Below are positions 1 through 64,000 of a DNA stretch of 64,000 bases, one piece after another; the stretch's first letter is position 1, and each line of letters opens with the position of its first letter. Position numbers and translations under genes: made by a program. The notes under the pieces were generated by a model. It did no database searches. It was given only the letters and a program-made list of their open reading frames with translations, and was not told the DNA's origin. The DNA comes from Methylomonas paludis (lineage in GTDB: Bacteria; Pseudomonadota; Gammaproteobacteria; Methylococcales; Methylomonadaceae): NCBI RefSeq assembly GCF_018734325.1, contig NZ_CP073754.1, forward strand, positions 930,001-994,000. The letters are read 5' to 3'.

Positions 1-52
1 TGTTTAGAATCATGTAACTCGACAGATAATTTAACTTTTAAGCGGAAAAACT

Positions 53-1267
53 ATGGCAGTTGGTCACAATCCCTTCCCGGAAATGCATAGCGTCAAAGGC
101 ATCAAGCTGGGTAGCACTAATGTCGGTATCAAACAGACCGTACGGGATGATATTTTAGTTATCGAAATGGCGGCGGGGGGCTCCTGCGCCGCAGTATTTA
201 CCCAAAATGCGTTTTGTGCAGCCCCGGTGCATCTGGCCAAATCGCATTTAAATCAGGAGCCGCGCTGGCTGCTGATCAATTCCGGCAATGCCAATGCCGG
301 TACCGGCAAACAAGGTCTACAGGATGCTTTTGCCTGCTGCGCCAGTCTGGCTGGAGAGGTGGATGGGCTGGCTCAGCAGGTGCTGCCATTTTCGACTGGC
401 GTTATTGGTGAGCCGCTGCCGGTGGCTAAATTGACCAGCGGTCTGGCGGCGGCAGTGGCTAATCTGGCCGAAGATCACTGGCCGCAAGCGGCCCAGGCCA
501 TCATGACCACCGATACCTTTGCCAAGGGCGCATCCGAAATCATCAGCATAGCCGGTCAGCCCGTTACCATTACCGGTATTTCCAAAGGCGCGGGTATGAT
601 TCAGCCTAATATGGCCACCATGCTCGGTTTTATCGCCACCGATGCCAGCATCGAAGCCGGCTTATTACAGCAAAGTTTGGCGGCAGCGGCGGAACACTCT
701 TTTAACCGAATTAGTGTGGATGGCGACACTTCCACCAATGATGCCTGTGTATTGCTGGCCAGTGCTGGTGCTGCCGCCCCTGAAATTAGCGCCGATACCC
801 CCGAATATGAAGTCTTCAATGCGGCCTTGCATAGAGTCTGCAAGCGATTGGCCGAACTGATCATTCGAGACGGGGAAGGGGCGACCAAGCTGATGCGAAT
901 TGTGGTGGAACAGGCCGATACCGTAGCTGAAGCCGTATTGGTTGCTAAAACCATCGCCCATTCACCCTTGGTTAAAACTGCTTTTTTTGCCAGTGACCCT
1001 AACTGGGGCAGAATTCTGGCTGCCGTTGGCCGGGCCGGTGTAGAAAATCTGGAGCTGGAAAAAATCGAAATCTATCTGGGTACGGTCTGCATCGTTGAAA
1101 ATGGTGGCCGATCACCCAGTTATACCGAACAGGATGGTCAACGGGTGATGAATCAGCCGGAAATTACCATCACGGTGCGGCTGGGGCGCGGTGCAGTCAG
1201 TGAAGAGGTGCTGACTTGTGATTTTTCCTATGATTATGTGCGTATCAATGCCGAATACCGCACCTGA
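53..1267 (+). CDS. argJ: Bifunctional glutamate N-acetyltransferase / amino-acid acetyltransferase ArgJ
   Basis: ArgJ moves the acetyl group of N-acetylornithine onto glutamate (and in bifunctional forms uses acetyl-CoA), closing the cyclic arginine pathway in the cytoplasm. The 404-residue length fits the family. The self-cleavage region is visible as KGAGMIQPNMATMLGF at about residues 184-199; the Thr of the MATML motif is the expected new N-terminal nucleophile of the beta chain. The conserved LINSGNANA stretch lies near residue 74 and DPNWGRI near residue 314. The ATG follows an AAGCGGAAAA purine stretch. The TGA stop is followed immediately by the ATG of the Nudix-ThiE gene, so the two are probably co-transcribed. 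Nothing is missing or broken. Confidence 0.95.
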   Translation: MAVGHNPFPEMHSVKGIKLGSTNVGIKQTVRDDILVIEMAAGGSCAAVFTQNAFCAAPVHLAKSHLNQEPRWLLINSGNANAGTGKQGLQDAFACCASLAGEVDGLAQQVLPFSTGVIGEPLPVAKLTSGLAAAVANLAEDHWPQAAQAIMTTDTFAKGASEIISIAGQPVTITGISKGAGMIQPNMATMLGFIATDASIEAGLLQQSLAAAAEHSFNRISVDGDTSTNDACVLLASAGAAAPEISADTPEYEVFNAALHRVCKRLAELIIRDGEGATKLMRIVVEQADTVAEAVLVAKTIAHSPLVKTAFFASDPNWGRILAAVGRAGVENLELEKIEIYLGTVCIVENGGRSPSYTEQDGQRVMNQPEITITVRLGRGAVSEEVLTCDFSYDYVRINAEYRT

Positions 1268-2209
1268 ATGAACGCCAGGGTGGAATTGCATGTAGCGGTG
1301 GGCGTCATAGACGACCGGCAAGGTAATATCCTGATTACCTTACGCCCCAATCATACTCATCTGGGTGGCTTGTGGGAGTTTCCGGGCGGTAAACTGGAGG
1401 CCGGTGAAACAGTGCCGCAAGCCTTGCGCCGAGAATTGCAGGAAGAAATCGGCATAGATGTGCAAGCCGCTACGCCGTTGATCAAGGTCAGGCATGATTA
1501 CGGCGACCGCCGGGTGTTGTTGGATGTGTGGCGGGTCAATGCCTATAATGGGGTGGAAACCCCGCGTGAAGGCCAGGCCATGCGCTGGGTAAACGTCCGC
1601 CAACTTAACCAATATCAGTTTCCGGCGGCCAATCAGCCTATCATCAAAGCCGCGCAACTTCCGGTTTATTACGCCATCCTGGAAGGCCGGCATATCGACG
1701 AAGTGTTGGCAAACTGCCGGCGGATCTTGCAGCAAGGCATCAGGTTGTTGCAATTTCGGGTTAAATCTTTGGCTGTTGAGCTGTTGCCGGCGGCACTAAG
1801 GGCAGTGCAGGACTATTGCCGTCAATATCAGGCCGTACTGTTGATTAACGCCGATTTACCCTTGGCGGATGCTGTTGCAGACGGCTGGCATCTGAGCAGC
1901 CGGGCTTTGCAAAACTGTAGTGCCCGACCCTCAGGTGCCACTTGGCTGGCGGCATCCTGCCATAATCTGGCCGAATTACGCCAAGCCGAGCAATTAGGTG
2001 TGGATTTTGTGGTGCTGGCCCCGGTGCAAGCCACTACCAGTCATCCCGGCCAAGCCGCACTGGGTTGGGCTGAGTTTAGCCAATTGACCGATCAGGTTAA
2101 TTTGCCGGTTTACGCCTTAGGCGGTTTAGGCTTGGCCGATCTGGATCAAGCCAGCCAATCCGGAGCCCAGGGCATCGCCGGCATCAGCGCATTTTTAGCC
2201 GCAAGCTAA
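1268..2209 (+). CDS. Nudix (MutT-type) hydrolase fused to a ThiE-like thiamine phosphate synthase domain
   Basis: Two-domain protein of 313 residues. The first ~130 residues are a MutT-type Nudix hydrolase with the Nudix box [24 protein letters not shown] at about residues 39-62, expected to remove 8-oxo-dGTP. Residues about 135-313 resemble thiamine-phosphate synthase/TenI ([40 protein letters not shown]), a TIM-barrel. This fusion recurs in gammaproteobacteria, where the ThiE-like half has an unsettled role. The ATG directly abuts the argJ stop. The 3' end overlaps the convergent yacG gene by 4 bp. Confidence 0.9.
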
Positions 2210-2406
2210 TCCGGAAACAATTCCTCGTCTGCCAGATCAATCACGGCCGGGCCGGGAATCTTATGGGCTTCGGTTGCCCAGTCACCTAAATCAATTAACT
2301 TACAACGTTCCGAGCAGAATGGTTTAAAAACTTCGGCAGCGATCCAGGCGACAGGTTTATGGCAACTAGGACATTTAACCGTGGTAATAATAGCTGAGTC
2401 TGTCAT
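2206..2406 (-). CDS. yacG: DNA gyrase inhibitor / zinc-binding protein YacG
   Basis: A 66-residue zinc-ribbon protein. Two Cys pairs are visible (CPSCHKP and FCSERCK), followed by IDLGDWA, the YacG signature. In E. coli YacG binds GyrB and inhibits gyrase. I start it at the ATG at 2406, whose A overlaps the TAA stop of zapD (TAATG arrangement). The longer upstream reading would add eight residues not usual in the family. The acidic tail ([10 protein letters not shown]) is also typical. It is the last gene of the minus-strand pilD-coaE-zapD-yacG group, a conserved gammaproteobacterial order, and so probably translationally coupled to zapD. Confidence 0.92.
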
Positions 2407-3176
2407 TAGAACATACAGCGGGTTAACCAAAACTCGATGTCCTCACTCACCTGACTAGGTCGGTTTTCGTCACTGGAGGGTTTCATGAAACGCACACTAA
2501 AACGGTGTTTACCGCCGCTGATTTCGGCAAAACACAATTGTTCAGCCGCGATACTCACTCTTAGCAATTGCACCGGGTGGGTTTTATCTAGCGCCAGCTG
2601 AAAAAAACCGGCTTTTGCGGTTTCCTTGCTGGGCATATTACTTTGCCGAATAAAGCCCATAATTAAATCAATCGCGGTGCGGATGTCGCTAAACGGCTGA
2701 GTCCAGCGTTCCAAATCTATTTGCTGCTGGGTTTGATCCTGTTCCAGCCAATAATGGAATGCCGGTAAATCAAATGAGCAACTGCCGCCCGGAATAGAGT
2801 TACGTTGCGAGATGCTCTGAAACAGATCGCTTTCCATGACTTTAATGCCGATTTTACCGTTGGCACTATACAGATTACGGCTGGCTTGATTTAATTCAGC
2901 CAAGGTTTCCTGTAGCTTATGAGTATCGATGTTCTGACTGTTGACCAGATGATTTAATACCTTGGTGTGTCTGTCAAGCTCCTTGATCAGTTCCGATTTT
3001 AAATCGCTGCGACTGAAAATCGTTAAAATATCCAGTAACACTCCAATAGCGGCGCGTTTATCAAAAATGGCAGAACCCGCCATAAAATGGCTGAGTTGAT
3101 GGAACAATTGTTCCAGTCGCATGAAAACCCGGATTCGTTCATTGAGCGGGAATTCGTAGGTGGTTTGTGTATTCAA
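2406..3176 (-). CDS. zapD: Cell division protein ZapD
   Basis: ZapD crosslinks FtsZ filaments at the division ring. The 256-residue product begins [19 protein letters not shown], the characteristic N-terminus of the family (formerly YacF/DUF1342), and it contains [17 protein letters not shown] near residue 130, also characteristic. The start codon is TTG at 3176, overlapping the coaE stop (TTGA). The stop overlaps the yacG start. Both overlaps point to one polycistronic message, pilD-coaE-zapD-yacG. The protein is cytoplasmic and no membrane segment is seen. Confidence 0.93.
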
Positions 3177-3784
3177 GCCGAAGATATCCTGACAGAGGCT
3201 AATAAAATGTAGGAATTGTGCAGTCTTTTAATCTGTTCTGCAAGTTGTGTCACTGTAGTCGAGTTGTCAAGCACATCATCCGCGCTGGCAAGCCGTTGCA
3301 GGCGTGACATTTGTCCGTCCATGATCGCCAAGGCTTGCATCCGGCTCAACTGATCGCGCTGCATAACTCGCTCAATCTGCTGGCTGGGGCTGCAATCCAC
3401 CACCAGCACCCGGTCAACCAGTCCGGGTTGCCAGGTTTCCAGTAATAGCGGCACGGCAGCAATACAATACAAGCCTTGTGCAACCGCTAACTGGGTGGTA
3501 ATTTTCGCATAAATCAAAGGGTGCAGTATGCTTTCCAATTGTCGTTTGCGTTCGGCATTGGTAAACACCAGGTCACGCAACGCAGCCCGATCCAAGCTGC
3601 CGTTGGATTGCAATATCTGTGGGCCGAATTCAGCAGCCAACACAGTTAGAGCCGGCTGACCGGGTTCCACCAACTGCCGGGCAAGCAGATCGGCATCGAT
3701 AATCGTTATCCCCTGTTCTGCAAACAGCCGGCAAACTGTCGATTTTCCACTGCCGATGCCGCCGGTAAGGCCGATTTTCAGCAT
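3173..3784 (-). CDS. coaE: Dephospho-CoA kinase CoaE
   Basis: CoaE phosphorylates the 3'-hydroxyl of dephospho-CoA with ATP, the last step of coenzyme A synthesis. The P-loop GLTGGIGSGKST lies at residues 5-16, followed by DADLLARQLVEPG. The RDLVF and HPLIY motifs are in place. Length is 203 residues, normal for the family. The gene lies 3 bp downstream of pilD and overlaps zapD by 4 bp, as in Pseudomonas and many other gammaproteobacteria where pilD and coaE sit side by side. No anomaly is seen. Confidence 0.95.
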   Translation of the reverse strand: MLKIGLTGGIGSGKSTVCRLFAEQGITIIDADLLARQLVEPGQPALTVLAAEFGPQILQSNGSLDRAALRDLVFTNAERKRQLESILHPLIYAKITTQLAVAQGLYCIAAVPLLLETWQPGLVDRVLVVDCSPSQQIERVMQRDQLSRMQALAIMDGQMSRLQRLASADDVLDNSTTVTQLAEQIKRLHNSYILLASVRISSA

Positions 3785-3787
3785 CTA

Positions 3788-4654
3788 TTATAAACCTGTC
3801 ACTTGTAAATACAGGCTATTCAACTCTTGGCCCCAAACTAATGCCAACCAGCCTGCTGCTGCCAGATAAGGGCCGAATGCCATAGGCTGACCCAGTGCCA
3901 GTTTATGCCGTGACAGCTGGTAAATACCCGCTAATGTGCCGAATAATGAAGCCATCAACACAATTATCGGTAAAACCTGCCAGCCCAGCCAAGCTCCACA
4001 TAAGGCCAGCAGCTTAAAGTCGCCGTAACCCATGCCTTCTTTGCCCGTCAACAGTTTAAACAGTTGATAAATAATCCACAGGCTCAAATAACCGGCAATT
4101 GCACCAATAATTGCATCGCGGCAGTCACTGAACACCGAAAATACATTCACCAGTAAACCCAGCCACAACACCGGCAAACAGATAGAGTCGGGCAGTAATT
4201 GTTGGTCTATATCAATCGCGCTGAGGGCAAGTAGTGCCCAGCTTAAAATCAGGGCAAAGCCCAATGCCGGACTCCAGCCAAATCGCCAGGCCAATAGTCC
4301 GGCACTAAATCCTGCCAATAGCTCAACTAGCGGATAACGTAGGCTGATCTTTTCACCGCAAGCCCGGCAGCGCCCGCCGAGCAGCAAATAACTTAGCAGC
4401 GGAATATTATCATAGGCTTTGATAACGGTTTGACAAGCCGGGCAGTGCGAACCCGGCCACAGCAAATTTACCGGCGCAGGTGCGGCTTCGGCTGGTAAAC
4501 CCAAAAACACCAGGCATTCCACACGCCAACCATATCGAAGCATGACAGGCAGTCGGTAAATGACCACATTCAGGAAACTGCCCACCATCACCCCCAGCAG
4601 CCCAGTTAAGCCTATCAGCAGCAGCGGAGAGTCTTCAAGAAGTGTCAATTGCAT
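3788..4654 (-). CDS. pilD: Type IV prepilin peptidase / N-methyltransferase PilD
   Basis: Inner-membrane aspartyl protease that cleaves and N-methylates type IV prepilins and type II secretion pseudopilins. The 288-residue protein has an N-terminal membrane segment with GSFLNVVIYRLP (residues about 26-37), then the cytoplasmic zinc loop with two Cys pairs (CPAC and CRAC). The two catalytic Asp motifs are SAIDIDQQLLPD near residue 147 and GKEGMGYGDFKLLAL near residue 205. Several hydrophobic helices follow. It is the first gene of the pilD-coaE-zapD-yacG unit. No pilB or pilC is adjacent within the window. Confidence 0.94.
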   Translation of the reverse strand: MQLTLLEDSPLLLIGLTGLLGVMVGSFLNVVIYRLPVMLRYGWRVECLVFLGLPAEAAPAPVNLLWPGSHCPACQTVIKAYDNIPLLSYLLLGGRCRACGEKISLRYPLVELLAGFSAGLLAWRFGWSPALGFALILSWALLALSAIDIDQQLLPDSICLPVLWLGLLVNVFSVFSDCRDAIIGAIAGYLSLWIIYQLFKLLTGKEGMGYGDFKLLALCGAWLGWQVLPIIVLMASLFGTLAGIYQLSRHKLALGQPMAFGPYLAAAGWLALVWGQELNSLYLQVTGL

Positions 4655-4878
4655 CAGTATAATATGATTTAGGCCGGCTTCTGGTTAATGGGAAAATCAG
4701 GCTGGTAGTCGACCAATCAGATTTTGACCGATACGGCAAAGCCAGATTGATCCACTACACTAAGTAGGGCCGTAGGATGTGCTGAACGTAGTGAAGCGCA
4801 TCAATCCCGGATGCTCCGATCCACTAGCCGATGAGTATCATCAGCTCAAATTGGCGGCTATTGTACAACAACTAAGCG
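4655..4878. repeat. Intergenic repeat with a hairpin of the 13-nt-loop family
   Basis: The gap between pilD and rsmA carries a degenerate dispersed repeat. The segment around 4705 (TAGTCGACCAATCAGATTTTG) recurs with variations near 32508 and 52415. It contains a hairpin, GATGTGC (4776-4782) / GCGCATC (4796-4802), around the 13-nt loop TGAACGTAGTGAA. No ORF of note is present. Confidence 0.6.
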
Positions 4879-5697
4879 TTAAAATACCGTATCTTCAGCA
4901 CTGATAATAGTGTCTGGTATGCTACTGATATGGCGGTTCAACAAGGCAAACTGTTGCAGACTCAATGCTTCGGCACGTAGATTAGGGTCTATGCCCAAAC
5001 TGGACATGACTTGATCGGACACTAGATTTTTCAAAGAATTACGGATGGTTTTCCGGCGCTGGGAAAACGCTGTGGTAACCAAGAGCTGAAAGCTTGGCAA
5101 ATCTCTGATCTCAACCGGTGCAGTCTGATGTGGCGTCAGTCTGACGATGGCCGATGTGACCTTAGGCGCAGGATGAAAACTTTCCGGCGGCACATCAAAC
5201 AAATATTCCACTTCACAGAAATACTGCATCATCACACTGAGTCGGCCATATTGCTTATTGCCCGGCTCAGCGCAGATACGTTCAACTACCTCTTTTTGCA
5301 GCATGAAGTGCATATCGGCTACACAGGCAAAGTTTTCCAGCACATGAAACATTAAAGGTGTAGAAATATTGTAAGGTAAATTGCCGATGATACGCAGTTT
5401 CTCGGTAGTGCTGACCAGGCTGGAAAAATCAAATTTCAGCGCATCCGCGCTGTGTATCGTTAATTGCGGCTGATCGGCAAACTCAGTTTGCAAATAACTC
5501 ACCAAGTCACGATCCAACTCTACCACATCCAGTTTGATACCCGTCTTTAACAATGGCCGGGTCAACGCGCCTAGGCCTGGGCCGATCTCCAGCCAGTGTT
5601 GACCGGCCAAAGGCCGGGCCTGAGCCAGAATTTGCTGAATGATATGTTGATCCTGTAGAAAATTCTGGCCGAAACGTTTACGGGCTTGATGGGTCAT
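4879..5697 (-). CDS. rsmA: 16S rRNA (adenine1518-N6/adenine1519-N6)-dimethyltransferase RsmA (KsgA)
   Basis: RsmA dimethylates two adjacent adenines in the 3' terminal helix of 16S rRNA during late 30S assembly, using SAM. The 272-residue protein begins with KRFGQNFLQD (residues 7-16), then the SAM-binding motif WLEIGPGLGALT (about 35-46). The catalytic NLPYNISTPLMFH lies near residue 105, and FHPAPKVTSAIVRL near 178 is also diagnostic. It is on the minus strand next to pdxA, the classic rsmA-pdxA arrangement, with a 91-bp gap. Confidence 0.96.
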   Translation of the reverse strand: MTHQARKRFGQNFLQDQHIIQQILAQARPLAGQHWLEIGPGLGALTRPLLKTGIKLDVVELDRDLVSYLQTEFADQPQLTIHSADALKFDFSSLVSTTEKLRIIGNLPYNISTPLMFHVLENFACVADMHFMLQKEVVERICAEPGNKQYGRLSVMMQYFCEVEYLFDVPPESFHPAPKVTSAIVRLTPHQTAPVEIRDLPSFQLLVTTAFSQRRKTIRNSLKNLVSDQVMSSLGIDPNLRAEALSLQQFALLNRHISSIPDTIISAEDTVF

Positions 5698-5788
5698 GGT
5701 TATATGTAAAACGGACGTAAGGAAGGCTTTTCAGCCAGACTAAATAAGGCCAGTATACTGGAAAACCCAGTCAGGCTTTGCTACTTGC

Positions 5789-6784
5789 CTAAATGGTTTT
5801 GGCTGCGGCCATGTCCAATGCAACTTTCAACGCATATTGCAGGCTGCCCAAATGGGCCAGACCGCTACCGGCCAGATCCAGCGCCGTACCATGATCAACC
5901 GAAGTACGAATCAAAGGCAAACCCAAAGTGATATTAACCGCTTCGCCAAATCCTTTGTACTTTAATACCGGCAGGCCTTGATCATGATACATGGCCAGCA
6001 CAGCATCGGCATGGTCCAAATATTTGGGGGTGAACAGCGTGTCTGCCGGTAAAGGACCGCGCAAGTCCATACCTTCTGCGCGTAATTCCTGTAATACTGG
6101 TTCAATCACATCAATCTCTTCCCGGCCCAAATAGCCGTTTTCGCCGGCATGCGGGTTCAGACCGCACACCAGTATTTTAGGTTTGGACACCCCAAAACGC
6201 AGTCGCAAATCATTATCCAGTACCCTGATCACCTCGGACAGGGTTTGCCGGGTGATTGCCGCACTCACTTGGGCCAGTGGTAAATGTGTGGTTACCAGAG
6301 CTACCCGCAAACCGGGTGTAGCCAGCATCATCACCGGATGAGCGCCGCTCAGCTCGGCAATAAATTCGGTATGGCCGCTAAAGCTAAAGCCGGCGGCATT
6401 AATAACACCTTTATGCACTGGCCCAGTCACCAGCGCGGCAAACTGACCGTGCAGACAGCCGATCACCGCCTGACAGATACAGTCCAGTACATAAGCGCTA
6501 TTGGCCGGGTTTAGTTCACCGCAGCGCACCGAGTCGGCCAGGGCTACAGGCATTACCGTCAAACGGCCCGCAGACTGGATGCGGTCAACCGTGGGGTCAA
6601 ATACATCAATCTCCAGCTCCAAATTCAATTGCTTGGCTCTATCCCGCAATAACTGTGGGTCGGCCACCACAATCAACTGACAGGGTAGTGCCAGTTGCGC
6701 CAGTTGGACGCATAAATCCGGGCCTATCCCGGCCGGTTCACCAGGGGTCAGGGCAATACGAGGCAGGGCAAGGACTAAGGACAT
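5789..6784 (-). CDS. pdxA: 4-hydroxythreonine-4-phosphate dehydrogenase PdxA
   Basis: PdxA oxidises 4-phosphohydroxy-L-threonine with NAD in the DXP-dependent pyridoxal phosphate pathway. The 331-residue protein starts [16 protein letters not shown] (residues 9-24). It has [13 protein letters not shown] near residue 120, [11 protein letters not shown] near 134, the metal ligand region [11 protein letters not shown] near 211, and the characteristic [13 protein letters not shown] near 268. The partner substrate-supplying gene dxr lies far away in this window (61.9 kb) and serves both this and the isoprenoid pathway. No defect is seen. Confidence 0.95.
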
Positions 6785-6829
6785 GGTTTATTTATAACAG
6801 GGGTTGGGAGCGGCGGCGACTGGGTCGGC

Positions 6830-7390
6830 TTAGATAGGAATATGTTCCTGGCAAATCAGCTCACTTTCCGGGTTGGTCAAGGGTTGTTGAGTCAGCTGGC
6901 AAAAAAAACCGCCGTTCTGTGCACTGAAATTACGGCAGGTTTTACACACCCCAAACGATTGCGACTGATTGGCTTTTTGCAAAGCGGTTAGTGCCTGTTC
7001 AAACACATTCGCCCCGGAATCGCTGATTTCGGCACCTCGTAAAATACTGGTGGCGTTATCAAACAATTGCGCAGGTCTGGCAAGTTTTAGAATCGATTCG
7101 CCGGCAGGTAGCAAGGCCAAATGCACCACACGCTTGTCGCTAACATCTGGGGTTTTGCTGATATAGCCCTTTTTTTCCAGGATAATCAGGGATTGCGATA
7201 CTGTGCCGCGCGTCATGCCCAGATAATTAGCCAGCGCAGCCGGAGTATTGCTGTATTTGTTGCAACGCGCCAGATAATTAAGTACCTGGAAATGCACGAC
7301 CTGCAAACCCAGCTCAGTACAACGCTTACGCTCTTCAGAGCGTATTAGCGTGGTCATGCATTCAATTAATTCATAAATATCAGTTTGCAT
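6830..7390 (-). CDS. MarR-family transcriptional regulator with C-terminal cysteine cluster
   Basis: 186-residue regulator. Residues about 1-140 form a MarR winged helix with a recognition-helix region YLGMTRGTVSQSLIILEKKGYISKT and the wing SDKRVVHLALLPAG. The C-terminal ~35 residues carry a tail not usual for MarR proteins with four Cys (CKTCRNF, FFCQ, LICQEH) and a nearby His, which could bind a metal or act as a redox switch (inference). It sits alone between pdxA and murU, on the same strand as pdxA, so its target is not clear from context; 250 bp of AT-rich DNA upstream may hold its own operator. Confidence 0.8.
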   Translation of the reverse strand: MQTDIYELIECMTTLIRSEERKRCTELGLQVVHFQVLNYLARCNKYSNTPAALANYLGMTRGTVSQSLIILEKKGYISKTPDVSDKRVVHLALLPAGESILKLARPAQLFDNATSILRGAEISDSGANVFEQALTALQKANQSQSFGVCKTCRNFSAQNGGFFCQLTQQPLTNPESELICQEHIPI

Positions 7391-7641
7391 GGGTATTAAT
7401 GGGTGCTGATTTGCTGCAAGTAATGCCGCATCGAGCGGACTAAAAAAGCCAAAATTTATAATATAAGATTAACAGAAGAAATTATAGTTGCCGGTCGGGG
7501 TTCATATATTTTCGGCATAAATTGATTTTTATGCAATAAGTTTATGATAAATATATATGTTTTTTAAAATTCCTGCGGATTCGATAACACTGAACAGCTA
7601 TAGATTGTAGAAGATAGCCCAAAAACCCGCGCTGAAAAAGA
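7391..7641. other. AT-rich intergenic region, no gene seen
   Basis: 251 bp between the MarR gene start and the murU stop. It is AT-rich, especially 7440-7580, and presumably holds the promoter of the MarR gene. I see no convincing hairpin terminator or ORF. Confidence 0.5.
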
Positions 7642-8316
7642 CTAATCCGGCAATTTCAAATCCGCTGCCGAGACTTCAGCCAACCGTTGCGGTGAACCGA
7701 TATCCAGCCACAAGCCCTGATAATACTCACCGCTAACCTGAGCCTGGCGCATGGCTTGCTCCAAAACCGGGCGCAGCTTATAAGGGCCGGCCGGAATATC
7801 ACTAAACAGGGCCGGGTGATAAATGCCTATGCCGCTGAAAGTCAGTTTGGACCCACCAGTTTCCGTCAAGCTGCCGTCAACATTCAGTTGAAAATCGCCT
7901 TGCGGATGATGGGCAGGGTTATCGATGAGCACCAAATGAGCAAGTGCAATGGTTTTAGTCCGCAATTGTGCCAGCGGATAAGCGCAAATCACATCGGCAT
8001 TTACCACCAGAAACGGCGCATCACCCAGCAAGGGCAGGGCGTGGCGGATACCGCCGGCTGTTTCCAAAGCCGTATCGCCTTCATCGGAGTAAGCGATATG
8101 CAAACCCCAGCGCTGGCCATTGCCGCAAAACCTGCGGATTTGTTCGCCCAGATGGGCCAGATTGATGACAATATCGGTAAAACCGGCGCCGGCCAGATTT
8201 TCCAGGCTGTATTCAATCAAGGTCTTGGTGCCGGCCTGCAACAACGGTTTCGGGGTGGTGTCCGTCAACGGCCGCATGCGTTCGCCGCGTCCCGCCGCCA
8301 GTATCATAGCCTTCAT
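7642..8316 (-). CDS. murU: N-acetylmuramate alpha-1-phosphate uridylyltransferase MurU
   Basis: Nucleotidyltransferase of 224 residues that makes UDP-MurNAc from MurNAc-1-phosphate and UTP in the peptidoglycan recycling route that bypasses MurA (known from Pseudomonas putida). The sugar-nucleotide transferase signature MILAAGRGERMRPLTDTTPKPLL is at the N-terminus, VVNADVICAY near residue 105 supplies the metal-binding Asp, and GLWLDIGSPQRLAEV lies near the end. It overlaps amgK by 4 bp. The pairing with amgK and the location beside lptD-surA match Pseudomonas and support this call over a generic glucose-1-phosphate transferase. Confidence 0.88.
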   Translation of the reverse strand: MKAMILAAGRGERMRPLTDTTPKPLLQAGTKTLIEYSLENLAGAGFTDIVINLAHLGEQIRRFCGNGQRWGLHIAYSDEGDTALETAGGIRHALPLLGDAPFLVVNADVICAYPLAQLRTKTIALAHLVLIDNPAHHPQGDFQLNVDGSLTETGGSKLTFSGIGIYHPALFSDIPAGPYKLRPVLEQAMRQAQVSGEYYQGLWLDIGSPQRLAEVSAADLKLPD

Positions 8317-9314
8317 AGCGCCGTCCGATAAATCGGTAATACCTGACGGGTTAAAAATACCTTAAACGCCTCAAGTTCCGGGTAAAGCTCACATACTGTG
8401 GTGATATGCGCCATCGTGCGGGGAATATCGGCCAGATAACCGGACTTACCGTCGCGTAAATGCAGGCGGGCAAAAATCCCCACCGCTTTCAGATGCCGTT
8501 GTAAACCCATCAGATCAAACCAGCGCTTAAACAAAGCAAAATCAACCTGGACCAGCCCGGCTTGCCCTAGTTTTTGATAATAATCATAAGCCCATTGCTC
8601 CACTCTGGTTTCCGGCCAGCGGATATAACAATCGCGTAGCAGCGATACCACATCGTAACTAATCGGCCCGATCACCGCATCCTGAAAATCAATAACCCCT
8701 GGGGCATCGCCATCCAGCACCATCAAATTTCGGCTGTGAAAATCCCGATGCACACACACTTGCGGTTGCTCCAGTGCCGAATCAATTAATAACTGCTGTA
8801 AAGGCTGCCTGATAGATATTGGTAAAGTCACCCCCAGCCATTTTTCCAGAAACCAGTCAGTAAAAATCGCCAATTCCCGGCTGAGCAGCGCTGTATCGTA
8901 AGCCGGCAGACCACAAACCGCGCAATCGATACCGGTTTGTAATTTCAGCAGACTGCTCAGAGCCTGACGGTAAAGCCGGCCGGCATTGCCGGGGTTCAGG
9001 CTATCAAGCAAATTGACTGAGCCCAGATCCTCCAACAGCAAAAACCCCAGCTTGCTGTCATGCTGGAAAATATGCGGAACATGCAGACCGGCACTGCCAA
9101 ACAGCTGGGCAATCCGGATAAACGGTTCAGTATTTTCCTGCTCGGGCGGCGCATCCATGACAATATGCCGGCCGCCGCTATGTATCACCCGGAAATAGCG
9201 GCGAAAACTAGCATCGCTGGAAGCCGCCGTCAGCTCAATAACCTCTAAAGCCAAACTGTTTTCCAGCCAATTTATCAGGCTTAAACTGCGTGCATCATGA
9301 TCAAGTAAAGACAT
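8313..9314 (-). CDS. amgK: N-acetylmuramate / N-acetylglucosamine 1-kinase AmgK
   Basis: Aminoglycoside phosphotransferase-fold kinase of 333 residues that phosphorylates the anomeric hydroxyl of MurNAc and GlcNAc, feeding MurU. The kinase motifs are visible: FLLLEDLGSVNLLD near residue 90, the catalytic loop VCVHRDFHSRNLMV near residue 187, and the metal-binding GVIDFQDAVIGPISYD near 205. It starts at the ATG at 9314, is divergent from lptD, and overlaps murU by 4 bp, so the two recycling enzymes are co-translated. Confidence 0.88.
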   Translation of the reverse strand: MSLLDHDARSLSLINWLENSLALEVIELTAASSDASFRRYFRVIHSGGRHIVMDAPPEQENTEPFIRIAQLFGSAGLHVPHIFQHDSKLGFLLLEDLGSVNLLDSLNPGNAGRLYRQALSSLLKLQTGIDCAVCGLPAYDTALLSRELAIFTDWFLEKWLGVTLPISIRQPLQQLLIDSALEQPQVCVHRDFHSRNLMVLDGDAPGVIDFQDAVIGPISYDVVSLLRDCYIRWPETRVEQWAYDYYQKLGQAGLVQVDFALFKRWFDLMGLQRHLKAVGIFARLHLRDGKSGYLADIPRTMAHITTVCELYPELEAFKVFLTRQVLPIYRTAL

Positions 9315-9383
9315 TATTTAATAAAGCAGGGCATCCTGGGGTAAAATAGAATATGCATTTTATTCGATTTTTATTCTGCTAAG

Positions 9384-9389
9384 TATAAT
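9384..9389 (+). promoter_or_regulatory. Candidate -10 box for lptD
   Basis: A perfect TATAAT lies 20 bp upstream of the lptD ATG in the 94-bp divergent gap between amgK and lptD. No good -35 box is seen at 16-18 bp, so the promoter assignment is tentative. Confidence 0.4.
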
Positions 9390-9408
9390 TAGCCGTTTTT
9401 CCTCATAC

Positions 9409-12360
9409 ATGAATCATTGGTTTTTTAATTTTTGGCTTACGCTACTATTGTTCCCCGGACTAGTCCAGGCGGTTGGCAACTCAGCATGGGATTGTGAGCA
9501 AAACAGCAATGGCGAGTGGACCTGTCTAAATCAGGGTACACCTGCGCCGGAACCTGCTAAACCACAGATCATCAAAACCGAGAAAAAGCCGCAAGCGGCT
9601 CAAGCCGAAATAATAGCTGCGCCGCAAACTGTGCCGCTTGAGTCCAGTCCTGGCCCTAAGCCAGTGGCCGTACCCGCACCTGCCCCGGATATTGCCGGAG
9701 CAACCGATGCCGGATCTGGCCCAAATTTAGCTGCGCCTAGCGCCAAAACCCAACAGCCCCTACCGGCCAGTCAACCGCAACCCGCAGCAGTCAGCGAAAC
9801 AGTCAAGCCAGCGCCGGCAAAGCATCGGGTGCATATTACCGAAAACCAGAAACCGCAATTGCAAAAAGTTGAACCAAAGCCTGCGGCGGCACCGCCTGTT
9901 GCAGCGGAAGGGCAGCCGGATGGTTGGACTTGTTTGTCCGGCAGCGAAAAGTCAGCCTGGAATTGTAATCTGGTTGGCACCGACCAGCACGGTGAAGCTC
10001 AGCCGGTGGCTATCAGCAATGAGTCCAACTCATTCAGATTACTGACACCAACTTTTAGCCATCGTCAGGAAATGCAGTTTCAGCAACTGCGTAGCGAATT
10101 TAACCAGGATCCCTGGCAAGGTTGCGAGAACTGGTCGGGTAGAAAACCCAAAATGGTGGGCGTATCCGCTGCAGCACGTGACAATGCCGTAACCGATGTC
10201 ACGGCCGATTTTAGCGAAGCTTTTCAGGGTGAAGTGCTTAATTTTGCCGGTAATGTCGACTTGGTACGTGCCGACCAGCATCTTAAAGCCGATCAAGCCA
10301 GTTATGATACTGTAGCCGAAACCATGGATGCTCAGGGTAATGTCACTTATCGGGAAAGTACGTTGGCTTTGGCCAGCGACAGTATGGCATTACGGATGAA
10401 TACCGACGAAGCGCGGATGAGAAATGCGCTGTTTATCTCCGGCGACGGCCCATTACGGGGGCGGGCCGCTGCCATGTTCAGAGATAATAAATCCCAGTCG
10501 CGTTACACCCAAACCGAATTTACCAGTTGTGCGCCCGGCAATCAGGACTGGATTATCCACGCCTCCAGCCTGAAGATAGACAAAGACAGCGGCAAGGGTA
10601 CGGCTAAAAATGCCTGGCTGGAGTTTAAGGGCGCGCCGGTGATCTACACCCCTTACATCTCATTCCCAACCGACAAACGCAGGCTGTCCGGATTCATGGC
10701 GCCCACCTGGGGTAGTACTCAGCGTTCCGGCTTTTATGTCGCCGCCCCCTACTACTGGAATATTGCCCCCAATGTCGATACCATCATCACCCCGCGTTAT
10801 TTCTCCGGACGGGGGGAAATGCTAAGCAACAAACTGCGTTATTTGACCAGCATATCTCAAGGTAGTTTTGGTGCCGAATTTATGCCCAATGACCAAAAAC
10901 TGCATACCTCGCGCTATCAGGTCAGCCTCAAGGACAAAACCAATTTTACCAATCATTTAAACTCAATGGTTGATTTAAACTTTGTTTCCGACAAAACCTA
11001 TTTCAACGATTTAAACAACGCCTTGGGCGTGCAAAGAAACAGCTTTCTGCACAGTCAGGCCAATCTTAACTACGGCATACAAGACCTGAGTGTTTCTACC
11101 GCTATCCAGCACTATCAATCGGTCGACCCCACCATCCAAAGCAGCGCACTGCCTTACGACGTTTTGCCCAAATTAAGCCTGAAAATGAATCACAATTTTG
11201 AAGGTATGCCGTTGCGGATAGGCATGGATACTCAGTATAGCGACTTTTACCATCCCAGCCTGGTCAACGGTCAGCGGATGATGGTGCAGCCGTCGATTTC
11301 CACACCGTTTGAGTCCAGTGCCGGCTTCTTTATACCCAAGTTTTCAGTGCAATCCACGCAATACCAGTTAAGCAATCAAAATGTCAACGGCTTGGCGGCA
11401 TCCATCAACCGCACCTTACCCATATTCTCGGTGGATAGTGGCTTAATGGTGGAAAAATCGATGGATTTTACCGATGGCGCTTATAACAACATTATTGAGC
11501 CGCGCTTATTTTATTTATATATCCCGCGCAAAAATCAAAGCGATATACCGGTTTTTGATACCACCGCTTATGATCCCAACTTCAACAGCTTATTCCGCGA
11601 AAACAGCTATAGCGGCTACGACCGCTTACAAGACGCCAATCAGGTGACAGTAGCCGGAACCAGCCGATATATCAACAACAAAACCGGTTTAGAGCCGTTA
11701 AAAGTCAGTCTAGGCCAGATTTTTTACTTCCAGGATCGTACCGTCACCCTGACATCCTTGAACCAGACCAATCTGACCTCAGTGCCGATCCAGACCAGTA
11801 AAACCTCCAATATAATCACCGAAGTCAGTGGCCAGATTGATGAACACCTGTCCTACCTGACCGGGGCGCAGTGGAATGCTCAGGATAACCGCTTTGCCCG
11901 CGGCCAGGCGGTATTGAAATACCGCGATCAGCCGGACAAAATTTTTGATATCGGTTATCGTTACCGCAGTGCCACCGCCAACCCCTTGCTGGCGCCCAGC
12001 ATAGTATCCGGTTCCACCAATGCCCTAGCCACCATCTCGCTGGCCGATGCCTCATTCCGCTGGCCCTTATTTAACGAGTGGGTTATTCTGGGGCGCTGGC
12101 AATATTCCTTAAATTTCGATAAAACTACCGAAAGCTTTATTGGTCTGGAAAAAGAAAACTGTTGCTGGCGGCTGCGCCTGATCGGCAGACGTTACATCAA
12201 TGGTGCCACCACCTCCAGCTATGTACCCTCCAACCTGACTCCGGAAAATGCCTTTTTCGTCCAATTGGAGTTAAAAGGTTTGTCCGGTTTTGGCGACGAC
12301 GTCGATACTTTCCTGCAAACCAACCTGAACGGTTATCACCGAGCCGGATACTTTAACTAA
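9409..12360 (+). CDS. lptD: LPS-assembly protein LptD
   Basis: Outer-membrane beta-barrel that, with LptE, inserts LPS into the outer leaflet. The 983-residue protein is longer than the E. coli one (784). After a signal peptide (residues about 1-21) there is an unusual low-complexity Pro/Ala/Lys/Gln-rich segment to about residue 165. The LptA-like periplasmic jellyroll follows (about 262-345, LNFAGNVDLVRADQHLKADQ), then the barrel. Conserved Cys positions are visible at CAPGNQDW (about 374) and the NCCWRL pair (about 917), the disulfides that gate LptD maturation. It is followed 2 bp later by surA, its periplasmic chaperone, as in most gammaproteobacteria. Confidence 0.95.
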   Translation: MNHWFFNFWLTLLLFPGLVQAVGNSAWDCEQNSNGEWTCLNQGTPAPEPAKPQIIKTEKKPQAAQAEIIAAPQTVPLESSPGPKPVAVPAPAPDIAGATDAGSGPNLAAPSAKTQQPLPASQPQPAAVSETVKPAPAKHRVHITENQKPQLQKVEPKPAAAPPVAAEGQPDGWTCLSGSEKSAWNCNLVGTDQHGEAQPVAISNESNSFRLLTPTFSHRQEMQFQQLRSEFNQDPWQGCENWSGRKPKMVGVSAAARDNAVTDVTADFSEAFQGEVLNFAGNVDLVRADQHLKADQASYDTVAETMDAQGNVTYRESTLALASDSMALRMNTDEARMRNALFISGDGPLRGRAAAMFRDNKSQSRYTQTEFTSCAPGNQDWIIHASSLKIDKDSGKGTAKNAWLEFKGAPVIYTPYISFPTDKRRLSGFMAPTWGSTQRSGFYVAAPYYWNIAPNVDTIITPRYFSGRGEMLSNKLRYLTSISQGSFGAEFMPNDQKLHTSRYQVSLKDKTNFTNHLNSMVDLNFVSDKTYFNDLNNALGVQRNSFLHSQANLNYGIQDLSVSTAIQHYQSVDPTIQSSALPYDVLPKLSLKMNHNFEGMPLRIGMDTQYSDFYHPSLVNGQRMMVQPSISTPFESSAGFFIPKFSVQSTQYQLSNQNVNGLAASINRTLPIFSVDSGLMVEKSMDFTDGAYNNIIEPRLFYLYIPRKNQSDIPVFDTTAYDPNFNSLFRENSYSGYDRLQDANQVTVAGTSRYINNKTGLEPLKVSLGQIFYFQDRTVTLTSLNQTNLTSVPIQTSKTSNIITEVSGQIDEHLSYLTGAQWNAQDNRFARGQAVLKYRDQPDKIFDIGYRYRSATANPLLAPSIVSGSTNALATISLADASFRWPLFNEWVILGRWQYSLNFDKTTESFIGLEKENCCWRLRLIGRRYINGATTSSYVPSNLTPENAFFVQLELKGLSGFGDDVDTFLQTNLNGYHRAGYFN

Positions 12361-12362
12361 GC

Positions 12363-13649
12363 ATGATGAAGATATTTATTATTGGCCTATGGCTGTTAGC
12401 GCAAGGATTGGGCCTGGTTGCCCAGGCCGAAACTTTGGAAAGAATCGTGGCAGTAGTCGAAGATGATGTAATACTGGAGCGTGAGCTTAATCAGGAAGTC
12501 GCCGCCGTCAGCGCCAAACTGCGCAGCAGCAATGTCATGATGCCGCCGGATTTTGTGCTGCGCAAACAAGTATTGGAACGCATGGTCATCGATAAATTAC
12601 AGCGCCAACTGGCCACCCGTTCCGGGATTCAGGTCAGTGATGAAATGCTGCGCAATTCCGTTGCCGACATTGCGGCCCGTAACGGCATGTCAGTCGAGGA
12701 TTTTCAGCAGGAGCTGAGCCGGCAAGGCCTGGAATTTAAAAAATTTGAAGACAATCTGCGCAATGAGATTGCCGTCAATCAACTGCGTGGCCGTGAAATC
12801 GGTTCCCGCATCAAAGTTACCGATGCCGAAGTTGCGCATTACATGGAAACCCAAAGCAGAGCCGGGCAGACAAATTCCCAATATCGGCTTGGCCACATTC
12901 TGATTGCCGTCTCAGAAGCTGCCTCAGCCAGTGCCATTCAAAAAGCCAAAGAAAAAGCCGATCAGGTAGTCAGTGATCTGCGGGCCGGCAAAGACTTCAA
13001 ACAAACCGCAATCAGTGTTTCCAATGACGATAACGCCTTAAAAGGCGGAGATTTGGGCTGGCGTACCCTGAGCCAGATTCCCACACTGTTTGCCGACAGC
13101 GTCATCGGCATGAATCAAGGTGAAATTTCCGATCCGATTCGCAGTCCCAGCGGTTTTCACATCATCAAAATCCTGGAAATTGAAGGCGCAGGCCAGCATA
13201 TAGTGACCAAAACCAAAGTGCGGCATATCTTGATCAAAACCAATGAATTGATCGACGATAATGAAGCCCGTAAACGCTTGCTGACCATCATCGACCGCCT
13301 CAAAGCCGGTGAAGACTTTGCCACCCTGGCCCGCACCCATTCCGACGACAAAGGCTCTGCCATCAACGGCGGCAGCCTGGATTGGGTTGTACCCGGCGCC
13401 TTAGTGCAGCCTTTTGAAGAAGCCATGAACAAGCTGGAAATCAATGAAACCAGCCCGCCGGTACAAACCCAGTTTGGCTGGCACATCATTCAGGTCATGG
13501 CCCGCGAAAGTCAGGACAATAGTGAGCAATTCAAGAAAGACCGGGTCAGGGACGAAATCCGCAAACGTAAAATCGAAGAAGAAACCGAATTATGGTTAAG
13601 GCGATTGCGGGACGAAGCTTTTGTTGAAGTTGATATGGACAGGCTCTAA
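12363..13649 (+). CDS. surA: Periplasmic chaperone / peptidyl-prolyl isomerase SurA
   Basis: SurA escorts unfolded beta-barrel proteins, LptD among them, across the periplasm. The 428-residue protein has a signal peptide ending near QAE (about residue 21), the SurA N-terminal domain (LERIVAVVEDDVILERELNQEV), and two parvulin domains. The first starts around YRLGHILIAV (173) and the second around VRHILIKT (287); both keep GGDLGW/GGSLDW and FHIIKI/WHIIQV strands. It is separated from lptD by 2 bp. Its stop is immediately followed by the next gene's ATG, implying one operon. Confidence 0.95.
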   Translation: MMKIFIIGLWLLAQGLGLVAQAETLERIVAVVEDDVILERELNQEVAAVSAKLRSSNVMMPPDFVLRKQVLERMVIDKLQRQLATRSGIQVSDEMLRNSVADIAARNGMSVEDFQQELSRQGLEFKKFEDNLRNEIAVNQLRGREIGSRIKVTDAEVAHYMETQSRAGQTNSQYRLGHILIAVSEAASASAIQKAKEKADQVVSDLRAGKDFKQTAISVSNDDNALKGGDLGWRTLSQIPTLFADSVIGMNQGEISDPIRSPSGFHIIKILEIEGAGQHIVTKTKVRHILIKTNELIDDNEARKRLLTIIDRLKAGEDFATLARTHSDDKGSAINGGSLDWVVPGALVQPFEEAMNKLEINETSPPVQTQFGWHIIQVMARESQDNSEQFKKDRVRDEIRKRKIEEETELWLRRLRDEAFVEVDMDRL

Positions 13650-14144
13650 ATGGTCAGTACAGTACCGGACGATACCGAACAACAGGCCGCAGCCCTGGCG
13701 GCCAGTCTTGAGCAGATTATCGTTTTACAAAATCTGGATAAGCAGCGCCACTTAATTCAGCGCAGTGCGGAACGCCTGAACATCAGCGTACTGGATTGTG
13801 CCGCCGCGTTACTCTATAAACAACAGCCACCGCCAGTCAAAACCAGTAATCAGTTGCCGGTGCCGAAACCGGCCAAAAACAACTACCGCTTTGTGCGGTA
13901 CCGGCTGGATATTGGCAGCCAGCATCAGGTTGCCAGGGAGCAAATACAAGCCGTGTTAATTTCCGAAGCGGGCGTGGATATCAAACGCATCGGCAAAATC
14001 GAAATCCGCCACGATCATACCCTGGTTGAGCTACCGGACGGTATGCCGGCCGATATTTTTCAATTATTGACCGAAGCCAGCATCAATGAGCGCAAACTGG
14101 CCATCAAACGCATCAAAAATAAACGCAAACCAGTTAAAAATTAA
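13650..14144 (+). CDS. Stand-alone DbpA-type RNA-binding domain protein
   Basis: 164-residue protein whose C-terminal ~75 residues match the RNA-binding domain found at the end of DEAD-box helicases DbpA and CsdA: an RYRLDIG strand, VLISEAGVD, IGKIEIRHDHTLVELPDGMP and a KRIKNKRKP basic tail. There is no helicase core. The first ~70 residues are helical with a Gln/Leu-rich stretch and then a Pro-rich linker. Its ATG directly follows the surA stop, so it looks like the last gene of the lptD-surA operon. The domain call is by eye from conserved positions; the cellular role is unknown. Confidence 0.7.
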   Translation: MVSTVPDDTEQQAAALAASLEQIIVLQNLDKQRHLIQRSAERLNISVLDCAAALLYKQQPPPVKTSNQLPVPKPAKNNYRFVRYRLDIGSQHQVAREQIQAVLISEAGVDIKRIGKIEIRHDHTLVELPDGMPADIFQLLTEASINERKLAIKRIKNKRKPVKN

Positions 14145-14443
14145 ACACATAAACCTGATAAAAATCAGGGTAATCACTGAATTATAATGCCGGCAAATCA
14201 TAGCTTACCAAGCCGCATCAGCCCCAGCCAAGTCGGAACATATCCGCAAATTTGCTCTCCAATCAGAGATTATGTCCGCAAACAGACCAATTCCACCGCA
14301 AAAAAGCCAAGTTTTTACAAATTCCAGGCCAATTTTCGCAGAAATAGCCTAAATAGTTGATAAATTAAAAGTTCAGAATAGTACAATAAGCCCATATTAA
14401 GCCGCCATACTGAGCGGCTGCGCTTTGAACATCGCCATAGACC
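14145..14443. other. Intergenic region before rnd
   Basis: 299 bp. A small hairpin CCTGAT-AAAA-ATCAGG (14153-14168) follows the upstream gene but lacks a T-run. The rest is AT-rich and probably contains the rnd promoter. No ORF is convincing. Confidence 0.4.
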
Positions 14444-15625
14444 ATGACTATCCAATATATTAATACCTCGGCCCAACTCCCCGCACTTTGTGAGGCTATC
14501 AGTCAGCAGCCCTGGATTGCTTTAGATACCGAATTTTTAAGAGAAAAAACCTATTATCCCAAGTTTTGCCTGTTGCAAATCGCCAGCCCGGATTGGGTGG
14601 CTTGTGTCGATCCCATTGCGATAACCGATTTACAGCCTTTACTAGACGCCATCTATAACCCCCAAATCGTCAAAGTGCTGCATGCCTGCCGTCAGGATCT
14701 GGAGATTTTTTACCAGCTAACCGGCAAAATCCCCGGGCCGATATTCGATACCCAGATCGCCGCGCCCTTACTTGGATTTCAGGAAAACCCTGGTTACGCC
14801 ATGCTGGTTTCCAGCTTTTTGAATGTTAACCTGAATAAAGCCCATACCCGCACTGACTGGTCAGAACGCCCGCTCAGTGCCGATCAAGTTCAATATGCTG
14901 CCGATGACGTCATCTATTTGTGCAAAATATACACCTTGATGAGCGAACAACTGGAAAAACTGGGACGGCGTGACTGGCTAAACAGCGATTTTCAATTATT
15001 GAACGATCCCGAGCTTTATCAAATGTCTCCGGAAAATGCCTGGTTGCGGATTCGCGGTAAAAACAAACTTACCGGCAAACAACTTTCCATCTTGCAAGCC
15101 CTCAGCGAATGGCGTGAACGTACCGCCCAAGCGGAAAACAAACCCCGCAACTGGCTATTGCAAGATGATTTTCTGCTGGAATTAGCTAAATTACAGCCGG
15201 TGACCTTGGCGGAACTGGCAAAAATTCGCAATATCAACGAACGCACAGTCAGCCGCTACGGCAAAATAGTCTGTGAACTCATAGATGCTGCTCGGCAGCG
15301 GCCACCCAAACCTTTGAATGAAAAAGATCGGCCGATCAAAAAAACCCAACAACATGAAGCAGTTCTGGATGTGTTAAGCTCTGTGGTAAGGGTGCGTGCC
15401 GAGGAAAACTCACTAAATCCAGTGATACTCGCCAGCCGTAAAGATCTGGAACAGCTTTTGTTCGAGGAAGAAGACTGTTTATTGCTGCAAGGATGGCGTT
15501 ATAATATGGCCGGTCGTGAATTGCAGGGGCTGTTAAACGGTGAATACGCCCTCAGCCTGACCCCGAACAGCGTCTCCATTACCAAAGTCAGTAACTACGA
15601 ATTGACTGAGATAACAGAAGCTTAA
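14444..15625 (+). CDS. rnd: Ribonuclease D
   Basis: 3'-5' exoribonuclease that trims tRNA precursors. The 393-residue protein has the DEDD exonuclease motifs: WIALDTEFLREKTYYP (Exo I, about residues 24-39), VLHACRQDLEIFYQL (Exo II, about 79-93) and YAADDVIYLCKIY (Exo III, about 150). An HRDC domain follows at about 205-290 (KQLSILQALSEWRERTAQ). Length is close to E. coli RNase D (375). The C-terminal ~70 residues are family-typical. It stands alone on the plus strand, flanked by two non-coding gaps. Confidence 0.93.
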   Translation: MTIQYINTSAQLPALCEAISQQPWIALDTEFLREKTYYPKFCLLQIASPDWVACVDPIAITDLQPLLDAIYNPQIVKVLHACRQDLEIFYQLTGKIPGPIFDTQIAAPLLGFQENPGYAMLVSSFLNVNLNKAHTRTDWSERPLSADQVQYAADDVIYLCKIYTLMSEQLEKLGRRDWLNSDFQLLNDPELYQMSPENAWLRIRGKNKLTGKQLSILQALSEWRERTAQAENKPRNWLLQDDFLLELAKLQPVTLAELAKIRNINERTVSRYGKIVCELIDAARQRPPKPLNEKDRPIKKTQQHEAVLDVLSSVVRVRAEENSLNPVILASRKDLEQLLFEEEDCLLLQGWRYNMAGRELQGLLNGEYALSLTPNSVSITKVSNYELTEITEA

Positions 15626-16491
15626 TTGATAATCGGCGTTGGTTTTGCCGGTTCAAGCCAAACTTGTTCAAACCCTGGCCCCGGTCTTTTGCAAGACTAT
15701 GTTTGTGTGGTCGCGGTAATTGGTAGCCCACAACCGCTATTCCGCGTTGCGGCAATCGGCGCTCAGTTGGTTTTTTGATTTGTTTAGCGAAACAAAAACG
15801 ACTATCTACTAAAACCTAACCGATGAAGTGTTGGTTTTATAGCAGGTGCTGCTTGTTTGCTGCTGATATTCCAACACTTTTTTGGCAAAATCAAGGATTT
15901 ACTAGGTGGACAATAGCCATTTTCATGGCCGGAAAATTTAATATTTAGTCTGATTAATAAATTTAAAATTGTTTTAAATCAACTGATTACTATCTATTTT
16001 GACCGTAAAAACCTTGTCCGCAGGTCTTTAAGTTTAAACAAAACATAAGCTGAAAAATTTGGGTATGTTAATTGCTTATTGTATTTTGATTGCGGCCCCA
16101 TCAATTATTTGTAAAAATAAATCTTCATTTAACACAATCTTCACATTAGCTGGCTAAAATAGATATACGAACAGTCTATGCCAGTTATTTATCCGTTCGT
16201 CGCGCCCGATTGCGTTAGTGAATCACTCCTCAGCGAGGATGGTATTGAGTGTGGTAAATGACCTAATTTTATTGCGTCAAATAACACAGCTCAATTAAAT
16301 TCGGGCCCTGAGCAGCAGGTAAACTTTGCATTGGTGGTTTATGGCGATTCCTAACCATCAGTTATGTAAGTATTATTGGTGTAAAGATAAAGCAATAGGG
16401 AAGAATATAATATTTGGTATATTTTTTGCTTTTTGTTAAAGAGCGGCAAATTTTAATTTAGCATAAACCGGACAAATTTAAGGAGTTAGTG
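15626..16491. other. Long AT-rich intergenic region
   Basis: About 865 bp without a supported gene. It is AT-rich from 15900 on. A weak stem of the form AACCG...GGTTTTTT around 15732-15776 might end the rnd transcript. I see no tRNA, CRISPR or repeat unit here. An AGGAG ribosome-binding site at 16481-16485 serves the next gene. Confidence 0.45.
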
Positions 16492-17151
16492 ATGAACAAA
16501 TTTAAATTATTATCAAGCGTGGTTTTCGTTAGCCAACTATTAGTGAGTGGTATCAGTAATGTATCTGCTGGTGTAATAGATCTGACCGGCTCAACCGTCA
16601 GCGACAGCAATCTGGTTAGCTTTGTCGGCAACACAGCGACACTTTATACCGGCGATGACAGCGGTGCCACCTATACATCAAGTTTCGATACCTCAGGTTT
16701 TACTGACGGTTTTGGTAACCCAGGCACATTCGGTTCCGAGCTTTCCGGCAATATCAACCTGGCACCCCACACCGAGGTGAGTTTCGACTGGACTTTTTCA
16801 ACCACTGACACAGTTGCCAACGATTTTTCACAGGTTTTGTTTGGGGGCACAAGCTATCAATTAGGTGATGTCACCACAGCCAACCCTTCTGCCACCGGTT
16901 CTATTCTGGGTGAGCCGGTTGCTGGCGAAATTTCCGGTCACTTTAGCCACATCTTTTGGAGTGGTTACAATGGGCCTTTGTATTTTGTAGTAAGCAATCA
17001 ATTTGATAACTCTTACGGTTCGGCATTATCGATTTCCGGATTGCAATCAGCTGTTGTAGCGGTGCCTGAAACAGAAAGCTGGCTGATGATGGTGGCGGGG
17101 CTTGCTCTGTTAAGCGCAGCTCAGCGTCGTAAATCAACAGGCTTAAACTAA
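16492..17151 (+). CDS. PEP-CTERM sorting domain protein
   Basis: Secreted protein of 219 residues, using the ATG at 16492 with an AGGAG 6 nt upstream (an alternative GTG lies one codon earlier). It has a signal peptide ending near SNVSAG, a Ser/Thr/Gly-rich beta-type body, and a C-terminal sorting signal: VPETESWLMMVAGLALL followed by a basic QRRK end. That is the PEP-CTERM tripartite signal recognised by exosortase (EpsH family), which links such proteins to exopolysaccharide and the cell surface. No exosortase gene is in this window. The function of the body is not recognised. Confidence 0.85.
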   Translation: MNKFKLLSSVVFVSQLLVSGISNVSAGVIDLTGSTVSDSNLVSFVGNTATLYTGDDSGATYTSSFDTSGFTDGFGNPGTFGSELSGNINLAPHTEVSFDWTFSTTDTVANDFSQVLFGGTSYQLGDVTTANPSATGSILGEPVAGEISGHFSHIFWSGYNGPLYFVVSNQFDNSYGSALSISGLQSAVVAVPETESWLMMVAGLALLSAAQRRKSTGLN

Positions 17152-17232
17152 GCGCTCCATGCTATAAAACCGCAACCGGATTAGTTAATCTAATCGGTTC
17201 GGTTCATTCCCTAAGGATAAGGAGGATAGTTT

Positions 17233-18006
17233 ATGAAATCCAAATTAATTAGTTTACCGTTGGTATTGCTGTGCATTGGTCATCCGGTGCAGGCCGCCAT
17301 TGTCATACCGGATTTGAACTCGGTTTTAACTTCGGGTAAAGTGCCAAATGTCAATGACTGGAGCTTTTTTAACCGAGCCCAAACCTTGCATGTTACTGAA
17401 AATAATGCCAATAGCTATACCTTAACGGTTAGCGCCACTGTAAACGGTAGTGCAGCCTTTAACTTTTTCGCCCCGGATAACTCTGGTGTTTATACTGGAA
17501 AGGCCACCACGTTTACCTTAACTGCAAATTTCGATGCGGCGGGGCATTTTGTGGCCAGTGACAGTGATCGTTTCAGCATTATTGGTGAGTTTTCACCAAA
17601 AGCTGCTGTTGTCCTGGCTGGAGATACTGGAGTGTCAGTACCAACGACATCTGCGGTATTGTATGATGCAGCGGTCACCGACTTTGGCTACAGTACCGCA
17701 CAAAATACCTTTGGTTTTGCCACAGAGTTTTTACCCTCATGGTCGAATCAAGTGCGTTTTACCGGCGGCAATCTTGGCGAATCGATTTACTTATACAGCA
17801 ATGTGTTGAATGTTCCCGATTCCGGCAGGCTTAAACCGTTGATTGATGCGTTTAACAATCAGGATTTAAGCTCAGTTAGCGGTTTGACCGTCCGGGGTTT
17901 AAGTTCATTATCAGCCGTGCCGCTGCCCATGAGCAGCTTATTATTTGGTAGCGGATTGGCAGCATTTACAGTGATGCGGCGCCGTTACAATACACATAAG
18001 GCATAA
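17233..18006 (+). CDS. Secreted protein with VPLP-type C-terminal sorting signal
   Basis: 257-residue secreted protein with a signal peptide (MKSKLISLPLVLLCIGHPVQA) and a beta-rich body. The tail reads VPLPMSSLLFGSGLAAF followed by MRRRYN, a VPLP variant of the PEP-CTERM signal common in exosortase-positive proteobacteria. An AAGGAGG Shine-Dalgarno lies at 17219-17225. It follows the previous PEP-CTERM gene by 81 bp on the same strand, so both may be surface or matrix proteins. The body is not recognised. Confidence 0.8.
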   Translation: MKSKLISLPLVLLCIGHPVQAAIVIPDLNSVLTSGKVPNVNDWSFFNRAQTLHVTENNANSYTLTVSATVNGSAAFNFFAPDNSGVYTGKATTFTLTANFDAAGHFVASDSDRFSIIGEFSPKAAVVLAGDTGVSVPTTSAVLYDAAVTDFGYSTAQNTFGFATEFLPSWSNQVRFTGGNLGESIYLYSNVLNVPDSGRLKPLIDAFNNQDLSSVSGLTVRGLSSLSAVPLPMSSLLFGSGLAAFTVMRRRYNTHKA

Positions 18007-18097
18007 GCGTTTTTTTGCTGAAAATAAACGTCGGTGGGCCAAGCAAAATATTGTAATGCCCACACGCCGTACGGGACGGAAGTTATGTTTTAACTGC

Positions 18098-19027
18098 TTA
18101 AAACATAACTGTGTCCAGCAACATCATCACAATAAACCCCAACATTAAAGCGAAAGTGGCATAACGGCATTTGCCGTTGATGTGGGTTTCCGGAATAATC
18201 TCTTCAGTAATCACAAATAACATCGCCCCAGCGGCAAAACCCATCGCCACCGGCAAAATGGCCGAAAACAGCGATACCATGGTAATTCCCAGAAAACCGC
18301 CGATCGGCTCCACCAGTCCGGTCAATGTTGCCAGCGCCACAGCCCGCCATTTATTAAAGCCTAAGCCCACCAGCGGCAGCGCAACGGCCAGACCTTCCGG
18401 TATATTCTGTAAACCGACAGCGATAGATAACGCCAAGCCATTTTTCATATCGCCATTGCCAAAACTCACCCCCACAGCCAAGCCTTCCGGAAAATTATGG
18501 ATGGTAATGGCAATAATGAACAGCGAGATTTTTTCCATGGAATCCAGGCTGTTACCGGCAACAGTATCAAAATGCAAATGCGGCAGACGTTCATCAGCCA
18601 CATGTATAAACAAGGCGCCCAGCGCTATACCGGCAGCAACGACCCAAATACCCAGTCCCGGCCAGAGCTGATTACCAAAATCAATACCCGGCATCAGTAG
18701 CGAAAACGCCGTTGCTGCCAGCATAACCCCGGCCGCAGCGCCCAGCATACTGCTAAACAGACGTTGGGAAATATCCTTCATGTACAAGGCTGGTAAAGCA
18801 CCTACCCCGGTACCTAAGCCGGCCAGAATACTGCATAGAAAACCAAGCACAACCACGCCATCAAAAATCAGATATAAACTACCAAACACCAGTAATTGCA
18901 GGAGTAGGAATACCCCGGCAAATGTACCCCAGCGCTGCAAAGGCGGCAAGTCCAACACCTGTTGATAGCGCGGCCAGGCAGCCAGACGATAATAGAGCCG
19001 TAAGATAGTTGATTCAATGCGTAACAT
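18098..19027 (-). CDS. ZIP-family divalent metal transporter
   Basis: Inner-membrane ZIP transporter of 309 residues. I place the start at the ATG at 19027 (MLRIES), preceded by GGGAA; an upstream extension to 19084 is possible but unsupported. Eight hydrophobic segments can be traced. The two metal-site motifs are HNFPEGLAVGVSF and QNIPEGLAVALPL, which in the family bind zinc or iron in helices 4 and 5. The family imports metal to the cytoplasm, or moves it down its gradient. It is transcribed toward the PEP-CTERM genes; no metal regulator is adjacent. Confidence 0.85.
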   Translation of the reverse strand: MLRIESTILRLYYRLAAWPRYQQVLDLPPLQRWGTFAGVFLLLQLLVFGSLYLIFDGVVVLGFLCSILAGLGTGVGALPALYMKDISQRLFSSMLGAAAGVMLAATAFSLLMPGIDFGNQLWPGLGIWVVAAGIALGALFIHVADERLPHLHFDTVAGNSLDSMEKISLFIIAITIHNFPEGLAVGVSFGNGDMKNGLALSIAVGLQNIPEGLAVALPLVGLGFNKWRAVALATLTGLVEPIGGFLGITMVSLFSAILPVAMGFAAGAMLFVITEEIIPETHINGKCRYATFALMLGFIVMMLLDTVMF

Positions 19028-19507
19028 TTTGCAATTCCCAATCAATAAAAAGCCAGCGCGAATTATACTCAAGCTTGACTGCAAGCAAGCTAATATTAAT
19101 TGAGTTCACGCATTTGCCCGTCAACCCGGTAGGCTGGCTGCGCTATCAGGCAAGCCGCCAAACTTCACAGACAGTTTGGCATTTTGCTACCGCAAAAAAC
19201 CTGGCGCCGACAAGTTCAGCTTTTTCTTTACCAGAAAAATCGGCTATTTAAGCAGGCCCGTAGCCTCGATGCAAGGTAGTGGAATCGAGGGATTCGCAGC
19301 GTAGCCGTTATCAAATAAAGGCAAGGGAGGTTTACAATGGCCTCTACTGCTGTCCAAATCGCAATTAACCCAAACATGGCTTTAATTATTGGCTTAAATT
19401 AAAAACTAGGCAAAATGCTCAGCAGCGAAAAATAACTTTGTTTATTGATGTTCTATAATAGACAGGCGCAACAATTCATGTAAACGCTTTTGGACAGAGG
19501 ATGTTTT
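19028..19507. repeat. Intergenic region with one REP-like 143-bp family unit
   Basis: About 480 bp between zip and lipase. A degenerate GTAGGCTGGC...AAGCCGCC segment (19129-19200) resembles one at 37041-37130. From 19258 comes a single, partial copy of the unit that is tandemly repeated elsewhere: CCTCGAT and ATCGAGG arms around a 13-nt loop (GCAAGGTAGTGGA). No ORF is supported. Confidence 0.6.
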
Positions 19508-20260
19508 ATGGCTAAAAATATAGTACTTGCACACGGAGTTTTAGGGTTTGGCGGTAATGGCCGCTTGCCGATAGATTATTTTAACGGCGTGCTGGGACAT
19601 TTGCGCCGGCAAGGTCACCAGGTACTGGCGCCGCAGGTCAACCCAATTGGCAGTGTACAACAACGTGCCGCACAATTAACTACGGCAATTAAAAATGCCT
19701 GGCCAGAAAACCAGCCGGTGCATATCATTGCCCATAGTATGGGCGGACTAGATGCCCGGCAAGCTTTAGCCGCAGATTCGCAACTGGCGGCGCAAGTCAA
19801 AACCTTGGTTACAATCGGCACCCCGCATCAAGGTTCACCAGTGGCAGATGCCATTCTGAATCCAACTGAACCGCTGTTTCAGCATATACCCCAAATCATA
19901 CGGGATTGGTTGCAAGTCAATGCCGGTGCATTGCATGATCTCAGCAGTGCGGCAGCGCTGCAATTTAATGCCACAGTGGCCGATGTGCCGAACATCCGCT
20001 ATCTCGAAGTAGCCGGCAACGCAGCGCTGGCCGGGCATGAATTACTACTGTTCAAACTGGCTGCCTATATAGGCGATATTTATGGTGAAATAAACGACGG
20101 CGTCGTCACCAGACAATCAGCCTTACGCCCCGGCCACGAACATTTGCCCGATTGGCCGGTAGATCATTTTGGCGAAATCGGCTGGAGTTTTGATGCCTTC
20201 CTGCCGTTTCGCGAACCCAGTCACCTGGCGCGCTATCGGGCTATCGCCGATATATTATAA
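19508..20260 (+). CDS. Triacylglycerol lipase-like alpha/beta hydrolase
   Basis: 250-residue alpha/beta hydrolase resembling cytoplasmic or secreted bacterial lipases of the LipA type. It starts at the ATG at 19508, with AGAGGA 8 nt upstream. It shows the oxyanion HGVLGFGG motif (residues about 8-15), the nucleophile elbow AHSMGGLDAR near residue 78, TIGTPHQGSPVAD near 104, DGVVTRQSA near 200 as the acid region and DHFGEIGW as the catalytic His region. No signal peptide is evident from the chosen start. The gene stands alone on the plus strand. Confidence 0.82.
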   Translation: MAKNIVLAHGVLGFGGNGRLPIDYFNGVLGHLRRQGHQVLAPQVNPIGSVQQRAAQLTTAIKNAWPENQPVHIIAHSMGGLDARQALAADSQLAAQVKTLVTIGTPHQGSPVADAILNPTEPLFQHIPQIIRDWLQVNAGALHDLSSAAALQFNATVADVPNIRYLEVAGNAALAGHELLLFKLAAYIGDIYGEINDGVVTRQSALRPGHEHLPDWPVDHFGEIGWSFDAFLPFREPSHLARYRAIADIL

Positions 20261-20322
20261 CAACTAATAAAGCCGCCATAAGCAATCGCAGCAAGCTGGC
20301 GAGTTGGTAATCATAAGATAGC

Positions 20323-20352
20323 TTGACATTTGTAGACGACCGGTCGTATATT
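20323..20352 (+). promoter_or_regulatory. tetR promoter with embedded palindromic operator
   Basis: TTGACA (20323-20328) and TATATT (20347-20352) are 18 bp apart. A perfect 12-bp palindrome, ACGACCGGTCGT (20336-20347), lies between the boxes. The predicted start point, about 7 nt beyond the -10 box, coincides with the regulator's ATG, so the mRNA may be leaderless. The same palindrome recurs at 21019-21030. Confidence 0.75.
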
Positions 20353-20358
20353 ATTGCC

Positions 20359-20955
20359 ATGCGCAAAGTTGCCGACAAATACAGTAAAAAAACCAGACTG
20401 CTGGATCAAGGCGTCACCCTATTATTGGAAAAAGGTTATCACGGTAGCGGCTTGCAAGAAATTCTGGTCACGGTAAACATTCCGAAAGGTTCGTTTTACA
20501 GTTATTTCGCCAGCAAAGAACAATTTGCCGCCGAGGCCGTCAGCCATTACATCGAACCATTTATCCAGCGTTTGGCCGGGCATCTGCAAGATCCAGAGCG
20601 GGATGGCCTGGCAGCATTGCAGGCTTATTACCACGATTTGGTGGCGGAAGTGGCGCAAAGCGGGTTTAAAGGCGGTTGCCTATTGGGTAATCTGATGGCC
20701 GAAATCGGCGACACTAGCCCAATCTGCCGTCAGGCCTTACTGGATGCCGTGGCCCGATACAGCCGCTTACAAAAAGCCGCGCTGGAACGTGGTCAGCTGC
20801 AGGGTAAAGTGCGCAAGGATCGCGATGCCCAAAACATGGCTGATTTACTGTTCAATACCTGGCAGGGCGCTTTATTGCGAATGAAAGTAGAACAGTCGCT
20901 GGCACCTTTACAGGCAGTATGCGACGAATTGCTGGATCAGTATTTCCGGGCCTGA
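20359..20955 (+). CDS. TetR-family transcriptional repressor
   Basis: 198-residue repressor. The N-terminal helix-turn-helix is visible (KTRLLDQGVTLLLEKGYHGSGLQEILVTVNIPKGSFYSYFASKEQF). The C-terminal domain (CLLGNLMAEIGDTSPICRQ) resembles the TetR_C of AcrR/YxaF-type regulators. I start it at the ATG at 20359; no Shine-Dalgarno precedes it, in line with a leaderless transcript. The identical palindrome in its own promoter and before the DUF4242 gene suggests autorepression and control of the downstream methanethiol-oxidase cluster. The inducer is unknown. Confidence 0.85.
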   Translation: MRKVADKYSKKTRLLDQGVTLLLEKGYHGSGLQEILVTVNIPKGSFYSYFASKEQFAAEAVSHYIEPFIQRLAGHLQDPERDGLAALQAYYHDLVAEVAQSGFKGGCLLGNLMAEIGDTSPICRQALLDAVARYSRLQKAALERGQLQGKVRKDRDAQNMADLLFNTWQGALLRMKVEQSLAPLQAVCDELLDQYFRA

Positions 20956-21018
20956 GCCTGGAGTGATAGCCGGATAGAGTCAGTTGACTGGTCCGGTATT
21001 TATGGGGTCTTATTAAAG

Positions 21019-21030
21019 ACGACCGGTCGT
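21019..21030 (+). promoter_or_regulatory. Second TetR operator
   Basis: ACGACCGGTCGT, identical to the palindrome in the tetR promoter, with matching flanks (AG before, T after). It lies 7 bp before the AAGGAGG ribosome-binding site of the DUF4242 gene. A TCTTAT-like -10 box sits just upstream (21008-21013), 18 bp from a TTGACT (20984-20989). Confidence 0.75.
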
Positions 21031-21049
21031 TTATTATAAGGAGGCAGCT

Positions 21050-21322
21050 ATGCCTAAATACATTATCGAACGAGATATACCCGGTGCCGGACAACTCAGC
21101 GCAGCCGAACTGCAGGGTATTTCGGCTAAATCCTGCGGCGTGTTGCGCCAGTTGGGGGCGCAAGTACAGTGGCTGGAAAGCTACGTCACCGCAGACAAGA
21201 TTTATTGCATCTATATAGCGCCCAGTGAACAGGCGATACGGGAACATGCCGAATTAGGCGGGTTTCCGGCCAATCGTATCGAAGAAATTAAAACCATAAT
21301 CGATCCGACCCGCGCCGAATAA
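21050..21322 (+). CDS. DUF4242 domain protein
   Basis: 90-residue protein of the DUF4242 family (MPKYIIERDIPGAGQL..., then YVTADKIYCIYIAPSEQAIREHAELGGFP). Members are small ferredoxin-like alpha/beta proteins; one actinobacterial homologue was described as nickel-binding, but the function is not established. The ATG follows a strong AAGGAGG at 21037-21043. It sits between the TetR gene and the selenium-binding-type protein on the same strand and is directly preceded by the TetR operator, so it is the first gene of the probable regulon. Confidence 0.8.
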   Translation: MPKYIIERDIPGAGQLSAAELQGISAKSCGVLRQLGAQVQWLESYVTADKIYCIYIAPSEQAIREHAELGGFPANRIEEIKTIIDPTRAE

Positions 21323-21381
21323 AATCGCCGCGCTGCCATCAGCATTTTTATGCAACACATCATTCTCGGGGGAGAACCAAC

Positions 21382-22695
21382 ATGAAATACAAACTAAGCG
21401 CCATCGGCGCTGCCTTACTGCTAGGCACCGTCCAATTTTCGGCCCACGCCGACGAAACCTGTGCATCACCCTATATGCCCAAAATTACCGGACAGGAAGA
21501 TTTTGTTTACGTCTGGACCCTGGGTGCCGAAGGCGTGGGTGACGAACAGGACAAACTGGTAACCATCGCCGTCAATCCCAAATCGGCCCAATATGGCAAA
21601 GTGGCCGCCACTGTTTCAGTGGGTGGACGTAACGAAGCCCATCATGCCGATTTTACCGACGACCGCAAATTTCTCTGGGCCGGTGGCCTGGATACCAACA
21701 AAATTTTTATATTTGATGTACACAGCAATCCAGGCCAACCCAAACTGGTAAAAACCATCAACGACTTCGTTGCCAAGTCCGGTGGCGTGGTCGGCCCGCA
21801 CAGCTTATACGCCTTGCCGGGGCGGATGCTGATCACCGGATTGTCAAATCATAAAGATCACGGTGGCCGTACCGCACTGGTCGAATACAGCAATGCCGGC
21901 GATTATATAGCCACTTACTGGCTACCCACCGACGACAATCTGCAAGGCGCCATCAAATCCGGCCAGTATGCCGATGGTTACAACTATGATGTACGGGCTT
22001 TACCGCGTCAAAATCTGCTGCTGACATCCTCGTTTACCGGTTGGTCCAATTACATGATGGACTTCGGCAAAATGCTGGCCGACCCCGCCGCCATGCAACG
22101 TTTCGGCAACACCGTTGTGCAATGGGACTTAAACAGCCGCCGGCCCAAAAAAGTATTTGATGTCCCCGGTGCGCCACTGGAAATCCGTTGCGCCTGGGCA
22201 GAAAACCACAACTATTGCTTTACCAGTACAGCGCTAACCTCAAAAATCTGGCTGATATATCTGGATGAGCAAAAACAATGGCAGGCCAAAGCCGTAGCCG
22301 ATATCGGTGATCCCAGCAAAATACCGTTGCCGGTGGATATTTCCATCGCCAGCGACGACAACACTCTATGGGTTAATACCTTCATGGATGGTAAAACCAG
22401 GGCATTTGATATCAGCGACCCGTTCCACCCCAAACAAGTGTTCGAACAAAAAATCGGCGCCCAAGTCAATATGGTCTCATCCAGCTGGGACGGCAAACGC
22501 CTGTATTACACCTCATCATTACTGGCAAACTGGGACAAAAAAGGCCTGGATAACGAACAATATTTCAAAGCCTACCAATGGGATGGCCATAAACTCAGCG
22601 AACAATTCGCCATTGATTTTACCAAAGAAAAACTGGGCCGCGCCCACCAGATGCGGTTTGGCGCCTATGCCTTATATGGGCAAACAGCCCCGTAA
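21382..22695 (+). CDS. mtoX: SBP56-family protein, probable methanethiol oxidase (MtoX-like)
   Basis: 437-residue member of the selenium-binding protein 56 family, with a signal peptide (ending near SAHA), so periplasmic. Methanethiol oxidase MtoX of Hyphomicrobium is a periplasmic copper enzyme of this family that turns methanethiol into formaldehyde, H2S and H2O2. Family motifs include DETCASPYMP, VGGRNEAHHADFTDDRKFLWAGGLDTNKIF and VGPHSLYALPGRMLITGLSNHKDHGGR, which is rich in candidate copper-ligand His residues. The SCO1-MauG gene directly downstream mirrors the mtoX-senC-mauG neighbourhood known in methylotrophs, which supports the functional call. A function in selenium binding cannot be excluded. 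Confidence 0.82.
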   Translation: MKYKLSAIGAALLLGTVQFSAHADETCASPYMPKITGQEDFVYVWTLGAEGVGDEQDKLVTIAVNPKSAQYGKVAATVSVGGRNEAHHADFTDDRKFLWAGGLDTNKIFIFDVHSNPGQPKLVKTINDFVAKSGGVVGPHSLYALPGRMLITGLSNHKDHGGRTALVEYSNAGDYIATYWLPTDDNLQGAIKSGQYADGYNYDVRALPRQNLLLTSSFTGWSNYMMDFGKMLADPAAMQRFGNTVVQWDLNSRRPKKVFDVPGAPLEIRCAWAENHNYCFTSTALTSKIWLIYLDEQKQWQAKAVADIGDPSKIPLPVDISIASDDNTLWVNTFMDGKTRAFDISDPFHPKQVFEQKIGAQVNMVSSSWDGKRLYYTSSLLANWDKKGLDNEQYFKAYQWDGHKLSEQFAIDFTKEKLGRAHQMRFGAYALYGQTAP

Positions 22696-22770
22696 TTGCC
22701 CAGATTGACCCGGTAAGGTGGATTCGCCGCCAGGCAATCCACCGCCCTCTATAACCCAGATACCGCCTTT

Positions 22771-24591
22771 ATGAACATCGTGTATGCCTGTATTTTAACG
22801 CTGGGTCTAGCCGTAGGCACAGCGCTGGCTGCTGAAAACTACAACTTGCCGGTGCTTGGAGAAGCGGCGGATGGTGAAGTATTAACTGCCGAACATCAGC
22901 CGGTGCGGCTACACGACTTGATGGCGGGCAAACCGGTGTTACTGAGTTTTATTTACAGCACCTGTAATGATGTCAACGGCTGTCCCTTGGCGACCCAAAT
23001 CCTGCACAAAATCGGTAGTCAACTGCAAAGTCAGCCGGAACTGGCGGGTAAATTACGCTTGCTGACCCTAAGCTTCAATCCACAGCATGACAGCCCGGAA
23101 GTGATGCGCCAGTACGGCGCCGGCTTTAATACCAAACAACTGGACTGGCAATTTCTAACCACCGCATCCGAGGCAGCTTTACAGCCGATACTGGATGGCT
23201 ATGGACAAAGCGTGCAAAAAATTTATGACAGCCAAGGCCGTTTTACCGGCACATACACACATTTATTACGGGTCTATCTGATTGATGCCCAGCACAAAAT
23301 TCGTAATATTTACAGCCTGGATTTTTTGCGGGCAGACTTGGTCAGCGCCGATCTCCAGGCCCTGCTTAACCCCAGTCCCGCTGCGCCACTCCCGGCAGCG
23401 AGCCAGGCCTGGCAGCAGGCCGGTGATAACCGCCAGAATTATCAGCATAATGATTATCAGACCCATTCGCTGGCATTAGCCCAGCGCCACGGTCAAGCGG
23501 CCAAACTGATCAGTTATGCCCAACATCCGCCCTTAGGCTTACCAAAATTACCGGTACCAGCCGATAACCCGCTCACCCCGGCTAAAATCGAGCTGGGTCG
23601 CTTATTGTTTTACGATCGCCGCCTGTCGCTCAACAACACCATGTCCTGCGCCATGTGCCATATCCCCGAGCAAGGCTTTACCAATAATGAAATGGCCACC
23701 GCAGTAGGCATTGAAGGTCGAAGTGTCAGACGTAACAGCCCGACCTTATACAACGTAGCCTATGCCGAAAAGCTATTTCACGATGGCCGGGAAAATCGTT
23801 TGGAACAGCAAGTATGGGGGCCGCTGCTGGCCGCCAATGAAATGGCTAATCCAGCCATTGCCAGTGTAGTCGCCAAAATCAGCGCTAACCCGGATTATCA
23901 ACGCCGATTTAAAACCGCGTTTCGGCAACCGGCCAATATGCAGAATATCGGTGCGGCCCTGGCCAGTTACCTGCGGACACTCAATTCAGCAGATTCCGGG
24001 TTTGATCGCTGGTATTACGCCAAACAAACCCAGGCCATTTCGGCAGCGGCTCAGCGCGGTTTTGCCCTGTTTACCGGCAAAGCCGGCTGCAACCAATGCC
24101 ACCTGCTTAGTGCCGACTCAGCATTGTTCACCGACCAACTGGCCCACAATACCGGCATCGGCTATGGCGCAGCAATGGGCACAACCCCGGCTAAACAGCA
24201 TCTGCAAATTGCCCCCGGCCAATTTATCGATGCCGATAGCGCGGGTTTACAAGCAGTGAGCAGCGTAGCGCCCTCCGATCTCGGCTATTACGAAATCAGC
24301 CAGAACCCCGCAGACCGCTGGCGCTACAAAACCCCCACCTTGCGCAACATCGCCCTGACCGCACCTTATATGCACAACGGCGCATTGGCCAGCCTCACCG
24401 ATGTGGTCAATTTTTACAACCAGGGCGGCATCGCCAATGAAAACCTGTCACCACTGATTAAACCGCTAGGCTTGAACACCACAGAATGCGCCGATCTGGT
24501 CGCATTTTTACAAACACTCACCGGCAGCAACATCCAAGCCCTGGTAGAGGATGGCTTTGCCGCGCCGGTAGGGGATGTGGGCCAACCCTAA
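22771..24591 (+). CDS. Fusion of a SCO1/SenC copper chaperone and a di-heme MauG/cytochrome c peroxidase
   Basis: 606-residue secreted protein. After a signal peptide (ending near LAAEN), residues about 25-195 are a SCO1/SenC thioredoxin-fold domain. Its copper-binding Cys pair is CNDVNGC (CX5C rather than the usual CX3C), and a Sco-type His lies in YTHLLRVYLID. Residues about 245-590 are a di-heme peroxidase/MauG domain with two CxxCH sites (CAMCH and CNQCH), RNSPTLYN and TPTLRNIALTAPYMHNG. In mtoX operons elsewhere senC and mauG are separate; here they are one ORF. It presumably matures the MtoX-like enzyme encoded 75 bp upstream (inference). Confidence 0.9.
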   Translation: MNIVYACILTLGLAVGTALAAENYNLPVLGEAADGEVLTAEHQPVRLHDLMAGKPVLLSFIYSTCNDVNGCPLATQILHKIGSQLQSQPELAGKLRLLTLSFNPQHDSPEVMRQYGAGFNTKQLDWQFLTTASEAALQPILDGYGQSVQKIYDSQGRFTGTYTHLLRVYLIDAQHKIRNIYSLDFLRADLVSADLQALLNPSPAAPLPAASQAWQQAGDNRQNYQHNDYQTHSLALAQRHGQAAKLISYAQHPPLGLPKLPVPADNPLTPAKIELGRLLFYDRRLSLNNTMSCAMCHIPEQGFTNNEMATAVGIEGRSVRRNSPTLYNVAYAEKLFHDGRENRLEQQVWGPLLAANEMANPAIASVVAKISANPDYQRRFKTAFRQPANMQNIGAALASYLRTLNSADSGFDRWYYAKQTQAISAAAQRGFALFTGKAGCNQCHLLSADSALFTDQLAHNTGIGYGAAMGTTPAKQHLQIAPGQFIDADSAGLQAVSSVAPSDLGYYEISQNPADRWRYKTPTLRNIALTAPYMHNGALASLTDVVNFYNQGGIANENLSPLIKPLGLNTTECADLVAFLQTLTGSNIQALVEDGFAAPVGDVGQP

Positions 24592-24890
24592 CCAACCTCA
24601 TCCGCTGAAAATCTTGGAAGCGGAACGTAAGTGGAGCGAAGATTTTTAGTCCCCGATAGGCGTAGCGCCGGGCGGGTTTTCGAAGCGAAGCGGAGAAAAC
24701 CTGCAAGGCATCGCGAAACGCCGTCAAGTCACTTGGAGCCGAAGTTCCGATCCCCTTGTTGGGTCGGAACGAGGTGAGGAGGACGAATCGGGGCCGCCGG
24801 AGGCATTAGCGGTCGCGTAATTTTTGCCGCTTGTTGGGGCTGGGATGCCCCTAAACAAGCTTTCGCAAAAATAGCGACTCACTGAGCCAC
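24592..24890. repeat. Hairpin-dense intergenic segment
   Basis: Several hairpins in a row. AAAATCTT...AAGATTTT spans about 24609-24647. GGTTTTC (24675-24681) / GAAAACC (24695-24701) encloses the 13-nt loop GAAGCGAAGCGGA. A larger one with CCGATCCCC...CGGGG arms spans about 24748-24794. Their loops share GAAGCG/GAACG-type sequence with the 143-bp units that follow. No ORF is supported. Confidence 0.6.
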
Positions 24891-25440
24891 CCGTAGCCTC
24901 GATGCAACGCAGTGGAATCGAGGAATTCGCAGCACAACCTCAATCAAACCAGCGTCAGCAGACTTCACCAATTCCCACCACCGCTTCAACCAAAATCAAC
25001 TATCAACACAAACACAGCCTAAATCAAAGCCACCCGTAGCCTCGATGCAACGCAGTGGAATCGAGGAATTCGCAGCATAACCTAAATCAAACCAGCGTCA
25101 GCAGACTTCACCAATACCCACCACCGCTTCAACCAAAATTAACTATCAACACAAACACAGCCTAAATCAAAGCCACCCGTAGCCTCGATGCAACGCAGTG
25201 GAATCGAGGAATTCGCAGCGCAACCTAAATCAAACCAGCGTCAGCAGACTTCACCAATACCCACCACCGCTTCAACCAAAATCAACTATCAACACAAACA
25301 CAGCCTTAATCAAAGCCACCCGTAGCCTCGATGCAACGCAGTGGAATCGAGGAATTCGCAGCACAACCTTAATCAAACCAGCATCAGCGGAAAGCAACAA
25401 TACCCAGCCCAAATCAACTACTAAAACCATAAAACCCAGC
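24891..25440. repeat. Tandem array of 143-bp units (about four copies)
   Basis: Copies begin at 24891, 25034, 25177 and 25320, exactly 143 bp apart, with only a few differences. Each unit opens CCGTAGCCTCGATGCAACG, forms a CCTCGAT/ATCGAGG hairpin around a 13-nt loop, and ends in an A/C-rich stretch. ORFs crossing the units are by-products of the repeat. Confidence 0.9.
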
Positions 25441-25451
25441 CAAAATACTGC

Positions 25452-26105
25452 TTAACTACCCGTTTGATCCAGTAAAAACTCATTAATAGCTTCGCGATTA
25501 TCGTAATTCAACTGACCGGAAGTAACTAACTGTTTAAGGCGCAAATGGATAGTGCGGGTTGTTTCCGGATTGGTGCGCTTATATAAAATTTGTAAGGTGC
25601 TAAAGGCGCGGCCTTGCACCTCTTCATTAAAATCCTGCAGCGCAGACAACAGCACATCCAGCGTTTCCGGCTTAATACTGGTAAACGCCGCCAAACTATC
25701 GGCTGCGGCAGCGCGTACCGCATCGGCAGGATCATGTTGCAGGGCTTCGCGCAGATACAATTCCGCCTCCGGGGTGGGAAAAGCCGAAAACTGCTCGGCA
25801 CCGATTAAGCGTTGCTGTTCATCGCTATCATCCAGCCAGGCTTTAGCCTGTTCGACTTGATTATTCAGCATGTCCTGCTCCTCCTGCAAAGTTTCAGGAT
25901 CAGGCGCAACCATGCCGCCGCTGAGTGCCAGCGCAGCCAATTGCGGCAAATCCGGTGGATTTACCTCAGCTATTGAGGCAGTGGCTGTCGGAGGAGAGGG
26001 GCAATGAGGTGAACGAGCGGCCAAGATCGGTATGCCGGTTAACAGCACACAGGGCAGGGCCAATACTAGCCCCAGAGCTAATTTTAATTGCGGACTTGGT
26101 TTCAT
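25452..26105 (-). CDS. Exported HEAT-repeat protein
   Basis: 217-residue protein, using the ATG at 26105 (an upstream TTG would add three residues). A hydrophobic N-terminal segment (LALGLVLALPCVLL) looks like a signal peptide or anchor. After a Pro/Ser-rich linker, about residues 90-215 form a helical HEAT-like repeat domain (SDEQQRLIGAEQFSAFPTPEAELYLREALQHDPADAVRAAAADSLAAF...). HEAT repeats usually mediate protein binding. It lies 3' of the interrupted heme-binding protein gene on the same strand, 60 bp away, and may have been co-transcribed with it. Specific function is not recognised. Confidence 0.65.
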   Translation of the reverse strand: MKPSPQLKLALGLVLALPCVLLTGIPILAARSPHCPSPPTATASIAEVNPPDLPQLAALALSGGMVAPDPETLQEEQDMLNNQVEQAKAWLDDSDEQQRLIGAEQFSAFPTPEAELYLREALQHDPADAVRAAAADSLAAFTSIKPETLDVLLSALQDFNEEVQGRAFSTLQILYKRTNPETTRTIHLRLKQLVTSGQLNYDNREAINEFLLDQTGS

Positions 26106-26938
26106 TGGCAACAATACTTGGAAGGAGCGTCCCTGCTCCAGAGGAATTTTTTGCCGGATAGCGCTTATTTGTCCTGCAAAGTGCCACTTGCTGCGCCAAC
26201 CGCAACTGCCGAATTAGGGCAGGCGGGTTGCGCCCAGGCTTCCCAATAACTAGAACTGCCGGATTGCAGAATCAGCTCATCACCGCGTGTTGCGCCACTC
26301 AAAGGCGTAGGGTTAGCGCCGGCAGCATCATAATTGCTGGTGGTAATGCCGGTGCCGCCGGGAACAAAGCCCAGGTTTTCCCTGATTTGCCAGACAAAAG
26401 CGTGGTCACGGCAGGATGTGTCACCGGAAACGCCGATAGCGCCGATTTTTTTGCCGCCGGAATATAAAGCCAAACCGCCGCCAAACACATTGACACCGCC
26501 GATGCGTTTACCCACCAGTGGATCGCTTTTAGTGCCGTAAGCGCTAGGGCTGCCGCTATAGGCCAGCGTCGCGTCAACCGGATTGCTGTGTTGCAAGCCA
26601 AACAAACTGCCGCCGGGTTGCACCGCAGCATACAGATTGGCGGTAGATATCGCGTAACCGTCCAGACTGAAAGCATTAGCCGTAAAGGCCTTTTGAGCGG
26701 AAATCACCCGACTGCCCAGCCACTCGGAATTGCCGGCCAAGGCACCCGTTGCGCCATTGGTGGTAACTTCACAAATTTTGCCGGATTCATCCACAACCGT
26801 AATCCACATCTTCAGACCATAACCACCCTGAGATTTCACCGCGTTTTTACTCGAAGCGGTAGAAATAGCGCTGTTGAGTTTGGATGCGGTAATATCACTA
26901 CATTTTGCCAATACCGGTTGGGTACCCAGCATTAAAAC

Positions 26939-28459
26939 CATACGCATCAACTTTAAAAAACAATCGTTATTTATTAGTATGTTATAAATGCTGATGAATT
27001 ACATCCTTTCAATCCCGCTATGCGTTTGATCTGTGCTCGTCCCCCTTTATGCATAAGCGCACCTAAGTTCTATCCGTTGACAGGTGTTTAGCGTTTTCTT
27101 TCGCTTATTCATTGAACAGCCATGATCGAACCTGTCCGCCAGTTCTTTTAGAAAGTTAGCCAATGTTTCCAGATCATTCATGCATTTGGCTAAACCCGAT
27201 GATTGCTCCTTAATCATTTGATTGCCTTTGACTAGACTACGATCAGGCTTTTGCCAGAGTCCGGTCAACACAATCCAGTGCTGAAAGATGATCGCTAGTA
27301 ATTTGGCATAGATTTCACAGAGTATACGCTCCGGTTTTTCACTGCGCGAATGTCCTAGGCCGCTATGGGATTTCCACAATTTAAAAATCAGCTCAATTTG
27401 CCAACGAACACCGTACATGACAAAACAGTCTTCATGGTTAAGTTTTTCAGGTTCGACATTGGTGATCAGTATATTCCAATCACACCCGGCAAGGTTCGCT
27501 TCGCTAGGCATTCTGCTGTGCTTTCTGCCGTTATTCAGCATTTTTGCCCGTCGCCGACCCGCCTCTTCCGCCGGTAATTTCCAGAATAGCATTCGTACAG
27601 TCAATTGTTCCTTGACGCCCACTTTGACCGCGATTTCATTTCGCATCAGTCCTTGTTTGAGTAAGTTTAGACAGTGACTACTCAAGTTTATCGGGTCACC
27701 GGCCATTGAAAAAACTTGCGTACCGGGTTGCAGGCGAGAAATCCAATATTCACCTCGTTCAGCCTGTTGTTTCATGCGTCCTAGATTGAAATAGCCCAAA
27801 TCTTGTATGCGTAGACTCCCTTTTTCGTAAACAGACTCGGCGACAGGGCTACGGCTGTCCGAATGGCGGCCCGGCAACAAGTTAAAATGGATTTGCCCGG
27901 TTTTTATTTCCAAGTTCGTATCAACCTTAATGGCAGCTTTGCTCGCATTCTCGGAACCGCCGACCCCGGGCCAAATCGTCTCCAATTCAGTGGGTAAAGC
28001 AACGGTGCTGCAATCCGCAAGATAAATGGCCGGAAAGGGTTTTAAAATACCAGCGTCCACTTGCACACTCGCAGTCACAACTTGGGCAAGAGCTGTTTCC
28101 AAAACACGTTTCATCAATTCGCAAGCCTCTTGGGTGAAGCGCTTGTCCAACCCCTGAGCGCTGATCTTTAATCCATGAGTATAGCCGGCTCTAGCCAAGC
28201 CTTCGACTGACGGTGTGAAGTACTGCATCCAACCAAAGATCAACGTTTTCACAAAATTAGACCCCGTGATTTTACGCTGGCGTTTGATGAATCCCTCTTT
28301 GGCGAGTTCGTTAGACTTAGTGGTCAGAACAAACTGCAGGGTTTGCGCCAGCCTAAAAAAATTTCCATTTCGAATATTAGTTTACAAGTAAATAATATCT
28401 ATTTTATCATATGGTTAAACAGTATATTTCGCCTAATTTATACTAAGTTGATGCGTATG
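26939..28459 (-). mobile_element. IS4-family insertion sequence
   Basis: 1521 bp bounded by a 15-bp terminal inverted repeat, CATACGCATCAACTT, at 26939-26953 and as its complement at 28445-28459. Outside both ends lies the same 19-bp direct repeat (26920-26938 and 28460-28478), longer than the 9-14 bp usual for this family. It contains one transposase gene and interrupts a heme-binding protein gene. Confidence 0.88.
27047..28252 (-). CDS. IS4-family transposase
   Basis: 401-residue DDE transposase with the IS4 signature YGVRWQIELIFKLWKSH (Y-2-R-3-E-6-K) near residue 282. The preceding catalytic Asp motifs are YLADCSTVALP near residue 77 and IQDLGYFNLGRM near 150. The reading frame is complete with a basic C-terminus (CSMNKRKKTLN), so the element may still be active. 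It is wholly inside the insertion at 26939-28459. Confidence 0.9.
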   Translation of the reverse strand: MKTLIFGWMQYFTPSVEGLARAGYTHGLKISAQGLDKRFTQEACELMKRVLETALAQVVTASVQVDAGILKPFPAIYLADCSTVALPTELETIWPGVGGSENASKAAIKVDTNLEIKTGQIHFNLLPGRHSDSRSPVAESVYEKGSLRIQDLGYFNLGRMKQQAERGEYWISRLQPGTQVFSMAGDPINLSSHCLNLLKQGLMRNEIAVKVGVKEQLTVRMLFWKLPAEEAGRRRAKMLNNGRKHSRMPSEANLAGCDWNILITNVEPEKLNHEDCFVMYGVRWQIELIFKLWKSHSGLGHSRSEKPERILCEIYAKLLAIIFQHWIVLTGLWQKPDRSLVKGNQMIKEQSSGLAKCMNDLETLANFLKELADRFDHGCSMNKRKKTLNTCQRIELRCAYA

Positions 28460-28688
28460 GGGTACCCAGCATTAAAACACCTGCACCTAATATCATTGCG
28501 ATTTTATTATTATTTTTCATCAGAACTCCTGCCCAATTTATTATTTTATAATGGCCCGTCAGGCCAGCTGACCGGCGCGGCATTTATAGCAAAGTAATTT
28601 AGGCTTGTCTAACCGCATCACCAATAAGGTTAATAGCGTCACAAAAATATTAAGCAAAAGCGCATTCCAGTTGCTAAGAAAAGGCCTG

Positions 28689-29882
28689 ATGAATAAAGAT
28701 ACTAAATTACATATGCAGGCTTCCGGTTCGCGGATATCCTCAATAGATAGTTTGCGCGGCTTGGTTATGGTGTTAATGACACTGGATCATACCCGTGATT
28801 TTTTCAGTAACGCCCACTTCAGCCCCACCGATCTGGATCAGACCTCGGTTGCCCTGTTTATGACGCGCTGGATCACCCATTTTTGTGCGCCGGTATTCGT
28901 ATTTTTAGCTGGTGCCGGCAGCTATCTGTGGTGGTTACAGCGCGGTACTGAGGCCGCTATCAGCACCTTCCTAGTCAAACGCGGTTTAATTATATTGGCG
29001 TTGACCGCCACAGTCGAAGCGCTGGCCTGGAATTTTCACCATGATTTTCGCCAGATAGACGGTGGCGTACTTTGGGCAATCGCCTGGTCCATGCTAGTGC
29101 TGGCCGGCCTGGTCAAATTGCCGCTCAGCTGGATAATTGCTTTCGGCAGCGTGATGATTATTGGACATAACAGCTTAGACTCACTGTCAGCTAGTGAACT
29201 GGGCTGGTTTGGCCCGTGGTGGTCGGTATTGCATACCGGCGCTAAAATCAGACTGGCCGATGGCTGGCTGCTGCACCCCTACTACCCGCTGATTCCCTGG
29301 CTGGGCGTCATGGCAATCGGTTTTGGGTTTGGCAAGTGGCTGAGCATACCGTACTGGCGCAGCCCGGCACGGCTTTTTAGCCTGGGAATAACGCTGATGG
29401 GCACGTTTATCATACTGCGTTACAGCAATCAGTACGGTGACCCAAAACCCTGGCAAGCATACCCCACACCAGAATTTACCCTGCTATCATTCCTAAATTG
29501 TCATAAATACCCGCCATCATTACTGTATATATTAATGACCCTGGGACCGGCGCTTGTGGTTCTGGCCCTATTTGAAGCGCTACCCAGGCTAGGGCCGGCG
29601 TTTTTGGGCTTATTCGGCAGAACACCGCTGTTTTTCTATTTACTGCATTTATATCTGATTCATCTATTGGCACTTACCGTAGCCTGGGCCGATGATGGAC
29701 CAGTTTCGGCCTTAATGACCGGCGGGATTTGGGTAGCGGAATTGCCGCAGGACTATGGCTATAGCCTACCGATTGTTTATCTACTCTGGCTAAGCGTATT
29801 AGCGCTACTCTACCCACTGTGCCGAAGTTTTGAACAGTTGAAAATCAGCAAGCCGGAATGGAGCTGGCTTAACTATCTATAA
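28689..29882 (+). CDS. DUF1624 / heparan-alpha-glucosaminide N-acetyltransferase-like membrane protein
   Basis: About 397 residues from the ATG at 28689; a further in-frame extension upstream looks untranslated. The start of the conserved core is SRISSIDSLRGLVMVLMTLDHTRDFFS, the DUF1624 signature in which the SLRG and LDHTRDFF stretches are invariant. Roughly ten to twelve membrane helices follow, with an HFCAPVFVFLAGAGSYL helix and FFYLLHLYLIH near the C-terminus. Relatives transfer acyl groups to sugars across membranes, but the bacterial substrate is not known. It is transcribed away from the IS4 insertion and stands alone. Confidence 0.8.
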   Translation: MNKDTKLHMQASGSRISSIDSLRGLVMVLMTLDHTRDFFSNAHFSPTDLDQTSVALFMTRWITHFCAPVFVFLAGAGSYLWWLQRGTEAAISTFLVKRGLIILALTATVEALAWNFHHDFRQIDGGVLWAIAWSMLVLAGLVKLPLSWIIAFGSVMIIGHNSLDSLSASELGWFGPWWSVLHTGAKIRLADGWLLHPYYPLIPWLGVMAIGFGFGKWLSIPYWRSPARLFSLGITLMGTFIILRYSNQYGDPKPWQAYPTPEFTLLSFLNCHKYPPSLLYILMTLGPALVVLALFEALPRLGPAFLGLFGRTPLFFYLLHLYLIHLLALTVAWADDGPVSALMTGGIWVAELPQDYGYSLPIVYLLWLSVLALLYPLCRSFEQLKISKPEWSWLNYL

Positions 29883-30394
29883 TTTAGCGAAGCAGCGGGT
29901 CGGGCAATCGATTTAGCATAGGACTTGATTTAAACAAAGTGCGCGGTAAACTTTGTCTATGAGTTTGTTGGTGAAGCATTTTTTTAGACGTTATCAGACA
30001 AAGTCGCCGGCAACCTCATGCTCTTTAATAGAAAAAACGCCACTATTCAAAGCAAACAAAACCGCTAGGGTAGCCTTAAGCAAACCTGATGTACCAAGGC
30101 TAGCCAAGCTATCCCGGCTTGCTTACAGTGAATAGTGACAAAAAACCTTAAATACAGGTGTTTGAACTGGGTTTGAGGGGTTAAATAATGGTGTTGGCGA
30201 AGCTTTGTTTAGGTCGGGAGATAGCTAAACAGTGTTTCTCAGCACCATTTTTTATTGGCGTAAACAATAAATCCCCTTTGGTAACAACGCATCGCACCCC
30301 GCCCCCGTAGCCTCGATGCAACGCAGTGGAATCGAGGACTTCGCAGCGCAGCCTCAATCAAACCAAGGTCAGCGAAATTCAACAACACCAAAAA
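29883..30394. other. Intergenic region with a single 143-family hairpin unit
   Basis: About 510 bp. A 61-codon ORF inside (29953-30135) has no recognisable features and I do not call it. From 30305 there is one partial copy of the unit repeated elsewhere (CCGTAGCCTCGATG..., hairpin arms CCTCGAT/ATCGAGG). Nothing else is seen. Confidence 0.5.
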
Positions 30395-31282
30395 CTAATC
30401 CAAATAACGTTTCACCAAACCGGCATATTCATCAATCCGCCTGTCACGTAAAAACGGCCAAATACGACGCACTTGCTCACTACGCTCAGCGCTCAGCTCA
30501 GCAAACAGCAAAGTATCCTGAACATGATCAGCGCTGGCAATTATTTCGCCCTGCGGCCCGGCAATAAAACTATTCCCCCAAAAATCAATACCGCTGCCCT
30601 GATCCGGCGCCGCTTCAAAACCGATACGATTACAAGAAATCAGCGGAATACCATTGGCAACCGCATGACTGCGCTGAATAGTAATCCAGGCATCCAGCTG
30701 ACGCTGCTTTTCACCGGCATCGTCATCAGGATTCCAACCGATAGCAGTGGGATAAATCAACAATTCCGCCCCGGCCAGCGCCATCAGCCGTGCCGCTTCC
30801 GGATACCATTGATCCCAACAGATCAGCACCCCCAACTTCCCTATCGAGGTATTAATCGGCTTAAAGCCCAAATCCCCCGGCGTAAAATAAAACTTCTCAT
30901 AAAAACCAGGATCATCAGGAATATGCATTTTCCGGAACGTGCCGGCGATGCTGCCGTCTTTGTCAAACACCACCGCGGTATTGTGATACAGCCCCGGTGC
31001 GCGTTTTTCAAAAATCGTCGACACCACCACCACCTGATGAGCCTTGGCAGCAGCACTCAGGCTGACACAGGCAGGGCCAGCCGGTATCGGCTGGGCCAGA
31101 TCAAACCAGTCGGTATCCTCGTTCTGGCAAAAATAATGATCAAGATGCAATTCCGGCAACACCACCAGATCGGCATTGCGGCCGGCAGCCTGCTCAATCT
31201 GTTGTAAAGAATAGGCCAAATTGGTCTCGCGTCCGCTATTACAGCCTTGCTGCACCGCGCAGGCTATCAGATTATTTTTCAT
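30395..31282 (-). CDS. aguB: N-carbamoylputrescine amidase AguB
   Basis: Nitrilase-fold amidase of 295 residues that hydrolyses N-carbamoylputrescine to putrescine, CO2 and ammonia. The catalytic triad is visible: Glu in VVLPELHLDHYF (near residue 44), Lys in FRKMHIPDDPGFYEKFYF (near 118) and Cys in GVLICWDQWYPEAARLMA (near 155). The YFTPGD and IGWNPDDDA segments match AguB. It follows aguA by 12 bp, so the two steps from agmatine to putrescine are made together. Confidence 0.93.
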   Translation of the reverse strand: MKNNLIACAVQQGCNSGRETNLAYSLQQIEQAAGRNADLVVLPELHLDHYFCQNEDTDWFDLAQPIPAGPACVSLSAAAKAHQVVVVSTIFEKRAPGLYHNTAVVFDKDGSIAGTFRKMHIPDDPGFYEKFYFTPGDLGFKPINTSIGKLGVLICWDQWYPEAARLMALAGAELLIYPTAIGWNPDDDAGEKQRQLDAWITIQRSHAVANGIPLISCNRIGFEAAPDQGSGIDFWGNSFIAGPQGEIIASADHVQDTLLFAELSAERSEQVRRIWPFLRDRRIDEYAGLVKRYLD

Positions 31283-31294
31283 AAATAACTAAAA

Positions 31295-32326
31295 CTACAG
31301 ATTTAATTTAACCAGCGCCGGAATTTGCATACTGGCGCAATGCAGACTGCCGTATTGCTGTACCAGCGGCCGGCAAGGCGTAGGAATAATTTCCAAACCG
31401 GGGAACACCCCCGCCAGACGCTCCAGCGCCACCGCATCCTTAGGGTCATCATAAACCGGCACCATCACCGCGCCGTTAATAATCAAAAAATTAGCGTAAT
31501 TGGCAGGTAAAGGCCGGCCATCTTCGTCCGCTATGGGTTCCGGCAAAGGCAACGCCACCAGCTGGTAAGGATCGCCATTTTGCTGGGTAAAACTTTGTAA
31601 CTGGGCCTCCATGTTTTTCAAACCGGCATAATGCGGGTCTTCCGGATTATCGCAACTGCTGTAAGCAATCGTCTGAGCATCAACAAAACGCGCCAGAGTA
31701 TCAATATGGGCATCGGTATCGTCCCCGGCCAAATTATCCTGTTCCACCCATAAAATCCGCTGCACGCCCAGATAATTCTTTAACTCACCGGCGATGGCCG
31801 CCGCCGACAAATGCGGATTACGGTTAGGATTAAACAAACAGTTCTTAGTGGTTAACAAAGTACCCTGACCATCAGATTCAATACTGCCGCCTTCCAGCAC
31901 CAGATCCAAGGTGGCAGTAGGGTGGCCGGCAAAAATCGGATGGGCGAACAACTGCAGATTCAGCGCATTATCAGCTTCATGGGCATATTTATTACCCCAG
32001 CCGTTAAACCGAAAGTTCAACAATTGAGTATGGACCTTAGGATGTTGCCATTCCAGACTTAAAAACACCGTATCGCGCAACCAGATATCATTATAAGTAG
32101 TCTGAATAAAATGCAGATTAGTCACCCCAGACAGTTGGGCCTGAATATGCGCCTGATGTTCGCCATCCCGGCATAAAATCAGCAAAGGCTCAAAGCGGGT
32201 AATCGTAGTAGCAATAAAATGGTAAGTATCTTCCACCGCAGACAAATTACTAAAGTCGCCGCTGGCATGGGGCCAGGCAATAATAACAGCAGATTGCGGT
32301 TCCCATTCGGCTGGAAAACGGATCAT
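31295..32326 (-). CDS. aguA: Agmatine deiminase AguA
   Basis: Agmatine deiminase of about 343 residues that converts agmatine to N-carbamoylputrescine. I start it at the ATG at 32326 (MIRFPAEWEPQS), with GGAG 8 nt upstream; a TTG start at 32338 would add four residues. The catalytic centre is visible as EGGSIESDGQGTLL (near residue 145), the DDTDAHIDTLARF motif with the active His and Asp (near 206) and the nucleophile Cys in GSLHCASMQIP near the C-terminus. It is the first gene of the aguA-aguB pair for polyamine synthesis. Confidence 0.93.
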   Translation of the reverse strand: MIRFPAEWEPQSAVIIAWPHASGDFSNLSAVEDTYHFIATTITRFEPLLILCRDGEHQAHIQAQLSGVTNLHFIQTTYNDIWLRDTVFLSLEWQHPKVHTQLLNFRFNGWGNKYAHEADNALNLQLFAHPIFAGHPTATLDLVLEGGSIESDGQGTLLTTKNCLFNPNRNPHLSAAAIAGELKNYLGVQRILWVEQDNLAGDDTDAHIDTLARFVDAQTIAYSSCDNPEDPHYAGLKNMEAQLQSFTQQNGDPYQLVALPLPEPIADEDGRPLPANYANFLIINGAVMVPVYDDPKDAVALERLAGVFPGLEIIPTPCRPLVQQYGSLHCASMQIPALVKLNL

Positions 32327-32338
32327 GAACAACTCCAA

Positions 32339-32860
32339 TAGCTCAACAAAATAGGCTTATTGTATCAATGCCGGTCGCTGAAAGGGGATAGCGGTGAAAA
32401 TTTTGCTCCGGCAGGCCGGTGCTAGACCCTCATTAGAGGATAGGGTGGCTTCGCCGCTAGCCGAGCCACTCGCTATCACGACTCGCTTGAGCACGAAGTG
32501 AAAACATCCTACTAGTTCACCAATCATATTTTGCCGGATACGGCGTAGGATGTGCTGAACGAAGTCATGCGCATCAGTTGAAGCTAACTACTTGCTTAAA
32601 AAAGTAATCATACAAAGTTACACTGAATAACTACCAAGCTTCTAAATAGATAAGGCCAGAAACGATATAGGTCAGATCACAAAAAAAAGGGGAGACTTTC
32701 GTCTCCCTAATCTCTAAAACAATAAACAGTGTTTCAAAGCTATCATTACTGGTTATAGGCTGTGCTAAACCCAGTGCAGCGCATCATTCGAAGCCAAGTA
32801 ATTGTTAACCAGAATCATACAAAGTTACACAAAGTCATTACCACTGTTTATAAACTATCA
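32339..32860. repeat. Intergenic region with dispersed repeats
   Basis: About 520 bp between aguA and the Ig-like gene. The segment 32505-32635 belongs to the same dispersed family as those at 4705 and 52415, with a GATGTGC/GCGCATC hairpin (32549-32575) around a 13-nt loop (TGAACGAAGTCAT). It ends in ACTGAATAACTAC, like the MITE termini. A second degenerate copy runs about 32741-32850. The terminator of the gene at 32861 lies between them. Confidence 0.65.
32681..32707 (-). terminator. Rho-independent terminator
   Basis: On the minus strand: GGGAGAC, GAAA tetraloop, GTCTCCC, then CTTTTTTTT. It lies about 155 bp downstream of the Ig-like secreted protein gene, which reads in that direction. 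Confidence 0.85.
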
Positions 32861-34861
32861 TCATGGCTTAATCAGCAAGCTCGAAGTAAAGTACACTTTT
32901 TGACCATTGCTGTCGGTAACCGAGAAGCCTACGCTATAGGTACCTGCTTTGGTCGGGGTACCGCTGATTTTGCCGGCACTAAATATCAAACCGGCCGGCA
33001 GATTGGCAACCGCAATGGTATAAGGTTTTATCCCCCCGGTTGGTGCCACGCTCACAGCTGGATAGCTGTGATTCACCTGTCCGTTAGCCAGAGTGATGGC
33101 CGGTAAGGTCAAACCTTGCGCCAAGGTCAATTTACTTGCCACACAGAAGGTATGTGCCTGATCCAAAGTGCCGGTAAAGCTGGCCAGATTGCCCGGTTTA
33201 AAAGCCGTTGCTGCTGTCAAAGGACTATTGATGGTGGTGGCATTAGCCGCAGGGATGATGACACTTTCCCCGCCATTTGCCACACCGCCGTCGATATCAA
33301 TCCAGACCGGCGCGCGAGCCGTAACATTATTGATAATTTTATTGCTGGCGGCGCACGTGGTACCCACCACCAGATTAGCGTTGGCTACTTGCGAATAACC
33401 CAGCGAGTCTTTGGCAGTTACGGTTAACGGATAGGTACCCAGTTTGGTCGGCTTACCGCTTAAGGTATTGCCGCTCAACTTCAGGCCGGCCGGTAAGCTG
33501 CCGAAGATACTGTAAGTAATGGCACCATAGCCGCCTTTAGAGCTAAAAGTCTGGCTAAATGGCCAGTTAATCGCCGCCGGATTAAAACTTAAATTAAACA
33601 CGATAGGCGCATCGGCAACTTGCAACTGGGTTTTTCCAGTGGTGCTGGTGCCGTTGACTTTATCGGTGACAGTAATAGTCAACGCATAAGTCCCTACCGT
33701 GGTTGGCGTGCCAACGATAGTATTGCTCAAAGTGTTAAAACTTAAACCTGCCGGCAAACCGGTTACCGTAAAACTCAGGCTGTCGCCGGCATTGCCTGGC
33801 GTGGCAGTAATAAGCTGGCTATAAGGTGTACCCACCACTGCACCGGCAATACTGGCATTCAGGCTGGGTGCCACAGGAATCGGCGGTGCAGCAGGTATTT
33901 TGCCGTCAAAATTGATACCCGCATTTTGGGCGACAATAAACTGGCCTAAATCACCCGCACTAGGGCCACTGGCGCCGGGGGTGTCACCGTTCGGCCCAAC
34001 CAATGCTTCATTGGTGGCCGGATCGCGCTGACCGGTGTATTTATAAAATTCAAAACGATACACCACACCCGTGGCGCCTGGGTCCAGTGCTACACCGGTC
34101 AAATCAATTTGACCGGAACCGGGAGCGCCGGAGTCAACCTGCAATAATTGCCATTCCAATTGAGTCTGGGTGTTGGCTTTTTTGATAATAGCGTTTTCGG
34201 CCACTAAATCTTCAACAGCGACATTTTTCAAAGTGCCGGTAGCGGTTACTTTAACCCAGCGTGGCTCACCAAATTCATAGGTATTGGGCTGCGGTGCCAC
34301 GATCAGTACATTAACCTTAGGTGGCTGCGGTATATTGGCCACCGGCGGCACTGGGGTTACGGTCCACACCGGATTGGGCACAGTCGCTTGTACCGGGGTT
34401 AAAGTGCTGGCGCCGGGCGAAGTTTCCACCAGCCAGGAATAAGTGACATTAGGCGTCGATACTGAAGTACTAACCCCAAAATGGTCGCAAGGGTAAAGCG
34501 GGCCATAGGCCTTTGCACCCAGCGGCCAGCAACTGTCTGATGGACTGACCGGCAAACCGCCGGACGGAGTGCCTGCCGACCAACTGCCGTTATAAGTGGC
34601 TTCATAGACAATTTTAACCCCGGTACCGGTATCGGTCACAGTGGGATTGCCATAGCGCTCCATATTGGGCCAGCGATTGGCGGCGCCAAACAAAGAAGTG
34701 ATGTCGCTGGAATGGATACCTTCGATATCAATTTCAAAACCATGCGCGGTTTTGCCGGTATCATTGACCACATCAAAATTGGCCAACGAGCCGAACACCT
34801 GGGCATAAGCCGGCGCTGCCATACTGGCTAGCAGCAAAAGTAAGGATGAACGTTTTGTCAT
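32861..34861 (-). CDS. Secreted protein with putative Ig-like (He_PIG) repeats
   Basis: 666-residue protein with a clear signal peptide (SSLLLLLASMAAPAYA, residues about 5-20). The N-terminal ~320 residues are not recognised; they include VFGSLANFDVVNDTGKTAHGFEIDIEG and a Pro-rich linker. From about residue 335 on there are three putative Ig/cadherin-like domains of the He_PIG kind, each built on LPAGLSFNTLSN...GTPTTVGTYALTITVTD-type sequence (the last is LPAGLIFSAGKISGTPTKAGTYSVGFSVTD). Such repeats occur in surface adhesins. No sorting signal or anchor is seen at the C-terminus. It stands alone with a strong terminator. Confidence 0.75.
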   Translation of the reverse strand: MTKRSSLLLLLASMAAPAYAQVFGSLANFDVVNDTGKTAHGFEIDIEGIHSSDITSLFGAANRWPNMERYGNPTVTDTGTGVKIVYEATYNGSWSAGTPSGGLPVSPSDSCWPLGAKAYGPLYPCDHFGVSTSVSTPNVTYSWLVETSPGASTLTPVQATVPNPVWTVTPVPPVANIPQPPKVNVLIVAPQPNTYEFGEPRWVKVTATGTLKNVAVEDLVAENAIIKKANTQTQLEWQLLQVDSGAPGSGQIDLTGVALDPGATGVVYRFEFYKYTGQRDPATNEALVGPNGDTPGASGPSAGDLGQFIVAQNAGINFDGKIPAAPPIPVAPSLNASIAGAVVGTPYSQLITATPGNAGDSLSFTVTGLPAGLSFNTLSNTIVGTPTTVGTYALTITVTDKVNGTSTTGKTQLQVADAPIVFNLSFNPAAINWPFSQTFSSKGGYGAITYSIFGSLPAGLKLSGNTLSGKPTKLGTYPLTVTAKDSLGYSQVANANLVVGTTCAASNKIINNVTARAPVWIDIDGGVANGGESVIIPAANATTINSPLTAATAFKPGNLASFTGTLDQAHTFCVASKLTLAQGLTLPAITLANGQVNHSYPAVSVAPTGGIKPYTIAVANLPAGLIFSAGKISGTPTKAGTYSVGFSVTDSNGQKVYFTSSLLIKP

Positions 34862-35054
34862 GTAACTAACCTCTATTATTATAAAAAAAATGGAATAACA
34901 CTTGAGTGGTTAGCACTATAAAAGAAAGCCCTGAATAAAAATGTGGCTTTGTTGGCAATTTGCGTATAGCAAAAACTAAACTGTGACACAGCGCACAAAG
35001 AAATAAACTGCTAGTTAAACCCACAGCCCAATGAAACGCAGTCCAAAGCAACCC

Positions 35055-35481
35055 CCGTAGCCTCGATGCAACACAGAGGAATCGAGGAATTCGCAGCGCA
35101 ACCTAAATCAAACCAGCGTCAGCAGAATTCACCAATGGCCCCCCACCCCTTCAACCAAAATCAGCTATCAACACAAACACAGCCTTAATCAAAGCCACCC
35201 GTAGCCTCGATGCAACGCAGAGGAATCGAGGAATTCGCAGCACAACCTCAATCAAACCAGCGTCAGCAGACTTCACCAATACCCCCCACCGCTTCAACCA
35301 AAATCAGCTATCAACACAAACACAGCCTTAATCAAAGCCACCCGTAGCCTCGATGCAACGCAGTGGAATCGAGGAATTCGCAGCACAACCTAAATCAAAC
35401 CAGCGCCAGCAGACTTTGCCAATACCCCCCACCGCTTCAACCAAAATCAGCTATCAACACAAACACAGCCTTAATCAACCG
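35055..35481. repeat. Tandem array of 143-bp units, left of the IS3 element
   Basis: Copies start at 35055, 35199 and 35342 (144 and 143 bp apart) and continue until the IS3 element interrupts the third unit's 3' part at 35482. Sequence is close to the array at 24891. Confidence 0.88.
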
Positions 35482-35516
35482 TGTAGTGGTCAAGTTTTTT
35501 CGGACACATCATAAGG

Positions 35517-36311
35517 TCATGCGCGTGCCATTTCCTGTTCGTAGACATTGGGAGGCACGTTGCCCAGTCCGGAATGCAATCGCTGGCTGTTGTAAAAGCA
35601 AACGATGTAATCCGTAATATCTTTGACCGCTTCTGGATGATTAGCGTATTGTCGACGCCAGACACGCTCCATTTTCAAATTCAGAAAGAAGCGTTCCATC
35701 ACACTGTTATCCCAGCAATTACCTTTGCGGCTCATACTACCAATCAAGCCATAATCCTCAATCAGTTGCGTGTATTCGTGACTGGCATATTGGCTGCCTC
35801 GATCCGAATGCACAATTAAGCCCGGCTGTGGCTGCCGTTGAATCAAGGCCATTTTTAAGGCGCTGCAGACCAGCTCTGCCGGCATGCTGGGAGCCATCGC
35901 CCAGCCCACTATTTTGCGTGAATATAAGTCCAACACCACGGCCAAATAGAGCCAACCTGCCAGGGTACGAATGTATGTTATATCCGCTACCCAGGCCCGG
36001 TTGGGTGCCTCAGGCCTGAATTGACGATTCAATACGTTGTCGTATACCGGCAATGGGTGGTTACTGTCTGTGGTATGCACAAATTTACGCTTCCAGACTG
36101 TTCTGAGTTGATGCTGACGCATCAGGCTTCGAACCTTATACCGGCCAATCGGTATCCCCTTATTTACCAAGGCTGCCCGTATCCGGCGACTGCCATAGCA
36201 ACGCCCACTGGCCTCAAATACGCTTGTGAGCTGCACCGCCACCTCGCTCACTGGTTTAACGTCCTGTTCTCGTTTGACCGAAGTGTAGTAACCCGAACGA
36301 CTCACTTCCAA
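35517..36311 (-). CDS. IS3-family transposase OrfB (integrase core)
   Basis: 264 residues from the first in-frame ATG, with the rve integrase core. The DDE residues are visible in RAWVADITYIRTLAGWLYLAVVLDLYSRKIVGW (first Asp), LIVHSDRGSQYASHEYTQL (second Asp) and GNCWDNSVMERFFLNLKMERVW (Glu). The frame is open upstream beyond the ATG (TYQVIKPLQAEKAHSLKQCC...) up to the overlap with orfA. This points to an OrfAB fusion made by -1 frameshifting at AAAAAAG (36416 to 36410, minus strand). Confidence 0.93.
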   Translation of the reverse strand: MEVSRSGYYTSVKREQDVKPVSEVAVQLTSVFEASGRCYGSRRIRAALVNKGIPIGRYKVRSLMRQHQLRTVWKRKFVHTTDSNHPLPVYDNVLNRQFRPEAPNRAWVADITYIRTLAGWLYLAVVLDLYSRKIVGWAMAPSMPAELVCSALKMALIQRQPQPGLIVHSDRGSQYASHEYTQLIEDYGLIGSMSRKGNCWDNSVMERFFLNLKMERVWRRQYANHPEAVKDITDYIVCFYNSQRLHSGLGNVPPNVYEQEMARA

Positions 36312-36376
36312 AACACGGCAACATTGTTTTAGAGAATGCGCCTTCTCTGCTTGTAACGGCTTGATAACTTGATAAG

Positions 36377-36706
<330 letters not shown>

Positions 36707-36748
36707 TTAACAACCTATCAATGTGTCCGTTTTTATTAGACCACTACA

Positions 36749-37183
36749 CCGTAGCCTCGATGCAACGCAGTGGAATCGAGGAATTCGCAGCGCAACCTAA
36801 ATCAAACCAGCGCCAGTAGACTTCACCAATGCCCACCACCCCTTCAACCAAAATCAGCTATCAACACAAACACAGCCTTAATCAAAGCCACCCGTAGCCT
36901 CGATGCAACGCAGTGGAATCGAGGAATTCGCAGCGCAACCTAAATCAAACCAGCGTCAGCAGAATTCACCAATACCCACCACCGCTTCAACCAAAATCAA
37001 CTGCAAACACCAACATAACCTTAATCAAAACGACCGCCAGTAGGGTGGCTTAGCCGCCAGGCAAGCCACCAAAACTTCGCGAGTGCAGAGTGTTTAGCTA
37101 TCGCAAAACACCCAGCACCATCGCGACCCGTAGCCTCGATGCAACGCAGTGGAATCGAGGAATTCGCAGCGTAGCCTTTATCA
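36749..37183. repeat. 143-bp units between the IS3 element and the CRISPR array
   Basis: Units start at 36749 and 36892 (143 bp apart). A third, partial one starts at 37138, after an inserted stretch (37031-37130) of the form GTAGGGTGGCTTAGCCGCCAGG that resembles 19129-19200. The last copy ends about 37 bp before the first CRISPR repeat. Confidence 0.85.
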
Positions 37184-37219
37184 AAGGTTGCTCGCTCTTG
37201 ATTGTATGTTGAACAAATC

Positions 37220-40200
37220 TTTCTAAACTGCCTGAGCGGCGGTGAACTTTTGCGGAACGCCATCACGGCGACCACTATGTTTCTAAACCGCCTGAGCGGC
37301 GGTGAACGCGATTGAGGGTGGCGCAGTAGATTTGGTTCATTTCTAAACCGCCTGAGCGGCGGTGAACTCGTTAAATCCACCGTTCATTTGGGCGAGATAT
37401 TTCTAAACCGCCTGAGCGGCGGTGAACAGAGACTGAGGTTTTGGATTTGTTGGCCTTGGTTTCTAAACCGCCTGAGCGGCAGTGAACTCATCCGCCAACC
37501 GCTCCGCCATCGCCTCGATTTTCTAAACCGCCTGAGCGGCGGTGAACTAAATATCAATGCGGTAAATTTTGTAACAATTTTTCTAAACCGCCTGAGCGGC
37601 GGTGAACGCCGCCTGACAACACATCGAGCGCATCGTTTTTTTCTAAACCGCCTGAGCGGCGGTGAACCGGCAATTAAGGAGCAAGACATGTTAACCATTT
37701 TTCTAAACCGCCTGAGCGGCGGTGAACCCTTGAGAAAATGAATCCCCAGTGTGCAACCATTTCTAAACCGCCTGAGCGGCGGTGAACCCGCGTGGCTACC
37801 GCGCATCATCCCAGCCAACTTTCTAAACCGCCTGAGCGGCGGTGAACATACCGTTAATGGTCAGTCTGCGGTAACGAGTTTTCTAAACCGCCTGAGCGGC
37901 GGTGAACGAGCAATTAGGCCATTTATGCTGCCGATTGATTTTCTAAACCGCCTGAGCGGCGGTGAACTTAAGAAAGCCGGCTCAATTGGAGAAAAATTAT
38001 TTCTAAACCGCCTGAGCGGCGGTGAACAATGCCTATCAAGTATTGCATGGCATGTATGATTTCTAAACCGCCTGAGCGGCGGTGAACGTGCAGCCGTACA
38101 TGAATGCCAATGACGCAACTTTCTAAACCGCCTGAGCGGCGGTGAACTTAGAGGGTTAATGGCGCCATCAGAGATTATTTTTCTAAACCGCCTGAGCGGC
38201 GGTGAACTCAACATGATGCGCCATTTCCAGAATAGCGAATTTCTAAACCGCCTGAGCGGCGGTGAACATAGCGGCAGCTGCCACGGTAGCGGGATCTGCT
38301 TTCTAAACCGCCTGAGCGGCGGTGAACTCTTCATCCGCGCCTGTATACATTGCTAATGTTTTCTAAACCGCCTGAGCGGCGGTGAACTTGAAATGCCAAG
38401 AACCCGTGAACCCCTAATTTTTCTAAACCGCCTGAGCGGCGGTGAACGATGTGGAGCTGGATTTGCGTGTTCTGTTGGATTTCTAAACCGCCTGAGCGGC
38501 GGTGAACGACAAAATTGCAAGATACGAGCGCGGTGGTGATTTCTAAACCGCCTGAGCGGCGGTGAACCTAACGCAGCGGGGGAAAACGTGCCCACGGTTT
38601 TTCTAAACCGCCTGAGCGGCGGTGAACCCCAAACCACCAAAACATCACATTATCTACCTTTTCTAAACCGCCTGAGCGGCGGTGAACTTTACGTTAATAT
38701 TTTGATATCGAATATCCATTTTCTAAACCGCCTGAGCGGCGGTGAACGCGTGTGAGCTGCTGGACGAGATTGGCCAACATTTCTAAACCGCCTGAGCGGC
38801 GGTGAACCTCTCCCTCCCGTTATTGAGATTCCAGACCGTTTTCTAAACCGCCTGAGCGGCGGTGAACTTGATGACGGATAATGGGTGGATTGCGCTTGAT
38901 TTCTAAACCGCCTGAGCGGCGGTGAACGTTGAGGCGTGTTATATGGCCATTGGTAAACCTTTCTAAACCGCCTGAGCGGCGGTGAACGGGGTGACAGTGC
39001 ACAAACAGGAACTGTGGTTTTTCTAAACCGCCTGAGCGGCGGTGAACATACGAATACGCCTACAATTTGGATTGATGGTTTTCTAAACCGCCTGAGCGGC
39101 GGTGAACTGTTTAATAGCGTGGGAGACATCGTATCTGGTTTTCTAAACCGCCTGAGCGGCGGTGAACTGTCCTACTCAGGTGTCTCGCTTTTTTTAGGTT
39201 TTCTAAACCGCCTGAGCGGCGGTGAACGCTACCCCTGAAGGCCGCCGGTTTGTGCGGCGTTTCTAAACCGCCTGAGCGGCGGTGAACCTACGTATCCGGC
39301 GTTGTTTTTGCTGGATGATTTTCTAAACCGCCTGAGCGGCGGTGAACATTGACGCCGCCCTAATTGTGCCTCTCCCTCCTTTCTAAACCGCCTGAGCGGC
39401 GGTGAACGGCCGGGCCTGGCTTGATCGGCATTTTGACCATTTCTAAACCGCCTGAGCGGCGGTGAACACTATTTGCTAGCGATTGCGTTAGCGCCTGCTT
39501 TTCTAAACCGCCTGAGCGGCGGTGAACAAAAAGAGGATTATAGCCGAACAAATAAATTTTTTCTAAACCGCCTGAGCGGCGGTGAACGTGATGATTGATT
39601 TTTTTTGCGCAGTGAGTTGTTTCTAAACCGCCTGAGCGGCGGTGAACATTATTTATTTGCAAACTGACGCGCCTAAATGTTTCTAAACCGCCTGAGCGGC
39701 GGTGAACACTATTTGCTAGAGATTGCGTTAATGCTTGCTTTTCTAAACCGCCTGAGCGGCGGTGAACATAGCTGATAAACCGTTGTACGACTGCGTCCAT
39801 TTCTAAACCGCCTGAGCGGCGGTGAACGTGCCATTAGGCACAATATTTGCCCCGCTAGCTTTCTAAACCGCCTGAGCGGCGGTGAACTAAATGCCCGGTC
39901 TACCTGGCTCTATTTTACGTTTCTAAACCGCCTGAGCGGCGGTGAACCGATAGCCTATACAGCCAAAATCCAGACTATCATTTCTAAACCGCCTGAGCGG
40001 CGGTGAACCACCTTAACTAGTCAGGATATAACCGATATTGTTTCTAAACCGCCTGAGCGGCGGTGAACCCATTGAATAATCACCGCCTGGACCGTCATTA
40101 TTTCTAAACCGCCTGAGCGGCGGTGAACTTGCTCATTGCCGGTGGGCAAGGGGTTGGCAATTTCTAAACCGCCTGAGCGGCGGTGAACAATACTGCACAA

Positions 40201-42169
40201 AACAAAGAATTTCTCCCAGCGTTTCTAAACCGCCTGAGCGGCGGTGAACTGATCTGCCCGTGGCTGTATGCCGGAGCAGGCTTTCTAAACCGCCTGAGCG
40301 GCGGTGAACGTTTCCGCTGTGCTTGCGTCTATACCTGAGTTTTTCTAAACCGCCTGAGCGGCGGTGAACCTGCGCCGCCGGGAATCGGAGCGGCTCCAGA
40401 ATTTCTAAACCGCCTGAGCGGCGGTGAACCATTGTGCTAATGATCGTCTCGTTGTCGTCTATTTCTAAACCGCCTGAGCGGCGGTGAACGCTATCAGGAC
40501 ATCAATAATATTGACACCATTTTTCTAAACCGCCTGAGCGGCGGTGAACCAATTTCGTAGGTTAATCCCAAACTGAGCGATTTTCTAAACCGCCTGAGCG
40601 GCGGTGAACTGCTCTAGTGTCCTGCATAGCATAATCAATATTTTCTAAACCGCCTGAGCGGCGGTGAACAAATCAAATGACATTAGGTTTTTACTCCCAG
40701 ATTTCTAAACCGCCTGAGCGGCGGTGAACAAAGTAATTTAGGTTCTATTATTCCTAACCAGTTTCTAAACCGCCTGAGCGGCGGTGAACGTCCAACACAT
40801 TTCTCAACCGCGCGATTATTATTTCTAAACCGCCTGAGCGGCGGTGAACTTTGTCGGAATCGCCGCCATGATTTTTTATTTTTTCTAAACCGCCTGAGCG
40901 GCGGTGAACGCGGGTGATGAATCGCAGGTTTTCAACAACGGTTTCTAAACCGCCTGAGCGGCGGTGAACTGATCAGCCACCCACGCGGGAATACTACCAC
41001 CTTTCTAAACCGCCTGAGCGGCGGTGAACCCGGTTCGGGGCTGGGGTCACTGACTGCCACCTTTCTAAACCGCCTGAGCGGCGGTGAACCAAACGCGCCG
41101 GTTTTTGTGTTTGATACTAAATTTCTAAACCGCCTGAGCGGCGGTGAACCCCAGTTATTAGCGCTCAGTCCAGATGTCGATTTTCTAAACCGCCTGAGCG
41201 GCGGTGAACCTTGCAAACTGGCGAAGAATTTTTCAGCAAACTTTCTAAACCGCCTGAGCGGCGGTGAACGATCAGTAATTGCTAGGGCACCATTTAATAA
41301 TTTTCTAAACCGCCTGAGCGGCGGTGAACCATTAAAAATGCTGCTTAATAAAATATAATTTTTTCTAAACCGCCTGAGCGGCGGTGAACACTCAACGAAT
41401 CGGGGTGGCCCGGTTGTTTAATTTCTAAACCGCCTGAGCGGCGGTGAACGTGGTGTTAAAGGCGAGTACGTCCGCGTTTACTTTCTAAACCGCCTGAGCG
41501 GCGGTGAACACTCATTATCTACTCCAGCCCTCAACAGTTATTTTCTAAACCGCCTGAGCGGCGGTGAACTTTCCAACACTGCATTTCTGGCGTGATGGTA
41601 ATTTCTAAACCGCCTGAGCGGCGGTGAACGAAATGGCGCTATTGTACCGATCAATGACACTTTTCTAAACCGCCTGAGCGGCGGTGAACAAGCTACGTCT
41701 GATTGCATTTTTTATAACAACTTTCTAAACCGCCTGAGCGGCGGTGAACTGGCATAGGGCAGTTACTGCCAGGCACAGCGGTTTCTAAACCGCCTGAGCG
41801 GCGGTGAACACTCATTATCTACTCCAACCCTCAACAGTTATTTTCTAAACCGCCTGAGCGGCGGTGAACCTATTGCGCCGGTGTCAATACAGGCGCAAAC
41901 GTTTCTAAACCGCCTGAGCGGCGGTGAACACTATTCAAATTTACAAACGGCTGCTGATTATTTTCTAAACCGCCTGAGCGGCGGTGAACGGCCCGTAGCA
42001 ATTTGAGCCGCATACAAATTATTTCTAAACCGCCTGAGCGGCGGTGAACTCTACGTCATGAATTCGGCCTCGCCGAAATTGTTTCTAAACCGCCTGAGCG
42101 GCGGTGAACATTTCCGGGCAGCCAGCAGATGGCCGGATGACTTTCTAAACCGCCTGAGCGGCGGTGAAC
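37220..42169 (-). CRISPR. Type I-F CRISPR array, 83 repeats and 82 spacers
   Basis: 28-bp repeats (minus strand: GTTCACCGCCGCTCAGG... ending GGCGGTTTAGAAA) at a 60-bp period. Repeats start at 37220-39920 (46), 39981-40161 (4) and 40222-42142 (33). Spacers are 32 nt except two of 33 nt (39948-39980 and 40189-40221). The repeat has a 5-bp stem CCGCC/GGCGG around GCTCA and an 8-nt TTTAGAAA handle, the type I-F layout, so transcription is leftward. The trailer end is 37220, whose repeat carries one change; another change is in the repeat at 37460. ORFs across the array are artefacts of its 60-bp period. Confidence 0.97.
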
Positions 42170-42252
42170 CCGATCTGTTATATCCCAGCAGCCACAGTAT
42201 ATAAGAGCTACAGGCTTTTTCACATCAAAAACGAATGTTTTTAGGTTGTTTC
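42170..42252 (-). promoter_or_regulatory. CRISPR leader
   Basis: AT-rich DNA beside the leader-proximal repeat. On the minus strand TTGATG (42228-42223) and TATATA (42203-42198) are 19 bp apart and would start transcription near 42190, about 20 bp before the first repeat. This is the expected side for the leader given the repeat orientation. Confidence 0.55.
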
Positions 42253-42278
42253 TTAACCAATTGATTTGTATTGGTTAA
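42253..42278. promoter_or_regulatory. 9-bp inverted repeat upstream of the toxin-antitoxin genes
   Basis: TTAACCAAT (42253-42261) and ATTGGTTAA (42270-42278) are perfect complements with 8 bp between. This could be the operator of the antitoxin-toxin pair. Confidence 0.45.
42254..42266 (-). promoter_or_regulatory. Candidate IHF site in the CRISPR leader
   Basis: On the minus strand AATCAATTGGTTA fits the IHF consensus WATCAAnnnnTTR exactly. It lies about 85-97 bp upstream of the first repeat. IHF bends the leader during type I-F spacer acquisition in other species. The site overlaps the inverted repeat at 42253-42278. Confidence 0.5.
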
Positions 42279-42369
42279 TTTTTTCATCAAAAATTATTCC
42301 TTTTTACTGCCGGATTTATTTGCCCGATACTGGCAAAATAGAATCAAGGTCACAATATTATTTTTTGCA

Positions 42370-42585
42370 TTCAAGCTTACAACTGTTGGAAATTCCGTAG
42401 GCATCGTATTGTCCAAGAAAGTCTTGGATAAACGCCATCTTGCAAAAGGCGATACTGTCTATCTGACTGAATAGCCCGAGGGTTATCGACTAACACCCTA
42501 CAATCCGGAATTTGAAAAGCAAATGATTGAGGCTAGGCAGATTATGAAAAATCGTCGTGCTGTTTTGCATGAGCTGGCAAAATAG
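42370..42585 (+). pseudogene. Decayed AbrB/MazE-type antitoxin gene
   Basis: The frame reads FKLTTVGNSVGIVLSKKVLDKRHLAKGDTVYLTE, then a TAG stop at 42472-42474, then PEGYRLTPYNPEFEKQMIEAR...VLHELAK and the natural stop at 42583-42585. Joined, it is a full AbrB-fold (SpoVT-AbrB) antitoxin of the kind paired with Doc toxins. Besides the nonsense codon, no ATG, GTG or TTG lies at the expected start; the only upstream in-frame start is a TTG at 42271, about 33 codons too far. The last base overlaps the toxin's GTG, so the pair was once translationally coupled. Confidence 0.8.
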
Positions 42586-42974
42586 TGCCTGTCATTTGGG
42601 TTGAAAAATCTGTAATCCTGGCGTTACACGAAGAGCATTTGGCAGAACATGGTGGGGCAAGTGGCATACTTGACCAGAGCATGTTGGAGTCTGCATTGTC
42701 TCAACCAAAAAATAAAATTGCTTACCAATCTACCGATATTGCCGATCTTGCTGCTGCCTATGGCTATAGTATTATCACTAATCATCCTTTTTTTGATGGC
42801 AACAAAAGAACAGCATTTACAACAATGGAGCTGTTCCTGGCTCTAAATGGACAGGAATTGCTGGCCGATGATGCCTCATGCGTTATCACCGTATTAAAAT
42901 TGGCTGAAGGCAGTCAGCCCGAAAATGAATGTGCCAGTTGGATAAGAACCAATATCAAACCGGCTGGTTCTTAA
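42585..42974 (+). CDS. doc: Doc/Fic-fold toxin (death on curing)
   Basis: 129-residue Doc-type toxin. The catalytic Fic/Doc motif NHPFFDGNKRTAF (HxFx[D/N]GNKR) lies near residue 67, and the family N-terminus IWVEKSVILALHEEHLAEHGGASGILDQSMLESAL is intact. Doc phosphorylates EF-Tu and stops translation. The GTG start overlaps the antitoxin's final stop codon (TAGTG). The frame is complete and shows no loss of key residues, although the antitoxin gene before it is broken. It lies on the opposite strand to the CRISPR array and cas genes, between leader and cas6f. Confidence 0.88.
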   Translation: MPVIWVEKSVILALHEEHLAEHGGASGILDQSMLESALSQPKNKIAYQSTDIADLAAAYGYSIITNHPFFDGNKRTAFTTMELFLALNGQELLADDASCVITVLKLAEGSQPENECASWIRTNIKPAGS

Positions 42975-43013
42975 GGTGCAGCGGACAAATGGCAAAGCCA
43001 TACTTAGACCAAC

Positions 43014-43041
43014 CAGGTGGGTACACCATGATACCCACCTG
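43014..43041. other. Perfect 10-bp hairpin between converging doc and cas6f
   Basis: CAGGTGGGTA (43014-43023) and TACCCACCTG (43032-43041) around an 8-nt loop. It lies between the two converging stop codons. No T-run follows on either strand, so it is not a standard terminator, though it may stabilise the transcript ends. Confidence 0.5.
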
Positions 43042-43050
43042 TACTTGCGT

Positions 43051-43689
43051 TTAAAAATATGGCAGCCAGCCGTTGGTAGTAAGACCCCAACTATTAATGC
43101 GCAAAACTTGCTCAGGTGAGTTAGTGCTTGCCAATTTTTCAACTACCGGAAACGTTACCACATGAGTTTCCCTGGGGATTTTTAAATAGATATAGGACAG
43201 GTGCTGGTTTTTGGGTTTGGGTAGCTCTGTGAGTGACACACTTGCTTCGGCGCTGGCGCGCTTGGTTTCCAAAAAGGCCTGATGGCGTTTCTGATAACTG
43301 GCGCTCTTGGTTTTTTCTTTATGGTGATAACGCCGATAAGCCACCCATGAGCTTGCATTTTCCGGTGCCGGGATAATTTTGCCGGGATCGGCCCGACCTT
43401 CCAGCATCAGGCTGTGCATTAGTTTATGGGTGTTAAGCATCGTCAACAAGGCTTGCGGGCCAAACACCCGCAAGATGGGGCCGGTTGTGCCGTTGCTTAG
43501 GGTGCGGTTTGCCGAGATAGTTGGAGCTTGCCAGCGCGGAAAGGCAATTGCCAGGGGATAACCGCCTGGGGCTTCAGCGCTGCCATGTGCACGGTTGATG
43601 CCGTGCAGTACCGCCAACAACCGTGAGGTGGCATCGCTGATGCCGTCTGGCTCGGCCCCCTGAAACAGCAGGATGTCGGTGTAGTACAT
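43051..43689 (-). CDS. cas6f: Cas6f (Csy4) CRISPR RNA endoribonuclease
   Basis: 212-residue protein at the end of the cas operon. It cuts the array transcript at the repeat hairpin and stays on the crRNA 3' end. The N-terminus (MYYTDILLF...LLAVLHGINRAHG...GGYPLAIAFPRW) and the C-terminal WGLTTNGWLPYF resemble Csy4 (187 residues in Pseudomonas), so ours is about 25 residues longer. The catalytic His cannot be fixed by eye; His29 and His35 are the candidates. It overlaps cas7f by one base. The repeat stem CCGCC/GGCGG is its expected substrate. Confidence 0.88.
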   Translation of the reverse strand: MYYTDILLFQGAEPDGISDATSRLLAVLHGINRAHGSAEAPGGYPLAIAFPRWQAPTISANRTLSNGTTGPILRVFGPQALLTMLNTHKLMHSLMLEGRADPGKIIPAPENASSWVAYRRYHHKEKTKSASYQKRHQAFLETKRASAEASVSLTELPKPKNQHLSYIYLKIPRETHVVTFPVVEKLASTNSPEQVLRINSWGLTTNGWLPYF

Positions 43690-44861
43690 TATTCGTCACC
43701 TTCTACGACATTTTGAGTTTTGGCCTTTTTGCCTTCGCCGCCCAATACACCGCCGCGCACGATTATCGACATAAAGAAATAATCATCGCCGGTCAATTGT
43801 GGGTTTTTTTGCAGGCGTATCAGTTCCTTGTCCAGTTTGTCGATAATGTTGTAAAAATGGCGGGCTTTTTTATTGTCTCTATACACTATGCTTTCGGTGG
43901 TTACCACGCCGTAGGGTTCGGCGGCTATGGCGCGGTTGTCGCCTAAATCGGCATCGTACCAGGTGTCTATGGTGCGGATGGCGTTGCCGATTTTTTGCTC
44001 GTGGAGTATGGCCTGGTATTGATCGGTATTGATGCGGCGTTTGGCCAGAATTTTGCTGATTTCACGGCCTTCGCTATCTTTGTCTTTGTTGGTGGCAAAT
44101 TCCTGGCTGGGGTAGACGGTCGCCCCGCCGCCGATAACGGCTTTGGCGCTTAAATTGACACGTAAACCCTGTTTCCAGGCGTCGGCGCCCTGGGCGCTAA
44201 GCGCGGCGGCAATATGGTCGCGTAATTCTTCAAGCTTGGCGCGTATGCCTGCATCGCCAATGCTGTCGATTTTCAGGCATTCACGTGCAGGGATGCCCAG
44301 GGCATCCACAGTAATACTGACCGTTTGCTTGGTATTGCCGGCTTGATAGCTTAAGTTAATACTCAGCTTGCCGTTGTCAGCCTGGGCCACCTGGCTGCGG
44401 TTGCGCCACAGCCAGCGCCCGTTCACCATGTTCATGACGTAACGTTCCGCCAATAACTGCCACCCACCTTGCTCGGTAAAGTGTTGGTGATAGGGGGTGT
44501 AAGTGGCCATAAAAGCCGGATCGTTGCTCATGCAGGATTGCGCAGTGTTGGCCAAAAAACTGATGTGGCCTTCTACAATTAAGGTATCGTAGCCTATCGG
44601 CAAAGTGGCTTTTTCCACGCTTTGCAAATTAGCGTTACGTGGATTTTTTTCGCTTTTTTCGTCGGCGGATTTGCTTAAATGCGTGTTCAGGGTGGCATCG
44701 TCCAGAAAATTGCTGATGGTGCCGCGCAAGGCTTCCAGCGTGACCAGTACGGGTAGCTTGTCTGTGGGGTTTTCGCTGCGTTCAGCAAAAAAAGCAAAAA
44801 TGCCGGGTTCCAATGAACGGGTGAAAGCCAGGGTGGATGGGTGTTTGTATTTTTCGGTCAT
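43689..44861 (-). CDS. cas7f: Cas7f (Csy3) backbone subunit of the Csy complex
   Basis: 390 residues; six copies of this subunit form the backbone that holds the crRNA guide. The start matches the family (HPSTLAFTRSLEPGIFAFFA), as do GYDTLIVEGHISFLANT, NGRWLWRNR and the C-terminal DDYFFMSIIVRGGVLGGEGKK. It is longer than Pseudomonas Csy3 (342); part of the excess is a charged linker near residues 66-76. Flipping every sixth guide base by Cas7 is a general type I feature and matters for the regulatory RNA at 47617-47685. Confidence 0.92.
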   Translation of the reverse strand: MTEKYKHPSTLAFTRSLEPGIFAFFAERSENPTDKLPVLVTLEALRGTISNFLDDATLNTHLSKSADEKSEKNPRNANLQSVEKATLPIGYDTLIVEGHISFLANTAQSCMSNDPAFMATYTPYHQHFTEQGGWQLLAERYVMNMVNGRWLWRNRSQVAQADNGKLSINLSYQAGNTKQTVSITVDALGIPARECLKIDSIGDAGIRAKLEELRDHIAAALSAQGADAWKQGLRVNLSAKAVIGGGATVYPSQEFATNKDKDSEGREISKILAKRRINTDQYQAILHEQKIGNAIRTIDTWYDADLGDNRAIAAEPYGVVTTESIVYRDNKKARHFYNIIDKLDKELIRLQKNPQLTGDDYFFMSIIVRGGVLGGEGKKAKTQNVVEGDE

Positions 44862-44886
44862 GGTCGGTTCCTGAGTAAATGATTTA

Positions 44887-45810
44887 TTAAAGTTTGGCTT
44901 TTTTGTTTAAATTAACGGCGCAAGCACCATAGATGTGTGTGCTGCGTTCACCTTGCCGCCAGACATAACTACCGTCATTTCTGGGGTTATGATTTTTCCG
45001 CACTGACGCCACGCTGCGGAAACGAATCAGACTAAAAACCGGTTCGGCAAAGGCGTGAAGCAAGTTATCCCGCGCTCCTGAGCGGTGTTTGGCGGCTTCC
45101 AATAATTGATAACCCACTGCCATTGGCCGGTAATAGCCTCGTTCTGGTAGCCATTCAGGCCGTTCTGGTAGGGTCAGCTGCTTTTTACGCTCTTCGGGCG
45201 TTTCATCACCCGCCCAGCGTTGCATGCAGGCGGTGAGAATGGCAAAGCCTTGCGGGCCATCGGTTTGTTGCTGAGCGGCTTCGACTAGACGGCTGGCGTC
45301 TTCAAGCAGGTAAAAATAAGACGGTAAACGTTGTAATGCTTGCGCCAGAGCTGTGTTCTGTCCATCATGTTGAAACTCCTTAATGGTAATATCCCGGTGT
45401 CCGGATAGCGGCTGAATAACGCCGCCCGCTAGGCGCAAGCCGATCAAGGCCTGGCTGATCAGATCAAGCTCTAAAGTATCGCTATAACTGACATCCAGCA
45501 TTAGATAAGCATTTAAACTGGTGCGGCGGTCGTCTATGGTGGGATGTTGTACGCCACGGCTGCTGACATCACTGAGTTGACCGGAACGGTAGCGCACGTA
45601 TTTGGCATGGCCTCGGTGCAACTGGGCTTCGCCGATTACCGGGGCGATGCCGTTTATGCTTATATCTGCGCCCAAACGTAAATTTAACGCGGTTGCCAAT
45701 CCCACCCAGGCGGTAAGTGGTGGTACGGCGCTTAAAAATACCCCATCCGATAAGGCATTAGCTTGGGCGATGCCAAGCTCGCCGATCACTAACATGCAAC
45801 GGCTGCTCAT
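44887..45810 (-). CDS. cas5f: Cas5f (Csy2) subunit of the Csy complex
   Basis: 307 residues; with Cas8f it caps the 5' handle of the crRNA. Family features include the start SSRCMLVIGELGIAQANALSDGVFLSAVPPLTAWVGLATAL, then IGEAQLHRGHAKYVRYRSGQLSD and the C-terminal YGACAVNLNKKAKL. It overlaps cas8f by 4 bp and precedes cas7f by 25 bp, so the four Csy genes form one message. Confidence 0.92.
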   Translation of the reverse strand: MSSRCMLVIGELGIAQANALSDGVFLSAVPPLTAWVGLATALNLRLGADISINGIAPVIGEAQLHRGHAKYVRYRSGQLSDVSSRGVQHPTIDDRRTSLNAYLMLDVSYSDTLELDLISQALIGLRLAGGVIQPLSGHRDITIKEFQHDGQNTALAQALQRLPSYFYLLEDASRLVEAAQQQTDGPQGFAILTACMQRWAGDETPEERKKQLTLPERPEWLPERGYYRPMAVGYQLLEAAKHRSGARDNLLHAFAEPVFSLIRFRSVASVRKNHNPRNDGSYVWRQGERSTHIYGACAVNLNKKAKL

Positions 45811-47222
45811 AAGCTCAACTCCCCCTGTATGGATGCGTTTAGTTGTTGATCAATAATGGCTACTATTTGCTGGTAACGTTCTCCGCCGCCTTTAAAGTCT
45901 TGGTTAATGCCTAACCAGGCTTCTGCTATGTGGATGGCAATAGTTTTGATTTGTGCGCGGTTGGCTGTGCCGCTTACCAACTGGAGATGACGATGGGTTT
46001 TGGTTATGCCGCTAAAAAAGGCCTGGAATTTAAGTGCTTCTGGATGTTGGCTATCCAGCAGGCTTTTAATTAGTAGTACGTCTTCCAGTAATTCATCCAG
46101 CAATTGCCGGATGATATTGGTCAGCCGTTGGGTTAGCTGGTCATTGGTAGGTAAGGTGGAGTGGCTGGCTAATTTGCTGAGGGTTTTGCCTTTCAATGGC
46201 TTGGCATTGATCAAATATTGGGGCTGATGGATCAGACGTATCAACCTGTCCGGCGTATCCCGTCGGACTGGCGGCGGCAGGATTTTAGGATGTTGTTGTT
46301 TACCGGAAAAATCCATTAGTATCGCCGCGATATTACGGGCGTTGGTGCCACCGTATTCGGCGGCTTCGATATTGAATAATGGACGGTTGCCGATCTGATT
46401 TTCTTCGGTATGAACAAGTGCTTCTCTGCGCCATTGTCCCAGCCAGGCCGCCGCCGCCACACTCAGCATGGGCGTAATGCTAATGGTTTGCTCATCGCCT
46501 GTAGTTTTAAACAGTAATTGGGCGTGGAGGGGCGATAACTCGGCGGGTAGTTGGCTTGCTTTACTGTGCCATTGTTTAACTATGATTTCGTCCAGACCAA
46601 TTTGCTGGAGGAAATCAGTTAGCACTGGGTCTTTGTTCAGCAACATGCTGAATACCGATGCCGGTTTGCCGGCGAGATAAAACACAAACTCAAAGAAAAA
46701 CCGGGCGCCGACTAAAGTGGCATCACCTTCAATTGTGCTGGTAGCCAGGCTGGCGGCGCTGGCGGGAATCACAGACAAATCAGGGCAGGGCGTTTTGGCA
46801 AATTTGGGGGCGCCTTCGTTGGCGGGATTGCGCACTTTGGGGATGTGAGTTGCCAGACGAGCTACGGCCTTGTTGAGTAGCGGGGTAATGCGGCTCAGTC
46901 GTATGGCATGCCAATAATCGGGTTGCTGGAGTATGTCTAACCAGTCTGTTACGTTATCGGTCTTGTTAACCAGCGCCAGCGCCAGACTCAAGGCAGTGTT
47001 CAATTCCTGGTTATCATGCAAATGCAATCTATACTGATCTTGTCCGGCAGCCTGAAATAATTGTTTTTGAAAGGTTTTTGCCAGATCTTTTTCCTTGTTG
47101 GCTAGGCCGTGCTGTAGGGCTAGGGTTAAGGCTGCCAGGGTGTTGCCTTGCTGTTGGTATATGGATAGGGCAGGCAAGGCTTTGGGTTGTTCGGATTTGA
47201 GTTTTTTGGATGGGCTTGCCAT
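45807..47222 (-). CDS. cas8f: Cas8f (Csy1) large subunit of the Csy complex
   Basis: 471-residue large subunit of the type I-F complex (434 in Pseudomonas); it recognises the CC PAM and opens the target. The Csy1-type features include IEAAEYGGTNARNIAAILMDF near residue 300 and a helical C-terminal bundle. The ATG is preceded by AGGAGG 8 nt upstream, and by an 11-codon leader ORF whose stop touches it. It is the first gene of the cas8f-cas5f-cas7f-cas6f operon. A promoter is predicted about 70 bp upstream of the start, beside a site that matches a mini-CRISPR guide. Confidence 0.9.
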   Translation of the reverse strand: MASPSKKLKSEQPKALPALSIYQQQGNTLAALTLALQHGLANKEKDLAKTFQKQLFQAAGQDQYRLHLHDNQELNTALSLALALVNKTDNVTDWLDILQQPDYWHAIRLSRITPLLNKAVARLATHIPKVRNPANEGAPKFAKTPCPDLSVIPASAASLATSTIEGDATLVGARFFFEFVFYLAGKPASVFSMLLNKDPVLTDFLQQIGLDEIIVKQWHSKASQLPAELSPLHAQLLFKTTGDEQTISITPMLSVAAAAWLGQWRREALVHTEENQIGNRPLFNIEAAEYGGTNARNIAAILMDFSGKQQHPKILPPPVRRDTPDRLIRLIHQPQYLINAKPLKGKTLSKLASHSTLPTNDQLTQRLTNIIRQLLDELLEDVLLIKSLLDSQHPEALKFQAFFSGITKTHRHLQLVSGTANRAQIKTIAIHIAEAWLGINQDFKGGGERYQQIVAIIDQQLNASIQGELSL

Positions 47223-47258
47223 TTAAACACCTCCTGTCATGCAATTTGGGCTGGTCAT
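47223..47258 (-). CDS. Eleven-codon leader ORF upstream of cas8f
   Basis: ATG at 47258 with AAGGAGT 6 nt before it, encoding MTSPNCMTGGV, then a TAA directly followed by the cas8f ATG. The last codons contain the AGGAGG of cas8f, so translation of the ORF would clear or block that site. It lies below the predicted cas8f promoter. Too short to judge by homology. Confidence 0.45.
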   Translation of the reverse strand: MTSPNCMTGGV

Positions 47259-47291
47259 TTTTTACTCCTTGAATGGGTAAAGCGAAGCAAT

Positions 47292-47321
47292 AGCTTAGAA
47301 TATCTGCTAGAAGTAAGTCAA
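47292..47321 (-). promoter_or_regulatory. Predicted promoter of the cas8f-cas5f-cas7f-cas6f operon
   Basis: On the minus strand TTGACT (47321-47316) and TAAGCT (47297-47292), 18 bp apart, lie 70-100 bp upstream of cas8f. The -35 box is strong and the -10 weaker (three of six). The mini-CRISPR target lies 7 bp upstream of the -35 box. Confidence 0.6.
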
Positions 47322-47328
47322 CTATATT

Positions 47329-47344
47329 TAAAACATTAATCTGG
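47329..47344 (-). promoter_or_regulatory. Target site of the mini-CRISPR guide, with CC PAM
   Basis: On the minus strand the site reads CC-AGATTAATGTTTTA. The mini-spacer at 47645-47657 (extended by one base) reads AGATTGATGTTTTA, so 13 of 14 agree and CC is the type I-F PAM. The one mismatch is at position 6 of the guide, a base type I complexes do not pair. The site lies upstream of the -35 box of cas8f. Confidence 0.8.
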
Positions 47345-47426
47345 ATTTTTTATTAGTAAGCTGCGCCTAACTATTAAGCGGATAGGTTTCGCTCTCGCTC
47401 TACCCATCTTATCTTGTTTATTTTTT

Positions 47427-47559
47427 GTAACTATTCAGCGTCCAATTATCACTTTAAAAAACAGGCAGTTGTAGGATGTGCTAAACGCAGTGCAGCGCAT
47501 CATTCGAAGCTAACTACCTATTTAAAAAGGATAATAAAAAATTTACGCTAAATAATTGC
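47427..47559. repeat. 133-bp MITE-like element in the cas8f upstream region
   Basis: Starts GTAACTATTCAGCGTCC and ends CGCTAAATAATTGC, near-complementary termini. A second 133-bp copy lies at 58655-58787 and a 68-bp version at 60896-60963. Inside it a GATGTGC/GCGCATC hairpin (47475-47501) surrounds a 13-nt loop. It separates the cas8f promoter from the mini-CRISPR. Confidence 0.75.
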
Positions 47560-47574
47560 GATTTTTTTAGCATT

Positions 47575-47692
47575 AAAAATCAGACTGAGAGTTACAGTCG
47601 CGCTCTGTTGAACGCGACCGGATACCGCCTGAGCGGCGGTGAGTAAAACATCAATCTTTTCTAAATCGCCTAGGCGGCGCTTCTGCATTTTA
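47575..47692 (-). ncRNA. CreR-like mini-CRISPR: Cas-regulating RNA gene
   Basis: Two degenerate 28-bp I-F repeats (47617-47644 and 47658-47685, each 20 of 28 identical to the array repeat) around a 13-nt spacer (AGATTGATGTTTT on the minus strand). The right copy keeps all 8 nt of the crRNA handle (TTTAGAAA) and a 4-bp stem CGCC/GGCG. The left copy keeps the full CCGCC/GGCGG hairpin and has lost the handle. Thus exactly the parts of a working crRNA remain. A TAAAAT -10-like box lies at 47692-47687 (no good -35). A GACTG/CAGTC stem followed by TGATTTTT (47599-47575) could end the RNA. The guide matches the site at 47329-47342. CreR RNAs that make type I effectors repress their own operon are known from other subtypes; this instance is inferred. 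Confidence 0.78.
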
Positions 47693-47753
47693 ACTGATTT
47701 TGCCGGGGGGCAGGAATGATTGTCCAGGGCGCTATTACCCGGCAGATTTGGTG

Positions 47754-50700
47754 TTAGTTGGTAGGGCTGCGTGGACAATAACCCAAAGCCCAATGAAAGT
47801 AGTAGGCTGGGTTTTGATAGTAATCGAGATCACAAAATAAGGCCTGATACGCTTCGTAAGCCGGTTGCGGGGTTACGGCAAAATGAGCGCGGACATCATT
47901 GGCCAGAGCATTAAAAAATATCCTCTCCTCAAGCATTTTGGTTTGCTCAGAACTTACCAGTTCAACCGTGCTATTGTCCGGGCAAAGCCTGTCATCACAG
48001 TCCTGCACATAGAATTTTTTAAATAGATTATCCAGATCGGTATAGCAGCAGTAAATGGTAATGGTTTTAGTCAAGCTTTCTCGAAAGCGGTTTAAACAAT
48101 ATTGAGCTTTGGTCAGAGCCAATGCTGGATTGCCCGTGTTTGTTGTTGGCGATAGATAGGCGTTTAGCGATTGTTTGCCAGACTCAGAGTTATCATCATA
48201 ATGATCGCAAAGTTTCTCATAACCATCGAGATGTTCCAGTGTGCCGATGGGGTTTTCATCATAACTATAAGTAGTTTTATCCGGTGCTAACAAGCATAAG
48301 CTGGAATTCAAGCCTTGTTGTTGCCAAAGTTGAATAGGCAAGGCTTGTTTAGCCAAGTCGATACGGTGGGCTTTGCCTTTGCCAAAGTTGATATCCAGAT
48401 TGGGGAAAAATTCCGGTATTTCACTTAAAACTGGTAGGCAGACTAATCTGTCCTTAGTCTCAATCCCAGGTTTCCCCCACAGAAATACATTGTCTAAGCC
48501 AAATGTTTTATATTTGTCAGCATCATACTGTGCTGAAAATGCTCGTAACGGCTGGCTCAGGATTAATATATTAAGTTTATCCCAGGGCTGGGGGCGGTGG
48601 CGGCGTACCCGTCCGGCTGCTTGCACTTCGCCGCGCACTGAGCGCGGTTCTAGAATGGCCCAGTCGTAATCGTGGTCGCGCCCGGTTTCTTGTAAAGTGG
48701 TGGTAACGACTATGATCATTAAGTCCTGTTTGGTCTTGGTTTTAGTTTGGGCCAGTGCGGCCTGTAATTCGGGCAAGTCCTGCCAGTTTGAGTCGTGTTT
48801 GCGATTGTTAAGCTGATTCAGCTTGGCATCCATTAAACCCAGCACCAGACGCGGATGTTTGGCGTGGTAACAGACTACTTGATAGTTGTATGCGTCCTGA
48901 TGGTTTTGGCGTTCTAATAGCCATCGGCTGTAGCGCCAGGCTTGTTTGGCGGTATTAAAGCGGATAAAACCGATGGAAACGTTGATGTTGTCGATTTTCT
49001 GCGCGTTAATTTGGTGGAGTTGGTAACAGCCCTGGAGAATTTCAGCGTAAATTTGGGATTTTAAGTGCCTGGTTTTATCGGTAGCTTGTGCCAGTGGGGT
49101 CAGGCGCAAAATATCCAAATGACGGCGTTGTGCCGTAGCTTGAATTTTTATGCAGGTGCGCTTGACGTAATCATTGTAATGCAACATTAATTTGGCCGGA
49201 ACGTGGGTGTGAAGATCGTGGCATTCAACTTCCAGACCGGGCTGGTTGCCGGCAAAGATCAGTCGGGCGGGAAGCGGGTGGGCTGTGTGGGAGTTAAAGC
49301 TGGGTGCGTCCAGTTTGGCTTTTATGCATAAGCCCCGCCACCAGGCGTCAAACAGGCCTTGTACCACATACGGCCCCATTGTGGCTGACATTAATACCAC
49401 ATGGCGACCAGCCAGCCCAACCATGAAACATAGTTTGCCCAGGGTGATCAGATCTTGGGCGCTGTAGTTGTCTATTTCGTCCAGTATCAGATCGGATGTG
49501 AAGATGCGTAATGCCATTCGCGCATCACCACCGCTGGTGGCGTGGGTGGCTGGAACCAGATGGTCAACGGTACAGGCGACTATTGGGGTTTCCAGCAATT
49601 GCAGGCCGCGTTGGCCTAGCCACTCATGAACAATCTTGAATAAGGCCGGTCGGTCGCGTTTGCCTTGGCAGTCTCCATCTAGGTGGGCGTCCAGGCAATC
49701 CAGCCAGGGCATATTGTCGGGATTGAGGGTGTTAATATCTTTCCCGCCTACGCTGTAGCCGTTTTCGTCATCGGCTGTGGTGTTTTCCTTACCATTTTTG
49801 GATGCCTCGCTGGATTCGCTGGAATTTTGGGTGTCGTCCAAGACTAGGCCTCCCACTAAGGTGACAAAATCTTCTTGGCTAATCAGCGCTTGTTCGCGTA
49901 ATGCAGTTGCAGATTGCAGGGTTAGTGAGCGTAAGCCTAAAGCCAACGTATAACGCAAACGCGGTTCACCCTGTTCATCCTTAGGGCTGATGGCTGCCAG
50001 CAAGCGCACGCCGGCCAAGGTTTTGCCGCTGCCGGTTTCTGCCAGGATGGCGGCAAATACCGGGCGATTTTCCAGGGTGTGTTGAGCGGCTTCAGCGAGT
50101 TTTTGTTGCCAGTAAAAATTGGGGGCTGTAATGGGGATTCGCGCTTGAGACGTTATCTGTAACCCGGCAGAACGGAAATGCCCGGCATTAGCCAGCAGGG
50201 TTTTTAGTTTGCGGGTGAGTTTTTCCACGCGCAGCAAATGTTGGGGGAGGGTGTCGCCCCAGTAGGGTTTTTGCTGTTCCTGATAGGTGTTGGCGTAGGC
50301 TGGCTGGCTGGGTGAGGCTTTGTCTACCGCCAGTTTGCTGGTATTGCATTGAATGCTGGCTAAGTGGTCGGCGGCAATCAGCAGGGGACGGTTGTAATGT
50401 ACGTTTGCCAAAATCCAGTCGCCGGTGTTTGTGGTTAAATCGGCGCGTAAGTCTGGGTATTGCTTGAGTAGTGCGCTGATTTTTTCTGCAATGGCGGCAA
50501 CTTGGGTTTGCCATTTAGGTTCTTGCCAGGGTAGTTGGCTGTTTGCGGCTTGTTGGCTGAGGGTTCGGGTGGCGACTTTGCCGTCTTGCGATGTTGTTTG
50601 ATTGACGTGTGTGCTTTTTTTAGTGGGGTCTTTGGCGCATACTTCAATTTGGTCATTGCCGGCTGGTAAACGGTGATGGCTTAACACCAGCCAGCTTACC

Positions 50701-51347
50701 AGACTAAAAATAGGCGCGGTTGCCAGCCATGTCTTGAGTTGTTTGGGGCTGAGATTGGGAAAGTGTGTGGGTTGGTTTTTGGTTTCAAACAGCAGTTCGC
50801 CCTCCGGCCACAGCGGATCCGCCTTTGCCAGTTCCGTGAGAAAAACCTGATCATCAGGTGGCTGGCTGGCGGCAAAGCGCTGTTGCAGCATCAAAAAGCC
50901 TACCAGATCATGCCGGTATTCTTCATGGTGATATGCGCTTCGCAGTTTGCCCTGAAAGGCCAGTGTGGCTTTGCCGATGTCGTGCAGCAATGCTGCCATG
51001 CGTCGGCATAGATATACCAGTTCTGCATAGGGGCCTAGTGGTTCGGTGCTGTATTCTTTGCGGATGTGCGTGGTGCGAAAGGCATAACGGCCTTGGGAAT
51101 CATAAAAGTCTTTTTGGCCGGCTATCCATTGCAGTTCCAAGCGATTGCGGCTCATGACCCGGTGACAGCTTACAGAGCCGGCTTTACTAACTGTTTTTTT
51201 AATTTCCTGATGCAGATCTTTCAGACCTTCTTCGCTGATGTGCCCGGCCCAGACCCGGCTGCCGATTTGCGGCAGATATTTGGCCAGTACCCGTCGGGTA
51301 CGTTTCCAGGCTTTGCCTTCCGATTCGTTGATTAATACCACTAACAT
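47754..51347 (-). CDS. cas3: Cas2-Cas3 fusion (type I-F helicase-nuclease)
   Basis: 1197 residues. The N-terminal ~95 residues are a Cas2 domain (MLVVLINESEGKAWKRTRRVLAKYLPQIGSRVWAGHISEEGL). An HD nuclease follows (MAALLHDIGKA, residues about 117-127), then a superfamily 2 helicase with Walker A AETGSGKT near 437 and the DExD box LILDEIDNY near 622. Later motifs include VVTTTLQETGRDHDYDW and AGRVRRHRPQ. The Cas2 fusion marks subtype I-F: the protein degrades targets bound by the Csy complex and, with Cas1, takes part in spacer uptake. It starts 2 bp after the cas1 stop. It lies in a separate transcription unit from cas8f, with the regulatory gap between. Confidence 0.95.
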   Translation of the reverse strand: MLVVLINESEGKAWKRTRRVLAKYLPQIGSRVWAGHISEEGLKDLHQEIKKTVSKAGSVSCHRVMSRNRLELQWIAGQKDFYDSQGRYAFRTTHIRKEYSTEPLGPYAELVYLCRRMAALLHDIGKATLAFQGKLRSAYHHEEYRHDLVGFLMLQQRFAASQPPDDQVFLTELAKADPLWPEGELLFETKNQPTHFPNLSPKQLKTWLATAPIFSLVSWLVLSHHRLPAGNDQIEVCAKDPTKKSTHVNQTTSQDGKVATRTLSQQAANSQLPWQEPKWQTQVAAIAEKISALLKQYPDLRADLTTNTGDWILANVHYNRPLLIAADHLASIQCNTSKLAVDKASPSQPAYANTYQEQQKPYWGDTLPQHLLRVEKLTRKLKTLLANAGHFRSAGLQITSQARIPITAPNFYWQQKLAEAAQHTLENRPVFAAILAETGSGKTLAGVRLLAAISPKDEQGEPRLRYTLALGLRSLTLQSATALREQALISQEDFVTLVGGLVLDDTQNSSESSEASKNGKENTTADDENGYSVGGKDINTLNPDNMPWLDCLDAHLDGDCQGKRDRPALFKIVHEWLGQRGLQLLETPIVACTVDHLVPATHATSGGDARMALRIFTSDLILDEIDNYSAQDLITLGKLCFMVGLAGRHVVLMSATMGPYVVQGLFDAWWRGLCIKAKLDAPSFNSHTAHPLPARLIFAGNQPGLEVECHDLHTHVPAKLMLHYNDYVKRTCIKIQATAQRRHLDILRLTPLAQATDKTRHLKSQIYAEILQGCYQLHQINAQKIDNINVSIGFIRFNTAKQAWRYSRWLLERQNHQDAYNYQVVCYHAKHPRLVLGLMDAKLNQLNNRKHDSNWQDLPELQAALAQTKTKTKQDLMIIVVTTTLQETGRDHDYDWAILEPRSVRGEVQAAGRVRRHRPQPWDKLNILILSQPLRAFSAQYDADKYKTFGLDNVFLWGKPGIETKDRLVCLPVLSEIPEFFPNLDINFGKGKAHRIDLAKQALPIQLWQQQGLNSSLCLLAPDKTTYSYDENPIGTLEHLDGYEKLCDHYDDNSESGKQSLNAYLSPTTNTGNPALALTKAQYCLNRFRESLTKTITIYCCYTDLDNLFKKFYVQDCDDRLCPDNSTVELVSSEQTKMLEERIFFNALANDVRAHFAVTPQPAYEAYQALFCDLDYYQNPAYYFHWALGYCPRSPTN

Positions 51348-51349
51348 GG

Positions 51350-52246
51350 TTAAGCGCTGGGCTGGTCGGTTGGGTTTATGTCGCCGTTACAGGCGGCGGT
51401 TAGTTCGGCAAATAAACATTTCAGGGCTTTAATTTCATCCAGGGTTGCCAGGGCACGGCGCCGGAACTGACTTTCGTTTTCTTTATTGGCAACTGCCAGA
51501 AATGCGTTGGGCATGATGGCGGCGTCTTTAACCAAGTCGGCAAGGTCAAACACCAATGCACCGCGCCGAGTTTTACCGTGTAATACCGGCAGGCTGTGGG
51601 GTATGCCCAATATCCATAAACTGCAAGCCGCCAAACCGTAAGCCAGATAATTACCGTTATCCAGAAATTGATTGGTCAGATCAAGCGCTTTGGGTTGGCG
51701 GGTAAATTGGGTGCTGAAGTGCCGGGATAGTAGGGCGTACAGTTGTTTGGCGAACCAGGCTTCGGCAATTAACACGCCCTGAGTGTCGGCGGCTGCGGCC
51801 ACCCTGGCCAGAAAGTTGTCGGCGATTTCCCGACAGTTGATTTCTACGCCGTCCAGTTTCAGCCAGACTTTACAAACCAATTCAGCACGTACTTTTTGCC
51901 AGTGCTTGGCAATCGCCAGCCGGCTTACCGGATTTTCCCATAAGGGATACCATTTTTGCAGATATTCCGGTTCGCGGTATTCGTTAAGGGCGGCAAGATA
52001 AATCGGTGTAGCGCCGCCGGCGCAAAAGCCGATTAACATGCCTTGCGAGGCGGCCAGCCGCGCAGCCTGTTGAGTGATTGAAGTGCCGGGGCCTAACAGT
52101 AATACCGAGGTATTGCCATAGGGTATGGCGAAATGCTGCTCCAGGGCCTCTTTGCGTTTGACATAAACCAAGCGTTCGTCGGCTGCCTGTACCCGGCAAT
52201 GCTCTAGATATTCTATGGTGGTTTTATGAGTTGGCAAAATCGGCAT
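51350..52246 (-). CDS. cas1: Cas1 integrase, type I-F
   Basis: 298 residues from the ATG at 52246; a TTG at 52303 would add 19 residues. Type I-F Cas1 features are the N-terminal YLEHCRV, LLLGPGTSITQQAARLAASQGMLIGFCAGGATPIYL, the active-site Glu region LIAEAWFAKQLYALLSRHF, the catalytic His in LPVLHGKTRRGALVFDLADLVKDA, and the matching Asp in DLADL. It integrates new spacers at the leader end of the array. It is the first gene of the cas1-cas2/3 unit and is read toward the array, as usual in I-F loci. Confidence 0.95.
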   Translation of the reverse strand: MPILPTHKTTIEYLEHCRVQAADERLVYVKRKEALEQHFAIPYGNTSVLLLGPGTSITQQAARLAASQGMLIGFCAGGATPIYLAALNEYREPEYLQKWYPLWENPVSRLAIAKHWQKVRAELVCKVWLKLDGVEINCREIADNFLARVAAAADTQGVLIAEAWFAKQLYALLSRHFSTQFTRQPKALDLTNQFLDNGNYLAYGLAACSLWILGIPHSLPVLHGKTRRGALVFDLADLVKDAAIMPNAFLAVANKENESQFRRRALATLDEIKALKCLFAELTAACNGDINPTDQPSA

Positions 52247-52532
52247 GATTTTAGTGGTTAACCCGGCAATTCCATTGGGCTGAACAGCATAAGGGCTAAT
52301 CAAAAATGCCGCAATTGATATTTAAACAATAAAGCAGTGCCAAATTTTTTAATTTTTGGCATAAATGCCAACCCTAACGGTATCGGATTCGTTGCGGTTC
52401 ATCATCAACCCCTAGTAGTCGACCAATCTTATTTTGACGAATACGGCATATGATGTGCCAAACCCAATAAAACCCATCGCTCGAAGCTAACCACTTATTT
52501 AAAATTGATTTACGGTTATTAAAGCCAGGAAT

Positions 52533-53110
52533 CCGTAGCCTCGATGCAACGCAGTGGAATCGAGGAATTCACCGCGCAGCCTCAATCAAACCAGCGTCAG
52601 CAGACTTCATCAATACCCACCACCGCTTCAACCAAAATCAACTATCAACACAAACACAGCCTCAATCAAAGCGACCCGTAGCCTCGATGCAACGCAGTGG
52701 AATCGAGGAATTCGCCGCGCAACCTAAATCAAACCAGCGTCAGCAGACTTCACCAATACCCACCCCTCTATAACCAAAATCAACTATCAACACAAACACA
52801 GCCTCAATCAAAGCGACCCGTAGCCTCGATGCAACGCAGTGGAATCGAGGAATTCGCAGCACAACCTAAATCAAACCAGCGCCAGCAGACTTCGCCAATG
52901 CCCACCCCTCTATAACCAAAATCAGCTATCAACGCAAACACAGCCTTAATCAAAGCGCCCCGTAGCCTCGATGCAACGCAGTGGAATCGAGGAATTCACC
53001 GCGCAGCCTCAATCAAACCAGCGTCAGCAGACTTCATCAATACCCACCACCGCTTCAACCAAAATCAACTATCAACACAAACATAATCTTAATCAAAGCG
53101 ACCGCCATGT
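52533..53110. repeat. Tandem array of 143-bp units, right of the cas genes
   Basis: Copies start at 52533, 52676, 52818 and 52960 (143, 142 and 142 bp apart) and match the arrays at 24891, 35055 and 36749. A further dispersed repeat (52415-52500, TAGTCGACCAATCTTATTTTG) lies just before. With the copies at 35055-37183 they bracket the CRISPR-cas locus. Confidence 0.9.
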
Positions 53111-53163
53111 AATTTGCCAAACCCAATAAAGCCCATCGCTCGCAGCTCGCCACCCCAACAACC

Positions 53164-55812
53164 TCAAGCATCATTGTGTAATAACTCCAAAATGCGCTCC
53201 TGGATTTGGAGTTGTTTATCGGCATCACCAATTTGCTGACCCTGCTGGTCGGTAATATAAAACATGTCTTCAGCCCGGCTACCGATGGTGGTAATCTTGG
53301 CATCATGCAATTGCACGTCCAGTTCACTAAAGGCCTGGCCTATAGTCGACAGCAGCCCGGCCCGGTCAGTGGTAATCAGCTCAATAATGGTATGGCGCTG
53401 ATAAGGATCATCCAGGAAGGTGATGCGGGTTGGAATCGGAAAGTGGCGGGCCTGACGCGATTGTTTATGCAAATTGCGGGGGTGGCGATTGACCCGTTTG
53501 CTTAACAGTGCCTGGCGCAGCGAACTGGCGATATGTATTTCCTGAAACAGATCTTTAATCGGTTGGCCGGATTGTTGCAGCACCTGAAAACTGTTCAACA
53601 CATATTGATCAGCAGTGGTAATGATGCGGGCATCCAGAATGGTTAAGCCCAGTTGATCCAGCGTGGCGGTACAGGTGGAAAAAATGCCGGGTTGATTATG
53701 GGTATAAACAAAGATTTCCGCGCTGCTGCGTTGAGTTTGCGGGCGCAGCAGCACCAGCGGCAATTCGGTTTCGGCGCTGGCGGCGATAGCGATGGTATGC
53801 CAGGCAATTTCGTCCGCCGAGTAGCGCAAAAAATAGTCTTCGCTTAAATGCCGCCAGGATTGGTCAATGCTGGTGGTGGAAATGCCCAGTTTAAGCAATT
53901 CCTGACGGGCTTCACGGGTATTATCGCTAATGCGTTCCGAGCGGGCCATCGGATTGTGCAGGCCCCGGTGCAAGGCATTATGGGTGGCGATATACAATTC
54001 TCTAAGCAGCGAGTCCTTCCAAGAGTTCCACAGGCTGGGGCTGGTGGCGCGGATGTCGGCCACAGTCAGCAGGTATAAATGGTTTAGATATTCTATGCTG
54101 CCGACTTGCAGCGCAAAGCTATGGATAATCTGCGGGTTGCTGATATCTTTACGCTGCGCAGTCATAGACATCAGTAAATGGTTCCGCACCAGCCAGGTGA
54201 CCAGCTTGATGTCATGGGTGGGTAAATCGTGCTGAAAGCAGAATCTTTCAGCAATGGTAGCACCCAATTGCGAGTGATCGCCGCCCCGGCCTTTGGCAAT
54301 GTCATGAAACAGCGCGGCAATATACAGAATTTCCGGCTTGGGGATCAGCAGGAATATTTTATTGCAGAACGGCAATTCCTTGCTGTGCTTGTCCAGCGAA
54401 AACCGGCGCAGATTGCGAATTAAAAACAGAGTATGTTCATCCACAGTATAAATGTGGAACAAATCGTATTGCATGCGCGCAACAATATTGGCAAAGTCCG
54501 GCAAATACGCGGCCAGCACACCGTAACGGTTCATGCGTTTTAATTCATGAGTAATGCCGCGCGGTTGGCGCAATATTTCCAGAAACAGCCGGTTGGCCTG
54601 TTTACTGGTGCGGAAGGCCTGATCGATTCGATGCACGTTTTTGCGAATCAAACGCAAAGTGCTGGCGCGGATGCCTTTTAACGAAGGTAATTGCTGAGCC
54701 AAAAGAAATATTTCCAGCAATGCCAGCGGATTTTCGGTAAAGACCTCGTGATTGGTAGCTTCCAGATAGCCGCCGATTGCCGAGAAATCGGCGCTGATCG
54801 GTATGGGTTTCAATTGATCAGGATCGCTGATCAGCTTCTCATTTAACAATTGCAGCAGCATTTCATTCAGACGTTCAATGTCCACGACCGTCTTGTAATA
54901 AAACTGCATAAAGCTTTCAACATCGGGCTGCTGATCTTGATCCAGATAACCAAACCAGGCCGCCAGTTCGCGCTGGTAATCAAACAGCAGCCGGTCTTCG
55001 CTGCGATTGGTTAATAAATGCAGAGCAAAGCGCAAGCGCCACAGAATTTGTTTGGCGGTAATAAAGCTGTGATATTCGGATTTGGGTAAATAGCCGTACT
55101 TAATCAGCTCGTTCAGACTGGCCGCATGATAGTGGCGTTTAAATACCCAGGCAATAACTTGCAGATCGCGTAAGCCGCCCGGACCTTCCTTGATATTGGG
55201 TTCCAGATTGTAGGCGGTTTCATGAAACTTGCTGTAGCGATGCTCTTGTTCGGCAATCTTAACCGGTAGAAATTGTTCGGAAGGCCAAAGTTGGCGTGTG
55301 CTCAGCTGAGTTTTCAGGCTTCGGAACAGCTCGGCATTGCCGGTGATCAGCCGCATTTCCAGCAAGCTGGTGAAAATAGTCTGATCGTCACCGGCGGCTT
55401 CCAGGCATTCGTCGATACTGTGCACACTTTGGCCCGGTTTCAGACCGATATCCCACAGAAAACGGCTGAAATTGGCTAATTGTTCCTGAAACAACTCTTT
55501 ATCCGCCGGACTGGCGATAATCAAAATATCGACATCAGAATGGGGAAACAGTTCAGTGCGGCCATAACCCCCGGTAGCAATCAAGGCCAGGGCGTGGTTT
55601 TTGACACCCAGAAAATGCTGCCAGCAGCATTTCAGCAAACCATCAGTGAAGCGTGATTTAGCAGTCAGCAAGCTTGACACCGACTGATCCGGTCGAAACC
55701 GTAATCTTAGCCCCTGAGAATGCGTTTGAATCAGGGCCTTAAAAGCTGCCGCCGGATTGGGTTGGGCAAAACAGCTGATAGATTTACGAACCGGTAACTC
55801 GACTAGATTCAC
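53164..55812 (-). CDS. glnD: Bifunctional PII uridylyltransferase / uridylyl-removing enzyme GlnD
   Basis: GlnD senses glutamine and adds or removes UMP on PII proteins, so steering nitrogen assimilation. The 882 residues carry the nucleotidyltransferase motif GGYGRTELFPHSDVDILI near residue 80, the HD hydrolase motif AALFHDIAKGRGGDHS near 498, and two C-terminal ACT domains (FVYTHNQPGIFSTCTATLDQLGLTILDARI and IELITTDRAGLLSTIGQAFSELDVQLHDAKI). Length matches E. coli GlnD (890). It overlaps map by 4 bp, as in many gammaproteobacteria. Confidence 0.96.
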   Translation of the reverse strand: MNLVELPVRKSISCFAQPNPAAAFKALIQTHSQGLRLRFRPDQSVSSLLTAKSRFTDGLLKCCWQHFLGVKNHALALIATGGYGRTELFPHSDVDILIIASPADKELFQEQLANFSRFLWDIGLKPGQSVHSIDECLEAAGDDQTIFTSLLEMRLITGNAELFRSLKTQLSTRQLWPSEQFLPVKIAEQEHRYSKFHETAYNLEPNIKEGPGGLRDLQVIAWVFKRHYHAASLNELIKYGYLPKSEYHSFITAKQILWRLRFALHLLTNRSEDRLLFDYQRELAAWFGYLDQDQQPDVESFMQFYYKTVVDIERLNEMLLQLLNEKLISDPDQLKPIPISADFSAIGGYLEATNHEVFTENPLALLEIFLLAQQLPSLKGIRASTLRLIRKNVHRIDQAFRTSKQANRLFLEILRQPRGITHELKRMNRYGVLAAYLPDFANIVARMQYDLFHIYTVDEHTLFLIRNLRRFSLDKHSKELPFCNKIFLLIPKPEILYIAALFHDIAKGRGGDHSQLGATIAERFCFQHDLPTHDIKLVTWLVRNHLLMSMTAQRKDISNPQIIHSFALQVGSIEYLNHLYLLTVADIRATSPSLWNSWKDSLLRELYIATHNALHRGLHNPMARSERISDNTREARQELLKLGISTTSIDQSWRHLSEDYFLRYSADEIAWHTIAIAASAETELPLVLLRPQTQRSSAEIFVYTHNQPGIFSTCTATLDQLGLTILDARIITTADQYVLNSFQVLQQSGQPIKDLFQEIHIASSLRQALLSKRVNRHPRNLHKQSRQARHFPIPTRITFLDDPYQRHTIIELITTDRAGLLSTIGQAFSELDVQLHDAKITTIGSRAEDMFYITDQQGQQIGDADKQLQIQERILELLHNDA

Positions 55813-56573
55813 CGTTCTTCCTCACGTAAAGTCAGAATTTCATAGCCGGTGTCTGTCACCAGCAGCGTATGTTCCCATTGAGCGGAAAGGCTGTGATCCT
55901 TAGTCACGGCGGTCCAGCCGTCAGCCAGGATTTTCATGTGCGGTTTGCCCAGATTCAGCATGGGTTCTATGGTAAATATCATACCCGGCTCGATAACAGC
56001 CCCATCGCCGCGTTTACCGTAATGCAGCACATGCGGCTCTTCATGAAACTTTTTGCCGATACCATGGCCGCAAAATTCTCTGACCACAGAATAACGATTG
56101 GTTTCGGCATGCTTTTGAATCGCGTAACCGATATCGCCAAAATGGGCGCCGGGTTTGACCTGTTCAATGCCCAAAAACATGGCTTGGCGAGTAATCTCCA
56201 CCAGCCGCCGGGCGTGCGGGCTAACCTCGCCGACACAGAACATCTGGCTGGTGTCGCCGTGATAATCGTCTTTAATCACCGTAATATCAATATTAACAAT
56301 ATCGCCGCTTTTCAGTTTTTTATCGCTGGGAATGCCGTGACAGATTTGATGATTAATCGAAGTGCAAATCGATTTGGGAAAACCGCGATAATTTAATGGC
56401 GCTGGAATTGCCTGCTGCACATTGACAATGTAATCGTGGCAAATTTGATCCAGTTCCTCGGTGGTAACGCCAACCACAACATGGGGTGCAATCATTTCCA
56501 GCACTTCTGCGGCCAGTTTACCGGCAATTCGCATTTTGGCAATTTCGTCAGCGGTTTTTATTACAATACTCAT
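55809..56573 (-). CDS. map: Methionine aminopeptidase, type I
   Basis: Removes the starting Met from new proteins. The 254-residue protein has the metal-ligand regions of type I MetAPs: INIDITVIKDDYHGDTSQMF (two Asp), EFCGHGIGKKFHEEPHVLHYG (His), MIFTIEPMLN (Glu) and SAQWEHTLLVTD (Glu). It starts at the ATG at 56573, is divergent from rpsB, and overlaps glnD by 4 bp. The map-rpsB divergence is a conserved layout in this class. Confidence 0.96.
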   Translation of the reverse strand: MSIVIKTADEIAKMRIAGKLAAEVLEMIAPHVVVGVTTEELDQICHDYIVNVQQAIPAPLNYRGFPKSICTSINHQICHGIPSDKKLKSGDIVNIDITVIKDDYHGDTSQMFCVGEVSPHARRLVEITRQAMFLGIEQVKPGAHFGDIGYAIQKHAETNRYSVVREFCGHGIGKKFHEEPHVLHYGKRGDGAVIEPGMIFTIEPMLNLGKPHMKILADGWTAVTKDHSLSAQWEHTLLVTDTGYEILTLREEER

Positions 56574-56699
56574 GCGGTCTTTGCGTGGCTCTTAAATAGA
56601 AAACATAGGGTTAATAAGGTTTTACAGTCGCGGTTATGCGGGTGCTTAGTCAGTCTAACAGATTCGGCCTTGTTGTGAAAACGTAATCATGGTATAAAG

Positions 56700-56852
56700 A
56701 TAAGTTCACTATGTATTTTTAATACTCACGTCTGTCGACACGATTGATGGGGTGCTGGTTTTAGGCAAGTTTGCCTGGGCCGGTCATCAGTCGGGACAGT
56801 ACGGAGGCGTAACCCAAAGCCGGAAAATCCGGCAAATTCTTAGGAGAAAACA
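56700..56852 (+). promoter_or_regulatory. rpsB leader region
   Basis: Non-coding stretch before rpsB with GC-rich, structured segments (for example GCCGGAAAATCCGGC at 56819-56833). An AGGAG site precedes the ATG. In gammaproteobacteria the rpsB leader binds S2 for autoregulation; that this one does is inferred. Confidence 0.5.
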
Positions 56853-57602
56853 ATGGCCGCAGTGTCAATGCGTCAAATGCTAGAAGCCGGTGTTCATTTT
56901 GGACACCAAACCCGTTACTGGAACCCGAAAATGGCACCTTACCTTTTCGGCGCTCGTAACAAGATTCATATCATTGATTTGGAACAAACGCTTCCTTTAT
57001 TTAATGATGCCATGAATTATCTGGGTCAAATGACTGCCAATAAAGGCACTATTCTGTTTGTCGGCACTAAAAAAGCCGCGCGCAAAACCGTGGCTGATGA
57101 AGCCACTCGCGCGGGCATGCCTTATGTCAACCATCGCTGGTTGGGCGGTATGCTGACCAACTTTAAAACCATCAAAAAATCCATTAATCGCCTGAAAGAA
57201 CTGGAAGCGATGAAAGCTGACGGTACACTTTACCAACGTTTCAGCAAAAAAGAAGCTTTGGGCATGGAACGTGAGCTGGAAAAACTGGAACGCAGTCTGG
57301 GCGGTATCAAAGATATGCGCGGTACCCCTGACGTGATTTTTGTATTGGATGTCGGTTACGAAAAAAATGCCATTATGGAAGCCAAAAAACTGGGCATTCC
57401 GGTGGTAGGTATTGTGGATTCCAACAATTCACCTGAAACGGTAGATTATGTAATTCCTGGTAACGACGATTCAATTCGGGCGGTTTCTTTATACTGCCAA
57501 AGTGCAGCGGCTGCAATTCTGGAAGCCAAATCATTACGCCTGGATGCGTCAGCCAAAGCGGACGACTTTGTCGAAGAAGTCGCTCCTGAAGCAGTAAATT
57601 AA
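56853..57602 (+). CDS. rpsB: 30S ribosomal protein S2
   Basis: S2 joins the body-head junction of the 30S subunit late in assembly. The 249-residue protein shows [42 protein letters not shown] and [28 protein letters not shown], the two family signatures. It has AGGAG 9 nt before its ATG. It heads the rpsB-tsf-pyrH-frr cluster and is followed by an intergenic terminator, as in E. coli. Confidence 0.97.
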
Positions 57603-57662
57603 TTAGGCCGTTAATGCGGCTATGCCGGGCTGATTTATTCGGCCAGGGTGAGTAAGTCTTTT

Positions 57663-57690
57663 AAACGCCTCCTTAGTGAGGCGTTTTTTT
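57663..57690 (+). terminator. Terminator between rpsB and tsf
   Basis: AAACGCCTC (57663-57671) and GAGGCGTTT (57678-57686) form a stem with a 6-nt loop and run into a T-rich stretch. Probably an attenuator giving more S2 than EF-Ts. Confidence 0.85.
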
Positions 57691-57714
57691 AGTTAATAAA
57701 CTTGAGGAATAATC

Positions 57715-58593
57715 ATGAGTATTAGTGCGGCTATGGTGAAGGAATTGCGTGAGCGAACCGGATCCGGGATGATGGAATGCAAAAAAGCCCTGGTGGAAGC
57801 CAGCGGTGATATGGAATTGGCCATCGAAAACATGCGCAAATCAGGTTTGGCCAAAGCAGATAAAAAATCTGGCCGTATCGCTGCAGAAGGCATTATCGGT
57901 GTAAAAGTATCTGACGATGCCAAAACCGTAGTGCTGGTGGATGTCAATTCCGAAACCGATTTTGTTGCCAAAGGCGATGATTTTTCCGGTTTTGTTAACG
58001 ATGTCACCACTGCGTTGCTGGACAGTGATGTGGAAACCGAAGAACAGTTACAGGGCCTGGTATTGCCTAATGGCAGCACTGTGGATGAAACCCGCCGTGC
58101 ATTGATCGCCAAATTGGGTGAAAATATCACTGTGCGTCGGTTCGTTAAATTTACCACCAGCACTGGCGGTCAGGCCGCTTACCTGCATGGCAGCAAAATT
58201 GGCGTGATCGTAGAGTTGAGCCAGGAAGACGCTGCACTGGGCAAAGATATTGCCATGCATGTGGCAGCTGCCAAACCGGCTTATGTTTCCGGCGACCAAG
58301 TGTCTGCTGAAGTAATAGCCAAAGAAAAAGAAATTTTCGCGGCTCAGGCCCTGGAAAGCGGCAAACCGGCGGCAATTGTAGAAAAAATGATAGACGGTCG
58401 GATCGCCAAGTTTTTGGCGGAAGTGACTCTGCTGGGTCAACCTTTCATCAAAGACGACAGCGTTACCGTAGGCAAATTGTTGACTTCCAAAGGGAATTCA
58501 GTGGTGCGTTTTGCTCGCTTTGAAGTGGGCGAAGGTATCGAAAAGAAAGAAGAAAACTTTGCTGAAGAAGTCATGGCGCAGGTCAGAGCTTAA
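57715..58593 (+). CDS. tsf: Translation elongation factor Ts
   Basis: EF-Ts exchanges GDP for GTP on EF-Tu. The 292-residue protein starts [25 protein letters not shown] and continues [16 protein letters not shown] near residue 78, the EF-Ts signatures. It lies 112 bp after rpsB, beyond a terminator, and has GAGGAA upstream. The doc toxin in this window acts on EF-Tu, its partner, but the genes are not linked. Confidence 0.97.
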
Positions 58594-58604
58594 TCCCGCT
58601 CCAG

Positions 58605-58629
58605 AAACCCGGTCGATACCGGGTTTTTT
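58605..58629 (+). terminator. Terminator after tsf
   Basis: AAACCCGGT (58605-58613), loop CGAT, ACCGGGTTT (58618-58626) and a following T-run. A strong rho-independent terminator 12 bp after the tsf stop. Confidence 0.92.
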
Positions 58630-58654
58630 CTGTCGGGCAAGACTTGCTTTAACT

Positions 58655-58787
58655 GTAATTATTCAACGTCCAAGTGTCCCTTTAAAAACAGCTGGTTGTA
58701 GGATGTGCTAACCGCAGTACAGCGCATCATTCGCAGCCAAGTACGTTTTTTAAAAAAGGCTCATGCAACATGACGCTGAATAATTAC
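58655..58787. repeat. 133-bp MITE-like element
   Basis: Starts GTAATTATTCAACGTCC and ends CGCTGAATAATTAC, which are near-complementary. It is the same length as the copy at 47427-47559 and has the same interior hairpin (GATGTGC ... GCGCATC). It lies between tsf and pyrH. Confidence 0.75.
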
Positions 58788-58822
58788 CTTTAACTTAACA
58801 TTAATAGCGGATACGTTTGATT

Positions 58823-59542
58823 ATGAGTCGGATAATTTGTCAAAGAATTTTACTTAAATTGAGTGGCGAAGCCCTCATGAGTGAACAGGGCGGCAGTATT
58901 GATCCTGATATCGTTCAGCGCTTAGCTCATGAAGTTAAAGATTTGTGTGATGCCGGTATCCAGGTGGGCTTGGTGATAGGCGGCGGTAATATTTTGCGTG
59001 GGGCAGAAAAAGTCTCTGCCGGTTTGAATCGGGTGACCGGTGATCAAATGGGTATGCTGGCTACCGTGATCAATGCCTTGGCCATGCAGGATGCTTTGGA
59101 ATACCTGGGCCAACCGGTGCGGGTAATGACAGCCCTGAAAATTAATCAGGTCTGCGAAGATTATATTCGCCGCCGGGCGGTCAGACATTTGGAAAAAGGT
59201 CGGGTCACCATTTTTGCCGCCGGTACCGGTAATCCGTTTTTTACCACGGATACCGCTGCCAGTCTGCGCGCCATTGAAATTGATGCGGAATTAATGATCA
59301 AGGCTACCAAAGTCAAAGGGGTCTATTCCGCTGATCCCAATAAAGATCCGGATGCAGTGTTTTATCCGCGTTTAACCTATGACGAGGCTATCGATCAGCG
59401 TCTGAACGTTATGGATGCCACCGCACTGGTGTTATGCCGGGAAAATAATTTGCCTATGCGGGTTATGAATATTTTTGAACCTGGAGCGGTAATGCGCCTG
59501 ATGCAGGGTGAAGATATCGGCTCGCTTATCGTGAGAGAATAG
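58823..59542 (+). CDS. pyrH: UMP kinase
   Basis: Phosphorylates UMP to UDP; bacterial UMP kinase is a hexamer of the amino-acid kinase fold. The 239-residue protein has [12 protein letters not shown] near the start, [11 protein letters not shown], and [24 protein letters not shown] use the ATG at 58823 rather than a TTG two codons before. The stop is followed 1 bp later by frr, so the two are read together. A MITE lies between it and tsf. Confidence 0.96.
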
Positions 59543-59543
59543 A

Positions 59544-60101
59544 ATGATCAATGATATTCAACAAGATGCAGCATCGCGCATGGTGAAAAGTATCGAAGCG
59601 CTGCAAAAAGCTTTTACCAAGATCAGAACCGGACGGGCTCATCCCAGCCTGCTGGATCAGATTTCGGTCAGTTATTATGGCTCGGAATCACCCTTATCGC
59701 AGGTGGCCAATGTTTCGGTTGAAGATTCCCGCACCCTGAAAGTGGTGCCTTGGGAGAAAGGTATAGTCCAGGCCATCGAAAAAGCTATTATGTCTTCCGG
59801 CCTGGGGTTGAACCCCGCCACTCAGGGTACGGTGATCCGTATCCCTTTGCCGGCATTAACCGAAGAGCGGCGCCGGGATTTGGTCAAGGTAGTGAAAAAT
59901 GAGGCTGAAGGCGGTCGGGTGGCGATTCGCAATATTCGCCGGGATGCCAATTCCGCGATTAAGGAAGCCCTGAAAGAAAAATTGATTTCCGAAGATGATG
60001 CCCGTCAGGCGGAAGATAAAATTCAGAAATTGACTGATCAGTATATTAAGGAAGTGGAAAAAGCCTTGGAAGAAAAAGAAGCCGATCTGCTATCCATGTA
60101 A
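59544..60101 (+). CDS. frr: Ribosome recycling factor
   Basis: With EF-G it splits the post-termination ribosome. The 185-residue protein contains [40 protein letters not shown] and [27 protein letters not shown]. Its ATG is 1 bp after pyrH and the uppS ATG is 12 bp after its stop, forming a conserved pyrH-frr-uppS set. Confidence 0.97.
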
Positions 60102-60113
60102 TTGAGCGAAATT

Positions 60114-60887
60114 ATGACTGCTAAAGTAGGAAAAATACCGGTAAGCGATGGTGATGTGCCGCGCCATATAGCCATTATCATGGATGGTAATGGCCGCTGG
60201 GCGCAAAAGCGGCTGATGCCGCGTATCGTCGGGCATCATGCCGGTGTCAAGGCGGTACGCAAGGCTGTTGAATTTTGCAGCGATAACCATATTGAGGTGT
60301 TATCCTTATTTGCCTTTAGTAGTGAAAACTGGCGGCGGCCGCTGGATGAAGTCAGCTTGTTGATGGATTTATTCATGAAAACGCTGCAATCCGAAGTCAA
60401 CAGTATGATGAAAAACAATATTCGTTTGCAAATCATTGGCGACAAAAGCGGTTTTCCGGAAAAATTGCAGGAAAAAATCCGTGAAGCAGAAGCCCAAACC
60501 CAGCAAAACACCGGTTTGACGCTGTTGATTGCGGCCAATTATGGTGGACGCTGGGATATTACCCAGGCACTGCGTAAAATTGGCGAGCGCATTGCCCAGG
60601 GTGAATTGCAGCCTGAACAGATTTCCGAACAATTGCTTAACGAGCATCTGGTAACCGCGGGTTTGCCGGAACCTGATTTGTTTATCCGTTCCGGCGGCGA
60701 AGAGCGCATCAGTAATTTTTTACTGTGGCAACTGGCGTATACCGAGTTCTATTTTACCGATCGGCTATGGCCGGATTTTGACAAGAATGAACTTGCCAAT
60801 GCAGTAGCCAGCTTTAAAAGCCGGCAAAGACGGTTTGGGCACACCGGTGAACAAATGGTTGAGAAAAAAACGCTGGCTAATTTATAA
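60114..60887 (+). CDS. uppS: Undecaprenyl diphosphate synthase
   Basis: Cis-prenyltransferase that builds the C55 carrier for cell-wall synthesis. The 257-residue protein shows HIAIIMDGNGRWAQKR near residue 18, LFAFSSENWRRP, and the C-terminal PDLFIRSGGEERISNFLLWQLAYTEFYF. I start at the ATG at 60114; a TTG at 60102, directly after the frr stop, would add four residues. It works with Dxr downstream, which feeds the same isoprenoid pathway. Confidence 0.96.
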   Translation: MTAKVGKIPVSDGDVPRHIAIIMDGNGRWAQKRLMPRIVGHHAGVKAVRKAVEFCSDNHIEVLSLFAFSSENWRRPLDEVSLLMDLFMKTLQSEVNSMMKNNIRLQIIGDKSGFPEKLQEKIREAEAQTQQNTGLTLLIAANYGGRWDITQALRKIGERIAQGELQPEQISEQLLNEHLVTAGLPEPDLFIRSGGEERISNFLLWQLAYTEFYFTDRLWPDFDKNELANAVASFKSRQRRFGHTGEQMVEKKTLANL

Positions 60888-60895
60888 ATACAATA

Positions 60896-60963
60896 GTAAC
60901 TATTCAGCGTCCCAGTGTTCCTTTAAAAATAACAAGACCGGCAACCTTACCCTGAATAATTAC
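60896..60963. repeat. Short (68-bp) version of the MITE
   Basis: Starts GTAACTATTCAGCGTCC and ends CTGAATAATTAC, like the 133-bp copies, but lacks the interior hairpin. It lies in the uppS-cdsA gap. Confidence 0.7.
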
Positions 60964-60987
60964 CAATAATAATTAATAAGCTAAATT

Positions 60988-61893
60988 ATGTTAATAAAAA
61001 GAATAATAACAGCAGTCGTGTTAGCGAGTGTTGCCGTTTTGGCGATTTTTGAATTGCCTACGCTGTATTTTTCCCTGTTCATTGCAATAATTACCTTGCT
61101 GGGTGCTTGGGAATGGTTGGCGCTGACTGATGTTGACTCTAAGCCTAAACGCATCCAATTTTTGGTGTTGCTGATCTTGCCGATGCTGGGGGTAACTTAT
61201 TGGACGGTATTTCTGGAGTTGTTGGGCGATGCCCTGGAATGGCCGGAAGTCAAAGATTATTCCGATGCTCTGGAATGGCTGGTGATTGCACCGGTACTGT
61301 TCTGGATAGTAACCATGATCCTGATCAGAAATGCCGGCGGGCAATTATTGGCTATGGCGTTTTCTCCGCGATTCAAGGCCTTTGTCGGGTGGCTGGTATT
61401 GTTATCGGCCTGGATGTTCTTGGTAAAACTGCGGGCTTATTACGGCTCGGCTATGGTGCTGTATTTTCTGTTGTTGATCTGGGCGGCCGATGTCAGCGCT
61501 TTTTTTGCCGGTAAAAAATGGGGAAAAACCAAATTGGCGCCCGATATCAGCCCCGGTAAAACCGTGCAAGGCATGTACGGTGCTTTGGTCTCTGCCTTGG
61601 TGTGCGGCATAGCCTTGCGCCTGTATTATGGTCTGGCGCCGCTGGAAGCCGAAGAAGCGCAAATTGCTATCCTGATGTCGGTGGATATTTTATTCCTGTC
61701 GGTTTTGACCGTGCTGGTATCGATTTACGGGGATTTGTTCTTCAGTCTGGTGAAAAGAAAAAAAGGTGTTAAAGACAGCGGCAATCTATTGCCGGGTCAT
61801 GGCGGCATTCTGGACAGAATAGACAGTGTTATTGCCGCAGCGCCGTTTTTTTATGCCGGTATCGTGTTAATTGGTAGGAGCGTATTTGCATGA
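60988..61893 (+). CDS. cdsA: Phosphatidate cytidylyltransferase
   Basis: Makes CDP-diacylglycerol from phosphatidate and CTP, the branch point to all phospholipids. The 301-residue membrane protein has about eight helices and the C-terminal signature [25 protein letters not shown] near residue 254, with [31 protein letters not shown] before it. It overlaps dxr by 4 bp. Confidence 0.96.
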
Positions 61894-63074
61894 AGGGCAT
61901 TTGCATCTTGGGAGCCACCGGCTCAATAGGCGTCAGTACACTGGATGTGGTGGCGCGCCATCCTGACCTGTATAAGGTGGTGGCTTTAACCGCGAACGGG
62001 AATGTCGACGGTCTGTTTGAGCAATGTCTGGTTCACCATCCCGAATATGCGGTGATGGCGGATGCAAGTAAAGCCGATGCGCTGCGCGCCAAAATTGCCG
62101 CCTCATCGGTGGCCGACATCAAGGTGTTGGCTGGAGCCGAGGCTTTACAGCAGGTGGCGACCCTGGAAAATGTCGATTCCATCATGGCGGCGATTGTCGG
62201 TGCCGCGGGCCTGATTCCCACTCTGGCGGCTGCCAAAGCCGGCAAAACCATTTTGCTGGCCAATAAAGAAGCGCTGGTGATGTCCGGTCAGATTTTTCTG
62301 CAGGCCGTGCGTGATGCCGGTGCCCAGTTATTGCCTATCGATAGCGAACACAATGCCATTTTTCAATGTATGCCGGCTGCATACACCACCGGTACAGTTG
62401 CCAAAGCGGTGCGGCGCATTTTGCTGACGGCTTCTGGCGGCCCGTTCCGGCAAACCCCGCTGGCCGATTTGGATCATGTCACCCCGGAACAGGCGGTCGC
62501 CCATCCAAAATGGGATATGGGCAGAAAAATCTCGGTAGATTCCGCCACTATGATGAATAAGGGGCTGGAACTTATTGAAGCCTGTTTGTTATTTAATGTG
62601 GAACCGGATGATGTTCAGGTGGTCATACATCCACAAAGTATTATTCATTCCATGGTCGATTATGTCGACGGCTCGGTGTTGGCGCAAATGGGTAACCCGG
62701 ATATGCGTACCCCAATTGCCTATGCTATGGCTTGGCCGGAGCGTTTCGATTCTGGTGTAGCGCCGCTGGACATTTTTAAAGTGGGGCATATGGATTTTGA
62801 ACAACCCGATTTACAACGGTTTCCCTGTTTGAAACTGGCTTATCTGGCCATTAAAGCCGGCGGCATTATGCCCACGGTATTGAATGCTGCCAACGAAATC
62901 GCCGTTCAGGCTTTTCTGGATGAGGAAATTCGTTTCACCGACATCGCTAAAATTATTGAACAAACTATGAGTCAATTTAGCCCGGAATCTGCCGATAGCC
63001 TGGAACTTGTGCTGACTGCCGACCAGCAGGCCAGAAATGTCGCTCATAGTCTGATCACCGCCTTACCGGCCTAA
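61890..63074 (+). CDS. dxr: 1-deoxy-D-xylulose 5-phosphate reductoisomerase
   Basis: Second enzyme of the MEP isoprenoid pathway: makes MEP from DXP with NADPH. The 394-residue protein shows the NADPH site [16 protein letters not shown] near the start, [12 protein letters not shown] near 124, [12 protein letters not shown] (metal-binding Asp/Glu) near 150, LTASGGPF near 182 and [25 protein letters not shown] near 208. The ATG overlaps cdsA (ATGA). DXP also supplies the PdxA branch. Confidence 0.97.
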
Positions 63075-63076
63075 AT

Positions 63077-64000
63077 ATGGAAACCGTCCATACGCTGTTC
63101 TACTTTATCGTCGCCATCGCCATTCTGGTGACGTTTCACGAATATGGGCATTTTTGGGTGGCGCGTAAAGCCGGGGTTAAGGTATTACGGTTTTCGATCG
63201 GTTTCGGCAAGCGCTTGTATTCATGGCGCAAATCTGCTGACGACACCGAGTTTGTGATATCGGCCATTCCGCTGGGCGGCTATGTAAAAATGGCTGATGA
63301 GCGTGAAGGTCAGGTGGCAACAGCAGACCTGCCGCATGCTTTTAACCGCCAATCGTTGTGGAAAAGATTCGCTATCGTGGCTGCCGGGCCGCTATTTAAT
63401 TTATTGCTGGCAGTGATTTTATTTTGGCTGGTGCTGGTAATCGGCGAGCCGGGTCTTAAGCCGATACTGGGGCCGGTGGCGCCGGGTAGTCTGGCCGCAG
63501 GCGCCGGATTTGTCGAGCAGGATGAAATTATCAGTATTAACCAAAAACCGGTCATTACCTGGATGGAGGCACTGGATACTTTGCTGTCTCAGGCACTGAA
63601 TGGCGAACATCAGCTCAATGTTGAAGTTAAAACTCAGGATGGTGCTCATCAGTTGCGTTTGATCCAGTTGACTGATGCCGATATCGACAATCCCGAACAG
63701 TTTAGCCAAAATCTGGGCTTCAAGCCCTGGATGCCGGTGTTGCGGCCGGTGATAGGCAAACTGTTTGAGCACGGTTCAGCCCAGGTGGCCGGCCTGCAGA
63801 TCGGCGATTTAATTATTAGTGCCGATGGTCAGGTTATCAAGGACTGGCAGCAATGGGTGGACTATGTTCAGGCTAGAGCCGATGTCGAGATCAAACTGGT
63901 CATCGAACGTAATGAGATGCCGGTACAATTGTCGATTATTCCGCATAAAGAAGAACGTGACGGTAAAAGCATAGGCAAAATCGGTGCCGGTGTGGATGTA
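63077..64000 (+). CDS. rseP: Site-2 protease RseP (partial, cut by the window end)
   Basis: Inner-membrane zinc protease that cuts RseA to release sigma-E, and clears signal peptides. The first 308 codons are here; the gene runs off the right edge. The HExxH site is HEYGHFWVARKAGV near residue 21, then GFGKRLYSW and IPLGGYVKMADE. Two PDZ domains follow (GAGFVEQDEIISINQKPV and GLQIGDLIISADGQVI). It starts 2 bp after dxr. In E. coli bamA follows. Confidence 0.95.
   Translation, partial: METVHTLFYFIVAIAILVTFHEYGHFWVARKAGVKVLRFSIGFGKRLYSWRKSADDTEFVISAIPLGGYVKMADEREGQVATADLPHAFNRQSLWKRFAIVAAGPLFNLLLAVILFWLVLVIGEPGLKPILGPVAPGSLAAGAGFVEQDEIISINQKPVITWMEALDTLLSQALNGEHQLNVEVKTQDGAHQLRLIQLTDADIDNPEQFSQNLGFKPWMPVLRPVIGKLFEHGSAQVAGLQIGDLIISADGQVIKDWQQWVDYVQARADVEIKLVIERNEMPVQLSIIPHKEERDGKSIGKIGAGVDV

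Follow-up and report, generated by a model that had tools for sequence, protein, structure and literature searches.

The type I-F CRISPR-Cas locus in the window, by which we mean the whole stretch of 64,000 nucleotides of Methylomonas paludis DNA analysed here, carries a mini-CRISPR of two degenerate repeats (psiR1 and psiR2) that likely makes a crRNA-like RNA of the CreR type, which would dim the expression of the Csy genes. This conclusion is drawn from sequence comparison. An earlier note on this DNA had described the unit as CreR-like, and the reading gains weight from a genome-unique, CC-flanked match of the guide ahead of cas8f and from the presence of the same anatomy in 27 other I-F loci, which together with the window make up the 28 loci compared below.

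Anatomy of the mini-CRISPR and its locus

Pfam and NCBIfam matches to Cas1f, the fused Cas2-3, Csy2, Csy3 and Csy4 assign the locus to type I-F. Since the NCBIfam scores of Csy2, Csy4 and Cas3f fall under the curated cut-off, this I-F branch is divergent. The Cas8f of the window has no Pfam or NCBIfam match of its own, and three of its 15 homologs (58–62% identity) carry PF09611, which we take to be the Csy1 family. A sequence search for solved relatives of Cas6f returned none. Between the last base of cas2-3 (47754) and the start of cas8f (47222) lies a gap of 531 bp, which holds both the mini-array and its target (Table 1). The family matches and the gap coordinates thus agree with the placement of the mini-CRISPR between cas2-3 and cas8f of a type I-F locus, as had been claimed. 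The stem-loop-plus-handle core of the array repeat is found in 81 perfect copies in the genome, all of them within the main array.

Table 1. Positions of the features discussed, numbered from the first letter of the window
Feature	Coordinates	Strand	Remarks
Main type I-F array	37280-42169	-	81 perfect repeats; repeat reference
cas5f (csy2), cas7f (csy3), cas6f (csy4)	43051-45810	-	Pfam PF09614, PF09615, PF09618
Predicted cas8f (csy1)	45807-47222	-	471 aa, divergent; gene downstream of target
Mini-ORF	47223-47258	-	11 codons, own Shine-Dalgarno-like site; stop overlaps cas8f ATG
Predicted cas8f promoter	47292-47326	-	read by eye and by analogy with relatives
Weak TAAGCT	47292-47297	-	18 nt on from TTGACT
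cas8f -35-like TTGACT	47316-47321	-	7 nt past the 14-nt match
TATAGT	47321-47326	-	alternative cas8f -10
Target	47329-47344	-	PAM CC (47343-47344) and protospacer AGATTAATGTTTTA (47329-47342)
Weak hairpin with T-run	47575-47599	-	predicted 3' end or terminator
Strong second hairpin GGTCGCG..CGCGACT	47596-47619	-	predicted 3' end or terminator
psiR2, second degenerate repeat	47644-47617	-	handle lost
psiR2 stem-loop CCGCCGCTCAGGCGG	47639-47625	-	identical to array stem-loop in every letter
Guide (spacer) AGATTGATGTTTT	47657-47645	-	13 nt
psiR1, first degenerate repeat	47685-47658	-	4-bp stem CGCC/GGCG, G.A closing mismatch
psiR1 5' handle TTTAGAAA	47658-47665	-	intact, 8/8 against array handle
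TAAAAT	47687-47692	-	predicted -10 of mini-array transcript; position common to relatives
cas2-3 (Cas3f)	47754-51347	-	fused, frame intact

Rechecking the letters bore out the contrast described earlier between psiR1, with its full handle and a 4-bp stem, and psiR2, with a perfect hairpin and no handle. Each pseudo-repeat is identical to the main-array repeat at 20 of 28 positions. A defence array has near-identical repeats and spacers of about 32 nt; here the repeats are degenerate and the spacer is of 13 nt. A solitary unit of the Racr type consists of one repeat and no guide; here two pseudo-repeats enclose a guide with a matching target. The layout found is that of CreR, with two repeat-like units around a short spacer, outside the array and within a cas locus.

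The last 13 nt of psiR1, GGCGATTTAGAAA, equal those of the genuine array repeat of the sister locus L015, in all seven of its copies. As the Cas6f of L015 is 67% identical to that of the window, the Cas6f branch of the window probably accepts the G.A-ended GGCGATTTAGAAA, and the G.A closing pair of psiR1 would pose no clear obstacle to processing.

The 118-nt interval (47575–47692) folds better than 200 shuffled versions of itself (z −4.1), mainly owing to one hairpin at psiR2 and another immediately beyond it. Taken by itself, psiR1 shows an unremarkable fold against shuffles (z −1.0), and the best fold of the 73 nt spanning both repeats pairs the repeats with each other (z −1.4). Searched against Rfam, the gap gave no match with an E value of 1 or below. 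The TAAAAT box and the stem with a T-run, both proposed earlier as signals of a short transcript, were upheld in part. TAAAAT stands where a −10-like hexamer is found in 21 of the 28 loci, starting 7 or 8 nt before psiR1, but the promoter scan found no −35 fitting it by consensus. The only promoter-like match of that scan uses a different −10 (47726–47697), with 1.1 matches expected by chance. The stem with its T-run is present (47599–47575), but it is weak, and the terminator scan gave one match against 0.6 expected.

One copy of an interspersed repeat, about 130 nt long, lies at approximately 47410–47580, between mini-array and target, which indicates that the gap between cas8f and cas2-3 tolerates insertions. 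A further copy in the window was found at 58654–58804, with similar stretches at 52449–52509 and 53103–53153, and the genome holds at least 57 further matches, counted with 40 of 126 candidates scored. A 61-nt repeat seemed to link the cas8f gap with the region upstream of cas1. We rejected this link, as it likely consists of just two copies of the interspersed repeat; this is inferred, the cas1 copies lying outside the scored list. Also upstream of cas1, at 52533–53103, a unit of about 143 nt occurs four times in tandem.

The guide and its match upstream of cas8f

The target, CCAGATTAATGTTTTA (47344–47329), which the earlier note does not mention, lies upstream of cas8f, in the same gap and on the same strand as the mini-array. 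When the guide is extended by the first base of psiR2 (AGATTGATGTTTTA), it agrees with the protospacer at 13 of 14 positions, and the sole mismatch is at position 6. In the R-loops of type I systems the base at position 6 is flipped out of the duplex. CC is the PAM of type I-F, and one studied I-F1 system has a laxer PAM (C or CT). A search of the genome (3,673,651 bp) with CCAGATTNATGTTTTA, in which position 6 is left free, returned a single site at up to one mismatch, the one upstream of cas8f, and no second target elsewhere in the genome at that threshold. With up to two mismatches allowed, 0.23 matches are expected in the window and two occur, one being the target and the other the mini-array itself.

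We then compared the match with several chance controls. With position 6 left out of account, 2 of 20,000 shuffled guides reached 13/13 at some CC site in the gap, and none of 79 array spacers scored above 10/13 at the CC sites of the gap. For the window by itself, the chance of a shuffled guide is about 1 in 10,000, a value kept from being lower by the AT-richness of the guide. In the gap, a score of 12–13/13 was attained 51 times by random 14-mers drawn from the window. All 63,411 plus-strand 14-mers outside the gap gave 168 gap matches of 12–13/13; 165 of them fell on two nearby CC sites and the other three on other sites, and the target was struck by none. Since the example 14-mers are words of the array repeat, the two CC sites hit by the 165 lie in psiR2 and not in the target.

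In this region the consensus promoter scan reported neither TTGACT nor TATAGT, and by consensus the cas8f promoter of the window is weak. The guide shows the limited complementarity to a cas promoter region, next to a PAM, that characterizes CreR, the cas8f promoter itself being predicted. A guide aimed at a nearby promoter region is found in CreTA as well, and the target in the window fits this description too. Under CreTA the mini-CRISPR would encode the CreA antitoxin guide, and the targeted promoter would drive a toxic small RNA with the 11-codon mini-ORF, which indeed follows the target. The tested I-F CreTA of Acinetobacter, as far as the available part of its description goes (PMC10097628), resembles the window in its place in the cas3-csy1 gap, in a divergent psiR1 and a better conserved psiR2, in the CC PAM, in the mismatch at position 6 (mismatches there are at guide positions 6, 11 and 18) and in having a mini-ORF, which in Acinetobacter is of 33 bp with a Shine-Dalgarno motif. 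The same text describes a guide gene divergent from the toxin and a guide of 20 nt, whereas the window has a tandem arrangement, a 13-nt guide and a mini-ORF overlapping the start of cas8f. Because of this overlap, the transcript of the mini-ORF would also reach cas8f. Moreover, L009/L122 has a similar mini-ORF, of 10 codons, at the same place before cas8f and no mini-array, and in L050 there is no ATG between the predicted −10 and the ORF in the position of cas8f. We therefore consider CreTA unlikely here and prefer CreR; the mini-ORF is predicted to be a leader for translational coupling.

Related type I-F loci in the Methylococcales

Csy3 (PF09615) was detected in 76 of 311 Methylococcales genomes, the window's own counted. 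We scanned 81 loci (80 relatives and the window), 74 of them with 3,000 nt or more of sequence upstream of csy3, looking for a repeat that retains its handle and, 8 to 45 nt further on, a second one that retains its stem. Such a mini-array was found in 28 loci, the window among them, and an equal length of mirrored sequence (1,049,456 nt) gave no match. Together with the rechecked coordinates, this control sustains the earlier description of two degenerate repeats at 47617–47644 and 47658–47685 around a 13-nt spacer. Of the 74 loci that extend far enough upstream, 46 gave no mini-array in the strict scan; L051, L073 and L087, which came from a looser scan, fail its criteria and were excluded from the counts. 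The 27 relatives with a mini-array come from 26 genomes and 15 genera, but they are related to one another and several share guide words, so that they do not amount to 27 independent events. A comparison of this gap in related I-F loci, which the earlier note had suggested as a check, came out in its favour, as handle, hairpin and guide-target layout recur in these 27. The mini-array is divergent from cas8f in all 27 relatives and in tandem with it in the window alone.

In the nearest relative with the gap covered, L122/L009 (57% identity in Cas8f), there is no mini-array, and the sequence of L015 ends inside cas8f. Consequently, no sister copy shows selection on the guide of the window. Searches with the Cas8f of the window found one relative in the genome contigs and two strong relatives among 201 genomes of the family; among 369 genomes of the class and 398 of the phylum they found, beyond the window's own, only fragments with E near 4e-4. 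The protein database contains 15 homologs, for which genomic context is absent. These few relatives and context-free homologs block a deeper sampling of the window's own branch. Genome G172 carries both I-F branches, a standard locus with a mini-array (L070) and a locus of the window's branch without one (L122).

Over the 28 loci, positions 1–5 of psiR1 agree with the repeat at 37 of 140 bases, which is the chance level, and its handle at 220 of 224. Conversely, the stem arms of psiR2 agree at 273 of 280 bases and its last five handle bases at 50 of 140. The scan thresholds favour the psiR1 handle and the psiR2 stem, so this contrast is partly built in, while the other parts were free to vary. 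The psiR1 stem has five of five pairs in 23 loci and four of five in the other five. Several standard pair types occur at four of its five positions, as in a compensated stem; pair 1 is broken in four loci including the window, and a different pair is broken in L092. Freedom of the first five bases of psiR1 would follow from a transcript starting near the stem, which the position of the −10-like hexamer fits. Terminator-like sites lie within 100 nt after the psiR2 stem in 12 of the 28 loci, compared with 21 of 560 control windows.

The asymmetric decay that had been noticed in the window, sparing the parts of a mature crRNA, is thus seen as the same contrast across the family. Degenerate repeats, at 20/28 each, are also what a functionless, decaying fragment of a CRISPR array would show. 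However, decay here is mostly confined to parts that are unused in a mature crRNA, the guide matches the adjacent upstream region of cas8f with a PAM present, the layout recurs in 27 other loci, and the spacer lengths step by about 6 nt, with 32 nt in just one of 28. A decaying fragment is therefore highly improbable.

To compare guides and targets across the loci, we took as target the CC-flanked site within 700 nt that had the highest simple identity over the leading 14 nt. Scores were 11–14 of 14 for this best site and 7–11 for the second-best, and the best site was always on the guide's own strand. When the PAM was not required, the best nearby match was preceded by CC in 25 of 28 loci. 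Mismatches were absent at positions 1–5 (0/140), frequent at position 6 (18/28) and at position 12 (14/28), and frequent again at position 18 (18/26), with 9/140 at positions 7–11 and 23/133 at positions 13–17. Positions 6, 12 and 18 pooled are mismatched in 50 of 82 cases, against 0 of 140 at positions 1–5. The guides are 13, 14, 19–21, 24–27 or 32 nt long, and 24 of the 28 lengths fall on or one below 14, 20, 26 or 32 (L+4 mod 6 = 0 or 5). A spacer length rule of L = 6N−4, arising from Cas7f packing, is given in the available part of a study of I-F complexes (PMC7296934). The guide of the window, the shortest in the 28 loci, is one below the 14-nt step of this rule. Judging from the letters, the spacing of the mismatches and the steps in length fit selection for R-loops of the Csy complex. 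A pattern in which every sixth base is free is not expected of an antisense RNA or of a chance DNA repeat.

In 17 of the 27 relatives a −35-like TTGA starts 2–4 nt from the edge of the protospacer, in 14 with a TAnnnT 17 nt on, which would place the complex directly next to the predicted cas8f promoter; in 10 of the 27 the TTGA box beside the target is absent. The protospacer of L050 overlaps the mini-array's own −10-like TATAAT, so that the RNA might repress its own transcription along with that of cas8f. Leaders of more than 100 nt from the targeted promoter to the gene were observed in L077 and L079, and also in L047 and L092; those of L077 and L079 contain inverted repeats, found by eye, and possibly an attenuator or an extra small gene.

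Proposed autorepression and known systems

In the mechanism that we propose, the mini-array would be transcribed from the TAAAAT box and cleaved by Cas6f after both stems. A short Csy complex with about three Cas7f would assemble on the RNA and be guided to the match upstream of cas8f, occluding the promoter. Cleavage by Cas2-3 would be avoided, the R-loop being too short, and repression would lift once the complex is taken up by array crRNAs or anti-CRISPRs. According to the part of the study available (PMC7296934), I-F complexes with spacers shortened to as little as 14 nt assemble and form R-loops but do not license Cas2/3. Self-targeting by such a complex would therefore stay safe. In the same text, 14 nt is the shortest tested I-F spacer that assembled, and its complex showed weak target binding in vitro and failed to restrain phage in vivo. 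Since the guide of the window, with 13 nt, is below this length, repression here could be slight. One reading is that a repressor which binds weakly and is readily displaced would serve well in sensing free complex.

The shortness of the guide raises the alternative that the unit is a relic, a once-active regulator now idle, with its guide shortened and separated from the target by the interspersed repeat. Of the 28 guides that of the window is the shortest, a complex with 14 nt binds weakly in the portion of the work cited (PMC7296934), a repeat has been inserted between mini-array and target, and no sister copy shows selection. On the other hand, PAM, handle and psiR2 hairpin are all intact, as is the guide-target match at every position but 6, and a guide RNA acts in trans, so that its distance to the target should be irrelevant. 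We regard a relic as rather improbable, and return to the CreR-type autorepressor.

Shmakov et al., in a 2023 NAR paper, reportedly described mini-arrays whose spacers are partly complementary to cas promoters, above all that of cas8, and are said to have tested an I-F1 mini-array that acts as a regulatory guide. CreR (Liu et al. 2023, Cell Host Microbe) has been described for types I-B, I-E and V-A, as represented in the available passages of PMC12737573 and PMC13131331. In these accounts it shares with the window a mini-CRISPR within the cas locus, a guide partly complementary to a cas promoter, and autorepression, predicted here, that is released by crRNA competition or anti-CRISPRs. The window differs in its type, I-F, and in its 13-nt guide. 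Racr, the solitary repeat units of phages, likewise mimic a repeat that engages Cas6f and Cas7f; they are phage-borne and their RNA has no 5' handle in the portion of the source at hand (PMC10651486), whereas the unit in the window, situated in a host cas locus, has both a handle and a guide, with a target in a promoter region.

No description of the Methylococcales case was found among the literature matches listed, a search outside which the main CreR and standalone-repeat papers fell. Within the available parts of these sources, mini-CRISPRs that regulate cas genes (I-B, I-E and V-A) are already known, as is a CreTA of type I-F in the corresponding gap in Acinetobacter; new here are the divergent I-F branch, the tandem layout and the minimal guide. 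The divergent branch may have built its autorepressor independently of the one common in the order, being in tandem with cas8f, with the hairpin of its own array copied and the shortest guide, at the lower Csy limit; with the 27 other copies it would record R-loop geometry. We offer this last reading tentatively, as a possibility somewhat short of probable.

If the autorepression is true, many I-F systems of the order carry a guide that reports the load of Csy complexes and resets cas8f expression, and such systems would be self-limiting and able to answer an attack by anti-CRISPRs. The 28 natural guide-target pairs suggest, without experiment, which bases of the R-loop are selected and which are free. 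With its 13 nt, the guide of the window would then mark the smallest length at which an I-F guide is useful in nature.

Beside the mini-array, the main array contains two spacers, five repeats apart at 41482–41869, that differ by one base and both begin with ACTCATTATCTACTCCA, and which were duplicated or acquired twice. A gene of the Fic/Doc family (PF02661) lies at 42585–42974 (+), between the CRISPR array and cas6f and on the strand opposite to them.
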